Assembly (NCBI RefSeq): GCF_000378145.1
Contig: NZ_KB899283.1
Span: 124,001-188,000 of the forward strand
Reading direction: 5' to 3'
DNA: 64,000 nt
Origin: Saccharibacillus kuerlensis DSM 22868
Lineage (GTDB): Bacteria > Bacillota > Bacilli > Paenibacillales > Paenibacillaceae
Part shown: in pieces, positions 1 to 64,000 of the stretch
Numbering within the stretch: the stretch's first letter is position 1
Layout of the letters: every line of letters begins with the position of its first letter
Notes under the pieces: generated by a model
What the model was told of the DNA's origin: nothing
What the model saw: the letters and a program-made list of their open reading frames with translations, nothing else
Databases searched by the model: none
Program-made: the position numbers and the translations under genes

Positions 1-1
1 A

Positions 2-2065
2 GATGGACAGCTAGCCGTCTATGACGGCAGCGGCTGGAAAAAATCTTTCTGGCCCGGCATCAACCTTGGAGCGACAACGCCCGGACATTACCCCGGCGAA
101 CTTTCTCCGACCAAAGAAGACTATCTGCGCTGGTTTCCGCATATGAAAGAAATGAATATCAAAGCGCTGCGCATTTATACCATTCTTCCACCTTTCTTCT
201 ATGAAGCGCTGGCGGAGTTCAATGCGACTCAGGATGAGCCTCTAATGCTGATGCAGGGGGTGTGGTCGCCGGAGGAAGAACTGATCGGTGAAGATGGAAA
301 CGGCACTGATGCGTTTACCGATACGATCAAGGAGAGTTTTGAACAGGAAATTCGTGATATTGTAGCGGTCGTAAATGGACAAGCCGATCTTCCCGAGAAA
401 TCCGGACACGCTTCGGGCCGGTATACGGCAGACGTCTCGCCCTATCTGCTCGGTTGGATCGTCGGCACGGAATGGTATCCTGCCGCCGTTGTCGCCACCA
501 ATGAGGCCAACACCGAAATGAAACCTTATACAGGCGAGTACTTTCGTTCTACTGCCCAAGCCTCACCGTTTGAGAGCTGGCTGGCGGAAATGCTCGATGT
601 ACTGGCGAAGGAAGAAATGCGGTACGGCTGGCAGCATCCTGTTTCGTTTACCAATTGGGTCACAACCGATCCGCTCGATCACCCGAATGAGCCGCTGGCA
701 CAGGAAGATCTCGTTCCTGTCGATCCGATGCATGTTGAACCGACAACAAATTGGACAGCCGGTTATTTTGCCGCTTATCACGTGTATCCGTACTACCCGG
801 ATTCGCTTCGTCGTGATCAGAAATATTTGGATTATGTAAATGATAAGGGTGTCAATGATCCTTACGCCGGCTACCTGAACGAACTGCGTGAACATCACAA
901 AGGCATTCCGCTGATCATTGCCGAGTTCGGGATGCCAAGCTCACGCGGCATTGCCCACTTCGGTCTGCTTGGGCGCCATCAGGGGATGCATACCGAGCAG
1001 GAACAGGGCGAACTGAATGCCGGCATGCTCAAACAAATCTATAACGAACACTACGACGGCGCTCTTCTTTTCGAGTGGCAGGACGAATGGTTCAAATTCA
1101 CCTGGAACACGATTGAATGGGAGCTTCCCGGCGAACGCCGAGCCTTGTGGCGCAACCGTCTGACGAATGAAGAACATTTCGGCGTTATTGCGCTGGAACC
1201 GGAAGAAAATCCCGAAGACTTGATGACGATCGACGGGAAAACGGACGATTGGGAGAAGCGCGGCCTTACTTCCGAAGATATCGGCGGGGGCATTAAGATG
1301 GCGATCACCCATGATTCGTCGGATTTGTATATTTTGCTGCAAAAAGAGGACGGAAATTGGAATTTCAAAAAAGATATCCTGACGTTAGGCTTTAATACGA
1401 CGACAGGCGGAAGTACAAAGGCCGACATCGCACCGGGTATCAAGTTCAAAGACGGTCAAGAATTCGTGGCCAGATTTGAAAACGGAAAAGGCGGCCGTCT
1501 CTATGTGAACAGCGCTTATGATCAGTTTACCTGGCAGTACGGTTACAAGTTGAATTCCGTACCGTACAAACCGGAATATGCAAATGCCGAGGCGGGCATC
1601 TATCTGCCTTGGAAATTGGCACTGAACCGTGAACTCTATCTGCCGGAAACCAAAGTTGAGACCCCGTTCGAAGCGTTCAATGTAGGCAAGCTGCATTGGG
1701 GTACCAACGATCCCGACAGCGAGCGGTTCAACAATTTGTCCGACTGGTATCTGCAGGGAGATACATTGGAGATTCGCATTCCATGGATGCTGCTCGGTTT
1801 CACCGATCCGAGCTCGCTGAAAGTCTGGGACTACCTGTATAAGAATGACACGATCACGCCGATCGATTCGAACGGTGTCTCGGTCTCGGCCGTTCTGTCG
1901 TCTGCAAGCGATTCTGCCGCATCCCGCTCTGTCACCCCTTCCTCCCGTCTGTATACTTGGGATGGCTGGGATCTGCCAGCTTATCATGAACGCGAGAAGA
2001 AGAGCTACGCTATCCTGAAAGAGGCATTTGCCAAATATAATAAGCCTGTCAAAGGATCAAACTAA
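2..2065 (+). CDS. glycoside hydrolase-like TIM-barrel protein with C-terminal beta domain (5' end outside window)
   Basis: The reading frame is open from base 2, so the gene starts upstream and 687 residues are visible; the first ATG at 143 is internal. The segment beginning with the motif INLGATTPG is followed by an alpha/beta region resembling a retaining clan GH-A barrel. GTEW lies where the acid/base glutamate would be, and IIAEFGMPSS resembles the strand carrying the nucleophile glutamate of GH2-type enzymes. From about the middle (IDGKTDDWEKRG) a beta-rich domain follows, like those that accompany exported sugar-active proteins. The substrate is unknown. The catalytic assignment is by motif shape only; the protein could be a catalytically altered relative. 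A hairpin lies 65 bases after the stop. Confidence 0.6.
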   Translation, partial: DGQLAVYDGSGWKKSFWPGINLGATTPGHYPGELSPTKEDYLRWFPHMKEMNIKALRIYTILPPFFYEALAEFNATQDEPLMLMQGVWSPEEELIGEDGNGTDAFTDTIKESFEQEIRDIVAVVNGQADLPEKSGHASGRYTADVSPYLLGWIVGTEWYPAAVVATNEANTEMKPYTGEYFRSTAQASPFESWLAEMLDVLAKEEMRYGWQHPVSFTNWVTTDPLDHPNEPLAQEDLVPVDPMHVEPTTNWTAGYFAAYHVYPYYPDSLRRDQKYLDYVNDKGVNDPYAGYLNELREHHKGIPLIIAEFGMPSSRGIAHFGLLGRHQGMHTEQEQGELNAGMLKQIYNEHYDGALLFEWQDEWFKFTWNTIEWELPGERRALWRNRLTNEEHFGVIALEPEENPEDLMTIDGKTDDWEKRGLTSEDIGGGIKMAITHDSSDLYILLQKEDGNWNFKKDILTLGFNTTTGGSTKADIAPGIKFKDGQEFVARFENGKGGRLYVNSAYDQFTWQYGYKLNSVPYKPEYANAEAGIYLPWKLALNRELYLPETKVETPFEAFNVGKLHWGTNDPDSERFNNLSDWYLQGDTLEIRIPWMLLGFTDPSSLKVWDYLYKNDTITPIDSNGVSVSAVLSSASDSAASRSVTPSSRLYTWDGWDLPAYHEREKKSYAILKEAFAKYNKPVKGSN

Positions 2066-2129
2066 CCTTAAGGCAGCCTAAGTAAAACTAAAATATAGGT
2101 AAACTGAAGCACAAGTAAAGTGAAGCACA

Positions 2130-2175
2130 AATAAGGATGAAGCCGGAGACCAACCGGTTTCATCCTTATTCATTT
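2130..2175. terminator. hairpin between convergent genes
   Basis: Arms AATAAGGATGAA and TTCATCCTTATT pair perfectly and an inner CCGG pairs with CCGG. The T content downstream is moderate, so it probably ends the plus-strand hydrolase gene and may serve the minus-strand gene too. Just before it, 2099-2130 is an imperfect 16-bp tandem duplication containing GAAGCACAA twice. Confidence 0.55.
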
Positions 2176-2272
2176 TGCTACTTTTTTGGCAAAGGCGAAC
2201 AAAAGCATGAAAGCTTCCGCTTCTACGAAGAGACTCGGAAGCAGAAGCGGCCTTGTAAACCAATTGCGTCTG

Positions 2273-2743
2273 TCAGGCCGTCGTTGCGATCAATTCAGCG
2301 TATTCAGGCAGAAGCTCATAGTAGCCGGTCAGAGATTGCCCTCTAATCGTATCAAAAACAGCAGGGTTCTCTATGCGGACCAGATTGTCCGCGTAGCGCC
2401 AGGCATTCTCTTCCAGACGGAGCGAGACGCGGGTGCGGGACACCTTGCCACGGATCCGGACAAGCCGTTCGGATAAGTACTCAAGTTCCGGATCATGAGC
2501 GTGACCAAGCTCGTGAGCCAGAACGACACGCACATATTCTTCGAAAGGTTCAAGCGACCCGAACAAGAGCTTGCATTGTTCTTCGAGTACGCCAAGATAC
2601 AAAGTAATACGGTTGTCGTCGAGACTATATTTCCCTCCAACTAATCGTCTTCCAGGAAACAAGTTTTCCAGCACCACTTCGATCTCGCTGTTCGAACGGG
2701 TCAGTACATCAGTCACAATATGTTCGATAAGAGTTCTATTCAT
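2273..2743 (-). CDS. small zincin-like protein with HELGH motif
   Basis: 156 residues. Near the middle, VVLAHELGHAHD is an HExxH zinc-protease signature with a following acidic residue (HExxHxxD-like), preceded by a region that may form the beta sheet of a minimal metalloprotease fold (RITLYLGVL). There is no signal peptide and no membrane segment, so it should act in the cytoplasm. The size and motif resemble ImmA/IrrE-like or other minimal zincins, but no helix-turn-helix partner sits beside it. It is a single gene, convergent with the upstream hydrolase. Family assignment beyond zincin-like is not possible from sequence alone. Confidence 0.7.
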   Translation of the reverse strand: MNRTLIEHIVTDVLTRSNSEIEVVLENLFPGRRLVGGKYSLDDNRITLYLGVLEEQCKLLFGSLEPFEEYVRVVLAHELGHAHDPELEYLSERLVRIRGKVSRTRVSLRLEENAWRYADNLVRIENPAVFDTIRGQSLTGYYELLPEYAELIATTA

Positions 2744-3009
2744 GCGGTTTCTCCCGTTCCTTTTTTACTATAAATATCGGCAGGCAGCCGCTTTTTATAA
2801 AGGGAAGCCGAGGAATAGTATACCGCTATTCCAAATAAAATGGAAACAAATAATAAATTTACCCGCTTTCTAACTTTTTGAAACAACTTGGCAAGGAAAG
2901 GTCTAAAAATCAACTCTGCACCTCTTCTTACCGTACGTTCGCTTGGAAAATCCGTGTCAGTCCGTTACACTTTTAAAGAGGGATTTTTATTTCGAGGAGG
3001 ATACAAATT

Positions 3010-3738
3010 GTGACTATGATTGAACTTAAAAACCAGACAGCCGTAATTACCGGAGCAGGCAAAGGCATCGGCCGGGCAGCCGCAGAAGCACTGGCAGCCG
3101 AAGGCGTCCATCTAGGCCTTATCGCACGCAGCGCCTCCGATCTGGAGTCTTTGAGCAGTGAGCTCAAAGAAAAATACGGCGTCAACGTATTTGTACAGCC
3201 GGCGGACGTATCCGTACGGACAGAGATCGAAGCGGCGGTAACTTCACTGCATGAGCAGCTCGGAGCGATCGATATTCTGATCAATAACGCCGGCACCGCT
3301 TCGTTCGGCAAGCTGGCAGAGATGGATCCGGACGAATGGGAACGTATCATTCGGGTCAACTTGATGGGGCCTTACTACACGACGCGCGCCGCTCTGCCAT
3401 TTATGCTGGAGCAGAACAGCGGCAGCATCCTCAACGTATCTTCGACTGCCGGAGAAAAAGGATTTGCGACCGGTTCTGCTTACTGCGCATCCAAAGCTGC
3501 ACTGAACGGTATGAGCGAAGCGCTGATGCAGGAAGTGCGTAAGTCGAATATCCGCGTGACGACGCTGACACCGAGCACGGTCAACACTGAGCTTGCTGCC
3601 AATAACAATCTGCCGATCGGCGATGAAGACCGTATGATGCAGCCGGAAGATGTAGCCGACCTTATGCTCGCTACATTGAAGCTGCCAGCACGCGTATTCG
3701 TGAAGTCCGCAGGCATCTGGACGACGAACCCGCAGTAA
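3010..3738 (+). CDS. SDR-family oxidoreductase, 3-ketoacyl-ACP reductase-like
   Basis: 242 residues, classical short-chain dehydrogenase length. The N-terminal Rossmann motif GAGKGIG binds the dinucleotide; NNAG follows at about residue 90; the catalytic Ser (NVSSTAG), Tyr and Lys (YCASK) are all present. The GTG start is chosen because AGGAGG lies 9 bases upstream; the ATG two codons later would sit too far away. FabG-like enzymes reduce or oxidise carbonyl or hydroxyl substrates with NAD(P)H, but isolated copies like this one (no fatty-acid genes nearby) usually have other, unknown substrates. It stands alone between two terminator hairpins. Confidence 0.85.
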   Translation: MTMIELKNQTAVITGAGKGIGRAAAEALAAEGVHLGLIARSASDLESLSSELKEKYGVNVFVQPADVSVRTEIEAAVTSLHEQLGAIDILINNAGTASFGKLAEMDPDEWERIIRVNLMGPYYTTRAALPFMLEQNSGSILNVSSTAGEKGFATGSAYCASKAALNGMSEALMQEVRKSNIRVTTLTPSTVNTELAANNNLPIGDEDRMMQPEDVADLMLATLKLPARVFVKSAGIWTTNPQ

Positions 3739-3789
3739 TAGTCGGAAGCCGTAATAATTGGCGAAGCAGAATTATAGGATCAAATATAC

Positions 3790-3823
3790 AGAAAAGCCTC
3801 GCCTTATAGGCGAGGCTTTTCTG
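3790..3823. terminator. bidirectional terminator
   Basis: AGAAAAGCCTCGCC pairs with GGCGAGGCTTTTCT around a TTATA loop, with A- and T-rich flanks on both sides. It separates the convergent SDR and nitric oxide synthase genes. Confidence 0.85.
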
Positions 3824-3911
3824 TATGTCTTTTTAGCAGCAGCTGGTCTTCCCGGCACCAACTTTTCCCCAATACCGCAGCGTACAGTTTTCAAGCATTC
3901 TTCCCTCTGGA

Positions 3912-5195
3912 TCAATGAAAAGGACATCCGCCTCTGACCTGTTCCGAATGCTCTGCTCCGGTGCGGGAGGGTATAACCTCATGCGTGAAGACAGTCCTCT
4001 GTCCGCTTCCCGAAACTTCCGGGCCTGCAGCTGCTCCTGTAATAGGACAGACACCGACCGATGCCCGGTTTTCTGTATCTTCGGCTTCTGCGTTTAACAA
4101 GGAAGCATAAGGCTTTTTCCCATAAAAGAAATTCGGCTTCACCACCGTATTGTCATAACGCTTATGAAACACATGAGTCGTCGCGGGCGCCATAGGAGGA
4201 ATAAGCCAAGCCCAGTTGCCCGTCACTTCTCGGCCCGCGGCGTATTCCCGCTTCTCGAACGTCTCGAACTGCGCAGCTGCCGTATGATGGTCGATGATGC
4301 TGACGCCGGCTGTCCGATACGACTCCAATACCGCAACGTTCAGCTCGACCAATGCCCGGTCCTGCCACAGCGTACTCCGGCGGCTGCGATCCAGCCCCAT
4401 AAGATCGGCGACGGCCGGCAGCATATTGTAGCGCCCTTCATCGGCGAAGTTGCGTGCTCCAATCTCCGTTCCCATATACCATCCATTGAACGGTGCACCG
4501 CCGTAGCGGATACCGCCAATCTCCAAACGCATGCCCGATACGGCCGGCACAGCATACCATTTAAGTCCCAACTCGTTGAAGCCCGGAAGCTCCGAATGCC
4601 GGATTTCAACCTCCAGTACACTTTCCTTCGGCAGCTCGAACCACTTCGGCTCCCTATCGTCAAGCTGAACGACCAGCGGCAGCACGTCAAAGTCCGTTCC
4701 CGCTCCCTGCCAACCGAGTCGTTCGCATACACGTGTAAACTCCAGCGAAGCGGGGTCTCCGATCCGGCTTCCATCCTCTTTCGTATAACCGGCGTACCGA
4801 ACCAGCTGTTCGTTCCATACCCGCACGCCGCCTTGCTTTCCACGCTCCGGCTTCAGAATCGTAATGGTTGGCCGGATTCGGCCGCCATTCGTCGCGTAGC
4901 CCAGGTGCTCAAACAGAGCTTCTGCGATCTCCTCCTCGGAATCTGCATCCCGCCGATCGATAACGTGGAGACTGTCCCACGGAAGCCGGCCAATGCAGCG
5001 GTTGCTGTTGCGCCAGGCCATCCTTGCCCCATGCTGCAGCTCCTCATACGTATGCGTATAAGTGTCCGTCTCTTTGAGCTCCTGATCGATCGCTTGAATG
5101 CGCAGCAGCGCTTCCTGCTCAGAGCGTCCCCATTCTGCGTAACACTGTTTTATAAAAAGCTCCGCTTCTGCCAATAGAGCCGAATGTTCATTCAT
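3912..5195 (-). CDS. nos: bacterial nitric oxide synthase oxygenase with C-terminal Cys-Pro extension
   Basis: 427 residues. The heme-thiolate cysteine is Cys67 in WRNSNRCIGRLPW, and the substrate-binding region YMGTEIGARN carries the arginine-binding glutamate. PPMAPATTHVFH and VVKPNFFYGKKPY close the oxygenase fold. The enzyme makes nitric oxide from L-arginine using tetrahydrobiopterin or tetrahydrofolate and a general reductase, since bacterial forms lack the reductase domain. Bacterial forms are usually about 360 residues. Here roughly 60 extra residues follow, with two Cys-Pro motifs: Cys383 (VCPITG) and Cys424 at the very end (GGCPFH). The gene is monocistronic; an AGGCGAGGTG-type ribosome site precedes the ATG. 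Confidence 0.93.
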   Translation of the reverse strand: MNEHSALLAEAELFIKQCYAEWGRSEQEALLRIQAIDQELKETDTYTHTYEELQHGARMAWRNSNRCIGRLPWDSLHVIDRRDADSEEEIAEALFEHLGYATNGGRIRPTITILKPERGKQGGVRVWNEQLVRYAGYTKEDGSRIGDPASLEFTRVCERLGWQGAGTDFDVLPLVVQLDDREPKWFELPKESVLEVEIRHSELPGFNELGLKWYAVPAVSGMRLEIGGIRYGGAPFNGWYMGTEIGARNFADEGRYNMLPAVADLMGLDRSRRSTLWQDRALVELNVAVLESYRTAGVSIIDHHTAAAQFETFEKREYAAGREVTGNWAWLIPPMAPATTHVFHKRYDNTVVKPNFFYGKKPYASLLNAEAEDTENRASVGVCPITGAAAGPEVSGSGQRTVFTHEVIPSRTGAEHSEQVRGGCPFH

Positions 5196-5322
5196 TGGAG
5201 CACACCTCGCCTGTAAATGATCTGAATCATATCTATTTGTATCATACGGCAGTATGGTGGAAGATAAGCGTTCATTTCGGGGCGATTTGGTGTCGAAAGC
5301 ATAAAGATGAGATCTATAAATG

Positions 5323-5376
5323 TAAAAAAAGCTGGGCCTGCCGTTCTGCTACCGCAGACACGTCAGACCCGGCTTG
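5323..5376 (-). terminator. terminator of dps
   Basis: On the minus strand the arm AAGCCGGGTCTG pairs imperfectly with CAGGCCCAGCTT, followed by seven T. It lies about 50 bases past the dps stop. Confidence 0.65.
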
Positions 5377-5423
5377 GTAGAACCGGCGGCCGGTAAATTT
5401 CCCAGCCGTTCGATTGATTAAAA

Positions 5424-5897
5424 TTAGCGGCCCATATAAGCTTCGAGCATCCAAGCATCCTTCTCGACTTCAGTCTTCATCCCGATCAGCAGGTCTTCGG
5501 TCACTTTATCTTCCAGTTCGCCGGCAATCTCGATTGCTCCCTCCAGCTCAGCCGCTTGTCTGCGGAAATCAGTGATCAATGTACGGACCATCTCTTCCGC
5601 CGTCTCGCTGCCTTTCGCTTCGGATACGCTTGTCAATTCGAGATGCTCGCGCAGTGTCGCGGCCGGAGCTCCACCGATTGTAAGCAGTCGTTCAGCCACT
5701 TCATCCATACGGGCAGCTGCGGAATTGTAGAACTCCTCGAATTTTGCATGCAGAGTGAAGAAGTGTGTCCCTTTAACATACCAGTGGTAGTTGTGCAGCT
5801 TCGTGTAAAGTACAGACCAATCCGCAACTTGCTTGTTCAGTGCACGGTGCAGTTCAACAGCAGAATCGACGTTTACGTTTGTTTTTACATTTTCCAT
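5424..5897 (-). CDS. dps: Dps-family ferritin-like DNA-protection protein (MrgA-like)
   Basis: 157 residues, normal Dps length. The intersubunit ferroxidase residues are visible in HNYHWYVKG (first histidines) and in FEEFYNSAAARMDEVAER (Asp/Glu ligands), followed by LLTIGG. Dps dodecamers oxidise Fe(II) with hydrogen peroxide, store the iron and may coat DNA. GAGGAG lies upstream of the ATG. A PerR-box-like palindrome sits directly downstream of the -10, so induction by peroxide or metal limitation is expected, as for mrgA of Bacillus. Its neighbour across 230 bp is the divergently placed upstream end of nos, also a peroxide/NO-stress gene. Confidence 0.93.
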   Translation of the reverse strand: MENVKTNVNVDSAVELHRALNKQVADWSVLYTKLHNYHWYVKGTHFFTLHAKFEEFYNSAAARMDEVAERLLTIGGAPAATLREHLELTSVSEAKGSETAEEMVRTLITDFRRQAAELEGAIEIAGELEDKVTEDLLIGMKTEVEKDAWMLEAYMGR

Positions 5898-5923
5898 TTT
5901 GTATTCGCTCCTCTTTATTAAAT

Positions 5924-5956
5924 TTAGACTTATTCTAAATCCTTATTTAAAGTATA
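5924..5956 (-). promoter_or_regulatory. dps promoter -10 with PerR-like operator
   Basis: On the minus strand TATACT (5951-5956) is a good -10. Just downstream, TTAGACTTATTCTAA (5924-5938) matches the PerR box TTATAATnATTATAA at 11 of 14 positions. The wider element is a perfect ATTTAGA/TCTAAAT inverted repeat at 5922-5940. Position over the start site fits repression. Assignment to PerR rather than Fur or Zur is inferred from the gene controlled. Confidence 0.65.
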
Positions 5957-6033
5957 GCATTCTTATTTTAAAAAAGCGAGTGTTTTAACGAAGTTTTTTG
6001 AGGAATTTGGCGTTGAAGGTGCAGCGAAAATAC

Positions 6034-6068
6034 AAAAAGCACCCCGTCTAGAAATAGACAGGGCGCTT
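6034..6068 (-). terminator. terminator distal to nucleoside hydrolase
   Basis: AAGCGCCCTGTCTA pairs with TAGACGGGGTGCTT on the minus strand, followed by TTTTTG. It lies about 180 bases beyond the stop of the nucleoside hydrolase, after the 53-bp repeats. Confidence 0.75.
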
Positions 6069-6140
6069 AAGCTGTTAAAATCTTATTTGCTATAGAAGCT
6101 TCAAAGGCTTCGCTGTAAATCAGACCACAAAATAAGTTGA

Positions 6141-6268
6141 GCATACTACGAACGTCTGGGCTATCGATTTGCGCAGCAAAGCGCAAGCCTCGAGCGTATT
6201 ACGAACGCTCTGGCTATCGATTTGCGCAGCAAAGCGCGAGCCTCGAGCGTATTACGAACGCTCTGGCG
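6141..6268. repeat. 53-bp tandem repeat, about 2.4 copies, overlapping the gene end
   Basis: Copies begin at 6141, 6194 and 6247 with GCRTAYTACGAACG. The period is exactly 53 bp and the two complete copies differ by only a few bases. Each copy holds two small inverted repeats: GAGCGT/ACGCTC and TTTGC/GCAAA. The third, partial copy covers the last codons and stop of the nucleoside hydrolase. I do not recognise the family. Confidence 0.85.
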
Positions 6269-7202
6269 CAGAGTCTTTAGCAAGCTCCGTAATATAATCG
6301 AAGAAACCGGCTCCGTCGACATCGTACACGAGCTGCAATGGCCGGCCATCCGCTGTCTCTACCGTACGGCCTTGGCTCGGTCCATCCGGTATAACGATAG
6401 CGTTGACCGTACGGCGTTCTACCAGCTCAGGCTTGCCCAGCGAAGCCGTCGTCAGCACATCCCACAAATAATAGGTCGAGTTGGTCTCCATGTGGACAAG
6501 CGGCGGGCAGCATGCATAACACTGTCCCAGGAAGTCGACCCCCTCGAACCGGCGTTCCGACGCCCAGCGGTTGCGGACCGCAGGTGTCAGCGGCACCTTG
6601 TTCGTGCTTTCCAGTGCGACAAGGTCAATCTCGATGCCGCTGCGGAAGACTCGATCGGCCGCTTCAGGGTCCCAAAACACATTCCACTCGGCCGTTCCAT
6701 CGTGCTCCGGCTCCTGTACATTGCCTGCCTGAAACGTTCCGCCCATCCAGAATAGACGCGAGATCTTCTCTTCAATCTCCGGCGCTTCGTCCAAGGCACG
6801 TGCCAGATCGGTGAGCGGTCCGGTAAACAGCAGCGTCGTTTGTCCTTCCGTACGCTTCACCGTCTCGATCAGATGCCGATGTGCCGGCAGTGTCGACAGC
6901 GGTGCCTCCATTTTGCCGGACTCATTCAGAATCGGCAGCGCATCTACAAAGAACGAATGCATACGCCATTCGGCAGGAAACGGATTTTTGCCGCGCGAGT
7001 TGGACTTTGCCACTTCGACAACCTGCCCTTTTCCGAAACGGTCAATAATCTTGCGGCTGGCATCGGTCGCTGGTTCCAAATAACCGTCCGCCGGAATGAC
7101 CGATACGCCCGTCACTTCTACATCTTCCATCTGCAGCAGCAGAAACAGCGAGACCAGATCGTCTACTCCGCCGTCATGATTAAAATATACCGGTGTTTTC
7201 AA
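6252..7202 (-). CDS. nucleoside hydrolase (IUNH family)
   Basis: 316 residues from the proposed TTG start at 7202. The family's calcium-binding aspartates are in NHDGGVDDL right at the N-terminus, and the central TGPLTDLA and later FWDPEAADRVF and a C-terminal acidic segment fit inosine/uridine-preferring hydrolases, which split the N-glycosidic bond of nucleosides for base salvage. The frame continues upstream to 7274, but a TTG preceded at 8 bases by AAGGAG gives MKTPVYFNHDGG, the usual family start, so the longer forms are less likely. The stop lies inside the 53-bp repeat. It follows the MMPL gene after 175 bp and might be co-transcribed. Confidence 0.88.
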   Translation of the reverse strand: MKTPVYFNHDGGVDDLVSLFLLLQMEDVEVTGVSVIPADGYLEPATDASRKIIDRFGKGQVVEVAKSNSRGKNPFPAEWRMHSFFVDALPILNESGKMEAPLSTLPAHRHLIETVKRTEGQTTLLFTGPLTDLARALDEAPEIEEKISRLFWMGGTFQAGNVQEPEHDGTAEWNVFWDPEAADRVFRSGIEIDLVALESTNKVPLTPAVRNRWASERRFEGVDFLGQCYACCPPLVHMETNSTYYLWDVLTTASLGKPELVERRTVNAIVIPDGPSQGRTVETADGRPLQLVYDVDGAGFFDYITELAKDSAPERS

Positions 7203-7377
7203 GCGCTCCACTCCTTCAATACCTGTCAATTGCGGCATCTGCGCGAAATACACCTCGATCCTGCCTTTAAACAAACAGGACCGAGAAGCTCACGCGGCGC
7301 CAAATCCTCAGCATGTTACCTACCGTCACAACATTATTCATTATGCCCGCTAGGGCGAAGAGAGTAAAGGTTCCGGC

Positions 7378-9597
7378 TCAAATCGATTGCGATTCGCCCT
7401 TTTCCGATACATAAGGAGCTTTGCCCGGCCAGAATGCCGTACGGCCAAGCAGCTTCGTAATCGCCGGGACGAGAAACGGACGGACAAGGAAGGTGTCCAA
7501 TAGAACGCCGAGCGCCGCCACAACGCCAAACTGCACCAGAACTTGGATGGGCAGCGTCGCCAGCACAGCGAATGTACCCGCCAGAGTCAGACCGGCCGAA
7601 GTAATAACTTTCCCAGTCTCGCCGACGCCTTCGCGAATCGCCTGCGACAGCGGCATATGACGGCTTTTTTTCCAGATGCTTGAGACCATGAAAATGTTGT
7701 AATCTTCACCGAGCGCTACTAAAAACACGAATGCATACAGCGGAATCGCTCCCTGAATAGCCTCCTGCCCCATCACATAATGGAGGATGAGCCAACCTAA
7801 CCCCAGTGCGGAGAAATAAGACAGCACTACAGTTGCGATCAAATAGATTGTAGCTACAATCGAGCGCAAATAGACGAACAGCAGAAGAGAAATCAAGCCG
7901 ATTACAATAGGAATAATAAGGGCTGTATCGCGCTCTGTTGCCGCACGGGTATCTGCCTGGGTCGCCGTTTGGCCTCCGATCCAGATTTTGTTTTCCGGCG
8001 AGGCAATACCAGCTTCAGTCAGCGCACTTTCGGCAGCTGTGCGAAGCTCCGCCATATCATCCATCGCTTCGTTCGTATACGGATTCATATTCAACTTAAC
8101 ATTGTACAGTTGAATATTCGCGTTCTCCGCTCCCTCTTCGGGATCAGCAACTTCACTGACGAACGGCAGCGCCGTCAGCTTGTCCGCAAGATCTGTGTCC
8201 TTCCCTTCGGAATCGGCCATAACTTGAACGGGAGCCAACTCGCCGGGAGTGAAGCCGTCGGCGATCGCGTCGAACCCTTCGACGGATGGCATATCGGATG
8301 GAAATGCAGACAGCAGATCATAAGTAAAACGAATCTGTGACGAAGCCGCTGCCAGACCTCCCAACACGATCAGCGATGCGATGACTACAGTCCATGGACG
8401 CACGGTTACGATTCGGCCGATCCAGCTGTCTTTCTTTCTTTTGCGATGGCTGACCGGCTTGTTCTTGCGGCGAGCACGTTCTTCTTCCATTTCCGGTGTG
8501 CGAGGGATGAAGGGGAAGAACGAAGCGCGTCCGATGATCGCGAGCAGCGCAGGCACCAAAGTCAGGTTTGCAATGACCATAACGAGAATCGCTACGCCGA
8601 AAGGTACCGCGAAACGCTGATACGCGCCGTAGTGCGCCAGAAGCAAGGTCAGCAGCGACAGTGCAACGGTCAGTCCGCTCATCGTAATTGCGCCGGTTGA
8701 ACCCGAAATGGCTGCTTTCAGTGCGCTGCGTTTATCGGCATTTTCGGTCAACAGCTGTCTAAAGCGTGTAATCAGGAACAATCCGTAGTCCGTACCCGCA
8801 CCGAACAGCAGAACGGTCATAATTGAGATACCTTGAGCATCGGCTACAATCCAGCCTCGGTCGGCCATCGTTCCCAAAATAGGGCTGATTACCAGGTAAG
8901 CGAATCCGACGGCTACGATTGGAATCAGCGCCAGAATAGGCGAACGATAGATGAGCAGCAGAATGACTAGTACAAGCACAACAGTCGCGATCAGCAGCGA
9001 TACGTCCGCGTTCTGGAATAACGCTCCCCCATCGATTGCAATACCGACGGGCCCTGTGACGCGGGCGGACAATTCATTCGTTCCGGTTTGCGCTTCGAAA
9101 GGATCGCTGCCTATTACGGAAGCAGCTCTTTCCTTCAACTGATCCATACTTTCCTTCAACGCGTCCGTATCCGCGGAGTCATCGAAGCTCATCGGCAGAA
9201 CAATCGTACTGCCATCTTCCGAGAGCAGTGCCGCCCGTGCGGGTGCCGGAAGCTGATGCAGCGGCAGCAGACCTTCCTGCTGCCCCAACGGCTCAGCCTC
9301 AAGAGATTCCGTCAGTTCGGCGATCTGATTCAGGTCATCATCGCTCAACCCTCCATTCCGACTCCAGACCAGCAGTGCGGCCTGTCCGCCATCACTTGGA
9401 AATTCCCGCTCTGCAATCTGTGCAGCCTGTACCGACGGATAGCGATCGCTCAAATTAGCGGCCGCATTGTCCTCCCGTTCATTGACTCCTGGCCAAATTA
9501 CATTCAGCAGCACAGCAGCCGCGATCCAGGCCGCCACGACTACCCAGCGTCCGATTCTGCCGGTCAACGCATTTGAGATTCCTGTTCTCTCTTTCAT
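7378..9597 (-). CDS. MMPL/RND-type membrane transporter (YdfJ-like)
   Basis: 739 residues from an ATG with AGGAGG six bases upstream; an in-frame start 13 codons earlier has no ribosome site. One N-terminal membrane helix is followed by an extracytoplasmic domain, five helices, a basic loop (RARRKNKPVSHRKRKK), then the second half with the same plan. The MMPL hallmark GTDYGLFLITRFR is in the first half, with its counterpart LGEDYNIFMVSSI in the second. The tandem halves match actinobacterial MmpL and Bacillus YdfJ. Proton-driven export of lipids, drugs or peptides is the family role; the cargo is unknown. Two operators overlap its promoter. Confidence 0.9.
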   Translation of the reverse strand: MKERTGISNALTGRIGRWVVVAAWIAAAVLLNVIWPGVNEREDNAAANLSDRYPSVQAAQIAEREFPSDGGQAALLVWSRNGGLSDDDLNQIAELTESLEAEPLGQQEGLLPLHQLPAPARAALLSEDGSTIVLPMSFDDSADTDALKESMDQLKERAASVIGSDPFEAQTGTNELSARVTGPVGIAIDGGALFQNADVSLLIATVVLVLVILLLIYRSPILALIPIVAVGFAYLVISPILGTMADRGWIVADAQGISIMTVLLFGAGTDYGLFLITRFRQLLTENADKRSALKAAISGSTGAITMSGLTVALSLLTLLLAHYGAYQRFAVPFGVAILVMVIANLTLVPALLAIIGRASFFPFIPRTPEMEEERARRKNKPVSHRKRKKDSWIGRIVTVRPWTVVIASLIVLGGLAAASSQIRFTYDLLSAFPSDMPSVEGFDAIADGFTPGELAPVQVMADSEGKDTDLADKLTALPFVSEVADPEEGAENANIQLYNVKLNMNPYTNEAMDDMAELRTAAESALTEAGIASPENKIWIGGQTATQADTRAATERDTALIIPIVIGLISLLLFVYLRSIVATIYLIATVVLSYFSALGLGWLILHYVMGQEAIQGAIPLYAFVFLVALGEDYNIFMVSSIWKKSRHMPLSQAIREGVGETGKVITSAGLTLAGTFAVLATLPIQVLVQFGVVAALGVLLDTFLVRPFLVPAITKLLGRTAFWPGKAPYVSEKGESQSI

Positions 9598-9686
9598 CGT
9601 TTTCCTCCTGTTCAGCAGCTTGAATATGCCTGTCATTTATTACTTCCCCAATTCGAATCTTGACTTGAAACCCTGTTCCGCTCCCC

Positions 9687-9739
9687 ATGACCAACGGGTC
9701 ATTGAAAATCATTATGACCCATGAGTCATTTCAGGTCAA
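9687..9739 (-). promoter_or_regulatory. MMPL gene promoter with two palindromic operators
   Basis: On the minus strand TTGACC (9734-9739), a 17-bp spacer and CATAAT (9711-9716) form the promoter. Palindrome 1, ATGACCAACGGGTCAT (9687-9702), lies just after the -10. Palindrome 2, ATGACCCATGAGTCAT (9714-9729), fills the spacer. Both fit TGACCnnnnRGTCA with centres 27 bp apart. This is a strong layout for repression, as by TetR-type proteins, but no regulator gene lies beside it. Confidence 0.75.
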
Positions 9740-9821
9740 TGTTTTCTTTTCTCCAACCCGTATATGGCAGCAGCATTGCGCTGACGCGGCCTTCTCTTCA
9801 GCTTCTCCGGATAGCAGGAGC

Positions 9822-9861
9822 AAAAAAGCCGGAATGCGAAACCATTCGCTTCCGGCTTTTT
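9822..9861. terminator. bidirectional terminator after lipid kinase gene
   Basis: AAAAAGCCGGAA and TTCCGGCTTTTT pair, with an inner GCGAA/TTCGC, and A/T tracts on both sides. It ends the lipid kinase gene on the minus strand. Confidence 0.85.
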
Positions 9862-9889
9862 ATTGAATAAAGCATATCGGGCAAGTTTA

Positions 9890-10834
9890 TCAACCTCCCG
9901 GCAGGACCGAATCCGTTTCGACAGCCACCTTTTCTTCAGCATCCGCATCCGGTCCATAGAAGAAACGCAGCTTAGACGGAAGTACAGAAATGTCGGCCGG
10001 CGTTTGAAGATACACTTCACCGTCACTGTCGATTCCTTTCGGTTCGTCGGTCTCAATCGTAAGGGAGGAGGTCTTGATGTATTCGATCACGCCTCCGCTT
10101 TCCCGATAATCGGTGAGATCTCCTCCATTTAGCACCTGCCAGGCTAGCGACAATCCGGCTTCGCGTATGATCAATACGTCGAGCTTCCCATCATGCAGCC
10201 CCTCCTCGGCGAATGGCAGTTTGGCTGTACCGAGCGAGCGGCCATTGGCAGCCAGAATCATTACCGCCTCACTGTCGACGACTCCTTCATCATGCGTCAA
10301 ACGGAAGCGAAAAGGTTCGGCCTGACGCAGCGTCCGAAGTGTGCTGAGGAAGTAACTTACCTTGCCCATCCGTTCTTTCTGTTCCGAATCGATGTTTTCC
10401 GAAGTATCCGTGATGAGTCCGATTCCGACGAAATTTGTAAAGGCACGTCCGTTAACGGTTCCAATATCGGTGTCCATGACTCGTCCGGCCAAGGCTTCCT
10501 CCGCCGCACGTCCTACCTGCATCGGCAGGCGCAGCGTGCGTGCAAAGTCGTTGCATGTTCCGCCCGGCAGTATGGCAATCTCGGGTGAGCGCTCTGCCCG
10601 GGCGGCGCCGTTGATGCACTCGTGTATCGTTCCGTCGCCACCGAGCAGAAGCAGCAGATCGTAATCTCCTCCGCGTTCCCGGCATATTTTTTCCCCATCG
10701 CCCGGTTCCTTCGTTTGTACCAGCGTCAGTTCCCCGATTTCTCCAGCCAGTGCCTCTACGGCATCACCGAGCTGTCCTACTTTTTCTTTGCCGGCTTTCT
10801 GATTATATACCAGCATGGCTTTTTCCCAACGCAT
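9890..10834 (-). CDS. diacylglycerol/lipid kinase (DagK/YegS/BmrU family)
   Basis: 314 residues from an ATG with GGGGG eight bases upstream; a GTG nine codons earlier is possible. The catalytic domain signature LLLLGGDGTIHECINGA carries the GGDGT nucleotide-binding loop, followed by LPGGTCNDFARTL. The C-terminal half is the beta-sandwich of the family, with GLHDGKLDVLIIREAG and DSDGEVY. Members phosphorylate diacylglycerol or related lipids with ATP at the membrane surface, recycling diacylglycerol from lipid turnover (for example from lipoteichoic acid synthesis). The exact lipid substrate is not visible. It stands upstream of the MMPL gene on the same strand, with a terminator between them. 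Confidence 0.9.
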   Translation of the reverse strand: MRWEKAMLVYNQKAGKEKVGQLGDAVEALAGEIGELTLVQTKEPGDGEKICRERGGDYDLLLLLGGDGTIHECINGAARAERSPEIAILPGGTCNDFARTLRLPMQVGRAAEEALAGRVMDTDIGTVNGRAFTNFVGIGLITDTSENIDSEQKERMGKVSYFLSTLRTLRQAEPFRFRLTHDEGVVDSEAVMILAANGRSLGTAKLPFAEEGLHDGKLDVLIIREAGLSLAWQVLNGGDLTDYRESGGVIEYIKTSSLTIETDEPKGIDSDGEVYLQTPADISVLPSKLRFFYGPDADAEEKVAVETDSVLPGG

Positions 10835-10984
10835 ACGCTCATCCCCCGTTCGCTTGATCACAGGCTCTGCCGCATCCAGCCCTCGTCTCTATATTATTAC
10901 CCAGAGGCGAGCAGGTAAGCAGCAGAAGAGGCAGGGGAAAATACGCAAAAGAGCAAATCAGGTTCTGCACCTTTCTGTTCCGCA

Positions 10985-13033
10985 CTACTCGGCCTTGGCG
11001 GCTTTGTTTGAAATATCTGTGATCCGCCATCTGCCGGCTTCCACTTCTTCAGGAGGCATTGGACGTCCATAATAATAGCCCTGCATAAGGGTACACCCTC
11101 GAGACAGCAGAAATTCCGCCTGCTCCACGGTCTCTACTCCTTCCGCAACCACCTCAAGATCAAGCAGACGCGCGATACCGATAATACCAACGATTAGAGC
11201 TTGTTTGGAAGTCAGGTCGCTGTTTTTGACGAAAGACTGGTCGATCTTGAGTATATCTACAGGAATCTCGTCGAGTCTTCCCAGCGATGAGTGCCCAGTA
11301 CCAAAGTCATCCAGCGATACTCCAACACCCAGATCGCGCACCCGCTGCAGCTGGGAGAGCGTAATCGCCATATTGTGCATAGCAATCGATTCGGTAATTT
11401 CAAGTTCGAGCATAGGGCCGGGCAAACCGCTTGATCGCAGCGCCTCATCTACCATATCGAACAAAGTCATACTTTCGAATACCCGGTACGACATGTTGAC
11501 GGAAATGCACACTTCAAACAATCCTTCGTCGTGCCAGCGCTTGTTCTGTCGGCATACTTCTCCAAGCATCCAGCGGGTCATCTGCACAATCAATCCCGTC
11601 TCTTCCGCAATTGGAATAAACTCGCCCGGCGAAACGACACCTTTCTTCGGATGCTGCCAGCGCAAAAGCGCCTCGAAGCCGGCTTCCTTCCCCCGTCTAG
11701 CATCCCATTTGGGCTGATACACGATAAAAAATTGGCGATGCTCGAGGGCAAGTCTAAGATCTTTCTCCAGCTCCATTTTCCGACTGAGCTGCCCGCCGAT
11801 GCCCGCATTGAAGAAGACGGTTTTGTCTTTGCCCGACGTCTTGGCTTGGTACAGTGCTGCATCCGCCGATTTTAATAATGCCGAGCGGTCGCAGCCGTGT
11901 TCGGGGAAGAGGCTGATCCCTGCGCTTGCCGTCACATACAGCTCGTTACCGTCGATCATGTAAGGCCTGCCGATCTCTTCCATCATCCGGTTTACACGTT
12001 CCAGCAGCCGAGTCGAATCATTCTCCGCGCCGACCAAAAGAAACTCGTCTCCGTCCATCCGGAACAGCGCCTCGCTTTCTTCGATTCGGGTACTGATTCG
12101 CTGCGCAGCATGCGTCAGCAGCAAGTCTCCGAGATCGCGGCCGAGTGTATCATTGATGACCTTGAAACGGTCCAGATTAATCAGCACCATCGAACCGAGA
12201 CTTTCCTCAAGCAGCCGACGATCCGATTCTTCCTGCAGCGCATAACGGTTGCGAAGTCCTGTCAGCGGATCAAGAAACGCGATTCGCTTAAGGCTTCGCC
12301 GTTCAAAAACCATAAAGGCCCACGTAATCGCCAGGATGATCGCAACAAGTGCGAAGACCCCCGCTACGAAATATGACGAAGGCAGCGCGGTGTAGCCCAG
12401 CGCTACCGCAGTTGAGCGTAAGCTGTCAACGCGCAGCGAACCCAAGACCGTATACTGCATAGCGAATATACCCGATCCCAGAATCAAGGCTGCAACAGGC
12501 TTGGAAAGTCCAAAACCGGCTGCGCGACGAAAGTTGCCGAGTACATACAAAGCGAAATAACTGGCAATAAACATGATGGCTACCGAGAAAAATCCGACAA
12601 TAGGATCAATCCCAACAACGAGCCCTGGCCGCAGCGCAAACACGCCTAGCGCAGACATTACCGTAACGCCAAAACTGAAAACACCGCTGGAAATCCGACT
12701 GGTAAAAACCTCCTGCTTACCAAACAGCCGGAACATTATGTATGCCGATAAACTGACGACCGCGATCGCGGATACAGTGGCAAGCGGCGCATAATGCAGC
12801 GTAAGGCGATGATGATAAGATCGCAGACTCATCATGTGGACCAACCAGGTACCGGTTCCCAGAATCAGAGCCGCCCCTGCCAGAGTAAGACGTCTCCTTC
12901 CCCTGCGCACCCGGATTTTCCCTGCAGCCAGACTGAGACTCAAATATGCGGAGAGCAGCGCAACCGACAGCGATAAAACAATCAATACACCGTTCCAATT
13001 CTCCGTTAAACCTGTGACAAGGACAGAGATCAT
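10985..13033 (-). CDS. membrane MHYT sensor with GGDEF and EAL domains
   Basis: 682 residues from the ATG at 13033 (AGTGGG nine bases upstream); a TTG at 13096 or an ATG at 13054 are alternatives. About seven membrane helices contain MHYT-type repeats (LVHMMSL, FAMQYTVLG) thought to bind a metal and sense a diatomic gas. A diguanylate-cyclase domain follows (DPLTGLRNR, NLDRFKVIND), but the signature reads DGDEF rather than GGDEF. The EAL phosphodiesterase domain keeps FEALLRW, EITESIA and the DDFGTGHSS metal site, plus KIDQSFV. The expected activity is hydrolysis of cyclic di-GMP, with the altered GGDEF possibly a GTP-binding regulator. It is a single-gene unit. Confidence 0.9.
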   Translation of the reverse strand: MISVLVTGLTENWNGVLIVLSLSVALLSAYLSLSLAAGKIRVRRGRRRLTLAGAALILGTGTWLVHMMSLRSYHHRLTLHYAPLATVSAIAVVSLSAYIMFRLFGKQEVFTSRISSGVFSFGVTVMSALGVFALRPGLVVGIDPIVGFFSVAIMFIASYFALYVLGNFRRAAGFGLSKPVAALILGSGIFAMQYTVLGSLRVDSLRSTAVALGYTALPSSYFVAGVFALVAIILAITWAFMVFERRSLKRIAFLDPLTGLRNRYALQEESDRRLLEESLGSMVLINLDRFKVINDTLGRDLGDLLLTHAAQRISTRIEESEALFRMDGDEFLLVGAENDSTRLLERVNRMMEEIGRPYMIDGNELYVTASAGISLFPEHGCDRSALLKSADAALYQAKTSGKDKTVFFNAGIGGQLSRKMELEKDLRLALEHRQFFIVYQPKWDARRGKEAGFEALLRWQHPKKGVVSPGEFIPIAEETGLIVQMTRWMLGEVCRQNKRWHDEGLFEVCISVNMSYRVFESMTLFDMVDEALRSSGLPGPMLELEITESIAMHNMAITLSQLQRVRDLGVGVSLDDFGTGHSSLGRLDEIPVDILKIDQSFVKNSDLTSKQALIVGIIGIARLLDLEVVAEGVETVEQAEFLLSRGCTLMQGYYYGRPMPPEEVEAGRWRITDISNKAAKAE

Positions 13034-13190
13034 AAATGGGTACCCACTTTGCATAATGATTTTTTTGAAAATGTGCCATGATCTTGCTTCAGGCAAGTAA
13101 AACCTTTTATTTAATTATATCGAATAAATAGGTAAAATCCATTAGGAAGTGGGAAAGTGGATGAAAAAAGCTTGATTTCTTTCTGAATGC

Positions 13191-13218
13191 AAAAAGAACC
13201 GACATTGAATGTCGGTTC
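13191..13218 (-). terminator. terminator of the ABC exporter operon
   Basis: GAACCGACATT and AATGTCGGTTC pair perfectly, followed on the minus strand by TTTTT. It lies 30 bases after the stop of the second ABC gene. Confidence 0.85.
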
Positions 13219-13248
13219 CCGCATATTTTTCCATGTATGAGACTGCAC

Positions 13249-15114
13249 TCAAACAGCTTCCTCCGAAAATTGGCTGTTGTAGAGATCCGCATAAAACCCA
13301 CCGGAAGCCAGCAGTTCTTCATGCGTTCCCTGCTCGATCACTTCGCCTTTATTCATTACGAGAATGAGATCGGCACCCTTGATCGTCGATAGACGATGCG
13401 CGATAACAAAGCTGGTCCGTCCCTTCATCATCTCGCCCATTGCCTGCTGGATGAAGATTTCCGTCCGCGTATCGACGCTGCTTGTCGCTTCGTCGAGAAT
13501 AAGGATACGCGGATCGGCCAGTACGGCGCGTGCAATCGTCAGCAGCTGCTTCTGACCCTGCGAAATATTCGACGCATCTTCGTTCAAGATCGTATCATAG
13601 CCCTCCGGAAGCGTACGAATAAAGTGATCTGCTCTCGCTGCTTCGGCAGCGCGCACAATTTCGTCTTCGGTCGCATCTTCACGGCCATAAGCGATATTTT
13701 CGCGGATCGTACCGCCGAACAGCCAAGTATCCTGCAGCACCATGCCGAACAGGCTGCGCAGCTGCTTGCGGTCCATTTCGGACGTATCTACGCCGTCGAT
13801 CTTGATTGCGCCGCCGTTCAGTTCGTAGAAACGCATCAACAGATTGATCAGCGTCGTTTTGCCTGCACCCGTAGGTCCTACAACCGCGACGGTCTGACCC
13901 GGTGCAACTTCGATGTTCATGTCGTTGATCAGCATCTTATCTTCCGTGTAACCGAAACGTACATGCTCGAATTTCACTTCGCCCCTGCCTGTCAGATGAC
14001 GTTCAAGCTTACGGTCCGGCACCTGCTCTTCTTCGTCCAACACCTCGAATACACGCTCGGCGGAAGCAATTGCCGATTGGATAATATTCGCAATGTTAGC
14101 CGTCTGCGCAATAGGCTGTGAGAATTGTCTGGCATATTGGATAAAGGCCAGAATATCACCGATATTGATCCGCCCGTTGGTAACGAAAATACCTCCGACC
14201 ACACAGATCAGTACATAGCCGATGTTGCCGATAAACGACATCAGCGGCATGATCATCCCGGAGATGTACTGCGCTTTCCAACCTGATTCGTACAGCTCTT
14301 CGTTATGCCGGTTGAACTGCTTCAGCGAAGCGTCTTCGCGGCCGTAAGCTTTTACGACTCGATGTCCGTTGTACATCTCTTCAACGTGACCGTTTAGGTC
14401 ACCGAGCGAACGCTGCTGGCCGGCAAAATATTTCTGCGAACGTTTGGCGACCATAATCACGACAATCAGACTGAGCGGAATGGTCAGTACGGTGATCAGC
14501 GTCATGATCGGACTGATCGTCAGCATCATGACAATAACGCCGAGGATCGTCACGAGCGACGTAATGATCTGCGTCAAACTCTGTTGAAGGGTATTGCTGA
14601 TATTGTCCATATCATTCGTGACACGGCTGAGCACGTCTCCGTACGGATGTTTGTCGTAATATTTAAGCGGCAGACGGTCCAACTTGTCCTTGACCTCTTT
14701 GCGCAGATTGTAAGAAGTCCGCTGGGCTACGCCCGCCATCACAAACTGCTGGATATAGCCGAACAATGCACTGAATACATACAAGCCGGCGAGAATCATG
14801 ATAATCTGCCAAATATACTCAAAGTCGACCGAAGCGTTCGGAACTCCCTGCGCGATCGCAATAACGCCTTCGCTCAATCGATTTACCGCTTGAGCCATTA
14901 TTTTCGGACCGAGAATATTGAACACAGTGCTCAAAATAGCGGTAATCAAGACGATCAGCAGTTGAAACTTGTAAGGAGCTAGGTAGCGTGCGAGACGTTT
15001 GAACGTTCCCTTGAAATTCTTCGGTTTGACGACGGGCATTCCCGCACCTCCGGGACCCATTCCCGGCGGACCCGGGCGGGGTCCCCCGCGCGGCGCTTTT
15101 TGCTGTTCACTCAT
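13249..15114 (-). CDS. ABC exporter half-transporter with intact catalytic site (YfiC/YknV-like)
   Basis: 621 residues. A Pro/Gly-rich N-terminal tail precedes a six-helix exporter domain and a C-terminal ATPase. Walker A is GPTGAGKTT, Walker B ends ILILDEATSSVD with the catalytic Glu, and the signature loop is NISQGQKQLL instead of LSGGQ. The ATG has GAAAGGGGAAACCG upstream. It lies 63 bases downstream of the other half-transporter on the same strand. The two complement each other: this subunit supplies the working Walker B, its partner the standard signature loop, so they should form one heterodimeric multidrug or lipid exporter. Confidence 0.93.
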   Translation of the reverse strand: MSEQQKAPRGGPRPGPPGMGPGGAGMPVVKPKNFKGTFKRLARYLAPYKFQLLIVLITAILSTVFNILGPKIMAQAVNRLSEGVIAIAQGVPNASVDFEYIWQIIMILAGLYVFSALFGYIQQFVMAGVAQRTSYNLRKEVKDKLDRLPLKYYDKHPYGDVLSRVTNDMDNISNTLQQSLTQIITSLVTILGVIVMMLTISPIMTLITVLTIPLSLIVVIMVAKRSQKYFAGQQRSLGDLNGHVEEMYNGHRVVKAYGREDASLKQFNRHNEELYESGWKAQYISGMIMPLMSFIGNIGYVLICVVGGIFVTNGRINIGDILAFIQYARQFSQPIAQTANIANIIQSAIASAERVFEVLDEEEQVPDRKLERHLTGRGEVKFEHVRFGYTEDKMLINDMNIEVAPGQTVAVVGPTGAGKTTLINLLMRFYELNGGAIKIDGVDTSEMDRKQLRSLFGMVLQDTWLFGGTIRENIAYGREDATEDEIVRAAEAARADHFIRTLPEGYDTILNEDASNISQGQKQLLTIARAVLADPRILILDEATSSVDTRTEIFIQQAMGEMMKGRTSFVIAHRLSTIKGADLILVMNKGEVIEQGTHEELLASGGFYADLYNSQFSEEAV

Positions 15115-15177
15115 AATCGGTTTCCCCTTTCCCGAACAATTGAAGGATCGGCACTGCGTCCAATCGGCTGCTGTTCA

Positions 15178-16905
15178 TCATCCCGCAACCTCCTCCGCCG
15201 ACAGCTGTGAAGAGACGATCTCACGGTACACGTCGCTCGTCTCCATTAGTTCCGCATGCGTGCCGACTCCGGCGATCCGCCCTTCTTCCATAACAATAAT
15301 TCGGTCCGCGTCCATTACGGTGCTGACCCGCTGCGCGACCATCAAGACCGTTGCATCCTGCGTTTCCCGCTTGAGCGCGGCACGAAGCCGCGCATCGGTC
15401 TTGAAATCAAGCGCCGAGAAGCTGTCGTCGAAAATATAAATTTCCGGACGGCGTACCAGTGCTCTGGCGATCGACAGCCGCTGCTTCTGTCCGCCCGACA
15501 GATTCGATCCGCCTTGGGAAATCGGTGAGTCATAACCTTCCTCAAGACCGTTAATAAATTCCTCTGCCTGAGCCGTACGGGCAGCTTCACGGATCTCTTC
15601 GTCAGTGGCTTCCGCATAACCGTAACGAATATTTTCCGCCACGGTTCCGGTGAAGAGCAGTGCTTTTTGCGGAACATAACCAAGCTTCGAGCGAAGCTCT
15701 TCCTGCGCCATTTCACGAATATCGATTCCATCGACCAGCACGGCCCCTTCCGAAGCTTCATAGAAACGCGGAATCAAGCTGACAAGTGTTGATTTACCGG
15801 AACCTGTGCCGCCGATAATCGCAGTTACTTCTCCAGGACCGGCTTCAAACGAAATGTTCGAGAGCGCCGGCGCTTCGGCTCCTTCGTAGCTGAACGTCAC
15901 GTCGCGGAATTCCAGCCGCCCCTTTTGCACTGTGAGACTTGGGGACAAGGGATCGGTAATATCAGGAACCGCGTCCAACACTTCATTGACCCGTCCGGCC
16001 GATACGGAAGCCCGCGGCACCATGACGAAGATGATTGAAACCATAATCAGGGAGAACAGGATCTGCATGGCGTACTGCACAAAAGCCATCAAGTTGCCCA
16101 GCTGCATTTCGCCCGCTTCGATCCGGATACTGCCGAACCAGATGATGGCGATCGTCGAAAAATTCAGGATCAGCATCATGGCCGGCATCATGAACGCCAT
16201 GATCTTGTTGACTCGGATCGCAGTATCTCTCAGATCGCCGCTCGCCTGGTCGAACCGTTCGCGTTCGCTGTTTTCGCGTCCAAATGCCCGGATAACCCGG
16301 ATGCCGGTCAAGTTCTCGCGCAGCACCAGATTCAATCGGTCGATCTTTTTCTGCATTGCTTTGAACAGCGGCAGCGCACTTCGACCGATCAGCAGGATCA
16401 GCAGCGCAAGCACCGGAATAACGACGACCAATACCAGCGACAGCTGCGCGTCTTTGGATACGGCCATAATAATGCCGCCGATCATCATCATCGGCGCCAT
16501 CGCCATCATTCGCAGCATCATCGTCAGTACCTGCTGGATCTGTGTAATATCGTTCGTTGTCCGCGTAATAAGCGACGCCGTACCGAACTGGTCGAACTCC
16601 TTCAACGTGAAACGCTGCGCGTGTGAAAATACCCGGCTGCGCAGATCACGGCTGAAGCCCATCGACACCTTGGCAGACAAATAACTTGCCACGATTGAGC
16701 AGATCACGCCGATCAATGCCACGCCAAGCATAATTCCGCCGATCTGCCAGATATGCGGAATATTGTTTTTGGCAATGCCGTTGTCTACGATATCCGCCAT
16801 CAACGTCGGCAGGAACAGCTCCGACAGCGCCTGCACAAATACCATCAGCAGAACGAATACGACGCCGACCCGGTAAGGCTTCAGCATACGAAACAATTTC
16901 AACAT
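15178..16905 (-). CDS. ABC exporter half-transporter with degenerate catalytic site (YfiB-like)
   Basis: 575 residues: six membrane helices then an ATPase domain. Walker A is GGTGSGKST and the signature loop is LSGGQKQRL, but Walker B reads IYIFDDSFSALD, with Asp in place of the catalytic Glu. Together with the SQGQ loop of the partner this makes one of the two ATP sites non-hydrolysing, as in TM287/288 and BmrCD. The start overlaps the 3' end of the MarR-type gene by 7 bases, so translation is coupled and the order is marR, this gene, partner. Confidence 0.93.
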   Translation of the reverse strand: MLKLFRMLKPYRVGVVFVLLMVFVQALSELFLPTLMADIVDNGIAKNNIPHIWQIGGIMLGVALIGVICSIVASYLSAKVSMGFSRDLRSRVFSHAQRFTLKEFDQFGTASLITRTTNDITQIQQVLTMMLRMMAMAPMMMIGGIIMAVSKDAQLSLVLVVVIPVLALLILLIGRSALPLFKAMQKKIDRLNLVLRENLTGIRVIRAFGRENSERERFDQASGDLRDTAIRVNKIMAFMMPAMMLILNFSTIAIIWFGSIRIEAGEMQLGNLMAFVQYAMQILFSLIMVSIIFVMVPRASVSAGRVNEVLDAVPDITDPLSPSLTVQKGRLEFRDVTFSYEGAEAPALSNISFEAGPGEVTAIIGGTGSGKSTLVSLIPRFYEASEGAVLVDGIDIREMAQEELRSKLGYVPQKALLFTGTVAENIRYGYAEATDEEIREAARTAQAEEFINGLEEGYDSPISQGGSNLSGGQKQRLSIARALVRRPEIYIFDDSFSALDFKTDARLRAALKRETQDATVLMVAQRVSTVMDADRIIVMEEGRIAGVGTHAELMETSDVYREIVSSQLSAEEVAG

Positions 16906-17426
16906 AGCGGTCTCTCTCCTTTATCGTCGGACGCCTGCGCGTCCTTGTCTGGTCCGGGTTCTTCGCTCTCCCGTTCTTCGCGCTCAACGAAGTACTCATG
17001 CGTCCGATTTAGCAGCTGCACCAGCATACGGGTATCTTCTTCACCCAGATAATCCGCTAATCCGCCGATCATCGATTCCATTTCCCGAATAAACGAATCC
17101 GTGACGCGTACGCCTTCATCTGTCAGCGAGACTCGTACGGCGCGTCGGTCTGAAGGATCGGAACCGCGAACGACGAGGCCGTCCGTTTCCAAACCCTTGA
17201 TCAGTTGGGTCACAGTCGGCGATGCCACATCCAGAATACGGCTGATCTCCGACACCATGATGCCAGGCTCTCCGTGATCGACGCGTCTGCGAAGTACCAT
17301 CAGCAGCATGCCTTCACTTTGCTTACGTCCGGCCATTGGACCTGAACGACTTTTTTTGCGCCCATGCTGAAATCTTCGAATTGTAATCATTAGTTCCCGT
17401 GCAAGCGGGCTTAAGCGCGATTCCAT
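16899..17426 (-). CDS. MarR-family transcriptional regulator of the ABC exporter operon
   Basis: 175 residues. The winged helix is clear: VSEISRILDVASPTVTQLIKGLETDGLVVR for recognition helix and turn, then the wing DPSDRRAVRVSLTDEG, which is the MarR hallmark. The N- and C-terminal helices form the dimer interface; the last about 30 residues are acidic and polar and look disordered. It is the first gene of the operon with two ABC half-transporters. A perfect 25-bp palindrome lies downstream of its own promoter, so autorepression relieved by a ligand (probably an exported drug or metabolite) is the likely circuit. The short ALARELMITIRR N-terminus fits the ATG start. Confidence 0.92.
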   Translation of the reverse strand: MESRLSPLARELMITIRRFQHGRKKSRSGPMAGRKQSEGMLLMVLRRRVDHGEPGIMVSEISRILDVASPTVTQLIKGLETDGLVVRGSDPSDRRAVRVSLTDEGVRVTDSFIREMESMIGGLADYLGEEDTRMLVQLLNRTHEYFVEREERESEEPGPDKDAQASDDKGERPLC

Positions 17427-17490
17427 CTCAACACTCCTTCCTTTCTTTTATGGAAACATTTGAACGTTAATTTTTGAAAATAATATATTT

Positions 17491-17515
17491 AGGTATACTA
17501 ATATGTAGTATACCT
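17491..17515. promoter_or_regulatory. perfect 10-5-10 palindrome, MarR operator candidate
   Basis: AGGTATACTA and TAGTATACCT flank ATATG. It sits about 10-35 bases downstream of the predicted start of transcription and 65 bases before the marR ATG, where a bound dimer would block elongation or initiation. Confidence 0.8.
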
Positions 17516-17531
17516 ATCTATTAGCCACCTA

Positions 17532-17560
17532 ATATTATGCCTATGTAGAAAAAATGTCAA
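17532..17560 (-). promoter_or_regulatory. sigma-A promoter of marR-ABC operon
   Basis: TTGACA (17555-17560), exactly 17 bp, then TAATAT (17532-17537) on the minus strand. Confidence 0.8.
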
Positions 17561-17565
17561 CTTTG

Positions 17566-17598
17566 AAAAAAGACCTTTGCCTCGATCGGCAAAGGTCT
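17566..17598 (-). terminator. terminator of the nuclease-helicase gene
   Basis: AGACCTTTGCC and GGCAAAGGTCT form an 11-bp stem with six T after it on the minus strand. It insulates the marR promoter, whose -35 begins only a few bases away. Confidence 0.88.
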
Positions 17599-17603
17599 CT
17601 CGG

Positions 17604-19895
17604 TTACCGCGTTCCCCACTCATCCGGCAGCAGCGACCGATAAGGTTCCTGAAGAAAGCGATCGTCGGCCAGGATCAGCACGCCCCGATCTTCTTCTGTA
17701 CGAATCAGACGGCCGCCGGCCTGCTGAACCTTGTTCATGCCCGGATAAACGTAAGCGTAATTAAAGCCGCTGCGGCCGCGCTCATTGAAGTAATCGCGGA
17801 TAATATCGCGCTCCAGTCCAATCTGAGGCAGCCCGACTCCAATCACCGCTACTCCGGTCAATCGATCGCCGGCCAGGTCAATGCCTTCCGAGAAGACGCC
17901 GCCCATAACGGCGAAGCCGACCAGCGTTTTGTCCCGTTCTGCCGAGAAGGCATCCAGAAAGACGGTCCGATCGTTCTCCGACATCCCCGCTTCCTGTCCG
18001 ATTAACTGTATTCGCTCCCGATCGATCCACATCTCAAAAGCCTGCCGGATCTCCTGCATATACGCGTAGGACGGGAAAAAGAACAGATAGTTGCCGGGTC
18101 GCTCCAATACCGTATCCGCCAATGCCTGGGCCAGTGTCTCCCGGGTTCGTTCCCGATCCCGGAATCGTGTGGACAGCGGCAGCATTTTCACTTCAAGCTG
18201 CTCAGGGCTGAAGGGAGACGGAATCGACAGTGTGTAATCGTCCTCGGCAGCTCCCAACATTTCCCGGTAAAATCCGAGCGGCGATAAGGTCGCCGAGAAG
18301 TAGACCGCGGAACGGTAATTTTTCGATGCTTGAAGCAGCAGTTCCGACGGATCGAGGCAGAACATCTTCATTCGCACCTCACTGCCGTCCGTTTCCACAT
18401 AAGTCACGTAAGGGTCTCCGTACAGCCTCCCGATCCGAAGAAAAGTCTGAGCAGCAAAATAAGCCTCCAGCAGTTCCTCCTCAGCCTCGCTGCCCTGTAT
18501 GGTCATCAATGCATGCTCCGCCTGTTCGACAAACGGCTCGAGCAGCTTGAACATCACTTCGGGAGGCTCACTGCCGACAAACTTCCCTTCTTCGCCCGCC
18601 TGCTTGCGCAGCAGAATTAGATAAGCGTTTATGCGGTCGGCTGCGGCACGCACACCTTCATGGATGCCTTTGTATCCCCGCTTGATCGCGAGAAAAGCCG
18701 ATTTCAGCAGATCTGCGGAAAACATTTCCCTCCCGCGTTCGACTAAGTTATGCGCTTCGTCGATCAGCAGCGCGGATCGGCTGCGCTGCTCGTCCGACAG
18801 CCGTTTAAAAGCGATACGCGGATCGAACACATAGTTGTAATCGCAGACGACTACATCGGCTGCATAAGCGGCATCAAGCGAGAACTCAAACGGACAAACG
18901 GTATGCTTGCGCGCATATCGCTCCAGCACTTCACGCGTAACACGAGTCTCATTCTCGAACAGATCGTACAGCGCTTCATTGATTCGATCATAATAACCTG
19001 CCGCAAAACGGCACTGTCCGCCGGCGCAGTCCTCTTCTTCTTTGAAGCAGACTTTGTCCTTCGCCGTTATCGTGATGGAGCTTAAGTAAGCACCGCTTTT
19101 CTCCAACATCGAGAGCGCTTCTTCGGCTCCTGCGCGAGTTGTCGTTTTGGCTGTCAGGTAGTAGATCCGTCCGATCAATCCTTCTCCGATCGCTTTGACT
19201 GCGGGAAAGAGGGTCGAAATGGTCTTTCCTGTTCCGGTCGGCGCGCGGGCAAGCAGATTTTTCTCCTCGCGGATCGTTTTGAATACCGCTCCGGCAAACA
19301 GCCGCTGCCCTTCCCGGTAACGGCCAAACGGAAATCCGAGCGTCGAAGCGGCAGCATTACGCTTCTCTTCGCGCTTTTTGAGCAGCAGCGCGTAAGGCGC
19401 ATAACGTTCAGATACATCCCGCACAAAAATAGACAGTTCGTCCATCGTCTGTACGACCTCGCGTATGCTGCGCTCGCCTCCCGGCTTGTGCACATACGTC
19501 AACCGTACCCCGACCTTATCAAGCTTCAAGTCCAAGGCCAGCATGTAGGCGTAAAATTTAGCCTGCGCCCAATGCACATCGCGTCCGCCTTCGATCTGTT
19601 CCGCCGTCTCCGATGTCGATTTAATCTCGTCGATCGTATATAATCCGTCTTCGCCCTGAAGCAGTCCGTCACATCGTCCTTCCAGTTGGACGAGCAGTTC
19701 TCCTCCAGCGCAGACAAGTTCCGTTTTCAAAAAAACTTCTTTCCGATCTTGTTCTCCGTAGTTCTCCTGCACCTCACGGTGGATGCGTGTTCCTTCCTGC
19801 AGGGCATTGCCGAAGCGCGTTCCCGACTCCAAGCTTCCGCTGCGGAACACATATTCTACCAGAGGACGTACGGAGGTCTTAACGGTGTAGATCAT
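17604..19895 (-). CDS. DinG/XPD-type helicase with N-terminal PD-(D/E)XK nuclease domain
   Basis: 763 residues from an ATG preceded by GGGGGAG; an in-frame start 16 codons upstream lacks support. Residues 1-190 carry a Cas4/RecB-like nuclease core: GRCDGLL, then DEIKS (the D...ExK residues), then QAKFYAYML. A superfamily 2 helicase follows: Walker A APTGTGKT, an inserted iron-sulfur region with four cysteines (VCFKEEEDC, GGQC, TVCPF), Walker B LIDEAHNL and the C-terminal motif VQQAGGRLIRTEEDRG. The iron-sulfur cysteines are those of XPD/DinG 5'-to-3' helicases. The fusion suggests unwinding coupled to cutting in repair or R-loop removal. It is monocistronic. Confidence 0.9.
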   Translation of the reverse strand: MIYTVKTSVRPLVEYVFRSGSLESGTRFGNALQEGTRIHREVQENYGEQDRKEVFLKTELVCAGGELLVQLEGRCDGLLQGEDGLYTIDEIKSTSETAEQIEGGRDVHWAQAKFYAYMLALDLKLDKVGVRLTYVHKPGGERSIREVVQTMDELSIFVRDVSERYAPYALLLKKREEKRNAAASTLGFPFGRYREGQRLFAGAVFKTIREEKNLLARAPTGTGKTISTLFPAVKAIGEGLIGRIYYLTAKTTTRAGAEEALSMLEKSGAYLSSITITAKDKVCFKEEEDCAGGQCRFAAGYYDRINEALYDLFENETRVTREVLERYARKHTVCPFEFSLDAAYAADVVVCDYNYVFDPRIAFKRLSDEQRSRSALLIDEAHNLVERGREMFSADLLKSAFLAIKRGYKGIHEGVRAAADRINAYLILLRKQAGEEGKFVGSEPPEVMFKLLEPFVEQAEHALMTIQGSEAEEELLEAYFAAQTFLRIGRLYGDPYVTYVETDGSEVRMKMFCLDPSELLLQASKNYRSAVYFSATLSPLGFYREMLGAAEDDYTLSIPSPFSPEQLEVKMLPLSTRFRDRERTRETLAQALADTVLERPGNYLFFFPSYAYMQEIRQAFEMWIDRERIQLIGQEAGMSENDRTVFLDAFSAERDKTLVGFAVMGGVFSEGIDLAGDRLTGVAVIGVGLPQIGLERDIIRDYFNERGRSGFNYAYVYPGMNKVQQAGGRLIRTEEDRGVLILADDRFLQEPYRSLLPDEWGTR

Positions 19896-20056
19896 GCAAA
19901 CTCCCCCTTTCCGGGAAGGCGATAGTGAACATTTTCCAAGCATTCGCCAAACTTTTTGAATTTTTATAAGACGAAAAACTTTTTTTGCGCGTCTATCTCA
20001 TTATAGCCCAAACCGCTTCACCGTATCTCTTGCGGCAGTACTCACTATTTACCACG

Positions 20057-20091
20057 AAAAAAAAGCAGCTTTCGCCAAAAGCGAAAGCCGC
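20057..20091 (-). terminator. terminator of the SH3-NlpC/P60 gene
   Basis: GCGGCTTTCGC and GCGAAAGCTGC pair on the minus strand (one mismatch) and eight T follow. Confidence 0.87.
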
Positions 20092-20117
20092 GGGAAGAAA
20101 GCGCCGTAAAGATCTGT

Positions 20118-21455
20118 TTACTGCAGTACGCGTCTGGCCGACACATAATGATCCTGCCAATACTTAAGATCAAGACTGGATACGACGACTCCGTTCTTGC
20201 TGGCACTGTTGTGTACCAAATTACCATTGCCATCGTAAATGCCTACGTGACTGATCAGACCGGGCACACTGCCCGAGAAGAACAGCAGGTCGCCTTTCTG
20301 CCACTGTCCTCTTTCTACCGGAATGCCAGCGTCTTTTTGGAAAGCGGTCCCGAACGGAAGGCTGACTCCTTCAAGTCCGAATACATAACGGGTAAACGAA
20401 GAGCAGTCGAACAGAACCGGCGCTTCGTTCTTGCCGAAGCCATAACGCGTAATTCCCTGAAGAGCAAGCGCATTGTCGATGACCCGGTCCGCTGCGCCTG
20501 GCGTAATGACGCTGTCGATCGGCATATCAGAAGAAAAGACAGGTGCTGCAGGCTGCGGTGCGGGCTGCAGCGGCTGCGGTGCGGGCTGCAGCGGCTGCGG
20601 TGCGGGCTGCGGCTGCGACACGGGCACTGCCGGAACACTGACAGCCGGCGGTGTAAAGGCCGGAGTAGAAGATGCTGAAGGTGTTGAAGTTTCTCCACCT
20701 GGCAGCGAATAGGTTACGTAACTCGTAGAGACATAACCGGTTACACCGTTCGTGTCTGTGATTTTCAGCCATGCGGAATTCGCCAGTTCTACAGCGGCGA
20801 ACGATTCGCCTGCAGACAGCACGCGATGTACAGCGCTGCTTGTCGTCGGCTCGGCGCGGAAATTGACATTCTTCGTCACAACGCCGCTGCCCGAGATAGG
20901 CGATACGGACGCAGGAATCACAGTATCCGTCGATGTCTTGACCGTCGAAGGAGCTGCAGCCGGAGCCGGCTTCGCTGTCGCTGCGGTCGAAGGCGCAGCA
21001 GATGGCTTCGTCGTCGCTGCTTTAGAAGGCGCAGCGGCTGGCTTTGCTGTCGATGCCTTCGAAGGCGAAGCGGACGGCTTTGCTGTCACTTCCTTTGAAG
21101 AAGCTGTGGCTGGCTTTGCTTTTGAAGGTGCTGCGGACGGTTTCGACGCTGCTGCCGCTGTTTTTCCCGAAACAGAAGCGGATTTCTTATCGTACGTTAC
21201 ATAGGAAGAAGCTACGTAGCCTGTTTTGCCACCCACCTGAACCTTGAGCCAATAGGCATTCAGCTCGGTTACCGCTTCGAGCTTGGTGCCGGGCTGCAGG
21301 GTACGGTATACGCTTCCCTCGGATGCCGACGGGGCCGATCTGAGATTGACGGGGCGGTCAACTTTGCCCGAAGACGAAGATGATGCTTCTGCGACGACAG
21401 GCACAGTCACTAATAGAGCGGATGCTGCAAACAGGCTGTAGAGATTTCTTTTCAT
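20118..21455 (-). CDS. secreted SH3b-SH3b-NlpC/P60 peptidoglycan endopeptidase
   Basis: 445 residues from an ATG with AAGGAGG upstream. A signal peptide (MKRNLYSLFAASALLVTV, cut near AEASS) leads to a first bacterial SH3 domain, an Ala/Lys/Pro/Ser linker built of about eight imperfect repeats of the type KPSAAPSKA, a second SH3 domain, a Pro-Gln repeat (PAPQPLQ), and a C-terminal NlpC/P60 domain. The catalytic Cys is in LFDCSSFTRYVFG and the His in ISHVGIYDG, with a second His in LVHNS. Such enzymes cut D-Glu-DAP bonds in wall peptides. It is transcribed away from the LTA synthase gene. Confidence 0.93.
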   Translation of the reverse strand: MKRNLYSLFAASALLVTVPVVAEASSSSSGKVDRPVNLRSAPSASEGSVYRTLQPGTKLEAVTELNAYWLKVQVGGKTGYVASSYVTYDKKSASVSGKTAAAASKPSAAPSKAKPATASSKEVTAKPSASPSKASTAKPAAAPSKAATTKPSAAPSTAATAKPAPAAAPSTVKTSTDTVIPASVSPISGSGVVTKNVNFRAEPTTSSAVHRVLSAGESFAAVELANSAWLKITDTNGVTGYVSTSYVTYSLPGGETSTPSASSTPAFTPPAVSVPAVPVSQPQPAPQPLQPAPQPLQPAPQPAAPVFSSDMPIDSVITPGAADRVIDNALALQGITRYGFGKNEAPVLFDCSSFTRYVFGLEGVSLPFGTAFQKDAGIPVERGQWQKGDLLFFSGSVPGLISHVGIYDGNGNLVHNSASKNGVVVSSLDLKYWQDHYVSARRVLQ

Positions 21456-21616
21456 GATTGCCTCCTTGTACGGGATCAGAAGTCGATAAGCGCCTCCAGA
21501 CAAAATGACGCATTTATGCGATTAAAGCCGACAAATTTACATTCTACCGATATTCTAACTTCTATCGGTCGGAATCGCCAGCTTTTTGAGCAGATTGGAA
21601 ACGAATCAAAGACATT

Positions 21617-21645
21617 TTGACATCTTTTGCAGTCGGGAGCATAAT
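21617..21645 (+). promoter_or_regulatory. sigma-A promoter of LTA synthase gene
   Basis: TTGACA (21617-21622), 17 bp, CATAAT (21640-21645). It predicts a leader of about 150 bases before the GTG at 21802. Confidence 0.75.
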
Positions 21646-21683
21646 AGCTAAGAATTTAGGATACGGCCTATGCACCTAAGAGT

Positions 21684-21769
21684 GGGGCAAAATGCCCCCA
21701 AACGGTTTATGCCTATATAAAGACTGAAAGGCTGGTTTGCATAGAAGATTTTCCTGTTAAGCAAACCGT
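21684..21769 (+). promoter_or_regulatory. structured 5' leader with alternative stems before LTA synthase gene
   Basis: GGGGCA/TGCCCC with an AAA loop (21684-21698) is followed by two competing pairings. ACGGTTT (21702-21708) can pair with AAACCGT (21763-21769), or GGTTTGC (21734-21740) with GCAAACC (21761-21767). The two share the same 3' strand, so only one can form. No strong T-run follows, so translational control or RNA stability is more likely than termination. The remaining bases of the 346-bp divergent region hold the promoter and nothing else I can name. Confidence 0.45.
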
Positions 21770-21801
21770 ATATTTTCTATTCAGAAAAGGAGATTTACAT
21801 C

Positions 21802-23676
21802 GTGGAACCGATTACAAATTGGCGATCTTGGTTGATTCGCCCCTTCATCCTGTTCACCTTGATTCTGCTGATCAAGGGTTATATCACTTGGAGACCGATT
21901 TTCGAAGAAACCCCGATCTGGGGACCACTGCTGACAGAGATTCCGTTTATATGGATCATTTTCTGTCTTATCGAAGGTTTTGCACGCAAGCGTAAGCTGA
22001 TATGGTACATGGTTACCAATCTGCTTGTGACTGCACTCTTTTTCACAGCTGTGATCTATTTCAAGTACTACGGCAACCTGTTCACTTATCACGCTCTCGA
22101 TCAGGCCGGGCAAGCTGTCGAAATCGGCGACAGTGTCGTTTCGCTGCTCGCACCACAGTACCTGCTGATCTTTACCGATATTATCGTGCTGACAGTCTGG
22201 TTCTTCGCAAGTAAAAGAGCACGGAAATGGCGGAAAAATGTAGTGAACCATCGTATGAGCCGGCGCGTCGTAGGCAGTTTGCTAATCCTCTCGCTCATTC
22301 TCTGCACGACAAATATCTGGCCAAACCGTGCAAGTATGAATGAAGTGGTAAAAGCCGAGAAGATGGGCATCCTGAACTACGAAGCTTACACGCTGCTGGC
22401 TGACCATGAGGAAGATCCGATTCCGCTTGACCGGATCTCACAGACTACGATTAACGAGCTCAAAGGCATTCAAGAACCTGCCGACCCTGCTTATTACGGG
22501 GCTGCCAAAGGGAAAAATCTGATCATTCTGCAGATGGAGTCGCTGCAGGAGTTTATGATCGGCCTGACAATAGATGGGCAGGAAATCACTCCGAACCTGA
22601 ACAAATTGTCTAAAGCAAGCTTGTATTTCCCGAACTTCTATCAAAATGCGGGACAAGGAAATACGTCGGATGCGGAATTTACGGTCAACACATCGTTCCA
22701 TATCCCGCCGCGCAGAGCAGCCGTTGCCGCTTATGGCAGCAAAGAGCTTCCAAGCCTGCCCAAGCTTCTTAAGGAAGAAGGCTATCGCACAGCTACCTTC
22801 CATACGAATGACGTAACGTTTTGGAGCCGGAATCAACTATATGCGGCACTTGGCTTCGACAACTATTACGACAAAAGTTTCTTCGGTACGGAAGATACGG
22901 TCTTCTTTGGCTCGTCCGATGAAGTGCTGTATGCAAAAACAACCGAAGAGCTGCAGAAGATGGACGAGTCGGATCAGCCGTTCTATGCGCAGATTATCTC
23001 GATGAGTTCGCACCACCCATTCAGCATTCCAGAAGAAAAGTACAAAATGACGCTGCCTGCACGTTATGAAGGCACCCTCGCAGGCGATTATATCCGGGCG
23101 CAGAACTATTCCGATTACTGTCTGGGCCTACTGATCGACGAACTCAAGGAAAAGGGCTTGTGGGACAACAGCCTTTTAATGCTGTACGGCGACCATCTCG
23201 GCCTACCGATTCATTCCCTGAGCGATCAGGATCTGGTACTGATGCGGGAAGTTCTTGGACACGAATACAGTTACAGCGACATGCCGAACATTCCGTTTAT
23301 GATCTTTGGATCGGGAATCGATCAACCGGCAGCGATGACGCAGCTCGGTTCGCAGGTGGACATTATGCCGACCGCGGCCAATCTGCTCGGAGTTTCCTTG
23401 GAAAACCATCTTCACTTCGGACAGGATCTGCTGAATCAGACGGAGAACATGATTCCGGAACGCTATTACTGGCCTTCGGGTTCGGTCATTGCCGGGGATA
23501 CGCTGTTTATTCCGGGCACCGGCTATGAAGACGGAACGTATTATCCGCTGAAAAAGGGTGGGACTTCTTCTTCCGGAGTTACGGAGGATCAGTATAACCG
23601 GATGCTGGAGCTGTTCGAGCTGTCGAACAGCTACGTGCGTCAGCTGCCGGATCGACCGGGAGCGGAAGAGGAATAG
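21802..23676 (+). CDS. ltaS: lipoteichoic acid synthase family protein (LtaS/YfnI/YqgS)
   Basis: 624 residues, the family size. Five N-terminal membrane helices are followed by an extracellular sulfatase-fold domain. The catalytic Thr is Thr288 in GNTSDAEFT; metal ligands are in LQMESLQEF (Glu), YGDHLG (Asp, His) and HTNDVTFW. LtaS enzymes polymerise glycerol phosphate from phosphatidylglycerol onto a glycolipid anchor outside the membrane, leaving diacylglycerol, which the lipid kinase at 9890 could recycle. The GTG start has AAGGAG 10 bases upstream. Paralogs that act as LTA primase look the same, so the exact role is open. Confidence 0.92.
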   Translation: MEPITNWRSWLIRPFILFTLILLIKGYITWRPIFEETPIWGPLLTEIPFIWIIFCLIEGFARKRKLIWYMVTNLLVTALFFTAVIYFKYYGNLFTYHALDQAGQAVEIGDSVVSLLAPQYLLIFTDIIVLTVWFFASKRARKWRKNVVNHRMSRRVVGSLLILSLILCTTNIWPNRASMNEVVKAEKMGILNYEAYTLLADHEEDPIPLDRISQTTINELKGIQEPADPAYYGAAKGKNLIILQMESLQEFMIGLTIDGQEITPNLNKLSKASLYFPNFYQNAGQGNTSDAEFTVNTSFHIPPRRAAVAAYGSKELPSLPKLLKEEGYRTATFHTNDVTFWSRNQLYAALGFDNYYDKSFFGTEDTVFFGSSDEVLYAKTTEELQKMDESDQPFYAQIISMSSHHPFSIPEEKYKMTLPARYEGTLAGDYIRAQNYSDYCLGLLIDELKEKGLWDNSLLMLYGDHLGLPIHSLSDQDLVLMREVLGHEYSYSDMPNIPFMIFGSGIDQPAAMTQLGSQVDIMPTAANLLGVSLENHLHFGQDLLNQTENMIPERYYWPSGSVIAGDTLFIPGTGYEDGTYYPLKKGGTSSSGVTEDQYNRMLELFELSNSYVRQLPDRPGAEEE

Positions 23677-23690
23677 AACTTTGGATTGAA

Positions 23691-23728
23691 AACCGTCTGC
23701 GAGAGGAATCTGCAGACGGTTTTTTTGC
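23691..23728 (+). terminator. terminator of LTA synthase gene
   Basis: AACCGTCTGC and GCAGACGGTT pair perfectly, then seven T. Confidence 0.9.
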
Positions 23729-23945
23729 TATTAAACATCTGGAGTATGCACATAGACAGCAGATCATTAATCTAATCCAGCTCCGAGACGGGAAGCTCAC
23801 GCAGACGCGGCTCAACTTTGGGGATGACAGCTGGTGGTTTTATGGATCAGCAGTCTTTCCGCATATTTTCCGCATATTTTTTTCGCAAAAAAAGTCAAAA
23901 CGGCTTTATGCAGGTTTGCTAATCTGTATACAAGGAGGCGTTCAC

Positions 23946-24851
23946 GTGAGCTATCATCCTGCCGTACAAAAAGCGATTGAATATATCGAGAGCAGCCTGG
24001 AAGAAAAGCTGGAGGGAGAGGAACTCGCAGTTTTAGCCGGCTTTTCTTTCCATCATTTTCATCGCATCTTCCAAAGAGAGACCGGCATGACGATGTCGGC
24101 TTATATCCGTTCGAGAAGGCTTGCCAGCGCCGCATCCGCACTGCTGTATACGGACGAGCGGATACTCGATCTGGCGCTGCGGTTCGGCTTCGAGTCGCAG
24201 GAGGCATTCGGAAGGGCATTCAAAAAAATCTATGGACTGCCGCCCGCACGCTATCGCAGATGGATGGGTGGCATACTGACTGGGGAGGACACTTCAATGC
24301 AAACGGAACAAAACTCAATGCAGTCCAAGATCAAAGGCTGGTTTCTAACCGGCAGTCATCCTTTTCATTATGAGATGGGTATTGACCGCAAGCATGTGCA
24401 TCGCGGCAGGGGATCAGGTTACTTGAAGTCGGTTATGGCGGATTCTCCGGAACAATTTGGTACGATGATGCAGGCGTTCAGAGCTGATAAATACCGAGGC
24501 AAACGGATTCGCCTGTCTGCTTTCGTCAAAGTCCAGAATGTCGAGCCTGGCTTCGCAGCGCTGTGGATGCGAGTAGACGCTGCAGACGGCGATGTTCTCC
24601 AATTCGACAATATGGCAAACCGTCCGCTGACCGGCACACTAGATTGGAACCACTACGCCATTGTGCTTGACGTCCCTTCGCAGAGCGACAACATTTCATT
24701 TGGTGCTCTGCTGAGCGGGCATGGACAGATCTGGGTAGACGGATTTTCATTCGAAGAAGTACCGGATACCGTACCGACCACCAACCTGGAGACTTCGGGT
24801 ACACTGCAAGATGAACCGGTGAATCTGTCATTCGAAGATGAAGAGGAATGA
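23946..24851 (+). CDS. AraC-type HTH protein with C-terminal galactose-binding-like domain
   Basis: 301 residues from a GTG with AAGGAGG upstream. Residues 1-105 are a complete double helix-turn-helix: LAVLAGFSFHHFHRIFQRETG then ILDLALRFGFESQEAFGRAFKKIYGLPPARYR. Instead of the GyrI-like or cupin sensor often fused to such HTHs, residues about 120-280 form a beta-rich unit (GSGYLKSV, GKRIRLSAFVKV, WNHYAIVLDVP, GQIWVDGFSFEEV). This resembles the carbohydrate-binding beta-sandwich found in sugar-active enzymes. It probably senses a ligand and activates transcription; targets are unknown. It stands alone between terminators. Confidence 0.85.
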   Translation: MSYHPAVQKAIEYIESSLEEKLEGEELAVLAGFSFHHFHRIFQRETGMTMSAYIRSRRLASAASALLYTDERILDLALRFGFESQEAFGRAFKKIYGLPPARYRRWMGGILTGEDTSMQTEQNSMQSKIKGWFLTGSHPFHYEMGIDRKHVHRGRGSGYLKSVMADSPEQFGTMMQAFRADKYRGKRIRLSAFVKVQNVEPGFAALWMRVDAADGDVLQFDNMANRPLTGTLDWNHYAIVLDVPSQSDNISFGALLSGHGQIWVDGFSFEEVPDTVPTTNLETSGTLQDEPVNLSFEDEEE

Positions 24852-24915
24852 GCCGACCGCTGCATCTATTGAAAGTCGAATTAGTCTCTGCTGCAGCTTC
24901 CTCCATCGTATAGAA

Positions 24916-24964
24916 ATAAAAAGCCGCCGACGAGGATATGCATCCTGCGTCGACGGCTTTTTCC
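24916..24964. terminator. bidirectional terminator
   Basis: AAAAAGCCG pairs with CGGCTTTTT and an inner CGAC with GTCG, between the convergent AraC-type and LysR genes. Confidence 0.82.
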
Positions 24965-25017
24965 TTCTGTAGAACTGTCTAACTGATCTTCACGAGAATC
25001 GGATCGACAGCTTCTGT

Positions 25018-25926
25018 TCAACTGCGGCTATCCTTAATCGGCGTCCCGCCCAACCATTCCCGGGTAAACGAAATCCATTCGCGGGCCGCATACGACTGAT
25101 AACGATCCTTGTGCCAGATGACGCCCAACCTCCACCAGATCGCCGGCTCTTCGAGCGGCACAACCGTAACAGCCTTGCCCGACGCTTGACGACAGATCGT
25201 CTCGGGCAGCAGCGCAACGCCGAGCCCGCCCGCCACCATCTCGCTGATCAGATCCCACTGCGAACTTTCATAGACAATACGCGGCTGAAAGCCGGCCTGC
25301 AGACATTCGCTGATAATTCGGTCATGCAAGGTGAAATCCTCCCGGAAAAAGACAAAGTTCTCCTGCGCCAGTTCGTTCAATCTTGCGCTTGATGCCTCTG
25401 CCAGACGGTGCGAAGCCGGGACAATCAAATTCAACCGCTCTTCCGCAAATTGAAAAGAATTGAACACATCGAATGTGAGCGGAAGCACGACCACGCCGAT
25501 ATCCAGCAGCCCTTCCGCGACATCCGATTCTACCTTTTTGGCTCCGTCTTCGAATACCTGCAGCGTCACGTCGGGATACCGATTGTGAAAGGCACCGATT
25601 ACCTTCGGAAAAAAACTCGATCCCACCATTGGCGGCAGTCCGATACGGATATGCCCCCGCTTCAGATCTGCCAGATCACCAAGCTGACCCGATAAGTTGG
25701 AGAACGATTGAGTAATCGCCTGAGCCTGCTCCATCACGACGCGGCCCGCATCGGTCAATTCGATCCGTCTACCGATCCGGTCGAACAGAGTGACTCCGAG
25801 TTCTTCTTCCAACTGCCGAATGGCCTTGCTGATCGCCGGCTGGCTCAGGTACAGAGACTCCGCCGCCCTTGTAAAACTTTTAAGTCTTGCCGTCTCCAGA
25901 AAGTACTGCAGATGCCGAATATCCAT
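25018..25926 (-). CDS. LysR-type regulator, CidR/YwbI-like
   Basis: 302 residues from MDIRHLQYF (an ATG four codons earlier is possible). The N-terminal winged HTH is typical: LKSFTRAAESLYLSQPAISKAIRQLEEELGVTLFDR. The C-terminal effector domain begins at GHIRIGLPP and carries LLDIGVVVLP and GLGVALLPE. It is divergent from the cidA-lrgB pair across 183 bp, the arrangement seen for CidR in staphylococci and YwbI in Bacillus, where acetate or overflow metabolism signals induce the holin-like genes. This context is the main reason for the CidR comparison. Confidence 0.88.
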   Translation of the reverse strand: MDIRHLQYFLETARLKSFTRAAESLYLSQPAISKAIRQLEEELGVTLFDRIGRRIELTDAGRVVMEQAQAITQSFSNLSGQLGDLADLKRGHIRIGLPPMVGSSFFPKVIGAFHNRYPDVTLQVFEDGAKKVESDVAEGLLDIGVVVLPLTFDVFNSFQFAEERLNLIVPASHRLAEASSARLNELAQENFVFFREDFTLHDRIISECLQAGFQPRIVYESSQWDLISEMVAGGLGVALLPETICRQASGKAVTVVPLEEPAIWWRLGVIWHKDRYQSYAAREWISFTREWLGGTPIKDSRS

Positions 25927-26109
25927 ACTCCGAATCATCCTCTCCCTATCAGATCATAGAATTTAATCCATAACCATCAGGAATGCTTTTCATTCTTTTT
26001 ATTCATTTTACTCATGAAAGAAAGAGATGTAAAATTTCAGTATGGAAAATAAATGACAGAACTTTTTTATATATTTTTCAAAATTAATCCGGTAAAGGAG
26101 CATTCGCCC

Positions 26110-26478
26110 ATGAAAAAAGCGCTGCTGGCTGCGATTCAGGTTGCAATTCTAATGGGCTTCTCCGAACTGGTCAACGTCCTTGCAGCCTGGATGCACCTTC
26201 CGCTGCCCGGCAGTATTGTCGGCATCCTCGTTCTTTTCCTTCTATTGCAGTTCCGTGTCGTCAAACTGGAATGGATTGAACTAGGTGCAACCTGGCTGCT
26301 GGCCGAACTTCTGCTGTTTTTTATTCCGGCTGCCGTCGGCGTAATGAACTATATTCCGCTTCTTGAACAGGACGGGCTTCGCATTTTTGCTGTCGTGCTG
26401 CTCAGTACGCTGCTCGTCATGACCAGCTCGGGCCTATTGGCCAGAACTTTATCCCGAAGAAAGGAGAGCCGCACATGA
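26110..26478 (+). CDS. cidA: CidA/LrgA-family holin-like membrane protein
   Basis: 122 residues with four hydrophobic helices. The conserved PLPGSIVGILVLFLLL and FFIPAAVGVMNY are family signatures. The ATG is chosen for its AAAGGAG nine bases upstream; the frame opens earlier at 26053 with no ribosome site. CidA/LrgA proteins form holin-like or transport complexes with LrgB/CidB and influence murein hydrolase activity, programmed death and pyruvate uptake. The stop overlaps the next start by four bases (ATGA), so the two are translated together. Confidence 0.92.
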   Translation: MKKALLAAIQVAILMGFSELVNVLAAWMHLPLPGSIVGILVLFLLLQFRVVKLEWIELGATWLLAELLLFFIPAAVGVMNYIPLLEQDGLRIFAVVLLSTLLVMTSSGLLARTLSRRKESRT

Positions 26479-27161
26479 TGATCGAACAAGCCGTTACGTA
26501 TCTTACTGCTACTCTTCTTATTTATTATGCGGCCAAGTGGTTGTATCGCAAGTATCCCAAAGTCTATCTGTCTCCACTGCTCATCACACCGGCTGTTCTG
26601 GTTGTCGTGCTCCTTGCTACCCATGCTTCTTATTCGGACTACAATGCAGGGGGAGAATGGCTCTCCAAGCTGCTGCAGCCGGCTACAGTCGCTTTCGCCG
26701 TTCCGCTGTACAAAAATCTGCAGACACTCAAAAAGCATGCAGGTGAAATTATTGCCAGCGTTTTGTTCGGATCGCTCACGGCGATTCTGTCATCCGCTGT
26801 CCTCGCTCGCCTCATGCATCTGGACAGCGAACTGGCCAGCAGTCTCGTTCCCCGTTCGGTCACAACGCCGATCGCGATGAACGTCTCTCAAATGATCGGA
26901 GGCGTACCGACGATTACAGCCGTGTTTGTGATCATAACAGGCCTGCTTGGCGCTATGATCGGTCCTTCCGTCGTCAAACTTCTGCGAATCGAAGGGGATA
27001 TTGCCAAGGGCGTTTTGTTTGGAACAAGCGCCCATGGTACAGGTACTTCGAAGGCTTTCGAGTTGAATCCCCTCACCGGCACAATCTCCAGCATTTCAAT
27101 GATTTTGGCGGCATTATTCACTCTGCTGGCTGCGCCGGCACTGCTGAGCCTGCTCGGCTGA
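26475..27161 (+). CDS. cidB: LrgB/CidB-family membrane protein
   Basis: 228 residues with seven or eight hydrophobic segments. Family features include KNLQTLKKH, PRSVTTPIAMNVSQMIGG and GTSAHGTGTSKAFE. It partners CidA/LrgA in holin/antiholin-like function and in pyruvate transport in several Bacillota. Its start overlaps the cidA stop. A strong bidirectional terminator follows. Whether this pair acts as Cid or Lrg cannot be decided by sequence; the LysR neighbour favours Cid. Confidence 0.92.
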   Translation: MMIEQAVTYLTATLLIYYAAKWLYRKYPKVYLSPLLITPAVLVVVLLATHASYSDYNAGGEWLSKLLQPATVAFAVPLYKNLQTLKKHAGEIIASVLFGSLTAILSSAVLARLMHLDSELASSLVPRSVTTPIAMNVSQMIGGVPTITAVFVIITGLLGAMIGPSVVKLLRIEGDIAKGVLFGTSAHGTGTSKAFELNPLTGTISSISMILAALFTLLAAPALLSLLG

Positions 27162-27199
27162 TTATGAATCCTATCAATATCCTGCCAATGTTTTGCTAC

Positions 27200-27238
27200 A
27201 AAAAACCCGTTCTCCGGTGTCGGAAAACGGGTTTTTTA
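27200..27238. terminator. bidirectional terminator
   Basis: AAAAAACCCGTTCTCCG pairs with CGGAAAACGGGTTTTTT (one mismatch). It ends cidB on the plus strand and the LuxR-type gene on the minus strand. Confidence 0.9.
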
Positions 27239-27283
27239 TGGACTGAGCAGATATGCAAACGACCTCTTAAACGCAGCAGAACG

Positions 27284-29473
27284 TTAACCGATTCCTCGGT
27301 TGAACACTCTGGCAATAGCCTGTGCCCGGTCGCTTACGCTCATTTTATTGAAAATGTTGGTTAAGTGATTTTTCACCGTATGTTCGCTGATAAACAGTTT
27401 GGCGGCAATATCCTTGTTGCTTGAAGCGCGTACTACCAGCTCCAGCACATCTTTTTCCCGCTTGGACAGTCCGAATTCTTTGACAATTGCGTCAATTCCC
27501 CGTTCTTCCGCTTCTGCAGGATTGAAAGCGGCCGGTGTGCCGTCAGAAAGCATAACTTCACTCTGCACCGTATGACGAACTGCCATAAACTTACGGAAAT
27601 GATTAAACAATTCCGGAGAAACTCCAGTCAGATGAAGGCGGCCTGCCGTCTCTTCATCCAATTCGGCAAAGTACAGCACAGTTCGAAGCAGCTGAGCTGG
27701 ACGGGAATAGGAAAAACTTCCTGTTCGCCCTTCCGATTCCAACATCAATTGATGTTCATTGAGAATTTCCAATTCGTTGGCGAAAGAGTCGCTCAGTTCG
27801 CTTCGCGCCGCATCGTCCAACACGGACAACATGTTTGCCCGCTGCAGCAAAGAAGCTTCCTCTGCCGTAATCCCGCCATACCTCGCATATTCGTCCAGCA
27901 AACGCAGCGACAGATCGGCTTTCTTGCCCTGATCGTCTTCCCTCTGCTTGGCCGAGGCATACATCAATCGGAGGAAACGTTCATTTTGCAGCCCCAGCTG
28001 CCGCTGATCGTGTACCGACTGTAAAATGATACTTCCCATCGTCGCCAGCGCCAGCAGAACTTCCCGGCATTCTTCGGCCTCCTGTTCGCTGCTGAGCGAT
28101 ACGGCCAGTACGCCACGGGTTTTCCCGGCATAAACGATTGGATACTCCATCATCAGCTGGCCTTCCTCGGTCTGCGATAGTTCAAACCCCGGCGAATTCA
28201 CACTGGAATTTTCATGCAGAACGCGTTTGGCCACCTCGCGCGCATACTGTTCCGCCAAATCGTTGGCAATGCCCCGGGACACGATTTGTACCTTTTGCCC
28301 ACTTGAACTTTCATGCACAATTATTGCCGAGGAAGGATTCCAGACCAGACTGAGACTCATATCGACCAGCATAAACATAATCCGCTGAATGTTCTGAGCC
28401 GAAATCATGAATCGAGTCACTTCCATGAGCGGACGAAGACGTTGGATTTGGCGTTCCATCCGAGCTTCTATAGTGCCGCTCGCGATATACTCACCGACAA
28501 GCGCGATCAAGACTTCTTCAAATTCCCGCATCAGGGAATCCGCTTGAACCTTTTTCTTGGAAACGATGAAGAGAATCCCTAACTTCTCCATGCCTACACG
28601 AACAGGGAAACAGCGCAGTCCGTAAAATTCGGAGACTCCATGCTGTTTGAAGAAGGAGGCTCTGGGATCCCGTTGAATATCGGTCCACTGCATCGGAGTA
28701 TCGCTTAAAGCAGCCTGCCCCAAGAAACCTTCGCCTTCCCGAAATTCAGCATCTTGAAGCAGGGAAGCTCCTTCGCCAGCAAGGCGGCTGATCTGGTATT
28801 CGCCCGGTCCGATCTTCTCGGCATAGCCCATAACGTCCGTTCCCCCGCTGACGCTGAGGAACTGTTCAAATGCCTGATCGACAGTTCCTCTGTCTCTGCG
28901 AGTGGTCGACATGACATCGCGCAGCTCCGCCAGCCGTTCGCGCACATAGGCTTCACGGTATGCCGAACGCAGAACACGTTCGGAAGTCTCGGCCAGCTTG
29001 CCGATCTTTTCTCTCCAGATCTCCGCTTCTTCGCCAGACAGTTCTTCCGCCTCCAGCACAAGATCAAGCAGAAGCTTATGTCCTTCATTGTACAAACCGG
29101 CTCCGGCCACTTCTTCTTCCAGCATCTGCTTCGTACCTGATTGAATCAGTACGCCGGCCAGTACATAATATACCGCATCTCCGTCAGGAGACTTGAATGG
29201 AGCAATAATAAACTTAACACCCGGAAGCCAGAGATCACACAAAGCGGGCCTCGTTAGTCCTGCATAATGACGGACTTCCTGCCAGAAGCGATCACGCGTT
29301 TCTCCGTCCGCATCGGTCAGCTTTTTGAAGAAGGGATGGTGAGAAGAAGGCTTGACGAGCGGCCGGCCGTGACCGTCCACGATCAGGATGGAAAGGCGCG
29401 TAAACTCCGCATAAGTTTGTTGAATTTCTTCGACGGTTTTCTTAACGTCCATTATCCAGCTTTTCTCAATCAT
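27284..29473 (-). CDS. PocR/GAF sensor with LuxR-type HTH
   Basis: 729 residues from the ATG at 29473 (GGAG ten bases upstream, four bases past the stop of the preceding small gene). Residues about 10-170 resemble the PocR ligand-binding domain (LSILIVDGHGRPLVKPSSHHPF, CDLWLPGVKFIIAPF), which holds small-molecule or haem-like ligands. A GAF domain follows (EGEGFLGQAALSDTP, GLRCFPVRVGMEKLGILFIVSKK), then a second GAF-like region and a helical part. The last 65 residues are a LuxR HTH: LSKREKDVLELVVRASSNKDIAAKLFISEHTVKNHL. There is no receiver or kinase domain, so it should sense directly and bind DNA. It ends the KaiC-like operon. Confidence 0.85.
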   Translation of the reverse strand: MIEKSWIMDVKKTVEEIQQTYAEFTRLSILIVDGHGRPLVKPSSHHPFFKKLTDADGETRDRFWQEVRHYAGLTRPALCDLWLPGVKFIIAPFKSPDGDAVYYVLAGVLIQSGTKQMLEEEVAGAGLYNEGHKLLLDLVLEAEELSGEEAEIWREKIGKLAETSERVLRSAYREAYVRERLAELRDVMSTTRRDRGTVDQAFEQFLSVSGGTDVMGYAEKIGPGEYQISRLAGEGASLLQDAEFREGEGFLGQAALSDTPMQWTDIQRDPRASFFKQHGVSEFYGLRCFPVRVGMEKLGILFIVSKKKVQADSLMREFEEVLIALVGEYIASGTIEARMERQIQRLRPLMEVTRFMISAQNIQRIMFMLVDMSLSLVWNPSSAIIVHESSSGQKVQIVSRGIANDLAEQYAREVAKRVLHENSSVNSPGFELSQTEEGQLMMEYPIVYAGKTRGVLAVSLSSEQEAEECREVLLALATMGSIILQSVHDQRQLGLQNERFLRLMYASAKQREDDQGKKADLSLRLLDEYARYGGITAEEASLLQRANMLSVLDDAARSELSDSFANELEILNEHQLMLESEGRTGSFSYSRPAQLLRTVLYFAELDEETAGRLHLTGVSPELFNHFRKFMAVRHTVQSEVMLSDGTPAAFNPAEAEERGIDAIVKEFGLSKREKDVLELVVRASSNKDIAAKLFISEHTVKNHLTNIFNKMSVSDRAQAIARVFNRGIG

Positions 29474-29474
29474 A

Positions 29475-29720
29475 TTAATGGATCTCCACTTCGCTTTGAG
29501 TATAAGGGGTTTTGTACGAATAAATAGCCATGTTCCCTTCACCTCTTTTATCCAGGATGGAGATTGCGGCCAAGCGGTTCAGTACAATTTCCAACGGCTC
29601 GATTCCGCGTCCAAGCTTCTTGGCGAGTCCTTTTGCGGTTTCATAGGCGTAAGGGTTGTTTTCAAAAAACACCGTGCACTCCATCTGCAGCTTCAACAAC
29701 TCCTGATCCGAAATCGTCAT
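29475..29720 (-). CDS. small winged-helix protein of the KaiC-like operon
   Basis: 81 residues. A helix (ISDQELLKLQMECTVFFE) is followed by a winged-helix pattern: GLAKKLGRGIEPLEIVLNRL as HTH and ISILDKRGEGNMAIYSYK as the wing. GGGGG overlapping the stop of the KaiC-like gene lies 12 bases upstream, and its stop is followed two bases later by the ATG of the sensor gene, so all three are translated as a unit. It may bind DNA or serve as an adaptor between the ATPase and the sensor. I know no named family for it. Confidence 0.75.
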   Translation of the reverse strand: MTISDQELLKLQMECTVFFENNPYAYETAKGLAKKLGRGIEPLEIVLNRLAAISILDKRGEGNMAIYSYKTPYTQSEVEIH

Positions 29721-29736
29721 CTTTCTCGTGTGCCCC

Positions 29737-31182
29737 CTATATCAGCCTAACATACGGTCTGTCCCTGATATTCTCGACGATATGGGGAGCCGACATGCGG
29801 CCGCCCGGGGATTTCGTAATCTGGAGATACTGATAGCTTCCATCCACCCAAGTACGAATCACTCCGTTGGAAGCCCGTTCGAGGAAGGAAGACGTCTCCA
29901 GTCCGATTTCCGTAAAGTTGCTCTGACAGAGCACCGTAACGCCCGCAGCCCTGCACCGGGCCATCTCGTCGGCAAAATGACGCTTAACATACTCCCGCCC
30001 GCGTTCCGAGAGCACCGTATTCAGGTCGTAATGAATAAACCAGCGCCTGCCCTCAACGACACTCTCGCGGAAATACGGATTAATTGCTTCGTACACTTTC
30101 TTCTGATATTCCCCATTCGAAAGCCGGTCAACATAAATAACCGATTTCTCGTATTCGGGAGCAACTTGACGATGATAATGGTCGATAAAGAACACTCGTT
30201 CTTCAAGAGCGGCTTCACGGAGCGAAGCGCCGAACAGTTCCAGCGACTGCTCCAACGTCTCCACAGAACTGAGACCCGACAGCATAAATACGACGCAGTC
30301 TCCCTCCTTGATCCTTTCCGCATAGATCGAAGTCATCAAGTATTTGTAATTGGCTTTACTGTTGCTATCCAGCATAAACGCACTTCCTTGCGGAAGCCCG
30401 CCAAAAAGCAGGTCGTCCAGCGACTGAATTCCTGTACTCAGACGGGCAACGCCGTCGCTCACGATCTTGTCTTCGACCATGGACAGAGCCGGTAGAATAC
30501 ATATCCCGTCACTCAGGAAGCGGTAATGGTGCTCGCCTTCCACAATACAGGTTCCGCGCATCTTAAGAATCTCGATCGTACGCTTGCGAAACCTCTCCAT
30601 ATGTTCGCGCAGCGACAGACGAATAATGCCGTCGCATACGTAATTCTCAAAAGGCGTCGAACGTCCTTCCCACTCTCCGTATTCCCTAAGGAAAAATGCG
30701 GTGAGATTGAACTTGCGCATAATATTGCGAACCGAATAAATCTGTTCGCGTCCGTCGGTTTGAAGTCCTCCCAGCGTACGGAACAAACTGATACTGTCGA
30801 TTACAACGCGCTTGCAGTCGATTTCCCGAATCAACTGCTCGAACAATCCATCGGTCCGCATCATTTGATCGAGCAGTACATCCGGCTCCAGGCAGATGAT
30901 CCGCAGCTTATTCTGCCGTTCGAGTTCACGCAGATCCCATCCAAAGCCGGACATATCCCGGTAAATTTGTTCCGGAAGTTCTTCAAAAGTTATATAAATT
31001 CCCGATTCTCCGTATTGCCTGGCTCCTTCGAGCAGAAACTGAATGCCCAAAGTCGTTTTGCCGGTACCCGGATTTCCCTCAAGTATAATCGTTGTGCCGC
31101 GAGGGACTCCTCCGCCAAGCAGCTCGTCGAGCCCCGGAACCCCAGTGTGTACGATATCTTGACCCAACCTCGTTTCTTGCAT
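29737..31182 (-). CDS. two-domain KaiC/RadA-like ATPase, second domain without P-loop
   Basis: 481 residues. Domain 1 (1-230) begins TGVPGLDELLGGGVPRG, the KaiC signature, with Walker A GNPGTGKTT at 36-44, the paired catalytic glutamates Glu67-Glu68 (ITFEELPEQ) and Walker B RVVIDSISLF. Domain 2 starts again with STGIQSLDDLLFGGLPQG at about 250, but the P-loop is replaced by DSNSKANYKY, so it should not bind ATP normally. KaiC-family ATPases act as hexameric timers or signal switches. There are no KaiA or KaiB genes here; the downstream winged-helix and PocR/GAF/LuxR genes are the likely outputs. A sigma-B-like promoter precedes it. Confidence 0.88.
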   Translation of the reverse strand: MQETRLGQDIVHTGVPGLDELLGGGVPRGTTIILEGNPGTGKTTLGIQFLLEGARQYGESGIYITFEELPEQIYRDMSGFGWDLRELERQNKLRIICLEPDVLLDQMMRTDGLFEQLIREIDCKRVVIDSISLFRTLGGLQTDGREQIYSVRNIMRKFNLTAFFLREYGEWEGRSTPFENYVCDGIIRLSLREHMERFRKRTIEILKMRGTCIVEGEHHYRFLSDGICILPALSMVEDKIVSDGVARLSTGIQSLDDLLFGGLPQGSAFMLDSNSKANYKYLMTSIYAERIKEGDCVVFMLSGLSSVETLEQSLELFGASLREAALEERVFFIDHYHRQVAPEYEKSVIYVDRLSNGEYQKKVYEAINPYFRESVVEGRRWFIHYDLNTVLSERGREYVKRHFADEMARCRAAGVTVLCQSNFTEIGLETSSFLERASNGVIRTWVDGSYQYLQITKSPGGRMSAPHIVENIRDRPYVRLI

Positions 31183-31240
31183 AAGTTCCGTCGACCCCCT
31201 TGATCGAAGTGATTGCGCAGTGATGATTCGTTCGTTATCT

Positions 31241-31256
31241 AGAATAGGAATATTCT
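31241..31256. promoter_or_regulatory. palindrome at predicted start of KaiC operon transcript
   Basis: AGAATA and TATTCT flank GGAA in a perfect 6-4-6 palindrome. It is about 5-20 bases past the -10 of the predicted promoter, where a repressor could act. Confidence 0.45.
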
Positions 31257-31268
31257 CTTATATTGATC

Positions 31269-31294
31269 TTACCCGATAACTCTAGAGTTTGAAA
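31269..31294 (-). promoter_or_regulatory. sigma-B-like promoter of KaiC-like operon
   Basis: On the minus strand TTTCAA (31289-31294), 14 bp, GGGTAA (31269-31274). This is 4 of 6 and 5 of 6 against the sigma-B elements GTTTAA and GGGTAT with an allowed spacer, giving a leader of about 78 bases. Confidence 0.45.
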
Positions 31295-31333
31295 TAGCTT
31301 TTCCATTTTTTCCATAGCGTTGTCATATCTGAT

Positions 31334-33004
31334 TCAACCTTTTGCAAAAAGGGTTCCGTGCCATATCCAGAAGTTGCCTGCCAGCATGACGGCCAGCAGC
31401 AGCCATACGCCAAAGCCCGGCAGGAAGGCAAGAACTCCGTAATGCAGAGCCGCGAACATTCCCAACAGCAGCATAGCGCCAAACATCTTGAGCCCGCCGC
31501 TCTCTCGGGAAGAAGTCGGGAACGGCAGTGAGAATGGCAGTTCACGTTCCAAAATCCGAAGCGTCAATGGGAACAGCAGCGCCGATGCGGCTAAGATGAC
31601 AAGCAGATCCGGAACAATCCGCATACCAAACAGCAGAACGAACAGAATCGACTCTACCAGGAAAAGAGGTAGGAATAACCGGACTAACAGCGCCTTGAGC
31701 GTTCCGCGATAAATAACGTCGACATTCGTGAGCGGCGCGGTGTTGTAGATCCAACTGCCTTTAAAGCCTCCGGAATATTTCATCATCATGACAAGTGTTG
31801 GAATCATGATCGCACACGCATATATATTCAGATAGCCAAGACCTGCTGAATAATCGACAGCCATAAGATCTCCGCTGCCTGCGGCAAAGCTGAACAGAAA
31901 AATAAACGGAATCGCAATAGAGAAGCCTAGCGAAGGATAAACATTAAGCTTGAATTCACGTTCTCCCGCAAGCATCGAGGACGCGAATACATAAAATGCC
32001 TGTTCTTCTTTACTGCGGCAAAACAACGTTGCCAGCATACGATTCCATTTCTTGATACGGGAGCCTCGACGGCGGGAGGTAGTTCCACTAAGCTTCTCCA
32101 AACTTCGTTCAAAGCCGGGCATCAGACGATAGAACAAGATTGCTCCCAGCAGCGGCACCATGAGACCAAGCAGGGCAGGGACTACATATACGGCTTCGCC
32201 GCGGCCGTTCAGCAGCCATTCGAAGCTGGCCGAGTACCACAGCGGAGGCAGCGCGAGCTCCCACCAGCCCGGTTGGAATCCGTCCGCGAAACGTGAGAAA
32301 TCCATGGCGCGAATCGCAACCTGATAACCAATCATCATGAAGACCGTCATGGCGATCTGGACATAGTTGATCATATCTTTCAGCGTTTCGCCGTCGAACA
32401 GCTTAAGTACAAATAGATAAACCAATGCCGTGAAGACGGCAACCAGCAGCCCTCCCAGCACAAGCGACAGAAACAGAAGTCCAGCGAATGCCGGTCCTTG
32501 ACGAACAATGGAGACTAACACCGGTACGGCACCAAGCGCCAGTGAAAACTGTGCAAAATAAATCAATATGTGAAGGGCTTTCGCCATCCCGAGCGTCCGA
32601 CCGTCGACAGGCTTCGTATGCAGAATTGATTTGTCGCGCACATCGAGCATAACAGACGAGAAGTCCGACAGCATTGACGTCATCATAACAAACAGCAGGA
32701 CGGCAAGAACAATGCCTACTTGAATCATATAAGGCCCATCGATCAGCAAAAAAAACGAAGAGAGTGCTCCATAGAGCGCATAGAAAAACAATGTACGACC
32801 TATTCCCGACTTTTCGCTCGGCTGGTCTTCCGAATCCGAACTTCGATTTCCACCGCGAAAAAGCGCTGCAGCCCCGGTCGTTCGGCGTTTGTCGAGCGTC
32901 AGTTTCAAGCCCAGTATCCGGCGCATGACCGGATAATCGATTCCCATACGTTCAAACAGCAGGCGCATGCGATCCAGCACGCGCAAAGTACGATAATTGT
33001 TCAT
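31334..33004 (-). CDS. ABC transporter permease (YthQ-like)
   Basis: 556 residues with about ten hydrophobic helices in two groups, a charged N-terminal region (RRILGLKLTLDKRRTTG) and a cytoplasmic basic loop (SGTTSRRRGSRIKKW). The length and the pattern SSVMLDVRDKSILHTKPVDGRTLGMAK match large ABC-2-type permeases of the YthQ/EcsB kind. It begins two bases after the stop of the ATPase gene and must form a complex with it. Substrate and direction are unknown; EcsB-type permeases influence secretion and competence. Confidence 0.85.
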   Translation of the reverse strand: MNNYRTLRVLDRMRLLFERMGIDYPVMRRILGLKLTLDKRRTTGAAALFRGGNRSSDSEDQPSEKSGIGRTLFFYALYGALSSFFLLIDGPYMIQVGIVLAVLLFVMMTSMLSDFSSVMLDVRDKSILHTKPVDGRTLGMAKALHILIYFAQFSLALGAVPVLVSIVRQGPAFAGLLFLSLVLGGLLVAVFTALVYLFVLKLFDGETLKDMINYVQIAMTVFMMIGYQVAIRAMDFSRFADGFQPGWWELALPPLWYSASFEWLLNGRGEAVYVVPALLGLMVPLLGAILFYRLMPGFERSLEKLSGTTSRRRGSRIKKWNRMLATLFCRSKEEQAFYVFASSMLAGEREFKLNVYPSLGFSIAIPFIFLFSFAAGSGDLMAVDYSAGLGYLNIYACAIMIPTLVMMMKYSGGFKGSWIYNTAPLTNVDVIYRGTLKALLVRLFLPLFLVESILFVLLFGMRIVPDLLVILAASALLFPLTLRILERELPFSLPFPTSSRESGGLKMFGAMLLLGMFAALHYGVLAFLPGFGVWLLLAVMLAGNFWIWHGTLFAKG

Positions 33005-33006
33005 CG

Positions 33007-33819
33007 TCAGCGCTCCTTCACGGCGGCGGCAAGCCGTTCCGCAATCTGACGATGCTCATGGAAGTCGGTCAGTTGGTTGAAAAGTTCTTCCAGCGACTTC
33101 TCTCCACCTCTAGCCCGCAGTTCTTCAAAGCTGCCATCAGCAGCTACCCGCCCTCCGCTCAGCAGCACGATCCGGCTGCTGATTTTCTCAACTACATCCA
33201 TAATGTGAGAAGAATAGAAGATGGTTTTCCCTTGTCCGGCCAACAAATCAAGCAGTTCCTTGATAACCATGACACTGTTTGCATCAAGCCCGCTCAGCGG
33301 CTCGTCCAGGAAAATCAGGTCGGGGTCATGAAGCAGGCAGGAGGAGAGCAGCACCTTCTGCTTCATTCCTTTGGAGTAGGAAGCAATACGCGAGTCGATG
33401 GCATGACCGAGTTCGAAGCCTTTCATGAGCAGACCGGCTTTCCACTCGGCTAGATCCGGCGCCAATCCGTACAACTCACCGGTAAAAGTAAGGTATTCCC
33501 TTGCAGTCAAGTTATCATACATCTCTGCCGTTTCCGGCACATAACCGATTCGGCGCTTGTAGTCCGGCCCCGCTTCGGCGATATTCTGCCCGAATAACCG
33601 GACTTCGCCAGTGTAACCTTGGACAAGGCCGAGCATAATCTTGATTGTCGTGCTCTTCCCCGCTCCGTTCGGACCTATGTAACCGATCACCTGCCCCTGC
33701 CGGGCTTCCAGATCAATTCCGTTCAATACATAACGATCGCCATATTTCATTCGCAGATCCCGGATCGACAACACCGGTTCGCTGGCAGCACCGATCTCTC
33801 TTGCTTGTTCATGTTCCAT
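33007..33819 (-). CDS. ABC transporter ATP-binding protein (YthP-like)
   Basis: 270 residues. Walker A is GPNGAGKST, the signature loop is SYSKGMKQK (typical of ABC-2 exporters, replacing LSGGQ), Walker B is LIFLDEPLSGLD, and the switch histidine is in YSSHIMD. It has no membrane segment and works with the permease encoded immediately downstream. The upstream gene ends 87 bases away on the same strand, with a weak CCTATC/GATAGAGG inverted repeat between, so the operon could extend to the secreted protein. Confidence 0.93.
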   Translation of the reverse strand: MEHEQAREIGAASEPVLSIRDLRMKYGDRYVLNGIDLEARQGQVIGYIGPNGAGKSTTIKIMLGLVQGYTGEVRLFGQNIAEAGPDYKRRIGYVPETAEMYDNLTAREYLTFTGELYGLAPDLAEWKAGLLMKGFELGHAIDSRIASYSKGMKQKVLLSSCLLHDPDLIFLDEPLSGLDANSVMVIKELLDLLAGQGKTIFYSSHIMDVVEKISSRIVLLSGGRVAADGSFEELRARGGEKSLEELFNQLTDFHEHRQIAERLAAAVKER

Positions 33820-33906
33820 TCTTCTTCGTCTCCTCGTATTCGCGAACTTCGCCTATCCGGAGTTTCCGATAGAGGCCGAACGCTATTGTCAGGAGGGACG
33901 ACCTAA

Positions 33907-34752
33907 TCAACGATACTCATCATAAGGAGCAAATACCGCCGTTCCCGCCTGCAGTACACCGTTCTTATACGTATATTCAATCTTCAGGTCGCCAATAAAT
34001 TCCGCCATGCCTACCTGTACGCCCGCAGTTGCTGTCAGCTTGCCGTCTTCCACCTGATAGCGGAGAACACTTCCGATTCCCGGAGCACCGCTCCGACTTG
34101 CCTTCTCTGTCAAAATGCGATCTCCCTCTATGGCAGTCGATACGCCGCCTGCCTCAATCATCAGCGTTCCGTCCGGCAGGGTCGAGCTCTTGAACTGCTT
34201 AAGCATTGCAACTAGCGCATCCTCAAGCGGAATTTGCTCCAGATTTGCATTGTATACAACCGCTTCATTCAGGTAAACGCCTGTCCCATAACCCTGCGTA
34301 AGCAGGATTACCGTATCGGATTCAGCTCCGCCTGTAAGATTGGCAGCAGCAAACTCGGGCGGATAGTTGCTGTCCGGCCCTAATGTCTCGCCCGGCAGAT
34401 CAGTGTCGGTTCCCTCTTTATGCAGACGCAGGTTGTCCCACATGCCGCTTGGATGTTGAGTTCCGGTAATGAAAATCTCACCGGCAGCGGATTTGGCAAC
34501 CAACCCGCTTCGGTTGTCGACGTGAAGCAAACGCGTTTTCTCGTCGTAACTGATTTTTTGATCGAACAATTCCCCGGCAAGACTCAGCGGAAGCATCACC
34601 TGCCCTTCGACGAATCGCGGTGAAGCCTCGGTTACGACTTCAGTTCCGTCACGGTAAACTTTGATTGGAGCGGCGGCGGATGCTGTCAGTGCAGCAGCGG
34701 CAACCGAAAGGCATACCAGAACAGAGACGGCAAGGCGGCGTGTTTTTTTCAT
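33907..34752 (-). CDS. secreted copper amine oxidase N-terminal-domain protein
   Basis: 281 residues from MKKTRRL (ATGAGG upstream; an ATG five codons earlier is possible). A signal peptide runs to ASAAAP. Then comes the copper amine oxidase N-terminal-like repeat: PIKVYRDGTEVV, PRFVEGQVMLPLSLAGELFDQKISYD, KTRLLHV. In Paenibacillaceae this module is a common surface domain and does not imply amine oxidase activity. The rest (DTVILLTQGYGTGVYLNEAVVYN, YKNGVLQAG) is beta-rich and of unknown role, possibly wall- or ligand-binding. It precedes the ABC genes on the same strand. Confidence 0.82.
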   Translation of the reverse strand: MKKTRRLAVSVLVCLSVAAAALTASAAAPIKVYRDGTEVVTEASPRFVEGQVMLPLSLAGELFDQKISYDEKTRLLHVDNRSGLVAKSAAGEIFITGTQHPSGMWDNLRLHKEGTDTDLPGETLGPDSNYPPEFAAANLTGGAESDTVILLTQGYGTGVYLNEAVVYNANLEQIPLEDALVAMLKQFKSSTLPDGTLMIEAGGVSTAIEGDRILTEKASRSGAPGIGSVLRYQVEDGKLTATAGVQVGMAEFIGDLKIEYTYKNGVLQAGTAVFAPYDEYR

Positions 34753-35031
34753 AATTAATGTCCTCATTTCGTTCCCGAAGGATATATAGGGTTAAAGACG
34801 CTTATGGCAAAGCGCCGAGTAGGCTTATCGGTCTATGTCATAATCGGTCGGTCAATATATGATATGTCGGCATTTATATTTGAAAGCATGAAAAAATTTC
34901 GGTTGTCCTGCATCGGAAGGCTTAGTCAATCAATAAAACTTTTCTTAAAAAAACCCTCCATCTCTTAGCTTAAAACATAATAAGAATTTTACCAGCCAAA
35001 AAGTTGTAACCCTATATTACAGTTCCATGAC
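34753..35031. other. intergenic region upstream of the secreted protein gene
   Basis: About 280 bases, AT-rich, between the start of the secreted-protein gene and the terminator of the MFS gene. It must hold the promoter of the former. A TTGACC at about 34851 (minus strand) is a possible -35 but I see no convincing -10 at 17 bp. ATCGGTCGGTCAAT with a related GACCGAT suggests half-sites. No ORF or strong hairpin stands out. Confidence 0.4.
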
Positions 35032-35060
35032 AAAAGCCCCTTTCCTCCCGGAAAAGGGCA
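35032..35060 (-). terminator. probable terminator of MFS gene
   Basis: GCCCTTTTCC and GGAAAGGGGC pair on the minus strand around GGGA, followed by TTTTG. The T-run is short. Confidence 0.6.
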
Positions 35061-35097
35061 GCATACAGGTCTTATCAAACATTTTTTTCGAAATTCC

Positions 35098-36507
35098 TTA
35101 TTTTTGAACGTCCACTGCTTCAATGCTTGCCCCAGGCCACCATAGGCGTCCGAAAGCAAAGCCTGCCGCACCCAACAGCAGTACAGTCAGTCCGGCTCCC
35201 GCAAAAACGGCGCTTAAGCCGAAACGCTCGATCAGCACTCCTCCCAGCGGCGGAGCAGCGACCATGACAGCACTGAGCGCCGTATTCTGAATGCCGAAGA
35301 CGCGACCGGTCATTCCGGAAGGGGTCTCCCTCTGAAGTGCATAGTTGAAAGTAACCAGAAATAGTCCGTTTCCCGCTCCGAGCAGCAGTCCGATTCCTAT
35401 AATTAGTATGCCCGAAGCACCGACAGGTAGCAGGGCAAGCAGCAGAATCGACAGTCCGAGCAGTCCGTAACTCAAACCGAGCTTAAGAGCGTACTCGGCT
35501 TGGCGCAGTGGCCGAAAGCGCATATTCGCCACTGCCACCCCTGCTGCCGACGCACCGGATGCGGCAAGCAGCCAGCCAATCGCCGTCTCGCTGTCCGGTG
35601 CGATCTCCCGGAACAGACTGATAAATTGAAAGTCGATTGCCTGAATGACTATCATGCCCACCAAGGCAAACAGCAGCAGATTCATCAGGATCGGCGTCCG
35701 ACGAACAAATATCCAGCCTTCCCGCAGCATAACACTGAATGGAGTCCGCTTGGCCTTTGCCCCGGATTCCGCTTCCCCTTTAAGTTTCCCCAGACGTTCC
35801 GCATCGACATCTTTCGATACCGTTCTCAAAATGCCGTAAGACACCAGCCTGGCGACCGCATTGACGAGAATACAGGCTTGAGGCGACAGCACTGACAGCA
35901 GCGACGCTCCCAGCAAAGGACCTGCTATGCGTGACAATTGACTCACCAATCCGTTCAATGAGGAAGCATCAAGCAGCTGTTCTTCCGAAACTACCCTGCG
36001 CGTTAACGCCTGCTGGGCCGGCATATTGAAGACCCCTAAGGCGGCGCGCAGTGCCAGCAGCGGTAGGAGCCAGCCGATACCCGGCACCAGCAAAATCGCG
36101 ACAGTCGTCAGCGCCGTCAGCAGGTCGCAGACTCTCATCAGCTTCAAGCGGTTCACTCGGTCCGCGGCAGCTCCGGCAGCCGAACCGAGCAGAATGCCAG
36201 GTACTGCCATACATACTGGAACCAATGCAATCTCAAGCGGACTGGCCTGCCATCTGTAGCCGATCAGTACCTGAATGGCGATGATATCGAACCAATCGCC
36301 GAATACGGAAATACTGTAGGCCGAGAAAGTCCGGCCGAATACGGGATGTCTCAGCAGCGAAGAAGATTTCTTCCACTCTGGCCGAACCGTTTTTCCGGCG
36401 GTTTCGGAAGCTCCTGCCGCAATTTTGTCTTTTTCTGCCGCTTCCGTTCTTTCATTTCGCTCTGCTTTCTCGGTTCTGTTGGGTTTCTCGTTTCTTCTTC
36501 CTCTCAT
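35098..36507 (-). CDS. MFS exporter
   Basis: 469 residues. The first about 50 are polar and charged (Arg/Glu/Lys-rich) and cytoplasmic, then twelve helices in two groups split by the loop AERLGKLKGEAESGAKAKR. FGRTFSAYSISVFGDWFD and the loop AGAAADRVNRLKLMR match the drug-efflux/enterobactin-exporter-like branch of the major facilitator family (MFS_3 type). GGGAGAG precedes the ATG. The substrate is unknown. It has no linked regulator; a 660-bp gene-free region lies upstream. Confidence 0.88.
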   Translation of the reverse strand: MRGRRNEKPNRTEKAERNERTEAAEKDKIAAGASETAGKTVRPEWKKSSSLLRHPVFGRTFSAYSISVFGDWFDIIAIQVLIGYRWQASPLEIALVPVCMAVPGILLGSAAGAAADRVNRLKLMRVCDLLTALTTVAILLVPGIGWLLPLLALRAALGVFNMPAQQALTRRVVSEEQLLDASSLNGLVSQLSRIAGPLLGASLLSVLSPQACILVNAVARLVSYGILRTVSKDVDAERLGKLKGEAESGAKAKRTPFSVMLREGWIFVRRTPILMNLLLFALVGMIVIQAIDFQFISLFREIAPDSETAIGWLLAASGASAAGVAVANMRFRPLRQAEYALKLGLSYGLLGLSILLLALLPVGASGILIIGIGLLLGAGNGLFLVTFNYALQRETPSGMTGRVFGIQNTALSAVMVAAPPLGGVLIERFGLSAVFAGAGLTVLLLGAAGFAFGRLWWPGASIEAVDVQK

Positions 36508-36720
36508 ATTCGCTCTCCCTTTCCTAAAGCCATACAGGCGGCCCTTCCGTCATATGACGCGGATTCAGAATAAGCGAAGATTGTCAGAGGTTTATCAGAG
36601 AGTTCAAGGACGTATCTTCAATAGGCGTCCATATTAGAGTCTGTACGCAAACCTATTTCAGCCAGATCGGAAAGAGTTTATTGAAATTGTAGGAAAGAAA
36701 GAGAAGTGAAGTGAAAGAAA
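36508..36720. other. gene-free stretch before the palindrome array
   Basis: About 210 bases with no credible ORF. It should carry the promoter of the MFS gene on the minus strand; no clear -35/-10 pair was found. The final 40 bases are purine-rich. Confidence 0.4.
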
Positions 36721-36905
36721 AATAAGTGCGCTTGTACACTTATTCTTCTCGAATTTTTAACTTTCGCTGAAATAAGTGCTCTCATACACTTATTTCAGCG
36801 TTTTTGCGTCTCTACCCCTACTTTCACGTTAAATAGCTGCACCTGTGCACTTATTGTGCGATTTGGCGAGCTTTTGCGGAAAATAATTGCATATGAGCAC
36901 TTATT
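36721..36905. repeat. array of four 24-bp imperfect palindromes (AATAAGTGC-type)
   Basis: Copies at 36721-36744, 36771-36794, 36832-36855 and 36882-36905 share AATAAGTGC, a 6-base centre and a 3' CACTTATT. The 3' arm is nearly constant and the 5' arm varies (AATAAGTGC, AAATAGCTGC, AATAATTGC). Copies are spaced 50, 61 and 50 bp, and three are preceded by a shared CTTTCGC/CTTTCAC/CTTTTGC. Copy 2 is extended to a perfect 14-bp stem (CGCTGAAATAAGTG) followed by TTTTT. There is no repeat-spacer structure of a CRISPR. Confidence 0.85.
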
Positions 36906-37167
36906 GGGCTTTGTGTTGAATCTTATTGATCGGATTTTATTCATCATGTCTTACTGAACGGTCCCATTACGGCGTGTACGCGAACCAATAATCGACTTCG
37001 TATTTTACGTTCAAGGGCTTCATTTAAATTGGAAAACCGGACTTGGGCGTTAAAAGCATCTTCTATTCGAAAAGTGATGAGTTTACGCGCACGACTCCGT
37101 TAATTCTTCTAAACGAAATCCGCAACCAACAAAAAACGAATTCCGTGCCTTTTGCTTAAGCCTGGCC
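36906..37167. other. gene-free stretch after the palindrome array
   Basis: About 260 bases with stops in all frames and moderate AT content. It lies downstream of the winged-helix regulator gene on the minus strand. I see no clear terminator or other element. Confidence 0.4.
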
Positions 37168-38331
37168 TTACGTCCGCTCCAAGTTGTCGAGATAGCCTTC
37201 GATCGTTTCTCTCAGCCGGTGTTCCAGACCCGCAATTCCCAGCCTGTTATATTCGGTCGCCAGCTTTGCTGAATATTTCCGCTCGGCCGAACTGCCTGGC
37301 ATATGCCGCCGCAGCACATCGCAGATCCTCAGCAGTGCCAGCAGCCGATGCGGCACAAAGCCCGATCGTTCGAACGTATCTAACCCTTCGCCGAGCAGCG
37401 CTTCCCCGGCTGAGATACTACCGGCCAGCAGCAGCCGCGTACCTTCAAGCATCCGGTAACCGGCCAATTCCCGCATATATGGTTCCGCTTCCAGCAGTTT
37501 GGCTGCCCGCAAAGATTGCATTTCGGACGCTTCCGGCCCGTCTTCCATCAGCCGAACATACAATTCGCTAATCTCGATCGGTATGACGAAGCCATCCAAC
37601 TTCTGCTCGGCAGCAGCCTGACGGCCTTTTTCCAGCGTTTCCAGTGCTTCAGCTGTTCTTCCTTCCGCAGCGTAGAGATCGGCGATATTGAGCAGCTCCA
37701 TCTCCCGGTGTCCGTCCGCAGGGAGTGCCTTCAAACGCAGTGCCCGCTCGCATAGTCCCGCTTTGGACCACGGCGTATCGGTGACGAACATGTCGAACAG
37801 CAGCAGCCAATAAATCCGTTCGCCGATCGGCGCTTCGTTCGTTTCGAGAAACCAGCGCAAGTCGCCCGCGATAAAATGCAAATACAGACGATAAAAAGAA
37901 TCCAACTCAAATCCCAACGTCTCCCGCTGTCCGGCAAGCGCCAGCATCGCTCTGCCTTGACCCAGCCGATGATAACGGGCAAACACGCCGCTCATAGCTT
38001 CCTGTACGGCCGGATCCCGCAGCGAAGGCTCTCTGCCATCCGACGCCGAGGGCCGAAGCGACAGAGCGTATCCGACGCCCCGTATCGTTTCGATCGTCGG
38101 GCCTCCTATAGTCTTCAGCTTTTTGCGCAGCCGGTATACATGGTCGTCTACGGTGCGATCAACCGGGTACTCACCTGTCCATACCCGCTCCAGCAGTTGA
38201 TCGCGGCTGAAGACGATATTCGCATTAAGATACAGAAAATGCAGCAGCGCATACTCCTTGGCCAGCAGTCCAATTTGTCCAACGGCACTTTCCACCGTAA
38301 GCCGACCGTCGTCGAATGTAAGACCTGACAT
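37168..38331 (-). CDS. OmpR-type winged-helix regulator without receiver, helical C-terminal region
   Basis: 387 residues from an ATG with AAAGGAGG upstream; the frame runs another 56 codons upstream without support. Residues 1-95 are an OmpR/PhoB winged helix: LLAKEYALLHFLYLNANIV, then FSRDQLLERVW, DRTVDDHVYRLRKKL and ETIRGVGYAL. No receiver domain precedes it. The remaining 280 residues are almost all alpha-helical with TPR-like pairs (GREMELLNIADLYAAEGRTAEALETLEKG), suggesting a peptide or protein sensor. It follows the sugar ABC importer genes on the same strand after a terminator, so it may control them, but it is its own transcript. Confidence 0.82.
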   Translation of the reverse strand: MSGLTFDDGRLTVESAVGQIGLLAKEYALLHFLYLNANIVFSRDQLLERVWTGEYPVDRTVDDHVYRLRKKLKTIGGPTIETIRGVGYALSLRPSASDGREPSLRDPAVQEAMSGVFARYHRLGQGRAMLALAGQRETLGFELDSFYRLYLHFIAGDLRWFLETNEAPIGERIYWLLLFDMFVTDTPWSKAGLCERALRLKALPADGHREMELLNIADLYAAEGRTAEALETLEKGRQAAAEQKLDGFVIPIEISELYVRLMEDGPEASEMQSLRAAKLLEAEPYMRELAGYRMLEGTRLLLAGSISAGEALLGEGLDTFERSGFVPHRLLALLRICDVLRRHMPGSSAERKYSAKLATEYNRLGIAGLEHRLRETIEGYLDNLERT

Positions 38332-38497
38332 CTCCGTTCCTCCTTTCGCCGGTCTTGATCCGGCTTGTTCGTCTCGATGCATCGCCCGCGCTGCATGGCG
38401 CCGTACGCACTTGTTAGTACCAATTATTATATCGCACCGGCAGAAAGTGCGCAGAATTGGTAGCATCCGCCGGTGTCCTCCCAATCCTTCACATACC

Positions 38498-38544
38498 AAA
38501 AAGCGTCCGGAGCACCTTGATCAACTCGGTGCATCCGAACGCAT
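38498..38544 (-). terminator. terminator of the sugar ABC importer operon
   Basis: On the minus strand GCGTTCGGATGCACC pairs with GGTGCTCCGGACGC (two mismatches), followed by TTTTT. It lies about 140 bases after the last permease stop. Confidence 0.75.
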
Positions 38545-38637
38545 TTCTGTATCGATCCGATTTCGGATCTTTTGCATTGTTGTTTTCTCAGCTTGTTCGT
38601 TCACTTTCTTTTGAATTACTGATCGTATCGTTTGTTT

Positions 38638-38669
38638 GTTTACTTGTTTACTTGTTTACTTGTTTACTT
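38638..38669. repeat. 8-bp microsatellite in the 3' UTR
   Basis: GTTTACTT is repeated four times perfectly, with degenerate copies on both sides. It starts about 15 bases past the stop of the second permease. The 350-bp gap between permease and regulator genes otherwise holds the terminator and the regulator promoter region. Confidence 0.9.
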
Positions 38670-38683
38670 ACTTGCTCACCTGC

Positions 38684-39511
38684 TTACTTTACGGCTCCCT
38701 GCGTTACACCGTTGATAATCCACTTTTGCGCAAACAGATAGACAACGATCATCGGCAGCATAGCCAGCAGGTATGAAGCGAATGCCAGGTTGAATTCCGT
38801 ATTGAACTGTCCCTGGAATACGTACTGTACGAGCGGCAGCGTATACTGCGACGGGCTGCTGATAATGACGAGTGGCAGCAGGAAGTCGTTGTACGTCGAC
38901 AGACAGATCAGAATGCCTACTGTTGCGTTGATCGGCGCCATTAGCGGGAAGATGATCCGGACAAACGTCCCGAACGTTCCGGTCCCGTCTACCGTCGCAG
39001 CCTCCTCCAAGTCGATCGGAATGGAACGGATATAGCCGACATAGATGAATACGTTAAACGCCAGCCCATAAACTGTATGCAGAATAATCAGTCCCAGCAG
39101 ATTCGTCATGCCCAGCGATGCTGTGAGCTTAACGATCGGCAGCATGATAATCGGGAACGGAATGAACATGGCACTGATAAAGTAAAAATACAAACCTCTG
39201 AAAAACTTGCGTTTGGCCATGTTTCTCGCAATCGCGTAGGCGACCAGCGAGTTCGTCAAAATGGTAAGCACGACGGTCGAAACGGTGACAATGGCGCTGT
39301 TGCGGAACGCCTGGAAAAAGTTTGTCATTTCGATCGCCTGTGCAAAGTTCTCGAACCGCAGATTTGTCGGCAGACCGAAGATGGAGTTCAGCATATCGTT
39401 CTGGTTTTTCAACGCGATTGTGACCGCCATATACAGCGGAAACAGAATGAAGACCGTTCCGAGCGCGATCAGGATCATTACCGGCCAATTGGTGCGGGTA
39501 CGGTTTTTCAT
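38684..39511 (-). CDS. carbohydrate ABC transporter permease 2 (MalG-like)
   Basis: 275 residues with six hydrophobic helices. The ATPase-contact EAA loop reads EEAATVDGTGTFGTFVRIIFPLMAP, as in CUT1-family permeases. The ATG overlaps the stop of the first permease by one base. With permease 1 it forms the channel of a sugar importer; the ATPase is not in the operon and is probably a shared MsmX-type protein elsewhere in the genome, as is usual in Bacillota. Confidence 0.93.
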   Translation of the reverse strand: MKNRTRTNWPVMILIALGTVFILFPLYMAVTIALKNQNDMLNSIFGLPTNLRFENFAQAIEMTNFFQAFRNSAIVTVSTVVLTILTNSLVAYAIARNMAKRKFFRGLYFYFISAMFIPFPIIMLPIVKLTASLGMTNLLGLIILHTVYGLAFNVFIYVGYIRSIPIDLEEAATVDGTGTFGTFVRIIFPLMAPINATVGILICLSTYNDFLLPLVIISSPSQYTLPLVQYVFQGQFNTEFNLAFASYLLAMLPMIVVYLFAQKWIINGVTQGAVK

Positions 39512-40377
39512 TACATATCCGTCTCCCTTCTCTGCAAGTATCGAATCTGTACAATCGAGATGACCGCGATCACGATAAAGTAGATGACCGAGTTAGCCGA
39601 TTGATACGCAAATTCTCCGCCTTCGAAGCCGCCTGTATAGATCAGATGCGAGATCGACTGGGTAGCGCGCCCCGGACCGCCGTTGGTCAGTGCGACAATC
39701 AAGTCGAATACCATCAAGGCGTTTTTCATAGCCAGAACCATATTGATAGTAAAAAACGGTGCGATCAGCGGGAACGTGATTTTCCAGAACTCCTGCCATT
39801 TGTTCGCTCCGTCGAGCCCGGATGCTTCGTACAGCTGAACCGGGATCGTCTGCAGACCGGACAGGTACAGGATCGTATTCAGCGCGATACCCTGCCAGAT
39901 TGCGACGAAAGCGACGCCGACCCACGCCAGTGCCTGGCTGCCCAGCAGGTTGGTGGACAGCGCTTCACTGCCGATATTCTGCCCCCAGACGGTAAATACG
40001 TTGGAGAACAGATAGTTGAATATGTAGCCGACAATCAGAACGCTTAGAATATTCGGCAGGAAGTAGACGCCCCGGAAAAAGTTTCGAGCTTTGATGCTCG
40101 CATTCAACCCCATTGCGATCAGCAGACTGAGCACATTGATCACAATTGTAACGAGGATAGCGAATTTGAACGTAAACCAATAGGCGTTGCCTACGTTGTC
40201 GTCCTGGAACAGATAGTAATAGTTTTTGAAGCCGACAAAATCGTATGTTTGGGCGAATCCGTTCCAGTTAGTGAAGGAATAGAATACACCCTGCAGCGCA
40301 GGAAACGTGTGGAACACAAAAAACAACAGCAGGGCGGGTACGGTCATCCAATAAAAAGCCGCTCTTCTTTTTGCCAT
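39511..40377 (-). CDS. carbohydrate ABC transporter permease 1 (MalF/UgpA-like)
   Basis: 288 residues from an ATG with AGAAGGAGG upstream; the frame opens 21 codons earlier without support. Six helices and the EAA loop YEASGLDGANKWQEFWKITFPLIAP identify a CUT1 permease. It is followed by permease 2 with a one-base overlap. The solute-binding protein gene is 488 bases upstream on the same strand, separated by GC-rich hairpins. Confidence 0.93.
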   Translation of the reverse strand: MAKRRAAFYWMTVPALLLFFVFHTFPALQGVFYSFTNWNGFAQTYDFVGFKNYYYLFQDDNVGNAYWFTFKFAILVTIVINVLSLLIAMGLNASIKARNFFRGVYFLPNILSVLIVGYIFNYLFSNVFTVWGQNIGSEALSTNLLGSQALAWVGVAFVAIWQGIALNTILYLSGLQTIPVQLYEASGLDGANKWQEFWKITFPLIAPFFTINMVLAMKNALMVFDLIVALTNGGPGRATQSISHLIYTGGFEGGEFAYQSANSVIYFIVIAVISIVQIRYLQRRETDM

Positions 40378-40613
40378 ATGGTCCTCCTTCTGCTCGGTGT
40401 TTGAGGCGGGAGAGGCGCTGCGGGCGGGGGATCCCTCCAATCGCTGTTTCGGTTCAATTTTCTCGATTATATGTTTTAAGGTGAAAATCGGACCTCAAAG
40501 GCGACCGCTTCGCTTTTCCGGGATTCCCCCGCCCTCCGCTTACACTCGCGCGCCGAGTTAGTTTTGGGGTGTTTTAGGGATAGGCAGCCCTGTAACGGGA
40601 CCGCCCGACTACG

Positions 40614-40722
40614 CTGCGCTTCGCAGAGTAATGATGAGCGCGCCTGTTCGGCACGCGCAGCAGCTGCGCTGCGGCGAGTAGAGCAAGCCTGCCTGTTCGG
40701 GCAGGCGGAGCAGCTTCGCTGC
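40614..40722. repeat. repeated GC-rich hairpins between binding protein and permease genes
   Basis: Five stem-loops lie in a row: CTGCG/CGCAG (40614), GCGCG/CGCGC (40638), GCAGC/GCTGC (40660), GCCTGCC/GGCAGGC (40687) and GCAGC/GCTGC (40710). The last four form a 50-bp unit present twice, each with a CCTGTTCGG loop motif. No T-runs follow. The rest of the 488-bp gap has no gene. Confidence 0.75.
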
Positions 40723-40865
40723 TTCTAAGCGGGAAGCGTCGGCGGCTTGGCCTGGACTTTTCCCGCCTCAAAGCGATACAACTTTAGAAATAAACATTCG
40801 AACTTCCTATGACTTCGAAGGCAAATATCAACTTCAAGCGTGATTGTCCGATTCCTCCGCAGCGC

Positions 40866-42104
40866 TTACGATCTTCGGTTCGCAACTTTGTCCCACTCGC
40901 TGTCGAGACGCTTCAGGAAAGCGTCGACGTCGCCCTGCTGCAGGAAGCTCTGGACAAGGGAATTAAGCTGTACGGCTGCTGGAATGTAATGGTCGGCAAA
41001 GTCGACCAATCGGCCGGATTCGAAGTAAGGCTGAAGCTCTGTCAGAGCCGGGTCATCTTGATCGATACCTTCTACGGCAGAAAAGGCGGTTTGTTCCTCG
41101 ATATACTGCGAAATGTTTTCGTCTTCCAACAGGAACTCAATAAACTTCAGCGCCTCTTCACGGTGCGGAGTGCTCTCGGAAACCGCGAGCAGCGTGTCGA
41201 CACCGGAAACGAGATTGTTGGACTCCGCGTCATCTCCGGTCGGTGTGGCGAAGAACCCCAGATCGATGTCGGCATTTGCTTTGCGAATTTCGGGAATCGC
41301 CCAGGTGCCCTGGATGTACATTGCGGCTTCGCCGTTTGCAAAAGCACGGTTGCCGTCGGCATAAGTGCGGCCAAAGTTGTCATTCGTACCGTATGGAAGT
41401 ACGGCCTTTGTCTTCTCTGCTACTTCGCGCATGACATCGTCTTGAAAAGATACCTCATTTTCACGGCGCTGCAGGAAGAAGTCGATTCCCGCGATATTCG
41501 GCGCTAAGGCGTTGAACAGCAGGTTGGAGGTCCAATCGTCTTTGTAGGTCAGATAAAACGGTGTAATGCCCGCGTCTTGAATTTTCTGCGCGGTGTCCAT
41601 CAGTTCGTCCCATGTCTTGGGCACTTCAAGATTCAGCTCTTCGAAGATGGCCCGGTTATACATGATGCCGTCGGCGTTCGCCGCATAAGGAATGCCCGTA
41701 ATGTCTTCCTTGCCGGTCAGATCGTTCAGCATCTGCATGTAGCGGGGATTGATTCGATCAAGCACGGGCTCTCCGGTCAGATCGGCAAAAATATTGCTCT
41801 GTCCCAACACGGAGTACGTGTCGGTCGCGCCCATACCAATCACATCGGGTACATCTTCCTTGACGACACGGGTCATGAGAACGGTTTCAGCATCCGGTGG
41901 ATTGCTCTGTGTAACGACAATGTCGGGATTCTGTTCGTTGAACTTGGCGACCAGCCGATCAAAGGATCCTTTGGCTTCCGGTTTGTTTTGGAAAAACTCG
42001 ATATGTACCTTACCGTCGGCCGACTGTCCACCTGTACAGGCGGTCAGTGTTAACAGAATGCCCAACAGGCACGCTGTTCCCAGCAGTCTGCTCCATTTCT
42101 CCAT
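40866..42104 (-). CDS. carbohydrate ABC transporter solute-binding lipoprotein
   Basis: 412 residues from an ATG preceded by GAGGAGG. A lipoprotein signal ends LTLTACTGG with the lipid-modified Cys. The mature protein has the extracellular sugar-binding fold: VHIEFFQNKPEAKGSFDRLVAKFNEQNPDI at the N-terminus, YAANADGIMYNRAIFEELNLEVPKTWDEL in the hinge and the later AAMYIQGTWAIPEIR. It captures a sugar or oligosaccharide outside the membrane and delivers it to the two permeases downstream. The sugar cannot be read from sequence. The repeat-rich gap after this gene may lower permease expression relative to the binding protein. Confidence 0.93.
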   Translation of the reverse strand: MEKWSRLLGTACLLGILLTLTACTGGQSADGKVHIEFFQNKPEAKGSFDRLVAKFNEQNPDIVVTQSNPPDAETVLMTRVVKEDVPDVIGMGATDTYSVLGQSNIFADLTGEPVLDRINPRYMQMLNDLTGKEDITGIPYAANADGIMYNRAIFEELNLEVPKTWDELMDTAQKIQDAGITPFYLTYKDDWTSNLLFNALAPNIAGIDFFLQRRENEVSFQDDVMREVAEKTKAVLPYGTNDNFGRTYADGNRAFANGEAAMYIQGTWAIPEIRKANADIDLGFFATPTGDDAESNNLVSGVDTLLAVSESTPHREEALKFIEFLLEDENISQYIEEQTAFSAVEGIDQDDPALTELQPYFESGRLVDFADHYIPAAVQLNSLVQSFLQQGDVDAFLKRLDSEWDKVANRRS

Positions 42105-42454
42105 ATCATGCGCCTCCTCGCAGTCTGATTTCGGTTGTGCTTCGGACGGCAGCAGCAGCGTATTCCGTCGTTCAAATTTCGTATCCGGCATTTCGGAATG
42201 TGTGCCTTGAACTCTTATGTGACATGTACTGCCTGCCCTTTCGCTAAACAATACCCGATTGGACTCTGCAGCGAATCTAAAAATAAAGCGTTTTCGAAGA
42301 ATGGACCGAATAAACCCGCTCCCACCGTACAGAAAATGACCAAAGAAAAATGAAAGGAGCAAGGTTCAAGGCCCATTTTAGGGTAATAATTAAGCGTCTA
42401 AAACGGTGTTGGGGAAATACGGCTTAAGTCGAGACGAAACGGAGGGTTTTAATT
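42105..42454. other. divergent intergenic region
   Basis: 350 bases that must hold the promoters of the binding-protein gene (minus) and hydrolase gene (plus). GTTCAA (42364-42369) and GGGTAA (42381-42386) resemble sigma-B elements facing the hydrolase, but the 11-bp spacer is short. No ORF or hairpin stands out. Confidence 0.35.
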
Positions 42455-43261
42455 ATGGGAAAATACGTTGAAGTGGAACCGGGCATCAACATTTATGTGG
42501 AAGATGTCGGTCAGGGACGACCGGTTATTTTCCTGCACGGATGGCCGCTGGATTCGCGAATGTTCGAATATCAATATATGCGTCTGCCTGCTCAAGGATT
42601 CCGCTGCATCGGAATTGATGCACGCGGTTTCGGCAAGTCCGACGCCCCGTGGGAAGGTTACACGTACGACCGTTATGCGGACGATGTTCGTGCCGTAATC
42701 GATGCCCTGGATCTGCAGGATGCCATTTTGGTAGGCTTCTCGATGGGCGGCGCTACGGCAGTACGTTATGCGGCCCGCCACCAGGGACACGGCATTTCCA
42801 AACTGCTGCTGCTCGGCGCGGCTGCCCCGAGCTTCACCGTTCGTGAAGGTGTACCGGACGCAATGACGCCCGAAGACGTCAACGAACAGATTATCCAACC
42901 GACTTTGGAAGACCGTCCGAAAATGATTACGTCCTTTGGCAAAAAATTGACGCACAAATCGCCTAGCGTTTCCTCGTTCGCTTGGGTCGAAATGGTGGCC
43001 TTCCAGGCTTCCGCAGTCGGTACGCTGCGCGCTGCTGAAATGCTGCGCGACGAAGATCTTCGCGGCGATCTGAGCCAGATTACGGTCCCGACGTTTATCT
43101 TCCACGGCGAGAAAGACAAGGTCTGCCCTTACGGATTAGCAGAAGCGATGCATGCGGGTATTCCTTCTTCCCAACTTGTACCTTTCGAAAAGAGCGGACA
43201 TGCCATGATGATGGATGAACCGGAGAAATTTAATGAGGAACTTGTATCAGTCCTTCGATAA
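42455..43261 (+). CDS. alpha/beta hydrolase, chloroperoxidase-like
   Basis: 268 residues, with CGGAGGG upstream of the ATG. The catalytic Ser is Ser96 in VGFSMGG, the Asp in HGEKDKVC and the His near the end in SGHAMM. The oxyanion region is FLHGWPLDSRMF. The size and N-terminus match cofactor-free haloperoxidase-type esterases (YdjP-like). The physiological substrate is unknown. The stop codon lies in the loop of the first of three tandem hairpins. No partner genes. Confidence 0.9.
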   Translation: MGKYVEVEPGINIYVEDVGQGRPVIFLHGWPLDSRMFEYQYMRLPAQGFRCIGIDARGFGKSDAPWEGYTYDRYADDVRAVIDALDLQDAILVGFSMGGATAVRYAARHQGHGISKLLLLGAAAPSFTVREGVPDAMTPEDVNEQIIQPTLEDRPKMITSFGKKLTHKSPSVSSFAWVEMVAFQASAVGTLRAAEMLRDEDLRGDLSQITVPTFIFHGEKDKVCPYGLAEAMHAGIPSSQLVPFEKSGHAMMMDEPEKFNEELVSVLR

Positions 43262-43364
43262 CTGAAGGACTGATACAAGAACTTGTTTCGATCCTTCGAT
43301 GAAATGTAGGATCGAAACAAGGAACTTGCATCCGTCCTTCGATGAAATGAAGGACCGAAACAAG
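43241..43364. repeat. three tandem 40-bp hairpins at the 3' end of the hydrolase gene
   Basis: Hairpin 1 (43241-43279) has 16-bp perfect arms CTTGTATCAGTCCTTC/GAAGGACTGATACAAG. Hairpin 2 (43282-43321) has 14-bp perfect arms CTTGTTTCGATCCT/AGGATCGAAACAAG. Hairpin 3 (43325-43364) has imperfect 16-bp arms. The period is 41-43 bp and all share CTTG...TCCTTCGAT...ACAAG. The first copy covers the last codons of the gene. None is followed by a T-run. Confidence 0.9.
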
Positions 43365-43440
43365 AAACTTGCTGTCGCACCTTCAACAACAAAAAAGTTA
43401 AAATCCGCTGTATTCCGGCATTCCGGAAGGCGAATAAATA

Positions 43441-43472
43441 AGGCCGCTCTCCGGTATCGGATAGCGGCCTTT
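43441..43472. terminator. hairpin between hydrolase and ktrB, possible terminator
   Basis: AAGGCCGCTCTCCG pairs with CGGATAGCGGCCTT (one mismatch). The T-run is weak (TTTGCTCTTGG). Confidence 0.55.
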
Positions 43473-43657
43473 GCTCTTGGTCCGCATCTGCATGCAAAAG
43501 CAAACATCTCGGCATTCGATCTCTACCTGTTCGAATTTTATTCCTGTAGATTCACTCCCGCTGCCGGAAGGTTATAGCGTTTCCTTTACTTTGACGAGCA
43601 CCGGTAATACAATGAATCGGAAATCCCATTTCTATCCTATAACGTGAGGACTCGATT

Positions 43658-45022
43658 ATGTTCAAACCTGTAAGAAGCCGCAATCCGCTGCTGAGGCTCA
43701 ATCCTCCCCAAGTATTGGCCTTCGGTTTTCTAATTATGATTCTAACCGGATCAGGCCTATTGTCCCTGCCGGCGGCCTCGACTTCAGGCCAGTCAATGCC
43801 TTATCTGGATGCGCTGTTTACAGCCGCTTCCGCAACCTGTGTAACCGGTTTGTCCGTATTGAATCCCGGTGTCGACCTGACTAAGTTTGGTCAATTGGTC
43901 GTGATCGGACTTGTGCAGATAGGCGGCCTAGGCTTTATGACGGTCGCTACACTCATTGCACTGGTGTTCCGTCGTCGAATTACATTCCGCGAACGCTTAA
44001 TTCTTCAGGAAACCATGAGTCAGAGTTCAACTGAAGGTATTATTCGATTGATCCGGAAAGTTCTGCTGTATGCTCTTGTCATCGAATCGATCGGAGCGAT
44101 CCTGCTGTCTATTCGTTTTGCTTTTGAAATGCCTTTGGGTCAAGCCGCTTATTTTGGAGCTTTCCATAGTATCTCCATATTCAACAATGCGGGCTTCGAC
44201 CTGTTCGGCGCTATTGAAGGAAGAGCAGGCAGCCTGATCCACTATGTAGATGATCCATTCGTCAACTTGATTGCCATGCCGATGATTATGCTCGGCGGGA
44301 TTGGCTTTATTGTGATCGCCGACCTGCTGGATTATCGGCGCAAACGTAAGTTGTCTCTGCACAGCAAGGTCGTACTATGGATGTCGAGCATTCTCGTCGT
44401 CATCGGCGCAATCGTTATTTTTATTTTCGAGTTTACCAATCCTGCCACTTTGCAGCCGCTGGATTTCTCGGGCAAAACATTTGCTTCGGTCTTCCAGTCG
44501 ATCTCTGCACGCTCGGCTGGACTCGTTACGATCGAGGTCACCGATCTGCGTCAGGCGACGCAATTCTTCATTGTTATCCTAATGTTCATTGGAGCGGCAC
44601 CAGGCTCGGCTGGCGGCGGCATCAAAGTCACGACCTTTGCTATTCTGATCGGAGCGGTTCTGGCTATGATTCGCGGCAAGCAGGATATCGTATTTTTCCA
44701 CTATCGAATCGCTCAGGACCGCGTGTACAAAGCAATTACGTTCTCTTTGCTGTCCTTCCTGTTGATTCTCGTCGCTGCCATGGTTCTGTCCGCAACAGAA
44801 GATTATTCCTTCCTGGGCATTCTGTTTGAAACTACGTCCGCTTATGCAACAGCCGGCGCTTCCATGGGCTTAACTTCACAGCTGACGCCGTTTGGCCAAG
44901 TCGTCATTACCGCCCTCATGTTTATCGGTCGTCTCGGTCCGGTTACTCTGGCCTTTACGCTAACGCCTAGAATGGACAAAGAACCTTTCCGATATCCGGA
45001 GGGCAAAATCACGATTGGATGA
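43658..45022 (+). CDS. ktrB: KtrB-type potassium/sodium-symport channel subunit
   Basis: 454 residues. Four repeated membrane-pore-membrane units are visible, each with a pore loop containing the key glycine: SATCVTGLSV, FNNAGFDLFG, SARSAGLVTIE and YATAGASMGLT. This is the TrkH/KtrB/KtrD pattern. It forms the pore of a potassium uptake system together with a cytoplasmic KtrA/KtrC RCK protein, which is not encoded here. TGAGGA precedes the ATG. KtrB-type genes are often under c-di-AMP control, but no riboswitch is visible upstream of this one. Confidence 0.92.
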   Translation: MFKPVRSRNPLLRLNPPQVLAFGFLIMILTGSGLLSLPAASTSGQSMPYLDALFTAASATCVTGLSVLNPGVDLTKFGQLVVIGLVQIGGLGFMTVATLIALVFRRRITFRERLILQETMSQSSTEGIIRLIRKVLLYALVIESIGAILLSIRFAFEMPLGQAAYFGAFHSISIFNNAGFDLFGAIEGRAGSLIHYVDDPFVNLIAMPMIMLGGIGFIVIADLLDYRRKRKLSLHSKVVLWMSSILVVIGAIVIFIFEFTNPATLQPLDFSGKTFASVFQSISARSAGLVTIEVTDLRQATQFFIVILMFIGAAPGSAGGGIKVTTFAILIGAVLAMIRGKQDIVFFHYRIAQDRVYKAITFSLLSFLLILVAAMVLSATEDYSFLGILFETTSAYATAGASMGLTSQLTPFGQVVITALMFIGRLGPVTLAFTLTPRMDKEPFRYPEGKITIG

Positions 45023-45072
45023 GGATTGGATGACAATCTTAATCCATATTCTATGAGGAAGGAGGATCACGA

Positions 45073-46428
45073 ATGGGACGTAAACGAAGCAGAAAACGTA
45101 CAACCGACGAAACTGCCGAAACCCGGGTTGCCCCGCCGGAACCCGCTTCCAGCGAAATCGAATCGGCTCCAACCACACAAGATTCGGAAGCCTTACGTTC
45201 CGAGAAACGTTCCGAATCCGCTGTGACTGCCCAAACGGACAGCAGCGGCGAAACCGAATTTTCGAACGAGACGCAGACGGACGGCAGTGTTCGCAGAAAG
45301 CGCAAACGCAGACGGAAGAAGCGCTCCGGAGCGAATGCGAATACGGCGGCGGATGGGAACGCAAAAATCCAAACAGACGGTGAACCGTCTGTCTCTATGC
45401 AGTCCAAGTCTGACCCTGGATTGGAAGACTCCGAAGAAGCGGCGGCTCAGAAACGTGAGGAGCCGAACTCATCTGCTGAGCATAAGCTTACGGCGGACCA
45501 AGCCGCCAAGCCGCGTAAAAGGCGGCGTAAGCGCCGCAGAGGCGGTGCGAAGAAGCCAGCATCGCCGAGCGACGATATTGCGGCACCAGGGTCCGGCGAG
45601 TCAAGCCTACCGGACCTTGTCGAGGCGCCAGCTGCGGAGTCCGGACGTCCCGAAGAGCCGGCGAGTCAAGCTGACTCCCTCCGGGACGGAGGTGCTGAGG
45701 CACGCGGCGTCAAGCTGTGCCTGCACTGCGGCGAGGAGAAGCCGCTGGGCGATTTCCTGAGACGGACAGGGAAGCGGTCCGGCAGCGGTTCGCGGCGCGG
45801 CACCTGCCGCGATTGCCGCAATCGGCGGCAGGCAGCGGTGCTGGAAGGCCTTGATGAGGCTTCCGATCCGCTTCCGCCCTCAGCCGACGCTCAGCCGCCT
45901 GAAACCCTGCCTGCGGAAGCGGAAGCTGTTGAGAACGTTCCCAAGCGGCGTGTTCGCCGCCCTCCACCGCAGCCTCCGACAGACGCACTGAGGGAGCCGA
46001 CCCGCGAAGCCGAACTGAGACCAACCCGGCAGGGCACAATCCGTATGCGCGGCCGTACCGATAAAGGACGCCGCTGGCAGCAGGAGACGGACCTTGAGAT
46101 GGCACGCTGCCTTGTACGCGAACATGCCGCAGTTGTCGTGAACCGCTTTACCATACGACGTCTGTACACGAATCGTTCGTTCCGCCGCTATATTCTTGAG
46201 CGGGACCATTATACCTGTCATTTCTGCGGTGAATACGGCGATACGATCGACCACCTTCTACCGCGTGCCAAGGGCGGACATACGACGCCGCTCAACTGTG
46301 TCTGCGCCTGTATGCTCTGCAACCAGAACAAAGCCGATCGGGATCTGGACGAATTTATGGAAGATGCCGAACCGTTCGAGGATGTCTCCAACGAAGAACG
46401 GCTTGATGCCCGACATGCTGAACGTTAA
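45073..46428 (+). CDS. HNH endonuclease-domain protein with long basic disordered N-terminus and zinc ribbon
   Basis: 451 residues; AGGAGG upstream. Residues 1-210 are low-complexity and charged with two strong Arg/Lys clusters (RRKRKRRRKKR, KPRKRRRKRRRGGAKK). Then a zinc-ribbon-like pair, CLHCGEEK and CRDCRNRR, another disordered part, and a C-terminal HNH domain: RDHYTCHFCGEYGDTIDHLLPRAKGG, with NCVCACMLCNQNK supplying the zinc cysteines. HNH proteins of this size usually lack such a tail. It probably binds nucleic acid tightly; restriction, repair or phage defence are possible but there is no partner gene. It starts 50 bases after ktrB and may share its transcript. Confidence 0.8.
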   Translation: MGRKRSRKRTTDETAETRVAPPEPASSEIESAPTTQDSEALRSEKRSESAVTAQTDSSGETEFSNETQTDGSVRRKRKRRRKKRSGANANTAADGNAKIQTDGEPSVSMQSKSDPGLEDSEEAAAQKREEPNSSAEHKLTADQAAKPRKRRRKRRRGGAKKPASPSDDIAAPGSGESSLPDLVEAPAAESGRPEEPASQADSLRDGGAEARGVKLCLHCGEEKPLGDFLRRTGKRSGSGSRRGTCRDCRNRRQAAVLEGLDEASDPLPPSADAQPPETLPAEAEAVENVPKRRVRRPPPQPPTDALREPTREAELRPTRQGTIRMRGRTDKGRRWQQETDLEMARCLVREHAAVVVNRFTIRRLYTNRSFRRYILERDHYTCHFCGEYGDTIDHLLPRAKGGHTTPLNCVCACMLCNQNKADRDLDEFMEDAEPFEDVSNEERLDARHAER

Positions 46429-46461
46429 AGAGCTTCTCCACCAGTTGTTATTCATAATCAA

Positions 46462-46509
46462 AAGGACCTTTCCCAATGCCTGCACTTCGCAGGCTTCGGA
46501 AAGGTCCTT
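46462..46509. terminator. long hairpin between convergent genes
   Basis: AAGGACCTTTCC pairs with GGAAAGGTCCTT, with an inner GCCTGC/GCAGGC. TTTT follows on the minus strand. Confidence 0.7.
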
Positions 46510-46597
46510 CTTAGTTGGAGTGACACTTGCTGAACATTTACAAATCGCTCTCTGGCGATTATTCGTATCTGCGAACAACCGCTGTTAATTTGCACCG

Positions 46598-48139
46598 TCA
46601 CGCCGTGGTCGGTCCGCAGGCTGTGCTCAGAACCCTGCACAGCTCCGATCGCCGCACCGGCTTCGTAAGCAGCCCAGTCGAGGCTTTGGCACGAGGCTGT
46701 GCCTCTCCCCCGTGAGCGAGCGGAAGCAGCAGAACCAGCGGTGTCCGAGGCGCATACTGTTGAACGCCGGACTGCCGTATCGTTTCTTCATCAAGTTCCC
46801 AGTCGCTCAGCAGCAGGTCGAACGGACCTTCGTGAACAAGTGCTGTCGCCGCTTCCGTTTCGCTTCCCGCCTGCCGAACTTCTATTCCAAGACGCTCGGC
46901 CAAATGGGACAGCGTACAACGGGTTCCGCTTCCGGAAGCCGCAAGCAGCAGCCGCCGGCCTTTGAATTCGACTGCCGAATCCGCTGAACCGGTCCCTGTA
47001 TCCTGACCGATCTCGAGCGGCAGCACAAAGGTCATCCGGGTTCCCTGTCCTTTGCGTCCTTCCGCCCAGATTTTCCCGCCCATCAGATCAACCAACCGCT
47101 TGCTGATCGATAGACCGAGTCCGGTTCCTCCGTAATCGCCTTCCTCCGGTCGATGCACCTGCTCGTAATCATGAAACAGCCGAGCGATCCCGGCTTCCGA
47201 AATTCCTATGCCGGTATCACAAACACACACCTCAATCCACGCCCGCTCTTCTCCGTCGCCCTCCAGCCGCCGTGCCGTAATTCTCACTTCGCCGGCTGGT
47301 GTAAACTTGATCGCGTTACTGAGAAGATTACTGACGACTTGACGAATCTTGCGTACATCGCCAATCAGGATCAGCTCCGGATCCAAATCCAGATCGAGAG
47401 TCAGCTCAAGTTCGGAACGCTGTGCCGCCTTGGCTGCAAACTGATACGCGGTATCTTCAAGTGCTCCAATCAGATCCATAGGCGCTGTTTCCAGCTTCAT
47501 TTGCCGCGCTTCCAGCTTCCCGTAATCGAGAATGCTGCCGACCAGCTCCAGAAGAGACTGCTGACTGTCCTCGATAATTTGCAAATACTGTCTCTGCTCT
47601 TCGGTTAAGCCGGTTTCTTTCAGCAGTTGGGACATGGCGACAATCCCATTCATCGGCGTACGGATTTCATGCCCCATAATGGCAAGCAGCTCGCCGGTCT
47701 GCCGGGCGGTCAACTCCGCATTTTCCCGGCTTCGTTTAAGCTCGCTCTCGCGCTCCGTCACAACGCTTTTTTGTTCTGATTCCGTCAGCCTGGCCAAGAC
47801 CGAAGCTGCCCGTTTCAGTGCGTCCTCTTCGTCACTGTCGAATTTCTTGTTGTCGCGAAGCGCACCCAAGACGCCCTGCTCGCGATCACACTGCAGAGGA
47901 AGCGGTACAGTTGTCCTGTAAGGTACAGCGCCCTTGTCTGCTATCTCCAGCGGCTCGCCGGTCTGAATACCGCGGTGCGAACGCCCCCAGACGATCATCG
48001 TTTGCATGCCTATTGTCGTCCGCTTGGCAACAAACAGCGTATCTGCATTCGTCAGACCGCCCGTCAGTTCCAATAAATCGTTGGCTGCCGCAGTCAGGGC
48101 TGGAGATGGACAGAAGTCCGTTTTCATCGAATATTCCAC
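46598..48139 (-). CDS. hybrid sensor histidine kinase with GAF-like input and degenerate receiver
   Basis: 513 residues from a GTG with AGGTGA upstream. An N-terminal GAF-like domain (residues 10-120) and a coiled coil lead to a histidine kinase: His in AIMGHEIRTPMNG, then N-box NLLSNAIKFTPAG, DTGIGI and GTGLGLSISKRLV. A C-terminal receiver-like domain (about 400-510) has LLSDWEL at the phosphorylation site and TKP at the conserved Lys, but the usual acidic pair at its start reads AASGSG, so metal binding and phosphorylation should be poor. No partner response regulator is adjacent. The input signal is cytoplasmic, since no membrane segment is seen. Confidence 0.87.
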   Translation of the reverse strand: MEYSMKTDFCPSPALTAAANDLLELTGGLTNADTLFVAKRTTIGMQTMIVWGRSHRGIQTGEPLEIADKGAVPYRTTVPLPLQCDREQGVLGALRDNKKFDSDEEDALKRAASVLARLTESEQKSVVTERESELKRSRENAELTARQTGELLAIMGHEIRTPMNGIVAMSQLLKETGLTEEQRQYLQIIEDSQQSLLELVGSILDYGKLEARQMKLETAPMDLIGALEDTAYQFAAKAAQRSELELTLDLDLDPELILIGDVRKIRQVVSNLLSNAIKFTPAGEVRITARRLEGDGEERAWIEVCVCDTGIGISEAGIARLFHDYEQVHRPEEGDYGGTGLGLSISKRLVDLMGGKIWAEGRKGQGTRMTFVLPLEIGQDTGTGSADSAVEFKGRRLLLAASGSGTRCTLSHLAERLGIEVRQAGSETEAATALVHEGPFDLLLSDWELDEETIRQSGVQQYAPRTPLVLLLPLAHGGEAQPRAKASTGLLTKPVRRSELCRVLSTACGPTTA

Positions 48140-48429
48140 TTGTCATTCACCTGCTTTCCATGGGAATGGGAAATCGCTATGCGCCTATTGGCAGCAATAT
48201 GAAGGGCAAACGAATCGTGTTGTAGGATCGATGATGTAAGTGCAGCGCAGAGAAGTGGTGGCTAAAAGCTTCCGATTTTTCGCAAACACATGATTGGAAT
48301 CATTATACCATCAATATGGGGGAGGTCGTCCAATAAAACCCTTGCAGCTCACCCCTTTTTTTCCTGTCTGCAAATTCGTTTCCTCACTCCCCAACTGGCT
48401 CGCTTGAGAGACAGGCAGGGGCTTTTTTC
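48140..48429. other. divergent intergenic region between kinase gene and csbD
   Basis: About 290 bases before the csbD promoter. TATAAT on the minus strand (48302-48307) is a possible -10 for the kinase gene, without a good -35. CCTGTCT and AGACAGG can pair over a long loop ahead of GGGGCTTTTTT (48415-48428), a weak terminator candidate. No ORF. Confidence 0.35.
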
Positions 48430-48455
48430 GTTTAGCCGCAGCTTGCAAAGGGTAT
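48430..48455 (+). promoter_or_regulatory. sigma-B-type promoter of csbD
   Basis: GTTTAG (48430-48435), 14 bp, GGGTAT (48450-48455) match the sigma-B consensus GTTTAA-N(12-15)-GGGTAT at 11 of 12 positions. CsbD genes are classic sigma-B targets. Confidence 0.82.
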
Positions 48456-48521
48456 ATACATGCTAAGACCGAGTCACACCGCCTATGAATTTATCCTTAC
48501 TCAACGAAGGAGCTGTTTGAT

Positions 48522-48698
48522 ATGAGCGACAACGGAATGAGCGATAAAATCAAAGCCGGAGTTAACAAAGCCAAAGGCGAGGTTAAGGATCAGATTGGCA
48601 ATGCCACAAATAATCAGGGCATGCAGGCAGACGGTAAAGTGGACAAAGCCAAGGGCAGTGTCCAGGATAAAGTCAGCGATCTGAAGGATCGGCATTAA
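48522..48698 (+). CDS. csbD: CsbD-family general stress protein
   Basis: 58 residues, too short for many gene callers. The sequence is hydrophilic and helical with two KxKG-type repeats (KIKAGVNKAKGEVKDQIGN and KVDKAKGSVQDKVSD), the CsbD signature. GAAGGAG lies upstream of the ATG. The exact function of CsbD proteins is unknown; they are among the most strongly induced general stress proteins. The consensus sigma-B promoter ahead supports expression on energy or environmental stress. An antisense ORF over the same bases is a shadow. Confidence 0.9.
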   Translation: MSDNGMSDKIKAGVNKAKGEVKDQIGNATNNQGMQADGKVDKAKGSVQDKVSDLKDRH

Positions 48699-48773
48699 GA
48701 ACAAGCGATCCTATCCATAATTCCCTTCTTAAATGTTAATATTAACTTTTATCCTTTCATTGATCGAGCGAAT

Positions 48774-48818
48774 GACACCGAGCCGATCGGTGTCAACCGG
48801 AACACCTGTGTTTCGGTT
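48774..48818. other. two tandem perfect or near-perfect stem-loops before the terminator
   Basis: GACACCGA/TCGGTGTC (48774-48794) is followed at once by AACCGGAACAC/GTGTTTCGGTT with a two-base loop (48795-48818), then the terminator at 48824. They lie in the 3' region of the TVP38-type gene or downstream of csbD. Confidence 0.6.
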
Positions 48819-48823
48819 CCCTT

Positions 48824-48866
48824 TAAAAGAGACTGCCCCCGCATCTGCGGGATGCGGTCTTTTTGC
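48824..48866 (-). terminator. terminator of TVP38-type gene
   Basis: On the minus strand AAAAAGACCGCATCCCGCA pairs with TGCGGGGGCAGTCTCTTTT (several mismatches), with T residues following. It is 55 bases after the gene stop. Confidence 0.6.
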
Positions 48867-48921
48867 TGTGTTTAGTGCTGCTTCCGGTATCGTTCTACTT
48901 TTTATCCCGTCGCTGCTCGGC

Positions 48922-49521
48922 TCATTCAGACTCCCGGGTAAAATAAGCTTCCGCCCGTCGGCTGACCCAGAACGAGAACGCGAGAAATCCTGCCACATAC
49001 AGAAGCTCGTACGGCCGCTCCGCAAACCGGCTCAAATCATGTCCGACGTATGAAACGGCCAGCACCATGATCGCTTTCCCGCCGGCAATGGCCAAGAAAA
49101 AAGGCAGCTTGGGCATACGCGCAACGGCCGCTGCCGTATTGACAATCGCAAACGGACCGACCGGCATCATGCTGAGAATAAATACAAAGCTAAAGGCATT
49201 GCGGCGTACCCATCGCATGCTTTTTTGTACTTTCGGCCGTTCCGCCCAACGTTGGAAATATGAATGCGATGCGATCGCCCGAACGATTAGAAACGTAGTC
49301 ATGCAGCCGGCAACCAATCCGATCCACGAATACAGAAAACCCAGCCATAGTCCGTACACCGCCGCATTAACGCCAACAATAACGGCCGTCGGCAGCGGCG
49401 GGACGAACGACTTCATAAAGGTCAGGAAGATGCCCGGCAGCGGGCCGAGTGCGCGAAATCTTTCCAGCCACTCATTCAAATTTTCTGCCGTCATATACGA
49501 TAACAGATAGAGGTTCAGCAC
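48922..49521 (-). CDS. TVP38/TMEM64 (DedA-like) membrane protein
   Basis: 199 residues from a GTG with AAAGGAG upstream. Two re-entrant or membrane hairpins flank the VTT-domain signature: SFVPPLPTAVIVGVNAAVYGLWLG and later FSFVFILSMMPVGPFAIVNTAAAVARMP, followed by helices. Members of this superfamily are lipid scramblases or flippases, some for undecaprenyl phosphate or phosphatidylethanolamine. The short charged N-terminus is cytoplasmic. The promoter region holds a palindrome over the -10. Confidence 0.88.
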   Translation of the reverse strand: MLNLYLLSYMTAENLNEWLERFRALGPLPGIFLTFMKSFVPPLPTAVIVGVNAAVYGLWLGFLYSWIGLVAGCMTTFLIVRAIASHSYFQRWAERPKVQKSMRWVRRNAFSFVFILSMMPVGPFAIVNTAAAVARMPKLPFFLAIAGGKAIMVLAVSYVGHDLSRFAERPYELLYVAGFLAFSFWVSRRAEAYFTRESE

Positions 49522-49559
49522 ATGCCGCTCTCCTTTCGGGATTTCGCCTCTCGGCATAT

Positions 49560-49574
49560 CCGCTATTATAGCGG
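49560..49574 (-). promoter_or_regulatory. palindrome overlapping a TATAAT -10 of the TVP38-type gene
   Basis: CCGCTAT-T-ATAGCGG is a perfect 7-1-7 palindrome that contains TATAAT on the minus strand (49565-49570). No strong -35 is seen at 17 bp, suggesting an activator or weak promoter. Confidence 0.4.
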
Positions 49575-49623
49575 GTAAACGGACTTTTCGCTTTCAACTG
49601 CGGATTTCCTCTTAATTGGGCAC

Positions 49624-49648
49624 GTTTTTGAAGCACTGTTCCGGGTAA
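49624..49648 (+). promoter_or_regulatory. sigma-B-type promoter of the cupin gene
   Basis: GTTTTT (49624-49629), 13 bp, GGGTAA (49643-49648). In Bacillus subtilis the homologous yjlB is a general stress gene, which supports this reading. Confidence 0.7.
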
Positions 49649-49712
49649 TAATGGCCATATGGCCGGGAGTCCGACTCCTTTCACGCCCGCCAATGAAACG
49701 GAGGTATACACA

Positions 49713-50222
49713 ATGAGCGACAAAAATGATCCGCAGTCCTTTTTCTTCGAAGATGATGGTATCATTCCCAACAACCCGAAGTATCCGGTGCTCCTGTATT
49801 CCGGCGCTCTGAAGGACAAAGCGGAGTGGACGGAATCCATCCTTAACGGCAACGGCTGGCGCAACAGCTGGGAAAACGGCGTTTTCAACTACCACCATTA
49901 CCACAGCAATGCGCACGAAGTGCTTGGCGTTACGCATGGCACGGTTCTTATTCAGCTCGGTGGAGAGAATGGGCGTTCCTTCGACCTTCAGGCAGGCGAT
50001 GTTATCGTATTACCGGCCGGAACCGGTCATAAGCGCATTACCGCAAGCGATGACTTTCGAGTTGTGGGAGCGTACCCCGATGGAACCGACTATAACACAC
50101 GTATCGAAAATGACGGCAAACGTGAACAGTCGCTTGGTGAAATCGCCGAAGTGCCGATTCCGAACACTGATCCCGTATACGGAGATGACGGTCCGCTGCC
50201 GAAGATTTGGTCCGGCCGTTAA
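49713..50222 (+). CDS. YjlB-like cupin protein
   Basis: 169 residues from an ATG with GGAGG upstream. The cupin metal site is visible: FNYHHYHSNAHEVLGV (His, His, Glu) in motif 1 and LPAGTGHKRI (His) in motif 2. The N-terminal part (FFFEDDGIIPNNPKYPVLLY) and the C-terminal DPVYGDDGPLP are characteristic of the YjlB family. No enzymatic role is established for the family; a metal-dependent role in stress is likely. It has its own sigma-B-type promoter. Confidence 0.88.
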   Translation: MSDKNDPQSFFFEDDGIIPNNPKYPVLLYSGALKDKAEWTESILNGNGWRNSWENGVFNYHHYHSNAHEVLGVTHGTVLIQLGGENGRSFDLQAGDVIVLPAGTGHKRITASDDFRVVGAYPDGTDYNTRIENDGKREQSLGEIAEVPIPNTDPVYGDDGPLPKIWSGR

Positions 50223-50267
50223 CCCAGCCGTTTAATCTAGCCATCCTGAATTTCTGCTGCAATATTG

Positions 50268-50290
50268 CGCCTTTCAGGCGCTTTTTTTAT
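50268..50290 (+). terminator. terminator of the cupin gene
   Basis: GCGCCT-TTC-AGGCGC, then TTTTTTT. Confidence 0.9.
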
Positions 50291-50393
50291 TTTTCACCCG
50301 GCTTTGTTGTACAATAATGTCATCCTATGCCATCCGGATGCTGACTTTCTTTTGGCAAATACCGGACGGCACACAGAAAGAAGGAGCTGCCCC

Positions 50394-51893
50394 ATGAAGT
50401 TCGAACAATATGTCCAATACGATGCTGTGGGTTTGGCGGAGCTGCTGCGCAAGCGCGAGGTGACCGCCGCTGAATTGATGGAAACGGCCTATGCCCGAAT
50501 GGACGAAGTCAATCCGGTGCTGAACGCTGTTGTACGTCAGCGACGCGAAGCTGCGCGGCAGGAAGCGGCCGGTATGCCCGTACCGACCGACGATCGGCCT
50601 TTTGCCGGTGTACCCTACCTGCTGAAGGATATTTCGCAGGCGCTTGCTGGCGAGCCGCTGACTTCGGGATCGGTGCTGCTCCAGGACCATATCGCGCGCC
50701 GCGACTCCAACTATGTTGCCCGTCTGCGGGCCGGCGGCCTTATTCCACTGGGGCATACGAACACGCCGGAATTCGGATTGAAGAACATTACCGAACCGAC
50801 CCTGTACGGTCCGTCGCGCAATCCGTGGAATACCGATTATTCCCCGGGCGGCTCCAGCGGCGGCGCAGCGGCCGCCATCGCCTCGGGCATTGTGCCGATT
50901 GCCGGCGCAAGCGACGGCGGCGGCTCAATCCGCATTCCGGCATCGTTCACCGGCCTGTTCGGCCTCAAGCCGACGCGCGGCAGAACCCCGGTCGGCCCTG
51001 GCGTCGGCCGACAGTGGCAGGGCGCGTCGATCGACTTCGCCCTGTCGCGCACCGTGCGCGACAGCGCCGCGCTGCTGGACCTGCTGCAGGTGCTGCAGCC
51101 CGAAGCCGCATTTCAGACGCCCCTCTACCCCGGCGTCTACGCCCAAGACATGCTGGCGCCTCATTCGCGCCCGCTGCGTATCGCCTTCACGACCGCTTCG
51201 CCGGTCGGCACGCCCGTAAGCGAAGACGCCGTGCAGGCGGTAATGAAGACCGCCCGTTGGCTGGAAGACCAAGGGCACGAGGTCGAAGAGAAGCTTAGCC
51301 CGGTCAACGGCGTACGCTTGATGGAAAATTACTATACGATGAATGCCGGCGAAGTGTCTGCCATGTTCATCTCATTGGAGCGAATGCTCAGTCGTGCAAT
51401 CCGACCCGACGAAGTCGACATCATCACCTGGGTATTTGCCGAAGCCGGTAAAAATGTCTCCGCTGCCGAATTTGTTCACAGCCTAAACGAATGGGACGTT
51501 GCTGCGGCGCAGATGGCCGAGCTGTCCGCACGTTATGATCTCTATATCACGCCGGCCGCTGCTTTCCAGGCGCCAAAAGTCGGCGAACTGACGCACAAGC
51601 CCGACGAGATATCGCCGTGGATGCGCGTCAGCGAGCTGTCGATGAACGAGCAGCGCCAGATGCTTTACGATATTTTCGAGCGCAGCCTGACGTATACGCC
51701 GTTCACCCAGCTTGCGAATCTGACAGGGCAGCCGGCGACCAGTCTGCCGCTGCATATGACGCAAGACGGACTGCCGCTCGGCGTGCAGATGATCGCCGCC
51801 AAAGGACGCGAGGATCTGCTGCTGCAGGTAGCTGCGCAGTTGGAACAGTCAGAGCTCTGGATCGGGATGCAGGGCAATCCGATGATGGGTTAG
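50394..51893 (+). CDS. amidase signature-family enzyme
   Basis: 499 residues from an ATG with AAGGAG upstream; the longer frame from 50265 overlaps the terminator. The Ser-cisSer-Lys triad is complete: Lys in YLLKDIS, cis-Ser in the Gly/Ser-rich loop SPGGSSGGAAAAIASG, and Ser in GASDGGGSIRIP. Enzymes of this family hydrolyse carboxamides, including peptide amides and 6-aminohexanoate cyclic dimers; the substrate is unknown here. No GatB or GatC gene is nearby, so this is not GatA. The middle (about 50825-51300) is clearly GC-richer than the flanks. Confidence 0.9.
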   Translation: MKFEQYVQYDAVGLAELLRKREVTAAELMETAYARMDEVNPVLNAVVRQRREAARQEAAGMPVPTDDRPFAGVPYLLKDISQALAGEPLTSGSVLLQDHIARRDSNYVARLRAGGLIPLGHTNTPEFGLKNITEPTLYGPSRNPWNTDYSPGGSSGGAAAAIASGIVPIAGASDGGGSIRIPASFTGLFGLKPTRGRTPVGPGVGRQWQGASIDFALSRTVRDSAALLDLLQVLQPEAAFQTPLYPGVYAQDMLAPHSRPLRIAFTTASPVGTPVSEDAVQAVMKTARWLEDQGHEVEEKLSPVNGVRLMENYYTMNAGEVSAMFISLERMLSRAIRPDEVDIITWVFAEAGKNVSAAEFVHSLNEWDVAAAQMAELSARYDLYITPAAAFQAPKVGELTHKPDEISPWMRVSELSMNEQRQMLYDIFERSLTYTPFTQLANLTGQPATSLPLHMTQDGLPLGVQMIAAKGREDLLLQVAAQLEQSELWIGMQGNPMMG

Positions 51894-51924
51894 GTTTTCT
51901 CTATACACTGAATATTTCTGTTGA

Positions 51925-51970
51925 AAAAGCTGCTGCCGATCGGTGATCCGATCCGGCGGCAGCTTTTCTT
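51925..51970 (+). terminator. terminator of amidase gene
   Basis: AAAGCTGCTGCCG pairs with CGGCGGCAGCTTTT, followed by TTCTTTC. Confidence 0.75.
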
Positions 51971-52048
51971 TCATTCTTTTCTAAATCCATTTTCGTATCC
52001 ATCTTCAGAACCATCTTCCCTCGGCTCTTCTCCTGCTGCCGCTTCCTT

Positions 52049-52531
52049 TTACTCGTAAATGAACCAGACTTCGCGGATCTGTCCATCCTTCGTTTCGTAG
52101 ATGGCTGCGGCATATACGGCTTCGTCCGAGTCTTCGCGCGTTACTCGTTCATGGTCGATTACCCGACTGCCGATTACCATTCGGTTGATCAGCTCCGCAT
52201 GCACTTTATCAACCTCGAATCGCTTGCGGTAGCGCTCGCGCATCATTTCCCGACCTTCCACAATCAGCGACCCGTCCAGCAGATTATAGAGCCGCACATC
52301 TTCCGCATACACCTCCAAAAATCCCTCCAGATCGTGAGCATTGTACCGATCGAGCTGGCGCTGCGCCAGTTCCTCTGCCTCAGATGATGCTGAACGAGAG
52401 AGCAGCCCTTTCGGTGCATTTTGCGGCTGTATTTTATTCACGCTCTCGGTCAGGCGGTCCGATTTTTGTATTTCTTCCAACTCTTCAGTTTTTCTTTTTG
52501 AAACATTCTCTTCGCAGTCTCCCTGTTTCAC
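52049..52531 (-). CDS. SnoaL/NTF2-like protein
   Basis: 160 residues from a GTG with AGGAGG seven bases upstream. About 60 N-terminal residues are charged and likely disordered. The rest is the cone-shaped NTF2-like fold: LAQRQLDRYNAHDLEGFLEVYAEDVRLYNL, GREMMRERYRKRF, VIDHERVT and the closing AAIYETKDGQIREVWFIY. Proteins of this type include ketosteroid isomerase-like enzymes and stress proteins with unknown ligands. It is divergent from the riboswitch-controlled wall hydrolase gene. Confidence 0.85.
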   Translation of the reverse strand: MKQGDCEENVSKRKTEELEEIQKSDRLTESVNKIQPQNAPKGLLSRSASSEAEELAQRQLDRYNAHDLEGFLEVYAEDVRLYNLLDGSLIVEGREMMRERYRKRFEVDKVHAELINRMVIGSRVIDHERVTREDSDEAVYAAAIYETKDGQIREVWFIYE

Positions 52532-52921
52532 TTCGTTCCCTCCTATCATTTTTGCAGCTCTGGGCAGAACTTCCACTGTCGATCATTTTCCTGTTCATTG
52601 TAACTTTTTATGGACGTTCCGGCATCGTTTCGAGGGAATTGGTTCAGCAGGAAACCTTGAAGCAGACAGCGGATAAGGCGATAAATCATTACAGAATGGT
52701 TACATTTTTTCTCTATTCGTTTTATTTTTTTAATATTCTCTAAACAATTGGGCGTTTGCAATCGATAAAGAAGAAAGAGAACACGAAAAGAGCAAGCGGG
52801 AAGCCCATTTGAAACAAACTCAAATGCACTCACTTCATTAACTTTTAACATACTAATTACATTTTCTTCATCAACTTTCTGTAGGTCGCATTCTTACTGA
52901 GATCATTATAACTAAAAAATA

Positions 52922-53036
52922 AATGCCGAGTTCTTATTTCAAGAAGCGGGGGAACCACTCTGGGTGAATTGATTTCTGTCTGTACTGAAATCATAGGAAA
53001 CTCCAACCGAACCCAATCAGCTAACCTCGTAGGCTT
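52922..53036 (+). ncRNA. c-di-AMP riboswitch (ydaO/yuaA class)
   Basis: The sequence carries the conserved blocks of the class in order: ATGCCGAG, AGCGGGGGAACCA, GGGTGAAT, ATAGGAAACTCCAACCGAACCC, CAGCTAACCTCGTAGGC. The last block ends only 15 bases before the ATG of the NlpC/P60 gene, and the ribosome site (GGAGGA) lies between. No terminator stem is visible. In other species this class turns off expression when c-di-AMP binds; here translation is the likely target. The upstream part of the 517-bp gap holds no gene. Confidence 0.92.
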
Positions 53037-53048
53037 TGGAGGAACATC

Positions 53049-53522
53049 ATGTTCAAAAAAATTTCTTTGGTTTTGGCTGGCACAATTTTACTCTCTTCTT
53101 TTAGCGCTTCAACAACGGCTCCGGTTTCTGCAGGAGAGTCGTTAAGCGAAAGTGTGAACGAATATGTCGGTGTCCCTTACAAATGGGGCGGCACCACCAA
53201 GAACGGTATGGACTGCTCAGGCTTTATTCTTGCGGTGTTCGATCACTTTAATATCGACCTCCCGCGCGTATCCAGAGATCAAGCCAAAACCGGCACACCG
53301 GTTGCAAGAGAAAACCTTCGTCCAGGAGACCTCGTATTTTTCAACACTTCAGGTAAAGGCATTTCTCACGTTGGAATTTATGTAGAAAATAATAAATTCG
53401 CCCATGCCTCCAGCAGCAAAGGGGTAACGCTCAGCCGGATGGATCAGGGATATTTCGCAACCCGGTACGTAACGGCAAGAAGAATCACAAACGACAGTTC
53501 TTATCAGCACATGGTTAGATAA
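53049..53522 (+). CDS. secreted NlpC/P60 endopeptidase under c-di-AMP riboswitch
   Basis: 157 residues; TTGGAGGAAC precedes the ATG. A signal peptide (SLVLAGTILLSSFSAS, cut around APVSAGES) leads directly to a single NlpC/P60 domain. The catalytic Cys is in NGMDCSGFILAVF, the His in GISHVGIYVENN and the third polar residue in KFAHASSSKG. It is a minimal peptidoglycan hydrolase of the kind that cuts wall peptides. Control by c-di-AMP ties it to wall turnover and turgor. A strong terminator follows. Confidence 0.93.
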   Translation: MFKKISLVLAGTILLSSFSASTTAPVSAGESLSESVNEYVGVPYKWGGTTKNGMDCSGFILAVFDHFNIDLPRVSRDQAKTGTPVARENLRPGDLVFFNTSGKGISHVGIYVENNKFAHASSSKGVTLSRMDQGYFATRYVTARRITNDSSYQHMVR

Positions 53523-53531
53523 TAAGGAATT

Positions 53532-53572
53532 GAAAAAGACTCGGAATCCCGGATTCCGAGTCTTTTCTATTT
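53532..53572 (+). terminator. terminator of riboswitch-controlled hydrolase gene
   Basis: AAAAGACTCGGAATC and GATTCCGAGTCTTTT pair perfectly, followed by CTATTTTC. Confidence 0.9.
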
Positions 53573-53760
53573 TCTCCACCTGACTCTCTTCCCACGATTC
53601 TCTTTGCACGATTCTCTCCGCACAGTTATCATGCAGCCGTTCTACTCGCCCTCCTTCCCCTTCGATCCGATTGTTCGCGCCGCACTGCGTTTAATAACTA
53701 GCAGGGCAAGGAAGCACCGCCGATTCCCTGCATGCACAACACCGCAAAGGAGGGATTCCT

Positions 53761-54663
53761 ATTATTACGATCGGACTGACCAATTTCAGCGATCATGACG
53801 AACTCTACGGCAAGAAGAAGCCCAACGAGCGGTTGGCCGCCTATAGCGAAACCTTCAAGCTCGTAGAGCTGGACAGCTCTTTTTATGCCATCCAACCTGT
53901 GAAAAATTATGAAAAGTGGGTCTCTCAGACCCCGGACGATTTCGGGTTTATCATCAAAGCGTATCAAGGTATGACCGGGCATCTCCGCGAGAAAAAGAAT
54001 TACTTCGATACACCCGAGGAGATGTTCGCCGCTTTCCATAAAAGCCTGGCACCGGTTATTGAAGCGAACAAGCTGACCATGACCTTGTTCCAATACCCGC
54101 CCTGGTTTGACTGCACCCGTGAGAATGTGGAGAAGCTGCGCGTGACACGCGAATTTATGAAAGACGTGCCATGCGCGCTCGAGTTCCGGCATCAATCTTG
54201 GTATTCGCCGCAGTTTCGAGACAAGACACTCGACTTCATGCGCAAGGAAGGCTGGATTCAGACTGTTGTCGACGAGCCTCAGGCCGGCAGCGGCTCCATT
54301 CCGATCATTGCGCAGGCCACGAGCGACGAAGCGACGTACGTCCGCATGCACGGGCGCAACGTTGGCGGCTGGCACAAGAGCAGCGATCCCAACTGGCGCA
54401 AGCTGCGCTATTTGTACCGCTACAGCACAGAGGAACTGACGGAGTGGCGCGACATTCTGCTCGATCTGGATAAGCAGTCCAAGCACGTCTACGTCGCGTT
54501 TAACAATAATTCGGCCAAAGACGCTACGCCAAACGCTCTGGAATTGATGGAGCTCCTCGGTCAGCCGATTCCGGAAGGTGCACCATGGCCGCCGCAGGAG
54601 GAAGCATCTGAACCGAAGCAGGCGACTCATGCAGACGAGCCCAAGCAGGAAAAGCTTTTTTGA
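53761..54663 (+). CDS. DUF72 protein (YunF-like) with apparent AUU start
   Basis: 300 residues if translation starts at ATT (53761), preceded seven bases upstream by AAAGGAGG. This gives MITIGLTNF, the usual family N-terminus. The frame has no ATG, GTG or TTG between the in-frame stop at 53695 and the TTG at 53833; starting at that TTG removes 24 conserved residues. Family features follow: FKLVELDSSFYAIQP, FGFIIKAYQGMTGH, LEFRHQSWY, YVRMHGRN, YVAFNNN. DUF72 proteins have a TIM-barrel-like fold; their reaction is unknown. The tail is charged (EEASEPKQATHADEPKQEK). A one-base error (ATG read as ATT) is possible. Confidence 0.88.
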   Translation: MITIGLTNFSDHDELYGKKKPNERLAAYSETFKLVELDSSFYAIQPVKNYEKWVSQTPDDFGFIIKAYQGMTGHLREKKNYFDTPEEMFAAFHKSLAPVIEANKLTMTLFQYPPWFDCTRENVEKLRVTREFMKDVPCALEFRHQSWYSPQFRDKTLDFMRKEGWIQTVVDEPQAGSGSIPIIAQATSDEATYVRMHGRNVGGWHKSSDPNWRKLRYLYRYSTEELTEWRDILLDLDKQSKHVYVAFNNNSAKDATPNALELMELLGQPIPEGAPWPPQEEASEPKQATHADEPKQEKLF

Positions 54664-54791
54664 ATAAAAAGATGTGAATAAAATAAGTATGAATAAATAA
54701 AAACGCAAAAAGACCGCCCCAACGTCTTGTTGACGATCGGAGAGCGGTCTTTTTCTCATGTCTATGACTTCGCTCGGACTAACGTTGAAGC

Positions 54792-55394
54792 TTACTTAAA
54801 CCACTTCAGACGCTCTTCCAGCGGTTTGAACTCTTTTTCGCCAGCCGGAGCGGTCGGTTTGCCGAACGGCATCTGCGCGATCAGTTTCCAGCTCTCCGGA
54901 ATGTTCCATTCCGGCTTTACTTTCTCATCAATCAGCGGATTGTAATGCTGCAGCGAAGCGCCGAAACCTTCCGCCTCCAGCAGTGTCCAGATCGCGTACT
55001 GGTGCATGCCCGAAGATTGCTGCGACCAGATCGGGAAGTTGTCCTGGTACGCCTGATACTGTTCCTGCATACCGCGGATGACCGACTCGTCTTCGAAAAA
55101 GAGAATCGTACCGTATCCGGCTTTGAAGCTGTCCATTTTTTCCTGCGTCGGTCCAAAGTTTTCTGCCGGAACAATCTCTTTCAAAATAGCGGTCGTGAAG
55201 TCCCACAGTCTATCATGGTGCTCGCCCAGGAGGACAACAATGCGCGCGCTTTGCGAGTTGAAAGAGGATGGAACGTGCAGTAAAGCCTGCTCGATCAATT
55301 CGCGAATTCGTTCGTCGGATGCGGTTTGTTCCTTGCTGATTCCGTAAATGCTGCGTCTGTTTTTCATCAGTTCAAGCATGCTTTCGGTCGTCAA
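54792..55394 (-). CDS. nitroreductase-family protein (YdgI/HBN1-like)
   Basis: 200 residues from a TTG with GAGGAGG eight bases upstream; a longer frame is unsupported. FMN-binding features of the family are visible: NRRSIYGIS near the N-terminus, VPSSFNSQSARIVVL, GFGASLQHYN and the C-terminal IAQMPFGKP. It resembles the subgroup of fatty-acid-response or HBN1-type reductases with an N-terminal helix pair. The substrate is unknown; such enzymes reduce nitro compounds or quinones using NAD(P)H. It is isolated, downstream of the DUF72 gene and on the opposite strand. Confidence 0.85.
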   Translation of the reverse strand: MTTESMLELMKNRRSIYGISKEQTASDERIRELIEQALLHVPSSFNSQSARIVVLLGEHHDRLWDFTTAILKEIVPAENFGPTQEKMDSFKAGYGTILFFEDESVIRGMQEQYQAYQDNFPIWSQQSSGMHQYAIWTLLEAEGFGASLQHYNPLIDEKVKPEWNIPESWKLIAQMPFGKPTAPAGEKEFKPLEERLKWFK

Positions 55395-55533
55395 GTTAAA
55401 CGCCTCCTCTAATAAATAGTCCAATTTATTATTACCTGTTTTTGACGTTCCCCAAGCAGATTCTTAAAACTTTAACACTGCAAAAAAGAAAAACGTCTCG
55501 AAATCCTAATTTATGTAAAAAAATATGCTCGTC

Positions 55534-55559
55534 GTTTAGTCTCTCTTGCTTTCGGGTAA
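55534..55559 (+). promoter_or_regulatory. sigma-B-type promoter upstream of amylase region
   Basis: GTTTAG (55534-55539), 14 bp, GGGTAA (55554-55559). The -35 is identical to that of csbD and the spacer the same length. A transcript would begin near 55566. Confidence 0.7.
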
Positions 55560-55564
55560 CTTGT

Positions 55565-55669
55565 ATTATTCTTATTAGCTAGCAACATTTTTAATATGAA
55601 GCTTTCCAATAGAATCATTTCTTGTCTTCCACTCAACCGATTAAGCCGGACGCTTCTGCGTCCTTTTTT
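55565..55669 (+). ncRNA. candidate sigma-B-dependent small RNA or amylase leader
   Basis: The sigma-B-type promoter and a strong terminator (GGACGC-TTCT-GCGTCC, then TTTTTT, 55648-55669) bound a transcript of about 105 bases. It holds no credible gene: the only ATG (55596) has no ribosome site. It could be a separate small RNA or an attenuated leader of the amylase gene 88 bases further on. No expression is shown by sequence. Confidence 0.45.
55648..55669 (+). terminator. intrinsic terminator between promoter and amylase gene
   Basis: A perfect six-base-pair stem GGACGC/GCGTCC, four-base loop and six T residues. It is upstream, not downstream, of the amylase gene and downstream of the sigma-B-type promoter. 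Confidence 0.8.
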
Positions 55670-55756
55670 ATACCCGATTCATGGGCTATTTCTGGTGCGG
55701 CATAGTTGTCAGCCAAATATCCCGCCAATATGGAATCACAAGGAGGCTCTTTGTTT

Positions 55757-57256
55757 ATGACCGCAAATCACACAATGATGCAATTTTTCGAATGGCATGT
55801 ACCGGCGGACGGAGAGCATTGGAACCGGTTGAAGGAAATGGCTCCCGAGTTAAAAAGGTCGGGAATCGATTCCGTATGGATTCCACCGGTAACAAAGGGC
55901 CAATCCGCAGAAGATACCGGTTACGGTGTCTACGATCTGTATGACCTTGGTGAATTCGATCAGAAAGGAACCGTCCGCACCAAATATGGAACAAAAGAAG
56001 AATTAAAAAGCGCGATTGCAGCCTGTCACGAATTTGGCATCGCCGTGTACGTCGATCTTGTCATGAACCACAAGGCTGGCGCTGACGAGACGGAACGCTT
56101 TCAAGTGGTTGAGGTCGATCCCAACAACCGCAATGAGGTCATCTCCGAAGAAACGTTCGAGATCGAAGGCTGGACCAAGTTTACATTCCCAGGCCGAAAC
56201 GACCAATATTCCTCTTTCAAATGGGATGCCCGCCACTTCAACGGCACAGACTACGACCAAGCAACCGGTCGTACAGGGATTTACCGGATCGAAGGCGAGC
56301 ATCGCAGCTGGGATGACAAGGTAGACAACGAGTTCGGCAATTATGACTATCTCATGTTCGCGAATATCGATTATCGGCTGCCCGAAGTACGTGAAGAAAT
56401 GATGTCATGGGGCCGTTGGCTCGTCGATACGCTTCAGTGCAGCGGGTACCGCCTGGACGCAATCAAGCATATCAACCATGATTTTATCCGCGAATTTGCC
56501 AGTGAAATGATCCGCAAACGCGGCGAGGACTTCTATATTGTTGGCGAGTTCTGGAACAACGACCTGAACACCTGCCGAGAGTTTCTCGACACGGTTGATT
56601 ACCAGATCGATCTGTTTGACGTTGCTCTGCATTATAAGCTGCATGCAGCCTCTCAGTCCGGCAGTGCCTTCGACCTGACGACAATTTTTGATGATACGCT
56701 TGTACAGACTCACCCGACACATGCGGTCACCTTTGTAGACAATCACGACTCTCAACCGGGCGAATCGCTCGAATCATGGATTGAAGACTGGTTCAAGCCG
56801 ATTGCTTACGCGCTGATTCTGCTGCGCCAGGATGGCTACCCTTGCGTCTTCTACGGCGATTACTTCGGAATTGGCGGAGAGAATCCAATCGAAGGCAAAA
56901 AAGAAGTGATCGATCCACTGCTCTACGCCCGATGCCAAAAAGCTTACGGCGATCAGGATGATTACTTCGATTTCCCGAACACGATTGGCTGGGTGCGCCG
57001 CGGCGTCGAAGAAATTCCCGGCTCCGGCTGTGCGGTCGTTGTCACAAACGGGGATCCGGGCGAGAAACGAATGTTCGTTGGAACCGAACGCACCGGCGAA
57101 GAATGGATCGACCTGACGGGCAATCGTGAAGAGAAAATTGTGATCGAAGAAGACGGCTTTGCCACCTTCACCGTAAACGGCGGCAGCGTCTCTGTGTGGG
57201 CTCTTCCGGAAGAAGACCGCAGCATGGACTGCTCGATGGACGCACAGGGCGAATAA
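55757..57256 (+). CDS. cytoplasmic alpha-amylase (GH13)
   Basis: 499 residues from an ATG with AAGGAGG ten bases upstream; there is no signal peptide, so it should act inside the cell. The N-terminus MMQFFEWHVPADGEHW is characteristic of liquefying Bacillus-type amylases. The catalytic Asp is in SGYRLDAIKHI, the Glu in YIVGEFWNN and the transition-state Asp in FVDNHDSQ. A calcium site is suggested by the Asp-rich loop around YVDLVMNHKAGADETE. It hydrolyses internal alpha-1,4 bonds of glycogen or maltodextrins. The terminator ahead of it implies its own promoter or read-through control. Confidence 0.93.
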   Translation: MTANHTMMQFFEWHVPADGEHWNRLKEMAPELKRSGIDSVWIPPVTKGQSAEDTGYGVYDLYDLGEFDQKGTVRTKYGTKEELKSAIAACHEFGIAVYVDLVMNHKAGADETERFQVVEVDPNNRNEVISEETFEIEGWTKFTFPGRNDQYSSFKWDARHFNGTDYDQATGRTGIYRIEGEHRSWDDKVDNEFGNYDYLMFANIDYRLPEVREEMMSWGRWLVDTLQCSGYRLDAIKHINHDFIREFASEMIRKRGEDFYIVGEFWNNDLNTCREFLDTVDYQIDLFDVALHYKLHAASQSGSAFDLTTIFDDTLVQTHPTHAVTFVDNHDSQPGESLESWIEDWFKPIAYALILLRQDGYPCVFYGDYFGIGGENPIEGKKEVIDPLLYARCQKAYGDQDDYFDFPNTIGWVRRGVEEIPGSGCAVVVTNGDPGEKRMFVGTERTGEEWIDLTGNREEKIVIEEDGFATFTVNGGSVSVWALPEEDRSMDCSMDAQGE

Positions 57257-57316
57257 GGAAGTCGAACGACAAAACTGCCTTACCGGTTGATGATCTGCAG
57301 CTGGACAGCTAGGCAT

Positions 57317-57364
57317 TAAAAAACCGTCTCTGCGGCGAAAGTGCCGCAAAGACGGTTTTTTTGT
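57317..57364. terminator. bidirectional terminator
   Basis: AAAACCGTCTCTGCGGC pairs with GCCGCAAAGACGGTTTT (one mismatch), with T on both strands. It separates amylase and the LysE-type exporter genes. Confidence 0.88.
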
Positions 57365-57382
57365 CGTTCGGTTATTCCATAA

Positions 57383-58009
57383 TCAGAACAGCGTATCCTG
57401 CGCCAAATTCCACAGCAGATACAGCGCGGTCACCCAAATAAACAATGCCGAGCCTTTGTTGAACAAGATCATCAGCCGGCCGCTGCCGTCGAAGCGGCGC
57501 AGCGCGGAACCCGCTCCCGCTAACCCGACAAACCAGAGCCAGGAAACGACGATGCAGGCTGCGGCGAAGCACAGCCGATCCGCACTCTCATAGACGAGTG
57601 CGCTGGTTCCAATTACCCCAATTGTATCAAGCAGGGCATGCGGATTCAGCAGCGAGACGGATGCCGCAAACAGCATCTGCTTTGAAGCCGGCAGCGCTCG
57701 TGCCGATATGCCGCCGCTTGTCGCAGATGGGCGCGAACGCCACAGCGTTACGCCCATATACAGCAGAAAGACGCCCCCAGCCAGCATCAGTACGATTCTC
57801 AGCGCCTCGAACTGGAGTACGACGGCCGAGACACCGTACACGGCCAGCAGAATCAACAGCGTGTCGCACAGCGAAGCCGCAAGAACGGCTGGAAGTGCGC
57901 GGGACACACGCGGTTGAGTCGCCCCCTGCGTAAAGACAAAGACATTCTGTACGCCGAGCGGCAGAATCAGCCCGAAGGCCAAAATAAATCCATGCAGGAT
58001 AGCTTCCAA
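57383..58009 (-). CDS. LysE/ArgO-family amino acid exporter (YisU-like)
   Basis: 208 residues with five or six hydrophobic helices. The N-terminus HGFILAFGLILPLGVQNVFVFTQG carries the LysE/RhtB signature, and ASVSLLNPHALLDTIGVIG matches the ArgO subgroup. It should export basic or other amino acids. It is divergent from the MocR-type regulator gene, the same pairing as yisU-yisV in Bacillus subtilis, so that regulator probably controls it. A 12-bp palindrome sits between them. Confidence 0.92.
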   Translation of the reverse strand: MEAILHGFILAFGLILPLGVQNVFVFTQGATQPRVSRALPAVLAASLCDTLLILLAVYGVSAVVLQFEALRIVLMLAGGVFLLYMGVTLWRSRPSATSGGISARALPASKQMLFAASVSLLNPHALLDTIGVIGTSALVYESADRLCFAAACIVVSWLWFVGLAGAGSALRRFDGSGRLMILFNKGSALFIWVTALYLLWNLAQDTLF

Positions 58010-58069
58010 TTGAACATCGACTCCTTTTCCTCTTCTATGATACGATGCGGGGAGAAAAAGAAAACCGCC

Positions 58070-58097
58070 AATTGGACGGTTTTCGAACCATCCAATT
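58070..58097. promoter_or_regulatory. operator candidate between exporter and MocR genes
   Basis: AATTGGACGGTT and AACCATCCAATT pair (one mismatch) around TTCG. ATTGGAC/TCCAATT half-sites match the binding style of MocR dimers. Confidence 0.6.
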
Positions 58098-58160
58098 TGG
58101 CTGCGGTACTTTTACTTCTCCGAAGAGCACGCAGCCGCCAACGTCGAAAGGAGAACCGCT

Positions 58161-59594
58161 ATGAACTGGAAACCCTCTGCCCATCCTCATCATACGCTGC
58201 AGGCACAGATCTCCTCCTGGATTGCCGGACGTATCGAGCACGGGGATTGGACATCCGGTACACGCCTGCCTCCACAGAGGGAACTTGCCTCCCGCTTCGG
58301 TGTAAACCGCAGTACAGTTCAGGCTGCGCTCGACGAACTTAAGGCCGACGGCTTGCTGGAATCCCGTCAAGGCTCCGGTGTCTTCGTTTCAGGCAGCGCT
58401 TGGAATGCACTGCTGACCCGTTCCCAGCCAAACTGGCAGCGGCATATTCGTGCCAGCGTGCATAAGCCGAACCGGCATACAATTCGGCTGATTAATGGCA
58501 GTGAACCGGATCCTTCATTCATTCGGCTCGGAACCGGCGAACTTTCACCGGACTTGCTGCCCGCCAAGGAATTTGAAGACTCACTGCGCGACCTAAGGCT
58601 CGACTCCCGGGCACTCGGTTATTCCGAACCGCTCGGTAGTCTTCGTCTTCGGCTGGCGCTATGCCGTCATCTGGAAAGCCTGGGTATCTTCGCGAAGCCG
58701 GAAAACATCTGCATCGTCTCCGGCGCGCTGCAGGCGCTGCAGCTAATTGCCGTCGGTCTGCTTGAGGAAGGATCTACTGTATTCCATGAATCGCTCTCTT
58801 ACTTGAACTCTGTGCATCCGTTTCAGTCGGCTGGAATGCGTATGCTGAGCTTTCGCCAGGAGCCTCAGTTGAAGGAGAAGCTAGTACGGGCCACCAGAGG
58901 GCGCCAATCGCTGCTGTATGCTGTGCCTACGCTAAATAATCCGACTGGCCACAGTTGGAGTGCCTTGGAACGTTCTCACGTATACAATGTCTGCTCGGAA
59001 CTGCGCATTCCGATCGTTGAAGACGACGTCTACCGCGATCTGCTGTTCGCTCCGGGACTTCCCCCTATCAAAGCGGCAGATTCCTCAGGCCAGGTGCTCT
59101 ATCTCGGCAGCCTATCGAAGTCACTCAGCCCAGGACTTCGAATTGGTTGGGTCGTCGCTCCATCGCCCGTCGCAGCACGGTTGGCGGATGTGAAGATGCA
59201 GACCGACTACGGTTCCAGCGCATTCTCACAGGAGATCGCCGCACACTGGCTCGAATCCGGTCTGCATCAGCGCAATACCGAACGGCTGCGCGGCGAGCTT
59301 GGGCTGCGAGCGGCTTTCGTCCAAGAAACACTGCACGCCTCGTTTCGTGGTCTGGCCGAATGGAATTCACCGGAAGGCGGCTTCTACATCTGGCTGCGTT
59401 TCCTTCGCCCGATCGTAGACAAAAGCTTTTTCCGCCTCCTGCTCAATCGTAAAATCTTGATCAATCCGGGCTATCTTTACGACCCGGATGATCAACACCA
59501 CATTCGACTCTCTTACGCATATGCATCGTACGAGGAAATGCGTACGGGACTCGAAGCGCTGCGTCAAGAAGCGGAACGCGCCGGAAACTGCTGA
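58161..59594 (+). CDS. MocR-type regulator: GntR HTH fused to aminotransferase-like domain (YisV-like)
   Basis: 477 residues. The first 75 are a GntR winged helix (RLPPQRELASRFGVNRSTV, LLESRQGSGVFVS). The rest has a fold-type-I aminotransferase plan; the PLP-binding Lys is in YLGSLSKSLSPGLRIGWV and the phosphate loop in TLNNPTG. MocR regulators use PLP plus an amino-acid-derived ligand to control an adjacent transporter or enzyme gene. Here the divergent LysE-type exporter is the clear target. AAAGGAG precedes the ATG. Confidence 0.93.
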   Translation: MNWKPSAHPHHTLQAQISSWIAGRIEHGDWTSGTRLPPQRELASRFGVNRSTVQAALDELKADGLLESRQGSGVFVSGSAWNALLTRSQPNWQRHIRASVHKPNRHTIRLINGSEPDPSFIRLGTGELSPDLLPAKEFEDSLRDLRLDSRALGYSEPLGSLRLRLALCRHLESLGIFAKPENICIVSGALQALQLIAVGLLEEGSTVFHESLSYLNSVHPFQSAGMRMLSFRQEPQLKEKLVRATRGRQSLLYAVPTLNNPTGHSWSALERSHVYNVCSELRIPIVEDDVYRDLLFAPGLPPIKAADSSGQVLYLGSLSKSLSPGLRIGWVVAPSPVAARLADVKMQTDYGSSAFSQEIAAHWLESGLHQRNTERLRGELGLRAAFVQETLHASFRGLAEWNSPEGGFYIWLRFLRPIVDKSFFRLLLNRKILINPGYLYDPDDQHHIRLSYAYASYEEMRTGLEALRQEAERAGNC

Positions 59595-59621
59595 TTTTAT
59601 GCCGGCATGCCGGATCAACCG

Positions 59622-59654
59622 AAAAAAGGCCCATCCCTTGAGGGGCGGGCCTTG
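59622..59654. terminator. bidirectional hairpin, terminator of nitroreductase gene
   Basis: AAGGCCC and GGGCCTT enclose an inner TCCC/GGGG. Six T residues follow on the minus strand, where it ends the nitroreductase gene. Confidence 0.75.
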
Positions 59655-59678
59655 TCTTTGTTCAAATCGAGCTGCTTC

Positions 59679-60344
59679 TTACACCCAACGAATAACGTCT
59701 TCCGGTGCCCGACGCGTCTGTGGGCGAGGGTCCTTGGTCCGGTAACCGAAGGCTGCCATTACACTGACTCTGTAAGCTCCATCCTCCAGCAGACCCTCTT
59801 CTTCCAATACTTTGTCCAGCTTAACGCGGTTGAAGCCTTCGATCGGGCAGGAATCGATCCCAATCTGTGCGGCAGCCGTCATCATATTGCCTAGCGCAAT
59901 ATACGTCTGCTTCGACGCCCAGTCGAACAGACTGCGCTCGTCGCGCAGGTCGAAGTCCTCTACCTGGAACGTTTTGTAGATCTCACCCGTCATGCGGTCG
60001 ACCAAATCCTGAGGATAGCCTTTGACGTTCAGCATTTGCTCTACCAGGTAAGGCGAGTCATAGCGCACGTTGCTGCGGGTCAGGATGACAACAAAATGAC
60101 TTGCTGTTGGCAGCTGTCCCTGAGCGCCCCATGATACGGCGCGAATCTTCTCGCGCAGTTCCGGGTTCTGCACAACGACGAATTTCCATGGTTCCAGACC
60201 GATGGAGCTCGGCGACAGTCGTGCGGTTTCCAGAATGAATTCAAATTCTTCAGCCGGAATTTTCCGGTCGGGATCAAAACTCTTGGTTGCGTGTCTGAAT
60301 CGGTAGGCATCCAGAATTTCATTACGTTTTGCTTCGCTGCTCAT
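59679..60344 (-). CDS. NAD(P)H-dependent nitroreductase (NfsB/YfkO-like)
   Basis: 221 residues from an ATG preceded by AAGGGTGG (a GTG four codons earlier is possible). FMN-binding motifs: RFRHATKSFD, ARLSPSSIGLEPWKFVVVQ and PIEGFNRVKLDKVL near the end. This matches oxygen-insensitive nitroreductases that reduce nitroaromatics, quinones or dihydropteridines as dimers with FMN. The substrate in the cell is unknown. No partner genes; it ends at a shared terminator. Confidence 0.92.
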   Translation of the reverse strand: MSSEAKRNEILDAYRFRHATKSFDPDRKIPAEEFEFILETARLSPSSIGLEPWKFVVVQNPELREKIRAVSWGAQGQLPTASHFVVILTRSNVRYDSPYLVEQMLNVKGYPQDLVDRMTGEIYKTFQVEDFDLRDERSLFDWASKQTYIALGNMMTAAAQIGIDSCPIEGFNRVKLDKVLEEEGLLEDGAYRVSVMAAFGYRTKDPRPQTRRAPEDVIRWV

Positions 60345-60556
60345 CAAACGGGCCACCCTTCTGGTATATGCGTAAATCGATAATAACTTACTTTTAATTA
60401 CCGATTCATTCTACAGCTTTTTCGCATGTCGGTCAATCGGTAGATGTACGCGATGCTTCAGTAAGCGGAATACGACGAAAGATTCTTCTTTCCGATCGTA
60501 CATCTCCCTTATGAAATCGAAAGTGCTGCTTCTATTAAAAAAAGAAATCCGCACAG

Positions 60557-60594
60557 AAAAAGCCTCTTTCGGCCAAGGCCGAAAGAGGCTTTTA
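60557..60594 (-). terminator. terminator of the unknown coiled-coil gene
   Basis: AAAAGCCTCTTTCGGCC pairs with GGCCGAAAGAGGCTTTT, with T on the minus strand. It follows a second strong hairpin at 60600-60634. Confidence 0.87.
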
Positions 60595-60599
60595 AACAC

Positions 60600-60634
60600 G
60601 ACAGCAGGACGATCATCAAGATCGTCCTGCTGTC
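60600..60634. other. perfect 15-bp hairpin just before the terminator
   Basis: CGACAGCAGGACGAT and ATCGTCCTGCTGTCG pair perfectly around CATCAAG. No T-run follows. It lies 13 bases after the gene stop on the minus strand, then the terminator. Confidence 0.85.
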
Positions 60635-60647
60635 GCAGCTTATTTAC

Positions 60648-61205
60648 TCATACGCTAACATCGAAATTGCGACCGACTTTTACCGACTTTGCCGGCTCGG
60701 AGCGATTCTCCCAAGGTTGAATCGTTCCCGGAGCGACCGGTGCAGCATAAAGCGATCCCGGCGACTCAAGCGCCCCCAGCATAGCACGGGCATAATCGTC
60801 TCCGCCCCGCGGCGAAGCTTGACGGGCTGGAGTCGGCTCTGGTGCCGATTCTTCCTCAGTCTCTTCAGGCAAAGAGAAGGTCGGCTGCTCTTCCTGCTCC
60901 GATTCGAAAACATCCCGGTCCGGACGTCCCTGAACTGTAAATTCCGGGCGCTCTCCATTGGCCGCATCCAACAGGGCAATGTGGCGTTCAAGCAGCGCGA
61001 TATGACGACGAAGGCGTATCGCCCGCTGTTCACGGTCCGGCACCGAAGCCGGCAGCTGAAGTACACGCGAAAGTTCCGCTTCCAGACTGACTTTGCGATT
61101 TTCCAACGGCGCTTTGCCATGACGGCTCGGTGTATAGGAAGAATTCAAAGCCGGCAGGCCGTTGATGGAAGATATAGGACTTGTTCTGCCTTGTATACTG
61201 CTCAT
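60648..61205 (-). CDS. unknown protein with a helical segment and acidic Pro-rich tail
   Basis: 185 residues from an ATG with AGGCGG nine bases upstream. Nothing is recognised. Residues about 45-85 are strongly helical with a heptad pattern (REQRAIRLRRHIALLERHIALL), preceded by a Ser/Pro-rich part. The second half is acidic and Pro-rich (EQEEQPTFSLPEETEEE) and likely disordered, ending with ENRSEPAKSVKVGRNFDV. There is no signal peptide or membrane helix. It may be a small oligomeric cytoplasmic protein. Codon use and its hairpin-terminator pair support it as a real gene. Confidence 0.65.
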   Translation of the reverse strand: MSSIQGRTSPISSINGLPALNSSYTPSRHGKAPLENRKVSLEAELSRVLQLPASVPDREQRAIRLRRHIALLERHIALLDAANGERPEFTVQGRPDRDVFESEQEEQPTFSLPEETEEESAPEPTPARQASPRGGDDYARAMLGALESPGSLYAAPVAPGTIQPWENRSEPAKSVKVGRNFDVSV

Positions 61206-61357
61206 TGACGCCATCCGCCTTTCCCGGTTAAGAATACAAATATAGTCGAATGCCCAAGATACCTGCACGGTCCATCACTGTGAATGTGCTTAACACACAC
61301 AGAGATTACTTATTCCGTATAACTTACCCCGTTTTTATCAGATGTAACAGCTTAACG

Positions 61358-61399
61358 CAAAAAAACTTGCCGAATCCGGAAAATCCGGTTCCAGCAAGT
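61358..61399 (-). terminator. terminator of pcp
   Basis: ACTTGC pairs with GCAAGT and an inner CCGGA with TCCGG; seven T follow on the minus strand. Confidence 0.75.
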
Positions 61400-61438
61400 C
61401 AGTTTTCCACAAAATCGGAGAATGAGCTTCTTCAAGCA

Positions 61439-62083
61439 TTATCCCAATTTTGCAGAGGTCTTAACGGACTCAACGGCTTCGATCGTCGTCTTGACGATAA
61501 GGCGCAGCGCATCAAGCAGGGTCTCCTGCGGCAGCGAGGGCAGGGAAGGCTTAAGCGCTGCAAGCTTGGTCGAAGCCGGAAAATGCACGAAGCCCGCAAG
61601 CGTATCCGATCTCTGCTCCCGCAAAGTATCCAGCAGCGCGTACATTGTATTGTTGCAGATATAAGTTCCTGCCGTATTGGATATGGAGGACGGAATACCG
61701 GCTGATCGCAGTTCTTCCGTGATTCGCCGAATCGGAAGCGTAGCGAACAGACCGTCCGGTCCGTCTGCACGAATCGGCTCATCTTTCGGACTACGACCGG
61801 TATTGTCGGCGTAAGATTCCGTATCCTTGATATTAATCGCGATCCGCTCGGGCGTGATAGCTGTACGTCCTGCTGCCAGACCACAGGCGATAACCGCGTC
61901 CGGGCGCAGCCGTTCCGTTTCCGCAAGCAGCTTTTCGGCACAATCGTCGTAATGAACCGGAAGCAGCAGCGTATGAATCTCCGCATCTCCAAAATTTTCG
62001 GCCGCAATCTGCTCCATCAGCTCCTGCGTCGGATTAATCGGCGAATCGCCGAACGGTTCGAAGCCCGAAATGAGAATTTTCAT
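61439..62083 (-). CDS. pcp: pyroglutamyl-peptidase I
   Basis: 214 residues, the family length. The catalytic triad is visible: Glu in RTAITPERIAIN, Cys in GTYICNNTMY and His in GFVHFPAS. The N-terminus MKILISGFEPFGDSPINP is the classical start. The enzyme removes N-terminal pyroglutamate from peptides in the cytoplasm, aiding peptide use. It is monocistronic; a terminator follows. Confidence 0.95.
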   Translation of the reverse strand: MKILISGFEPFGDSPINPTQELMEQIAAENFGDAEIHTLLLPVHYDDCAEKLLAETERLRPDAVIACGLAAGRTAITPERIAINIKDTESYADNTGRSPKDEPIRADGPDGLFATLPIRRITEELRSAGIPSSISNTAGTYICNNTMYALLDTLREQRSDTLAGFVHFPASTKLAALKPSLPSLPQETLLDALRLIVKTTIEAVESVKTSAKLG

Positions 62084-62195
62084 AAATAGATTCCTCCGTC
62101 GGTTTTAGCTTATCTTACCATCTTCCTCTTCTTTCGGAACAGCAGAGGAATACCAACAAGGCGCTTCACCCTCCCGCTTAATCAGAGCCTGTCAA

Positions 62196-63179
62196 TCAGA
62201 TCTCGCCCCGAATATGCGGCTTGACCTCGTTCTGATAAAATTCAGCCAGCTTCCGGCTCTCTTCCGCATCGTATCCCGGCACCTGGGCCGAGCCCAGATT
62301 ATCTTCGACCTGGCGCACGCTCTTGAACCCCGGAATAATAGTAGTGACGCCCGGCTGATCGAGAATCCAGCGCATCGATGCACGAGCCATATCGCCGCGG
62401 CCTTCCGCAATCCATTTCAATTTCTCCGCCAGCTCTACGCCTTTATTGAACGGCAGTCCCGCAAATGTCTCACCGACGTTAAACTGCTCGCCGTTGGCAT
62501 TGAAATTCCGGTGGTCATTTTCCGCGAAGGTACTGGCTTGAGTAAACTTGCCCGTCAGCAGCCCGCTTGCCAGCGGAAGCCGAACGAGAATGCCCACGCC
62601 CTTCTCTGCCGCTTTTGGGAAAAGTTCCTCTGCCGGCGTCTGGCGCAGCAGATTGAAAATGACTTGAAGCGCACTTACACCGGGCACATCCAGACAGAGC
62701 AAGCCCTGTTCCACCGTTTCTACACTGACTCCATAATGCCGGATCTTTCCTTCCTGCTTCAGCTTGTCCAGCACACCGAATACGGAACCGTCTTTCAGAA
62801 TCTCCGTCGGCGGACAGTGAATCTGGTACAGATCGATTTGCTCGCGTTCCAGGCGCTTCAGACTGTCCTCGCAGTAACGCCGTACCGCTTCTTCCGAGTA
62901 CGTGGCCGGATCATGAATATCTCCCGCCCGGCAGAACTTGGTCGCGATATGAATCTCGTCCTCGCGCCCTTTTGTAGCCTGTGCCAGCAGTTTTTCCGCA
63001 TGACCTCCGCCGTATACGTCTGCCGTATCGAAGAAGTTGACACCTTCCTCCATTGCACGCTGCAGTCCTTTGATTGCTTCTTCGTCGTTGGAATTGCCCC
63101 AGTCCCCGCCGATTGCCCATGTCCCAAAGCTTACCTCGCTGATGTTCAGATCCGTTTTGCCCAGCTGTCTGTAATTCAT
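62196..63179 (-). CDS. aldo/keto reductase
   Basis: 327 residues. The catalytic tetrad is present: Asp and Tyr in FFDTADVYGGG, Lys in IATKFCRAG and His in YQIHCPP. The NADPH-binding C-terminal region is IIPGFKSVRQVEDNL. It reduces carbonyls or sugars with NADPH; the substrate is unknown. The ribosome site reads AGGAGG before the ATG. A 413-codon open frame on the other strand over this gene is a shadow. Confidence 0.93.
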   Translation of the reverse strand: MNYRQLGKTDLNISEVSFGTWAIGGDWGNSNDEEAIKGLQRAMEEGVNFFDTADVYGGGHAEKLLAQATKGREDEIHIATKFCRAGDIHDPATYSEEAVRRYCEDSLKRLEREQIDLYQIHCPPTEILKDGSVFGVLDKLKQEGKIRHYGVSVETVEQGLLCLDVPGVSALQVIFNLLRQTPAEELFPKAAEKGVGILVRLPLASGLLTGKFTQASTFAENDHRNFNANGEQFNVGETFAGLPFNKGVELAEKLKWIAEGRGDMARASMRWILDQPGVTTIIPGFKSVRQVEDNLGSAQVPGYDAEESRKLAEFYQNEVKPHIRGEI

Positions 63180-63421
63180 GATTCCGCCTCCTTTAGCGAT
63201 TTACTTTACTCTTATAATGTACGAAAAGAAGTAAGCGATTGCAAAATTTTAATCGAAAACGACAGCTTTCCGACAAATCGGTCTCGGGACCGAGCACTTC
63301 TCAACCCTCTGCAGGAGGCGGACGTGCCCGTCCAGTCGTATAGTAGATATAGAGTATTAGGCGTCTGCCGTTCCAAGCTGCACTGCATCAACATATCTCA
63401 TCAAAAAGAGGAGAGGTTGTT

Positions 63422-63937
63422 ATGTCAAAAAAAGCGATTCTGGGGCCGCTGCTGATTCTGCTCGGCGCATTTCTGCTGCTGGGACAGGGAACCGGTATGA
63501 GTTCAGGTACAATCTTCGCTTATTTCTGGGCGACGCTGTTCATCCTGCCGCTCGGCCTGTTCTTCCACTGGATGTATTTCTCAATGACCCGAGGCCGCGC
63601 TCCCGGACTGCTGATTCCCGGTGGTGTCCTCATTGCCGTCGCTATCGTTTGTCAAATCTCCATGCTGTTCGACGTTTGGGATATCATGTGGCCGGGCTTC
63701 ATTTTGGCTCCAGCTGTCGGACTATTCGAGTTCTACTGCTTTGGAGGCCGCAACCGCTGGCTGCTTATTCCGATCAGCATCCTGACCGTTCTGTCTCTGC
63801 TGTTCTTCGCGGTCTTCTCCATCGAAGCGCTGACAACCCGAACGTTTATGGATCAGCCGCTGTTGGTCTTCCTGCTGATCGGACTGGGCGCACTGCTGCT
63901 GGTACCGTTCAGCAGAAAACGCAAAGTTGAAATCTGA
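63422..63937 (+). CDS. small membrane protein, LiaF/DUF-type
   Basis: 171 residues with six hydrophobic segments: ILGPLLILLGAFLLL, ATLFILPLGLFFHWMY, LLIPGGVLIAVAIVC, GFILAPAVGLFEFYC, LLIPISILTVLSLLF and VFLLIGLGALLLV. Short loops, Arg/Lys at the C-terminus. It resembles the membrane part of LiaF/LiaI-like or DUF5668 proteins that answer envelope stress, but lacks their extracytoplasmic domain. GAGGAGAGG precedes the ATG. A perfect terminator follows. Confidence 0.75.
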   Translation: MSKKAILGPLLILLGAFLLLGQGTGMSSGTIFAYFWATLFILPLGLFFHWMYFSMTRGRAPGLLIPGGVLIAVAIVCQISMLFDVWDIMWPGFILAPAVGLFEFYCFGGRNRWLLIPISILTVLSLLFFAVFSIEALTTRTFMDQPLLVFLLIGLGALLLVPFSRKRKVEI

Positions 63938-63953
63938 AGCCTGTCTGGTCATA

Positions 63954-63996
63954 CGAAAGCCCCTTGTTCCGTATTGAGCGGAACAAGGGGCTTTCG
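63954..63996 (+). terminator. terminator of the membrane protein gene
   Basis: CGAAAGCCCCTTGTTCCG pairs with CGGAACAAGGGGCTTTCG perfectly around TATTGAG. Confidence 0.88.
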
Positions 63997-64000
63997 TTAT

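Follow-up and report, generated by a model that had tools for sequence, protein, structure and literature searches.

A conserved module of a KaiC-like ATPase, a winged-helix protein and a LuxR-type regulator in Saccharibacillus, and its possible link with surface attachment

Genes and features of the locus

The window analysed here, a stretch of 64,000 nucleotides from Saccharibacillus kuerlensis DSM 22868, carries three genes on the minus strand that we call K (29737-31182, a two-domain KaiC-like ATPase of 481 aa), W (29475-29720, an 81-aa winged-helix protein) and S (27284-29473, a 729-aa sensor-regulator). The listed GTG start of S at 29542 overlaps W; we place the start at 29473 because an ATG lies there behind a GGAG and is conserved in relatives. 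With 16 bases between K and W and a single base between W and S, the genes are arranged in the tightly packed operon described in the initial annotation. An inverted repeat containing runs of A and of T (27200-27238), which on a reading of the sequence is likely to be a shared terminator, separates S from a convergent cidB-like gene. The latter belongs to a lysR-cidA-cidB-like group (25018-27161; names assigned by eye, with LrgB and LysR Pfam matches among the downstream proteins) that occupies the place taken by a giant BslA-domain gene in other genomes of the genus, and the same arrangement is found at three further loci (L030, L032 and L034).

K scores 206 bits against Pfam KaiC, and Foldseek aligns its model along the chain with KaiC structures (E 3.4e-34), with a KaiC fold in both domains. 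The P-loop of domain 1 (GNPGTGKTT, 31051-31077, minus strand) reads GxPGTGKT in 56/56 aligned K proteins, and the catalytic glutamate pair is almost equally constant (E67 in 56/56, E68 in 55/56). A K-x-R finger is also kept, so that this domain has the Walker A motif, glutamate pair and K-x-R of a KaiC-like (RecA-superfamily) ATPase and looks, from these residues, catalytically competent. In domain 2 the P-loop is replaced in all 56 proteins by D-[S/T]-N-S-K-A-N (D-S-N-S-K-A-N in the window, 30349-30369, minus strand), a motif as constant as the domain 1 residues: D272, N274, S275 and N278 are each present in 56/56, K276 in 55/56 and A277 in 54/56. The K-x-R finger is absent from this domain in an alignment against relatives that retain it. 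Judged by its sequence, domain 2 is a pseudo-ATPase that has lost its nucleotide site, and the alignment thereby bears out the earlier reading of an intact Walker A and Glu-Glu in domain 1 and a lost P-loop in domain 2.

W has no Pfam or NCBIfam match and no meaningful sequence match in the PDB. Its AlphaFold2 model (pLDDT 88) is a winged helix, and the nearest solved folds are of the Zalpha and ArsR types (best Foldseek E 1.7e-3, none at or below 0.001), so that a winged-helix fold, as originally assigned, is well predicted. S ends in a LuxR/GerE-type helix-turn-helix (residues 669-721, 27311-27469, minus strand; 67.9 bits) which recurs in 17/17 S proteins scanned and places it among the LuxR/GerE-type regulators. 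Its GAF domain (residues 200-326, 28496-28876, minus strand) scores 28.8 bits with GAF_2 against a cut-off of 28.6, and the PocR-like stretch of the window's protein (residues 12-62, 29288-29440, minus strand; E 1.8e-4) falls under its cut-off (21.8 against 23.9 bits); PocR is nonetheless matched at E <=0.5 in 14 of the 17 S proteins scanned, with a best value of 7e-13, and the PocR/GAF/LuxR architecture first proposed can be retained. Residues 490-662 (27488-28006, minus strand) suggest a remote HD (HD-GYP-like) domain: hhalign gives a score of 25.1 over 164 columns at a probability of 31%, compared with 4.4 for the best of 40 column shuffles and 3.6 for the reversed control. HDxGK and GYP are absent from this stretch of the window's protein, which is therefore similar in profile only and is not classed as an HD-GYP phosphodiesterase. 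HD_5 matches the homologue L176 with an E of 1.7e-37, and S seems, on these comparisons, to carry a decayed HD domain.

Upstream of the operon, a conserved block (31243-31315, minus strand) contains TGGAAAA, ATTTCAAAC and a GGGTAA-like box. An alignment of ten upstream regions from Saccharibacillus shows no variation in ATTTCAAAC; GGGTAA is found in nine of them, with a GGTTAA or GGGTAG variant otherwise. In the promoter described earlier as sigma-B-like, the -35 is a poor match to the sigma-B consensus. The palindrome AACTCTAGAGTT, noted earlier, is indeed present (31278-31289), but it is not conserved in the other nine regions and, at <=2 mismatches, matches twice in the window against 1.56 expected. 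It is probably a chance occurrence, and we rejected it as an operator. Expectation-maximisation motif discovery in 47 upstream regions returned mostly ribosome-binding sites, and a search for a promoter element common to K and BslA genes in Saccharibacillus gave only short A-rich matches of <=11 bases, which are not convincing.

Conservation and neighbourhood of the module

K, W and S form a real module that stays intact across many bacteria of the Bacillus and Paenibacillus types. Of 295 genomes of the family, 22 are K-positive, and all of these have the three genes in this order. So do 52/52 loci (one frameshifted, one truncated) from a scan of one genome per species across 84,980 GTDB species. 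Rare adjacency in relatives, which the initial annotation had named as evidence against its own proposal, is thus the opposite of what is found. Starting instead from W, the order is present in 31 of 33 W-positive genomes of the order; the exceptions are L108 and L110, where W and S are present and K is absent from the stretch examined. K and W are also near each other in further Bacillota. Because the flanking genes differ between loci, we treat the trio as a unit. Mirror-tree correlations were 0.80 for K-W, 0.92 for K-S and 0.75 for W-S; they were calculated without a control and are not counted as evidence.

What is new here is the downstream neighbourhood of the module, rich in surface and cyclic-di-GMP genes. 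Genes for GGDEF/EAL/HD, BslA, Tad or FapA-like proteins lie downstream of S in 41/52 loci and upstream in 4/52, in a comparison whose upstream stretches held more bases than the downstream ones and whose query proteins were drawn from those same loci. The loci are related, and in our judgement the 41 represent some eight to ten lineages. Pfam matches among 87 downstream proteins include EAL (14), GGDEF (13), BslA (8), prepilin peptidase (8), HD (6) and FapA (3), none of which is among the best 25 of 94 families for 98 upstream proteins. In the downstream stretch examined, 11/52 loci have no such gene, three of them with the cidAB arrangement of the window. A BslA-domain match occurs once each in 11 of 16 genomes of the genus, always (11/11) within about 0.5 kb behind S. 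The window's own genome has no BslA match yet keeps the module; it has 34 GGDEF matches over cut-off. Tad-type genes lie downstream at eight of the 52 loci. In all eight, a 17-base element, GGRAYRGYRGGGGATAY, has one copy ahead of K and another ahead of the Tad side at <=2 mismatches, the remaining matches inside these loci having three mismatches; the pattern was written after viewing the same eight loci in which it was counted. The pair is missing from 13 other loci.

A putative switch for surface attachment

Since the adjoining genes are often linked with sticking to surfaces and with biofilms, we consider the module to be probably an unstudied settling-down switch and not a clock. More specifically, the neighbourhood and the protein sequences lead us to favour, with a probability of about 0.6, a transcription switch that is gated by an ATPase and controls surface attachment (biofilm, pilus, adhesin and cyclic-di-GMP functions). 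The PocR and GAF domains of S, and perhaps its decayed HD domain as well, would sense a small molecule. K would assemble into a KaiC-like ring in which domain 1 hydrolyses ATP, and domain 2, with its own invariant motif, would form a second ring for docking or ligand sensing. Depending on its ATP state, K would then hold or release W and/or S, which may act on the promoter of the operon itself as well as on the adjoining surface or cyclic-di-GMP genes. The ligand and the direction of the effect are conjectural in the same way as these steps. Direct gating of W and S by K, as originally proposed, is what we infer.

The initial annotation had suggested stress signalling or timing. The former is possible: K might respond to the level of ATP, and S to a metabolite, within a general stress or starvation regulator of many genes, with the surface genes as mere passengers. 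The conserved GGGTAA-like box resembles sigma-B promoters, the genome encodes a SigB-family protein (203 bits, under the cut-off of 315) beside RsbW- and RsbV-like genes (identified by eye), and the module is retained in the absence of the BslA gene. The one-sided enrichment of neighbours, the invariable adjoining of BslA genes and the element shared within Tad loci argue the other way, and the neighbours point instead to surface attachment, biofilm and cyclic-di-GMP; we regard the stress regulator as rather unlikely. An hourglass or oscillator of the KaiC type, with W and S as its output, is highly improbable despite the KaiC fold of both K domains and the conserved catalytic residues of domain 1. 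Nothing found points to a clock. Domain 2 has lost the P-loop and the K-x-R finger, and KaiB is not matched over cut-off in any of 16 genus genomes (weak sub-cut-off matches occur in all 16), in agreement with the earlier statement that Kai partners are lacking.

K could alternatively act post-translationally on a membrane or pilus machine, leaving W and S to regulate only the operon. The Tad-type genes would fit such a role, as would the precedent of ArlH, a KaiC homologue (PMC13286277) that is such a partner of the archaellum. However, 44/52 loci lack a Tad-type gene in the downstream stretch examined, whereas W and S are present in 52/52, and this account appears improbable. A bolder version of the attachment switch is that domain 2 has converted its ATP site to bind a different nucleotide, for which the best candidate is cyclic-di-GMP made or degraded by the neighbouring GGDEF/EAL/HD proteins. 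K would then be a two-input switch, with ATP at ring 1 and a second messenger at ring 2, handing W and S to the promoters of adhesin, Tad pilus and cyclic-di-GMP genes. Settling in Bacillales would then be under a FleQ-like control built on KaiC. We offer this as a speculative idea that is unlikely to be correct.

Relation to known KaiC-like systems

KaiC is best known for clocks. K shares with cyanobacterial KaiC two RecA-like domains of KaiC fold and the P-loop, Glu-Glu and K-x-R of domain 1, but differs in its pseudo-ATPase domain 2 with another invariant motif, in the lack of KaiB over cut-off in the genus and in being encoded with two DNA-binding-type proteins. It scores 128.6 bits against NCBIfam circ_KaiC (cut-off 546), and the two active ATPase domains and partner KaiB of circadian KaiC proper are not found. 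FleQ is a cyclic-di-GMP-gated AAA+ regulator of flagella and biofilm; it resembles the candidate role of K in the idea of an ATPase site re-used for reading cyclic-di-GMP, but belongs to a different ATPase family and is a single protein with its own DNA-binding domain. Archaeal KaiC-like ATPases have reportedly been proposed as signalling hubs by Makarova et al. in 2017, and Terrettaz et al. have reportedly linked Pseudomonas KaiC-like proteins with stress resistance and biofilm; the likeness to K lies in the biofilm link of a KaiC-like protein. In Haloferax, the KaiC-like CirA and winged-helix CsmR are linked with motility (PMC13286277). There, too, a KaiC-like protein is tied to a small winged-helix regulator, whereas the present module is bacterial, with three genes in a fixed operon, a PocR/GAF/LuxR sensor, a decayed second domain and surface and cyclic-di-GMP neighbours. 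Bacillus (B. subtilis) is described as totally lacking kaiC in a 2022 review (PMC8874327). We found no description of the module in titles and abstract openings of the literature on KaiC in Bacillota, archaea and Pseudomonas, or in those of the best 8 of 25 items on Saccharibacillus biofilms. Many Bacillales carry a module in which a KaiC-type protein has a winged-helix protein and a sensor as its fixed partners. The neighbours of this module point to surface attachment, and it offers a compact three-gene system, with a testable set of targets, for how non-clock KaiC proteins signal.

The K-W-S operon and its conservation

In the window (G000:C7:124001-188000; host genome 4.7 Mb), the two-domain KaiC-like ATPase K (29737-31182, minus strand) is followed by the 81-residue winged-helix protein W (29475-29720, minus strand) and the PocR/GAF/LuxR sensor-regulator S (27284-29473, minus strand), with gaps of 16 bases (K-W) and 1 base (W-S). 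This upholds the tight packing described in the initial annotation. K matches the Pfam KaiC model with 206 bits. The predicted K model aligns lengthwise with KaiC structures (Foldseek E 3.4e-34), with a TM score of only 0.42 and an uncertain relative placement of the two domains (pTM 0.52). W yielded a confident winged-helix model by structure prediction and structure search, and gave no family match in Pfam or NCBIfam and no meaningful sequence match in the PDB. A domain scan of S recovered PocR-like, GAF and LuxR parts; we place its start at ATG 29473, which has GGAG ahead of it and is kept in close relatives, and the ORF list has GTG 29542, overlapping W.

K-W-S is a unit, and the gene order seen in the window holds in relatives. 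K is present in all 16 genus genomes (among them Saccharibacillus species and the Paenibacillus dauci/wulumuqiensis/nuruki group) and in 22 of 295 family genomes, these 16 included; all 22 (the window and 21 further loci) have the order K-W-S. W occurs in 23 and S-like proteins in 51 of the same 295. In the order-level sample, W was found in 33/296 genomes and the full trio in 31 of the 33; L108 and L110 have W and S, with no K within the stretch retrieved. A species-wide scan with K domain 2 as query (one genome per species, 84,980 species) identified 52 loci, every one of them with the order K-W-S, and relied on two peptide patterns, so that more divergent copies were missed. These loci span, among others, Saccharibacillus, Paenibacillus, Cohnella, Brevibacillus, Robertmurraya, Halalkalibacter, Oceanobacillus and Cytobacillus; several genes of L148 contain frameshifts, and L127 is truncated where its contig ends. 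The genes flanking the trio vary from lineage to lineage. In the Paenibacillus sp. CC-CFT747 record (L148/L109), K, W and S are split over several frames, probably through sequencing error. Second, diverged W copies lie downstream of S at L096:3793-4017, L131:9216-9467, L135:9490-9729 and L161:9242-9505. In one other genus (g13), many genomes carry S-like proteins at ~20-30% identity, nearly all without a K match.

Among 398 phylum genomes W was found in 22, with 20 matches outside the genus. A K-type ATPase lies near W in 13 of the 16 such stretches analysed (on the opposite strand in L188) and is absent from the L176, L184 and L189 stretches; L177 has the full trio. Among these more distant Bacillota, both K domains have a P-loop in L178, L179, L180, L182, L186 and L187, all six of which also have W and a second KaiC-like match nearby; domain 2 sites are altered in L177 and L188. 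KaiC gene(s), a second KaiC-like match and W are clustered in L178-L183 and L185-L187; the six KaiC genes that were read completely each encode two P-loops, and in L178 there are, in addition, V4R and PAS-histidine-kinase genes.

Domain 2 of K and a possible decayed domain in S

An intact Walker A and Glu-Glu in domain 1 and a lost P-loop in domain 2, as first proposed for the window's K, hold across 56 aligned K proteins. The domain 1 P-loop GxPGTGKT and E67 are present in 56/56 and E68 in 55/56; K207 and R209 (56/56) align with the K-x-R of a KaiC domain. From its sequence, domain 2 is a pseudo-ATPase, with D-[TS]-N-S-K-A-N at the former P-loop position (D272, N274, S275 and N278 in 56/56, K276 in 55, A277 in 54). 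The constancy of this motif, and of the C-terminal T-W-V-D-G-x-Y-Q, which is almost as constant in the same 56 proteins, argues against mere decay.

Residues 490-662 of the window's S have no Pfam match, and the HD and GYP residues are absent. Profile alignment of this stretch to HD proteins scored 25.1 across 164 columns; the best of 40 column shuffles reached 4.4 and the reversed control 3.6. That it is a remote, decayed HD domain is only suggested, because the hhalign probability is just 31 percent; the reading is made likelier by S relatives that carry HD_5 between GAF and LuxR (L176, E 1.7e-37; L177, partial, E 1.6e-10).

Neighbouring genes and a shared upstream element

A GGDEF, EAL, HD, BslA, prepilin peptidase/TadE or FapA-like gene lies downstream of S in 41/52 loci (184,296 bases) and upstream in 4/52 (259,772 bases), the query proteins having come from these same loci plus L096 and L176. 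The loci are not independent and represent, by judgement, eight to ten lineages. Pfam counts on part of the reading frames agree. The downstream kinds overlap: GGDEF 14 loci, EAL 15, HD 8, BslA 8, Tad 8 and FapA 3. None was found downstream in L112, L115, L117 (cidAB type), L127, L144, L149, L150, L156, L157, L158 and L160; in four of these (L149, L156, L157, L158) a related gene lies upstream instead. Genes that we take to encode DegS-like sensor kinases adjoin the module in L158 and L161, the latter presumably also with a LuxR-type regulator (by eye). L166 encodes a sigma factor of the SigB family that scores 203 bits, short of the SigB cut-off, and the neighbours of its gene resemble RsbW and RsbV by eye.

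One BslA-domain match apiece, in open frames of 2,020-3,940 codons, was found in 11/16 genus genomes, always within ~0.5 kb behind S. The domain is absent from the window's genome, G001, G005, G010 and G015; at its position the first four have lysR-cidAB and G015 (the L120 locus) has MHYT-GGDEF-EAL. The gene was probably lost from beside S in the window's genome. In L120 and L123, S is immediately followed by MHYT-GGDEF-EAL genes, and the window encodes a GGDEF membrane protein with an MHYT-like start by eye (10985-13096, minus strand; own-genome match C7:135825-136280).

All eight Tad-type loci (four Oceanobacillus, three Cytobacillus, Bacillus sp. FJAT-44742) have one copy of GGRAYRGYRGGGGATAY ahead of K (exact in 7 loci, with 2 mismatches in the eighth) and one in the interval from S to the Tad-side genes (exact in 5, with 1 mismatch in 2 and 2 mismatches in 1), the pattern having been drawn up after inspection of these loci. 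Additional matches inside them differ at 3 positions; after shuffling, each locus yields 0.2-1.0 matches at ≤3 mismatches. The pair is absent from 13 other loci scanned; single copies occur in L131 (2 mismatches, behind S), L124 (2, elsewhere) and L143 (3, behind S). GGRAYRGYRGGGGATAY may act as an operator or as a promoter of a special kind; in both cases K and the Tad side would be controlled jointly. In Saccharibacillus the block upstream of K is strongly conserved, with no convincing copy before the BslA gene.

A predicted ATPase switch

The initial annotation raised the possibility of a timing or stress-signalling system and proposed an output with no Kai partners. A clock is not supported: no KaiB exceeds the cut-off in the 16 genus genomes, all of which give weak matches below it, and domain 2 is a pseudo-ATPase. 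Among the titles and abstract openings listed by searches of an open-access library, none describes this module; these bacterial proteins may be mentioned elsewhere, including in Makarova et al. 2017, which deals with KaiC hubs of archaea. A parallel to K and W is offered by Haloferax, where the KaiC homologue CirA and the winged-helix protein CsmR both affect motility and have common transcriptional targets (PMC13286277).

The simplest account is that K-W-S is a predicted KaiC-type ATPase switch for surface-attachment and c-di-GMP genes, in which K would work through W and S and these genes would be their outputs. The window's genome has 34 GGDEF matches and thus ample c-di-GMP signalling; with no BslA gene adjacent, its switch would have to act on another target, or on a vestigial one.
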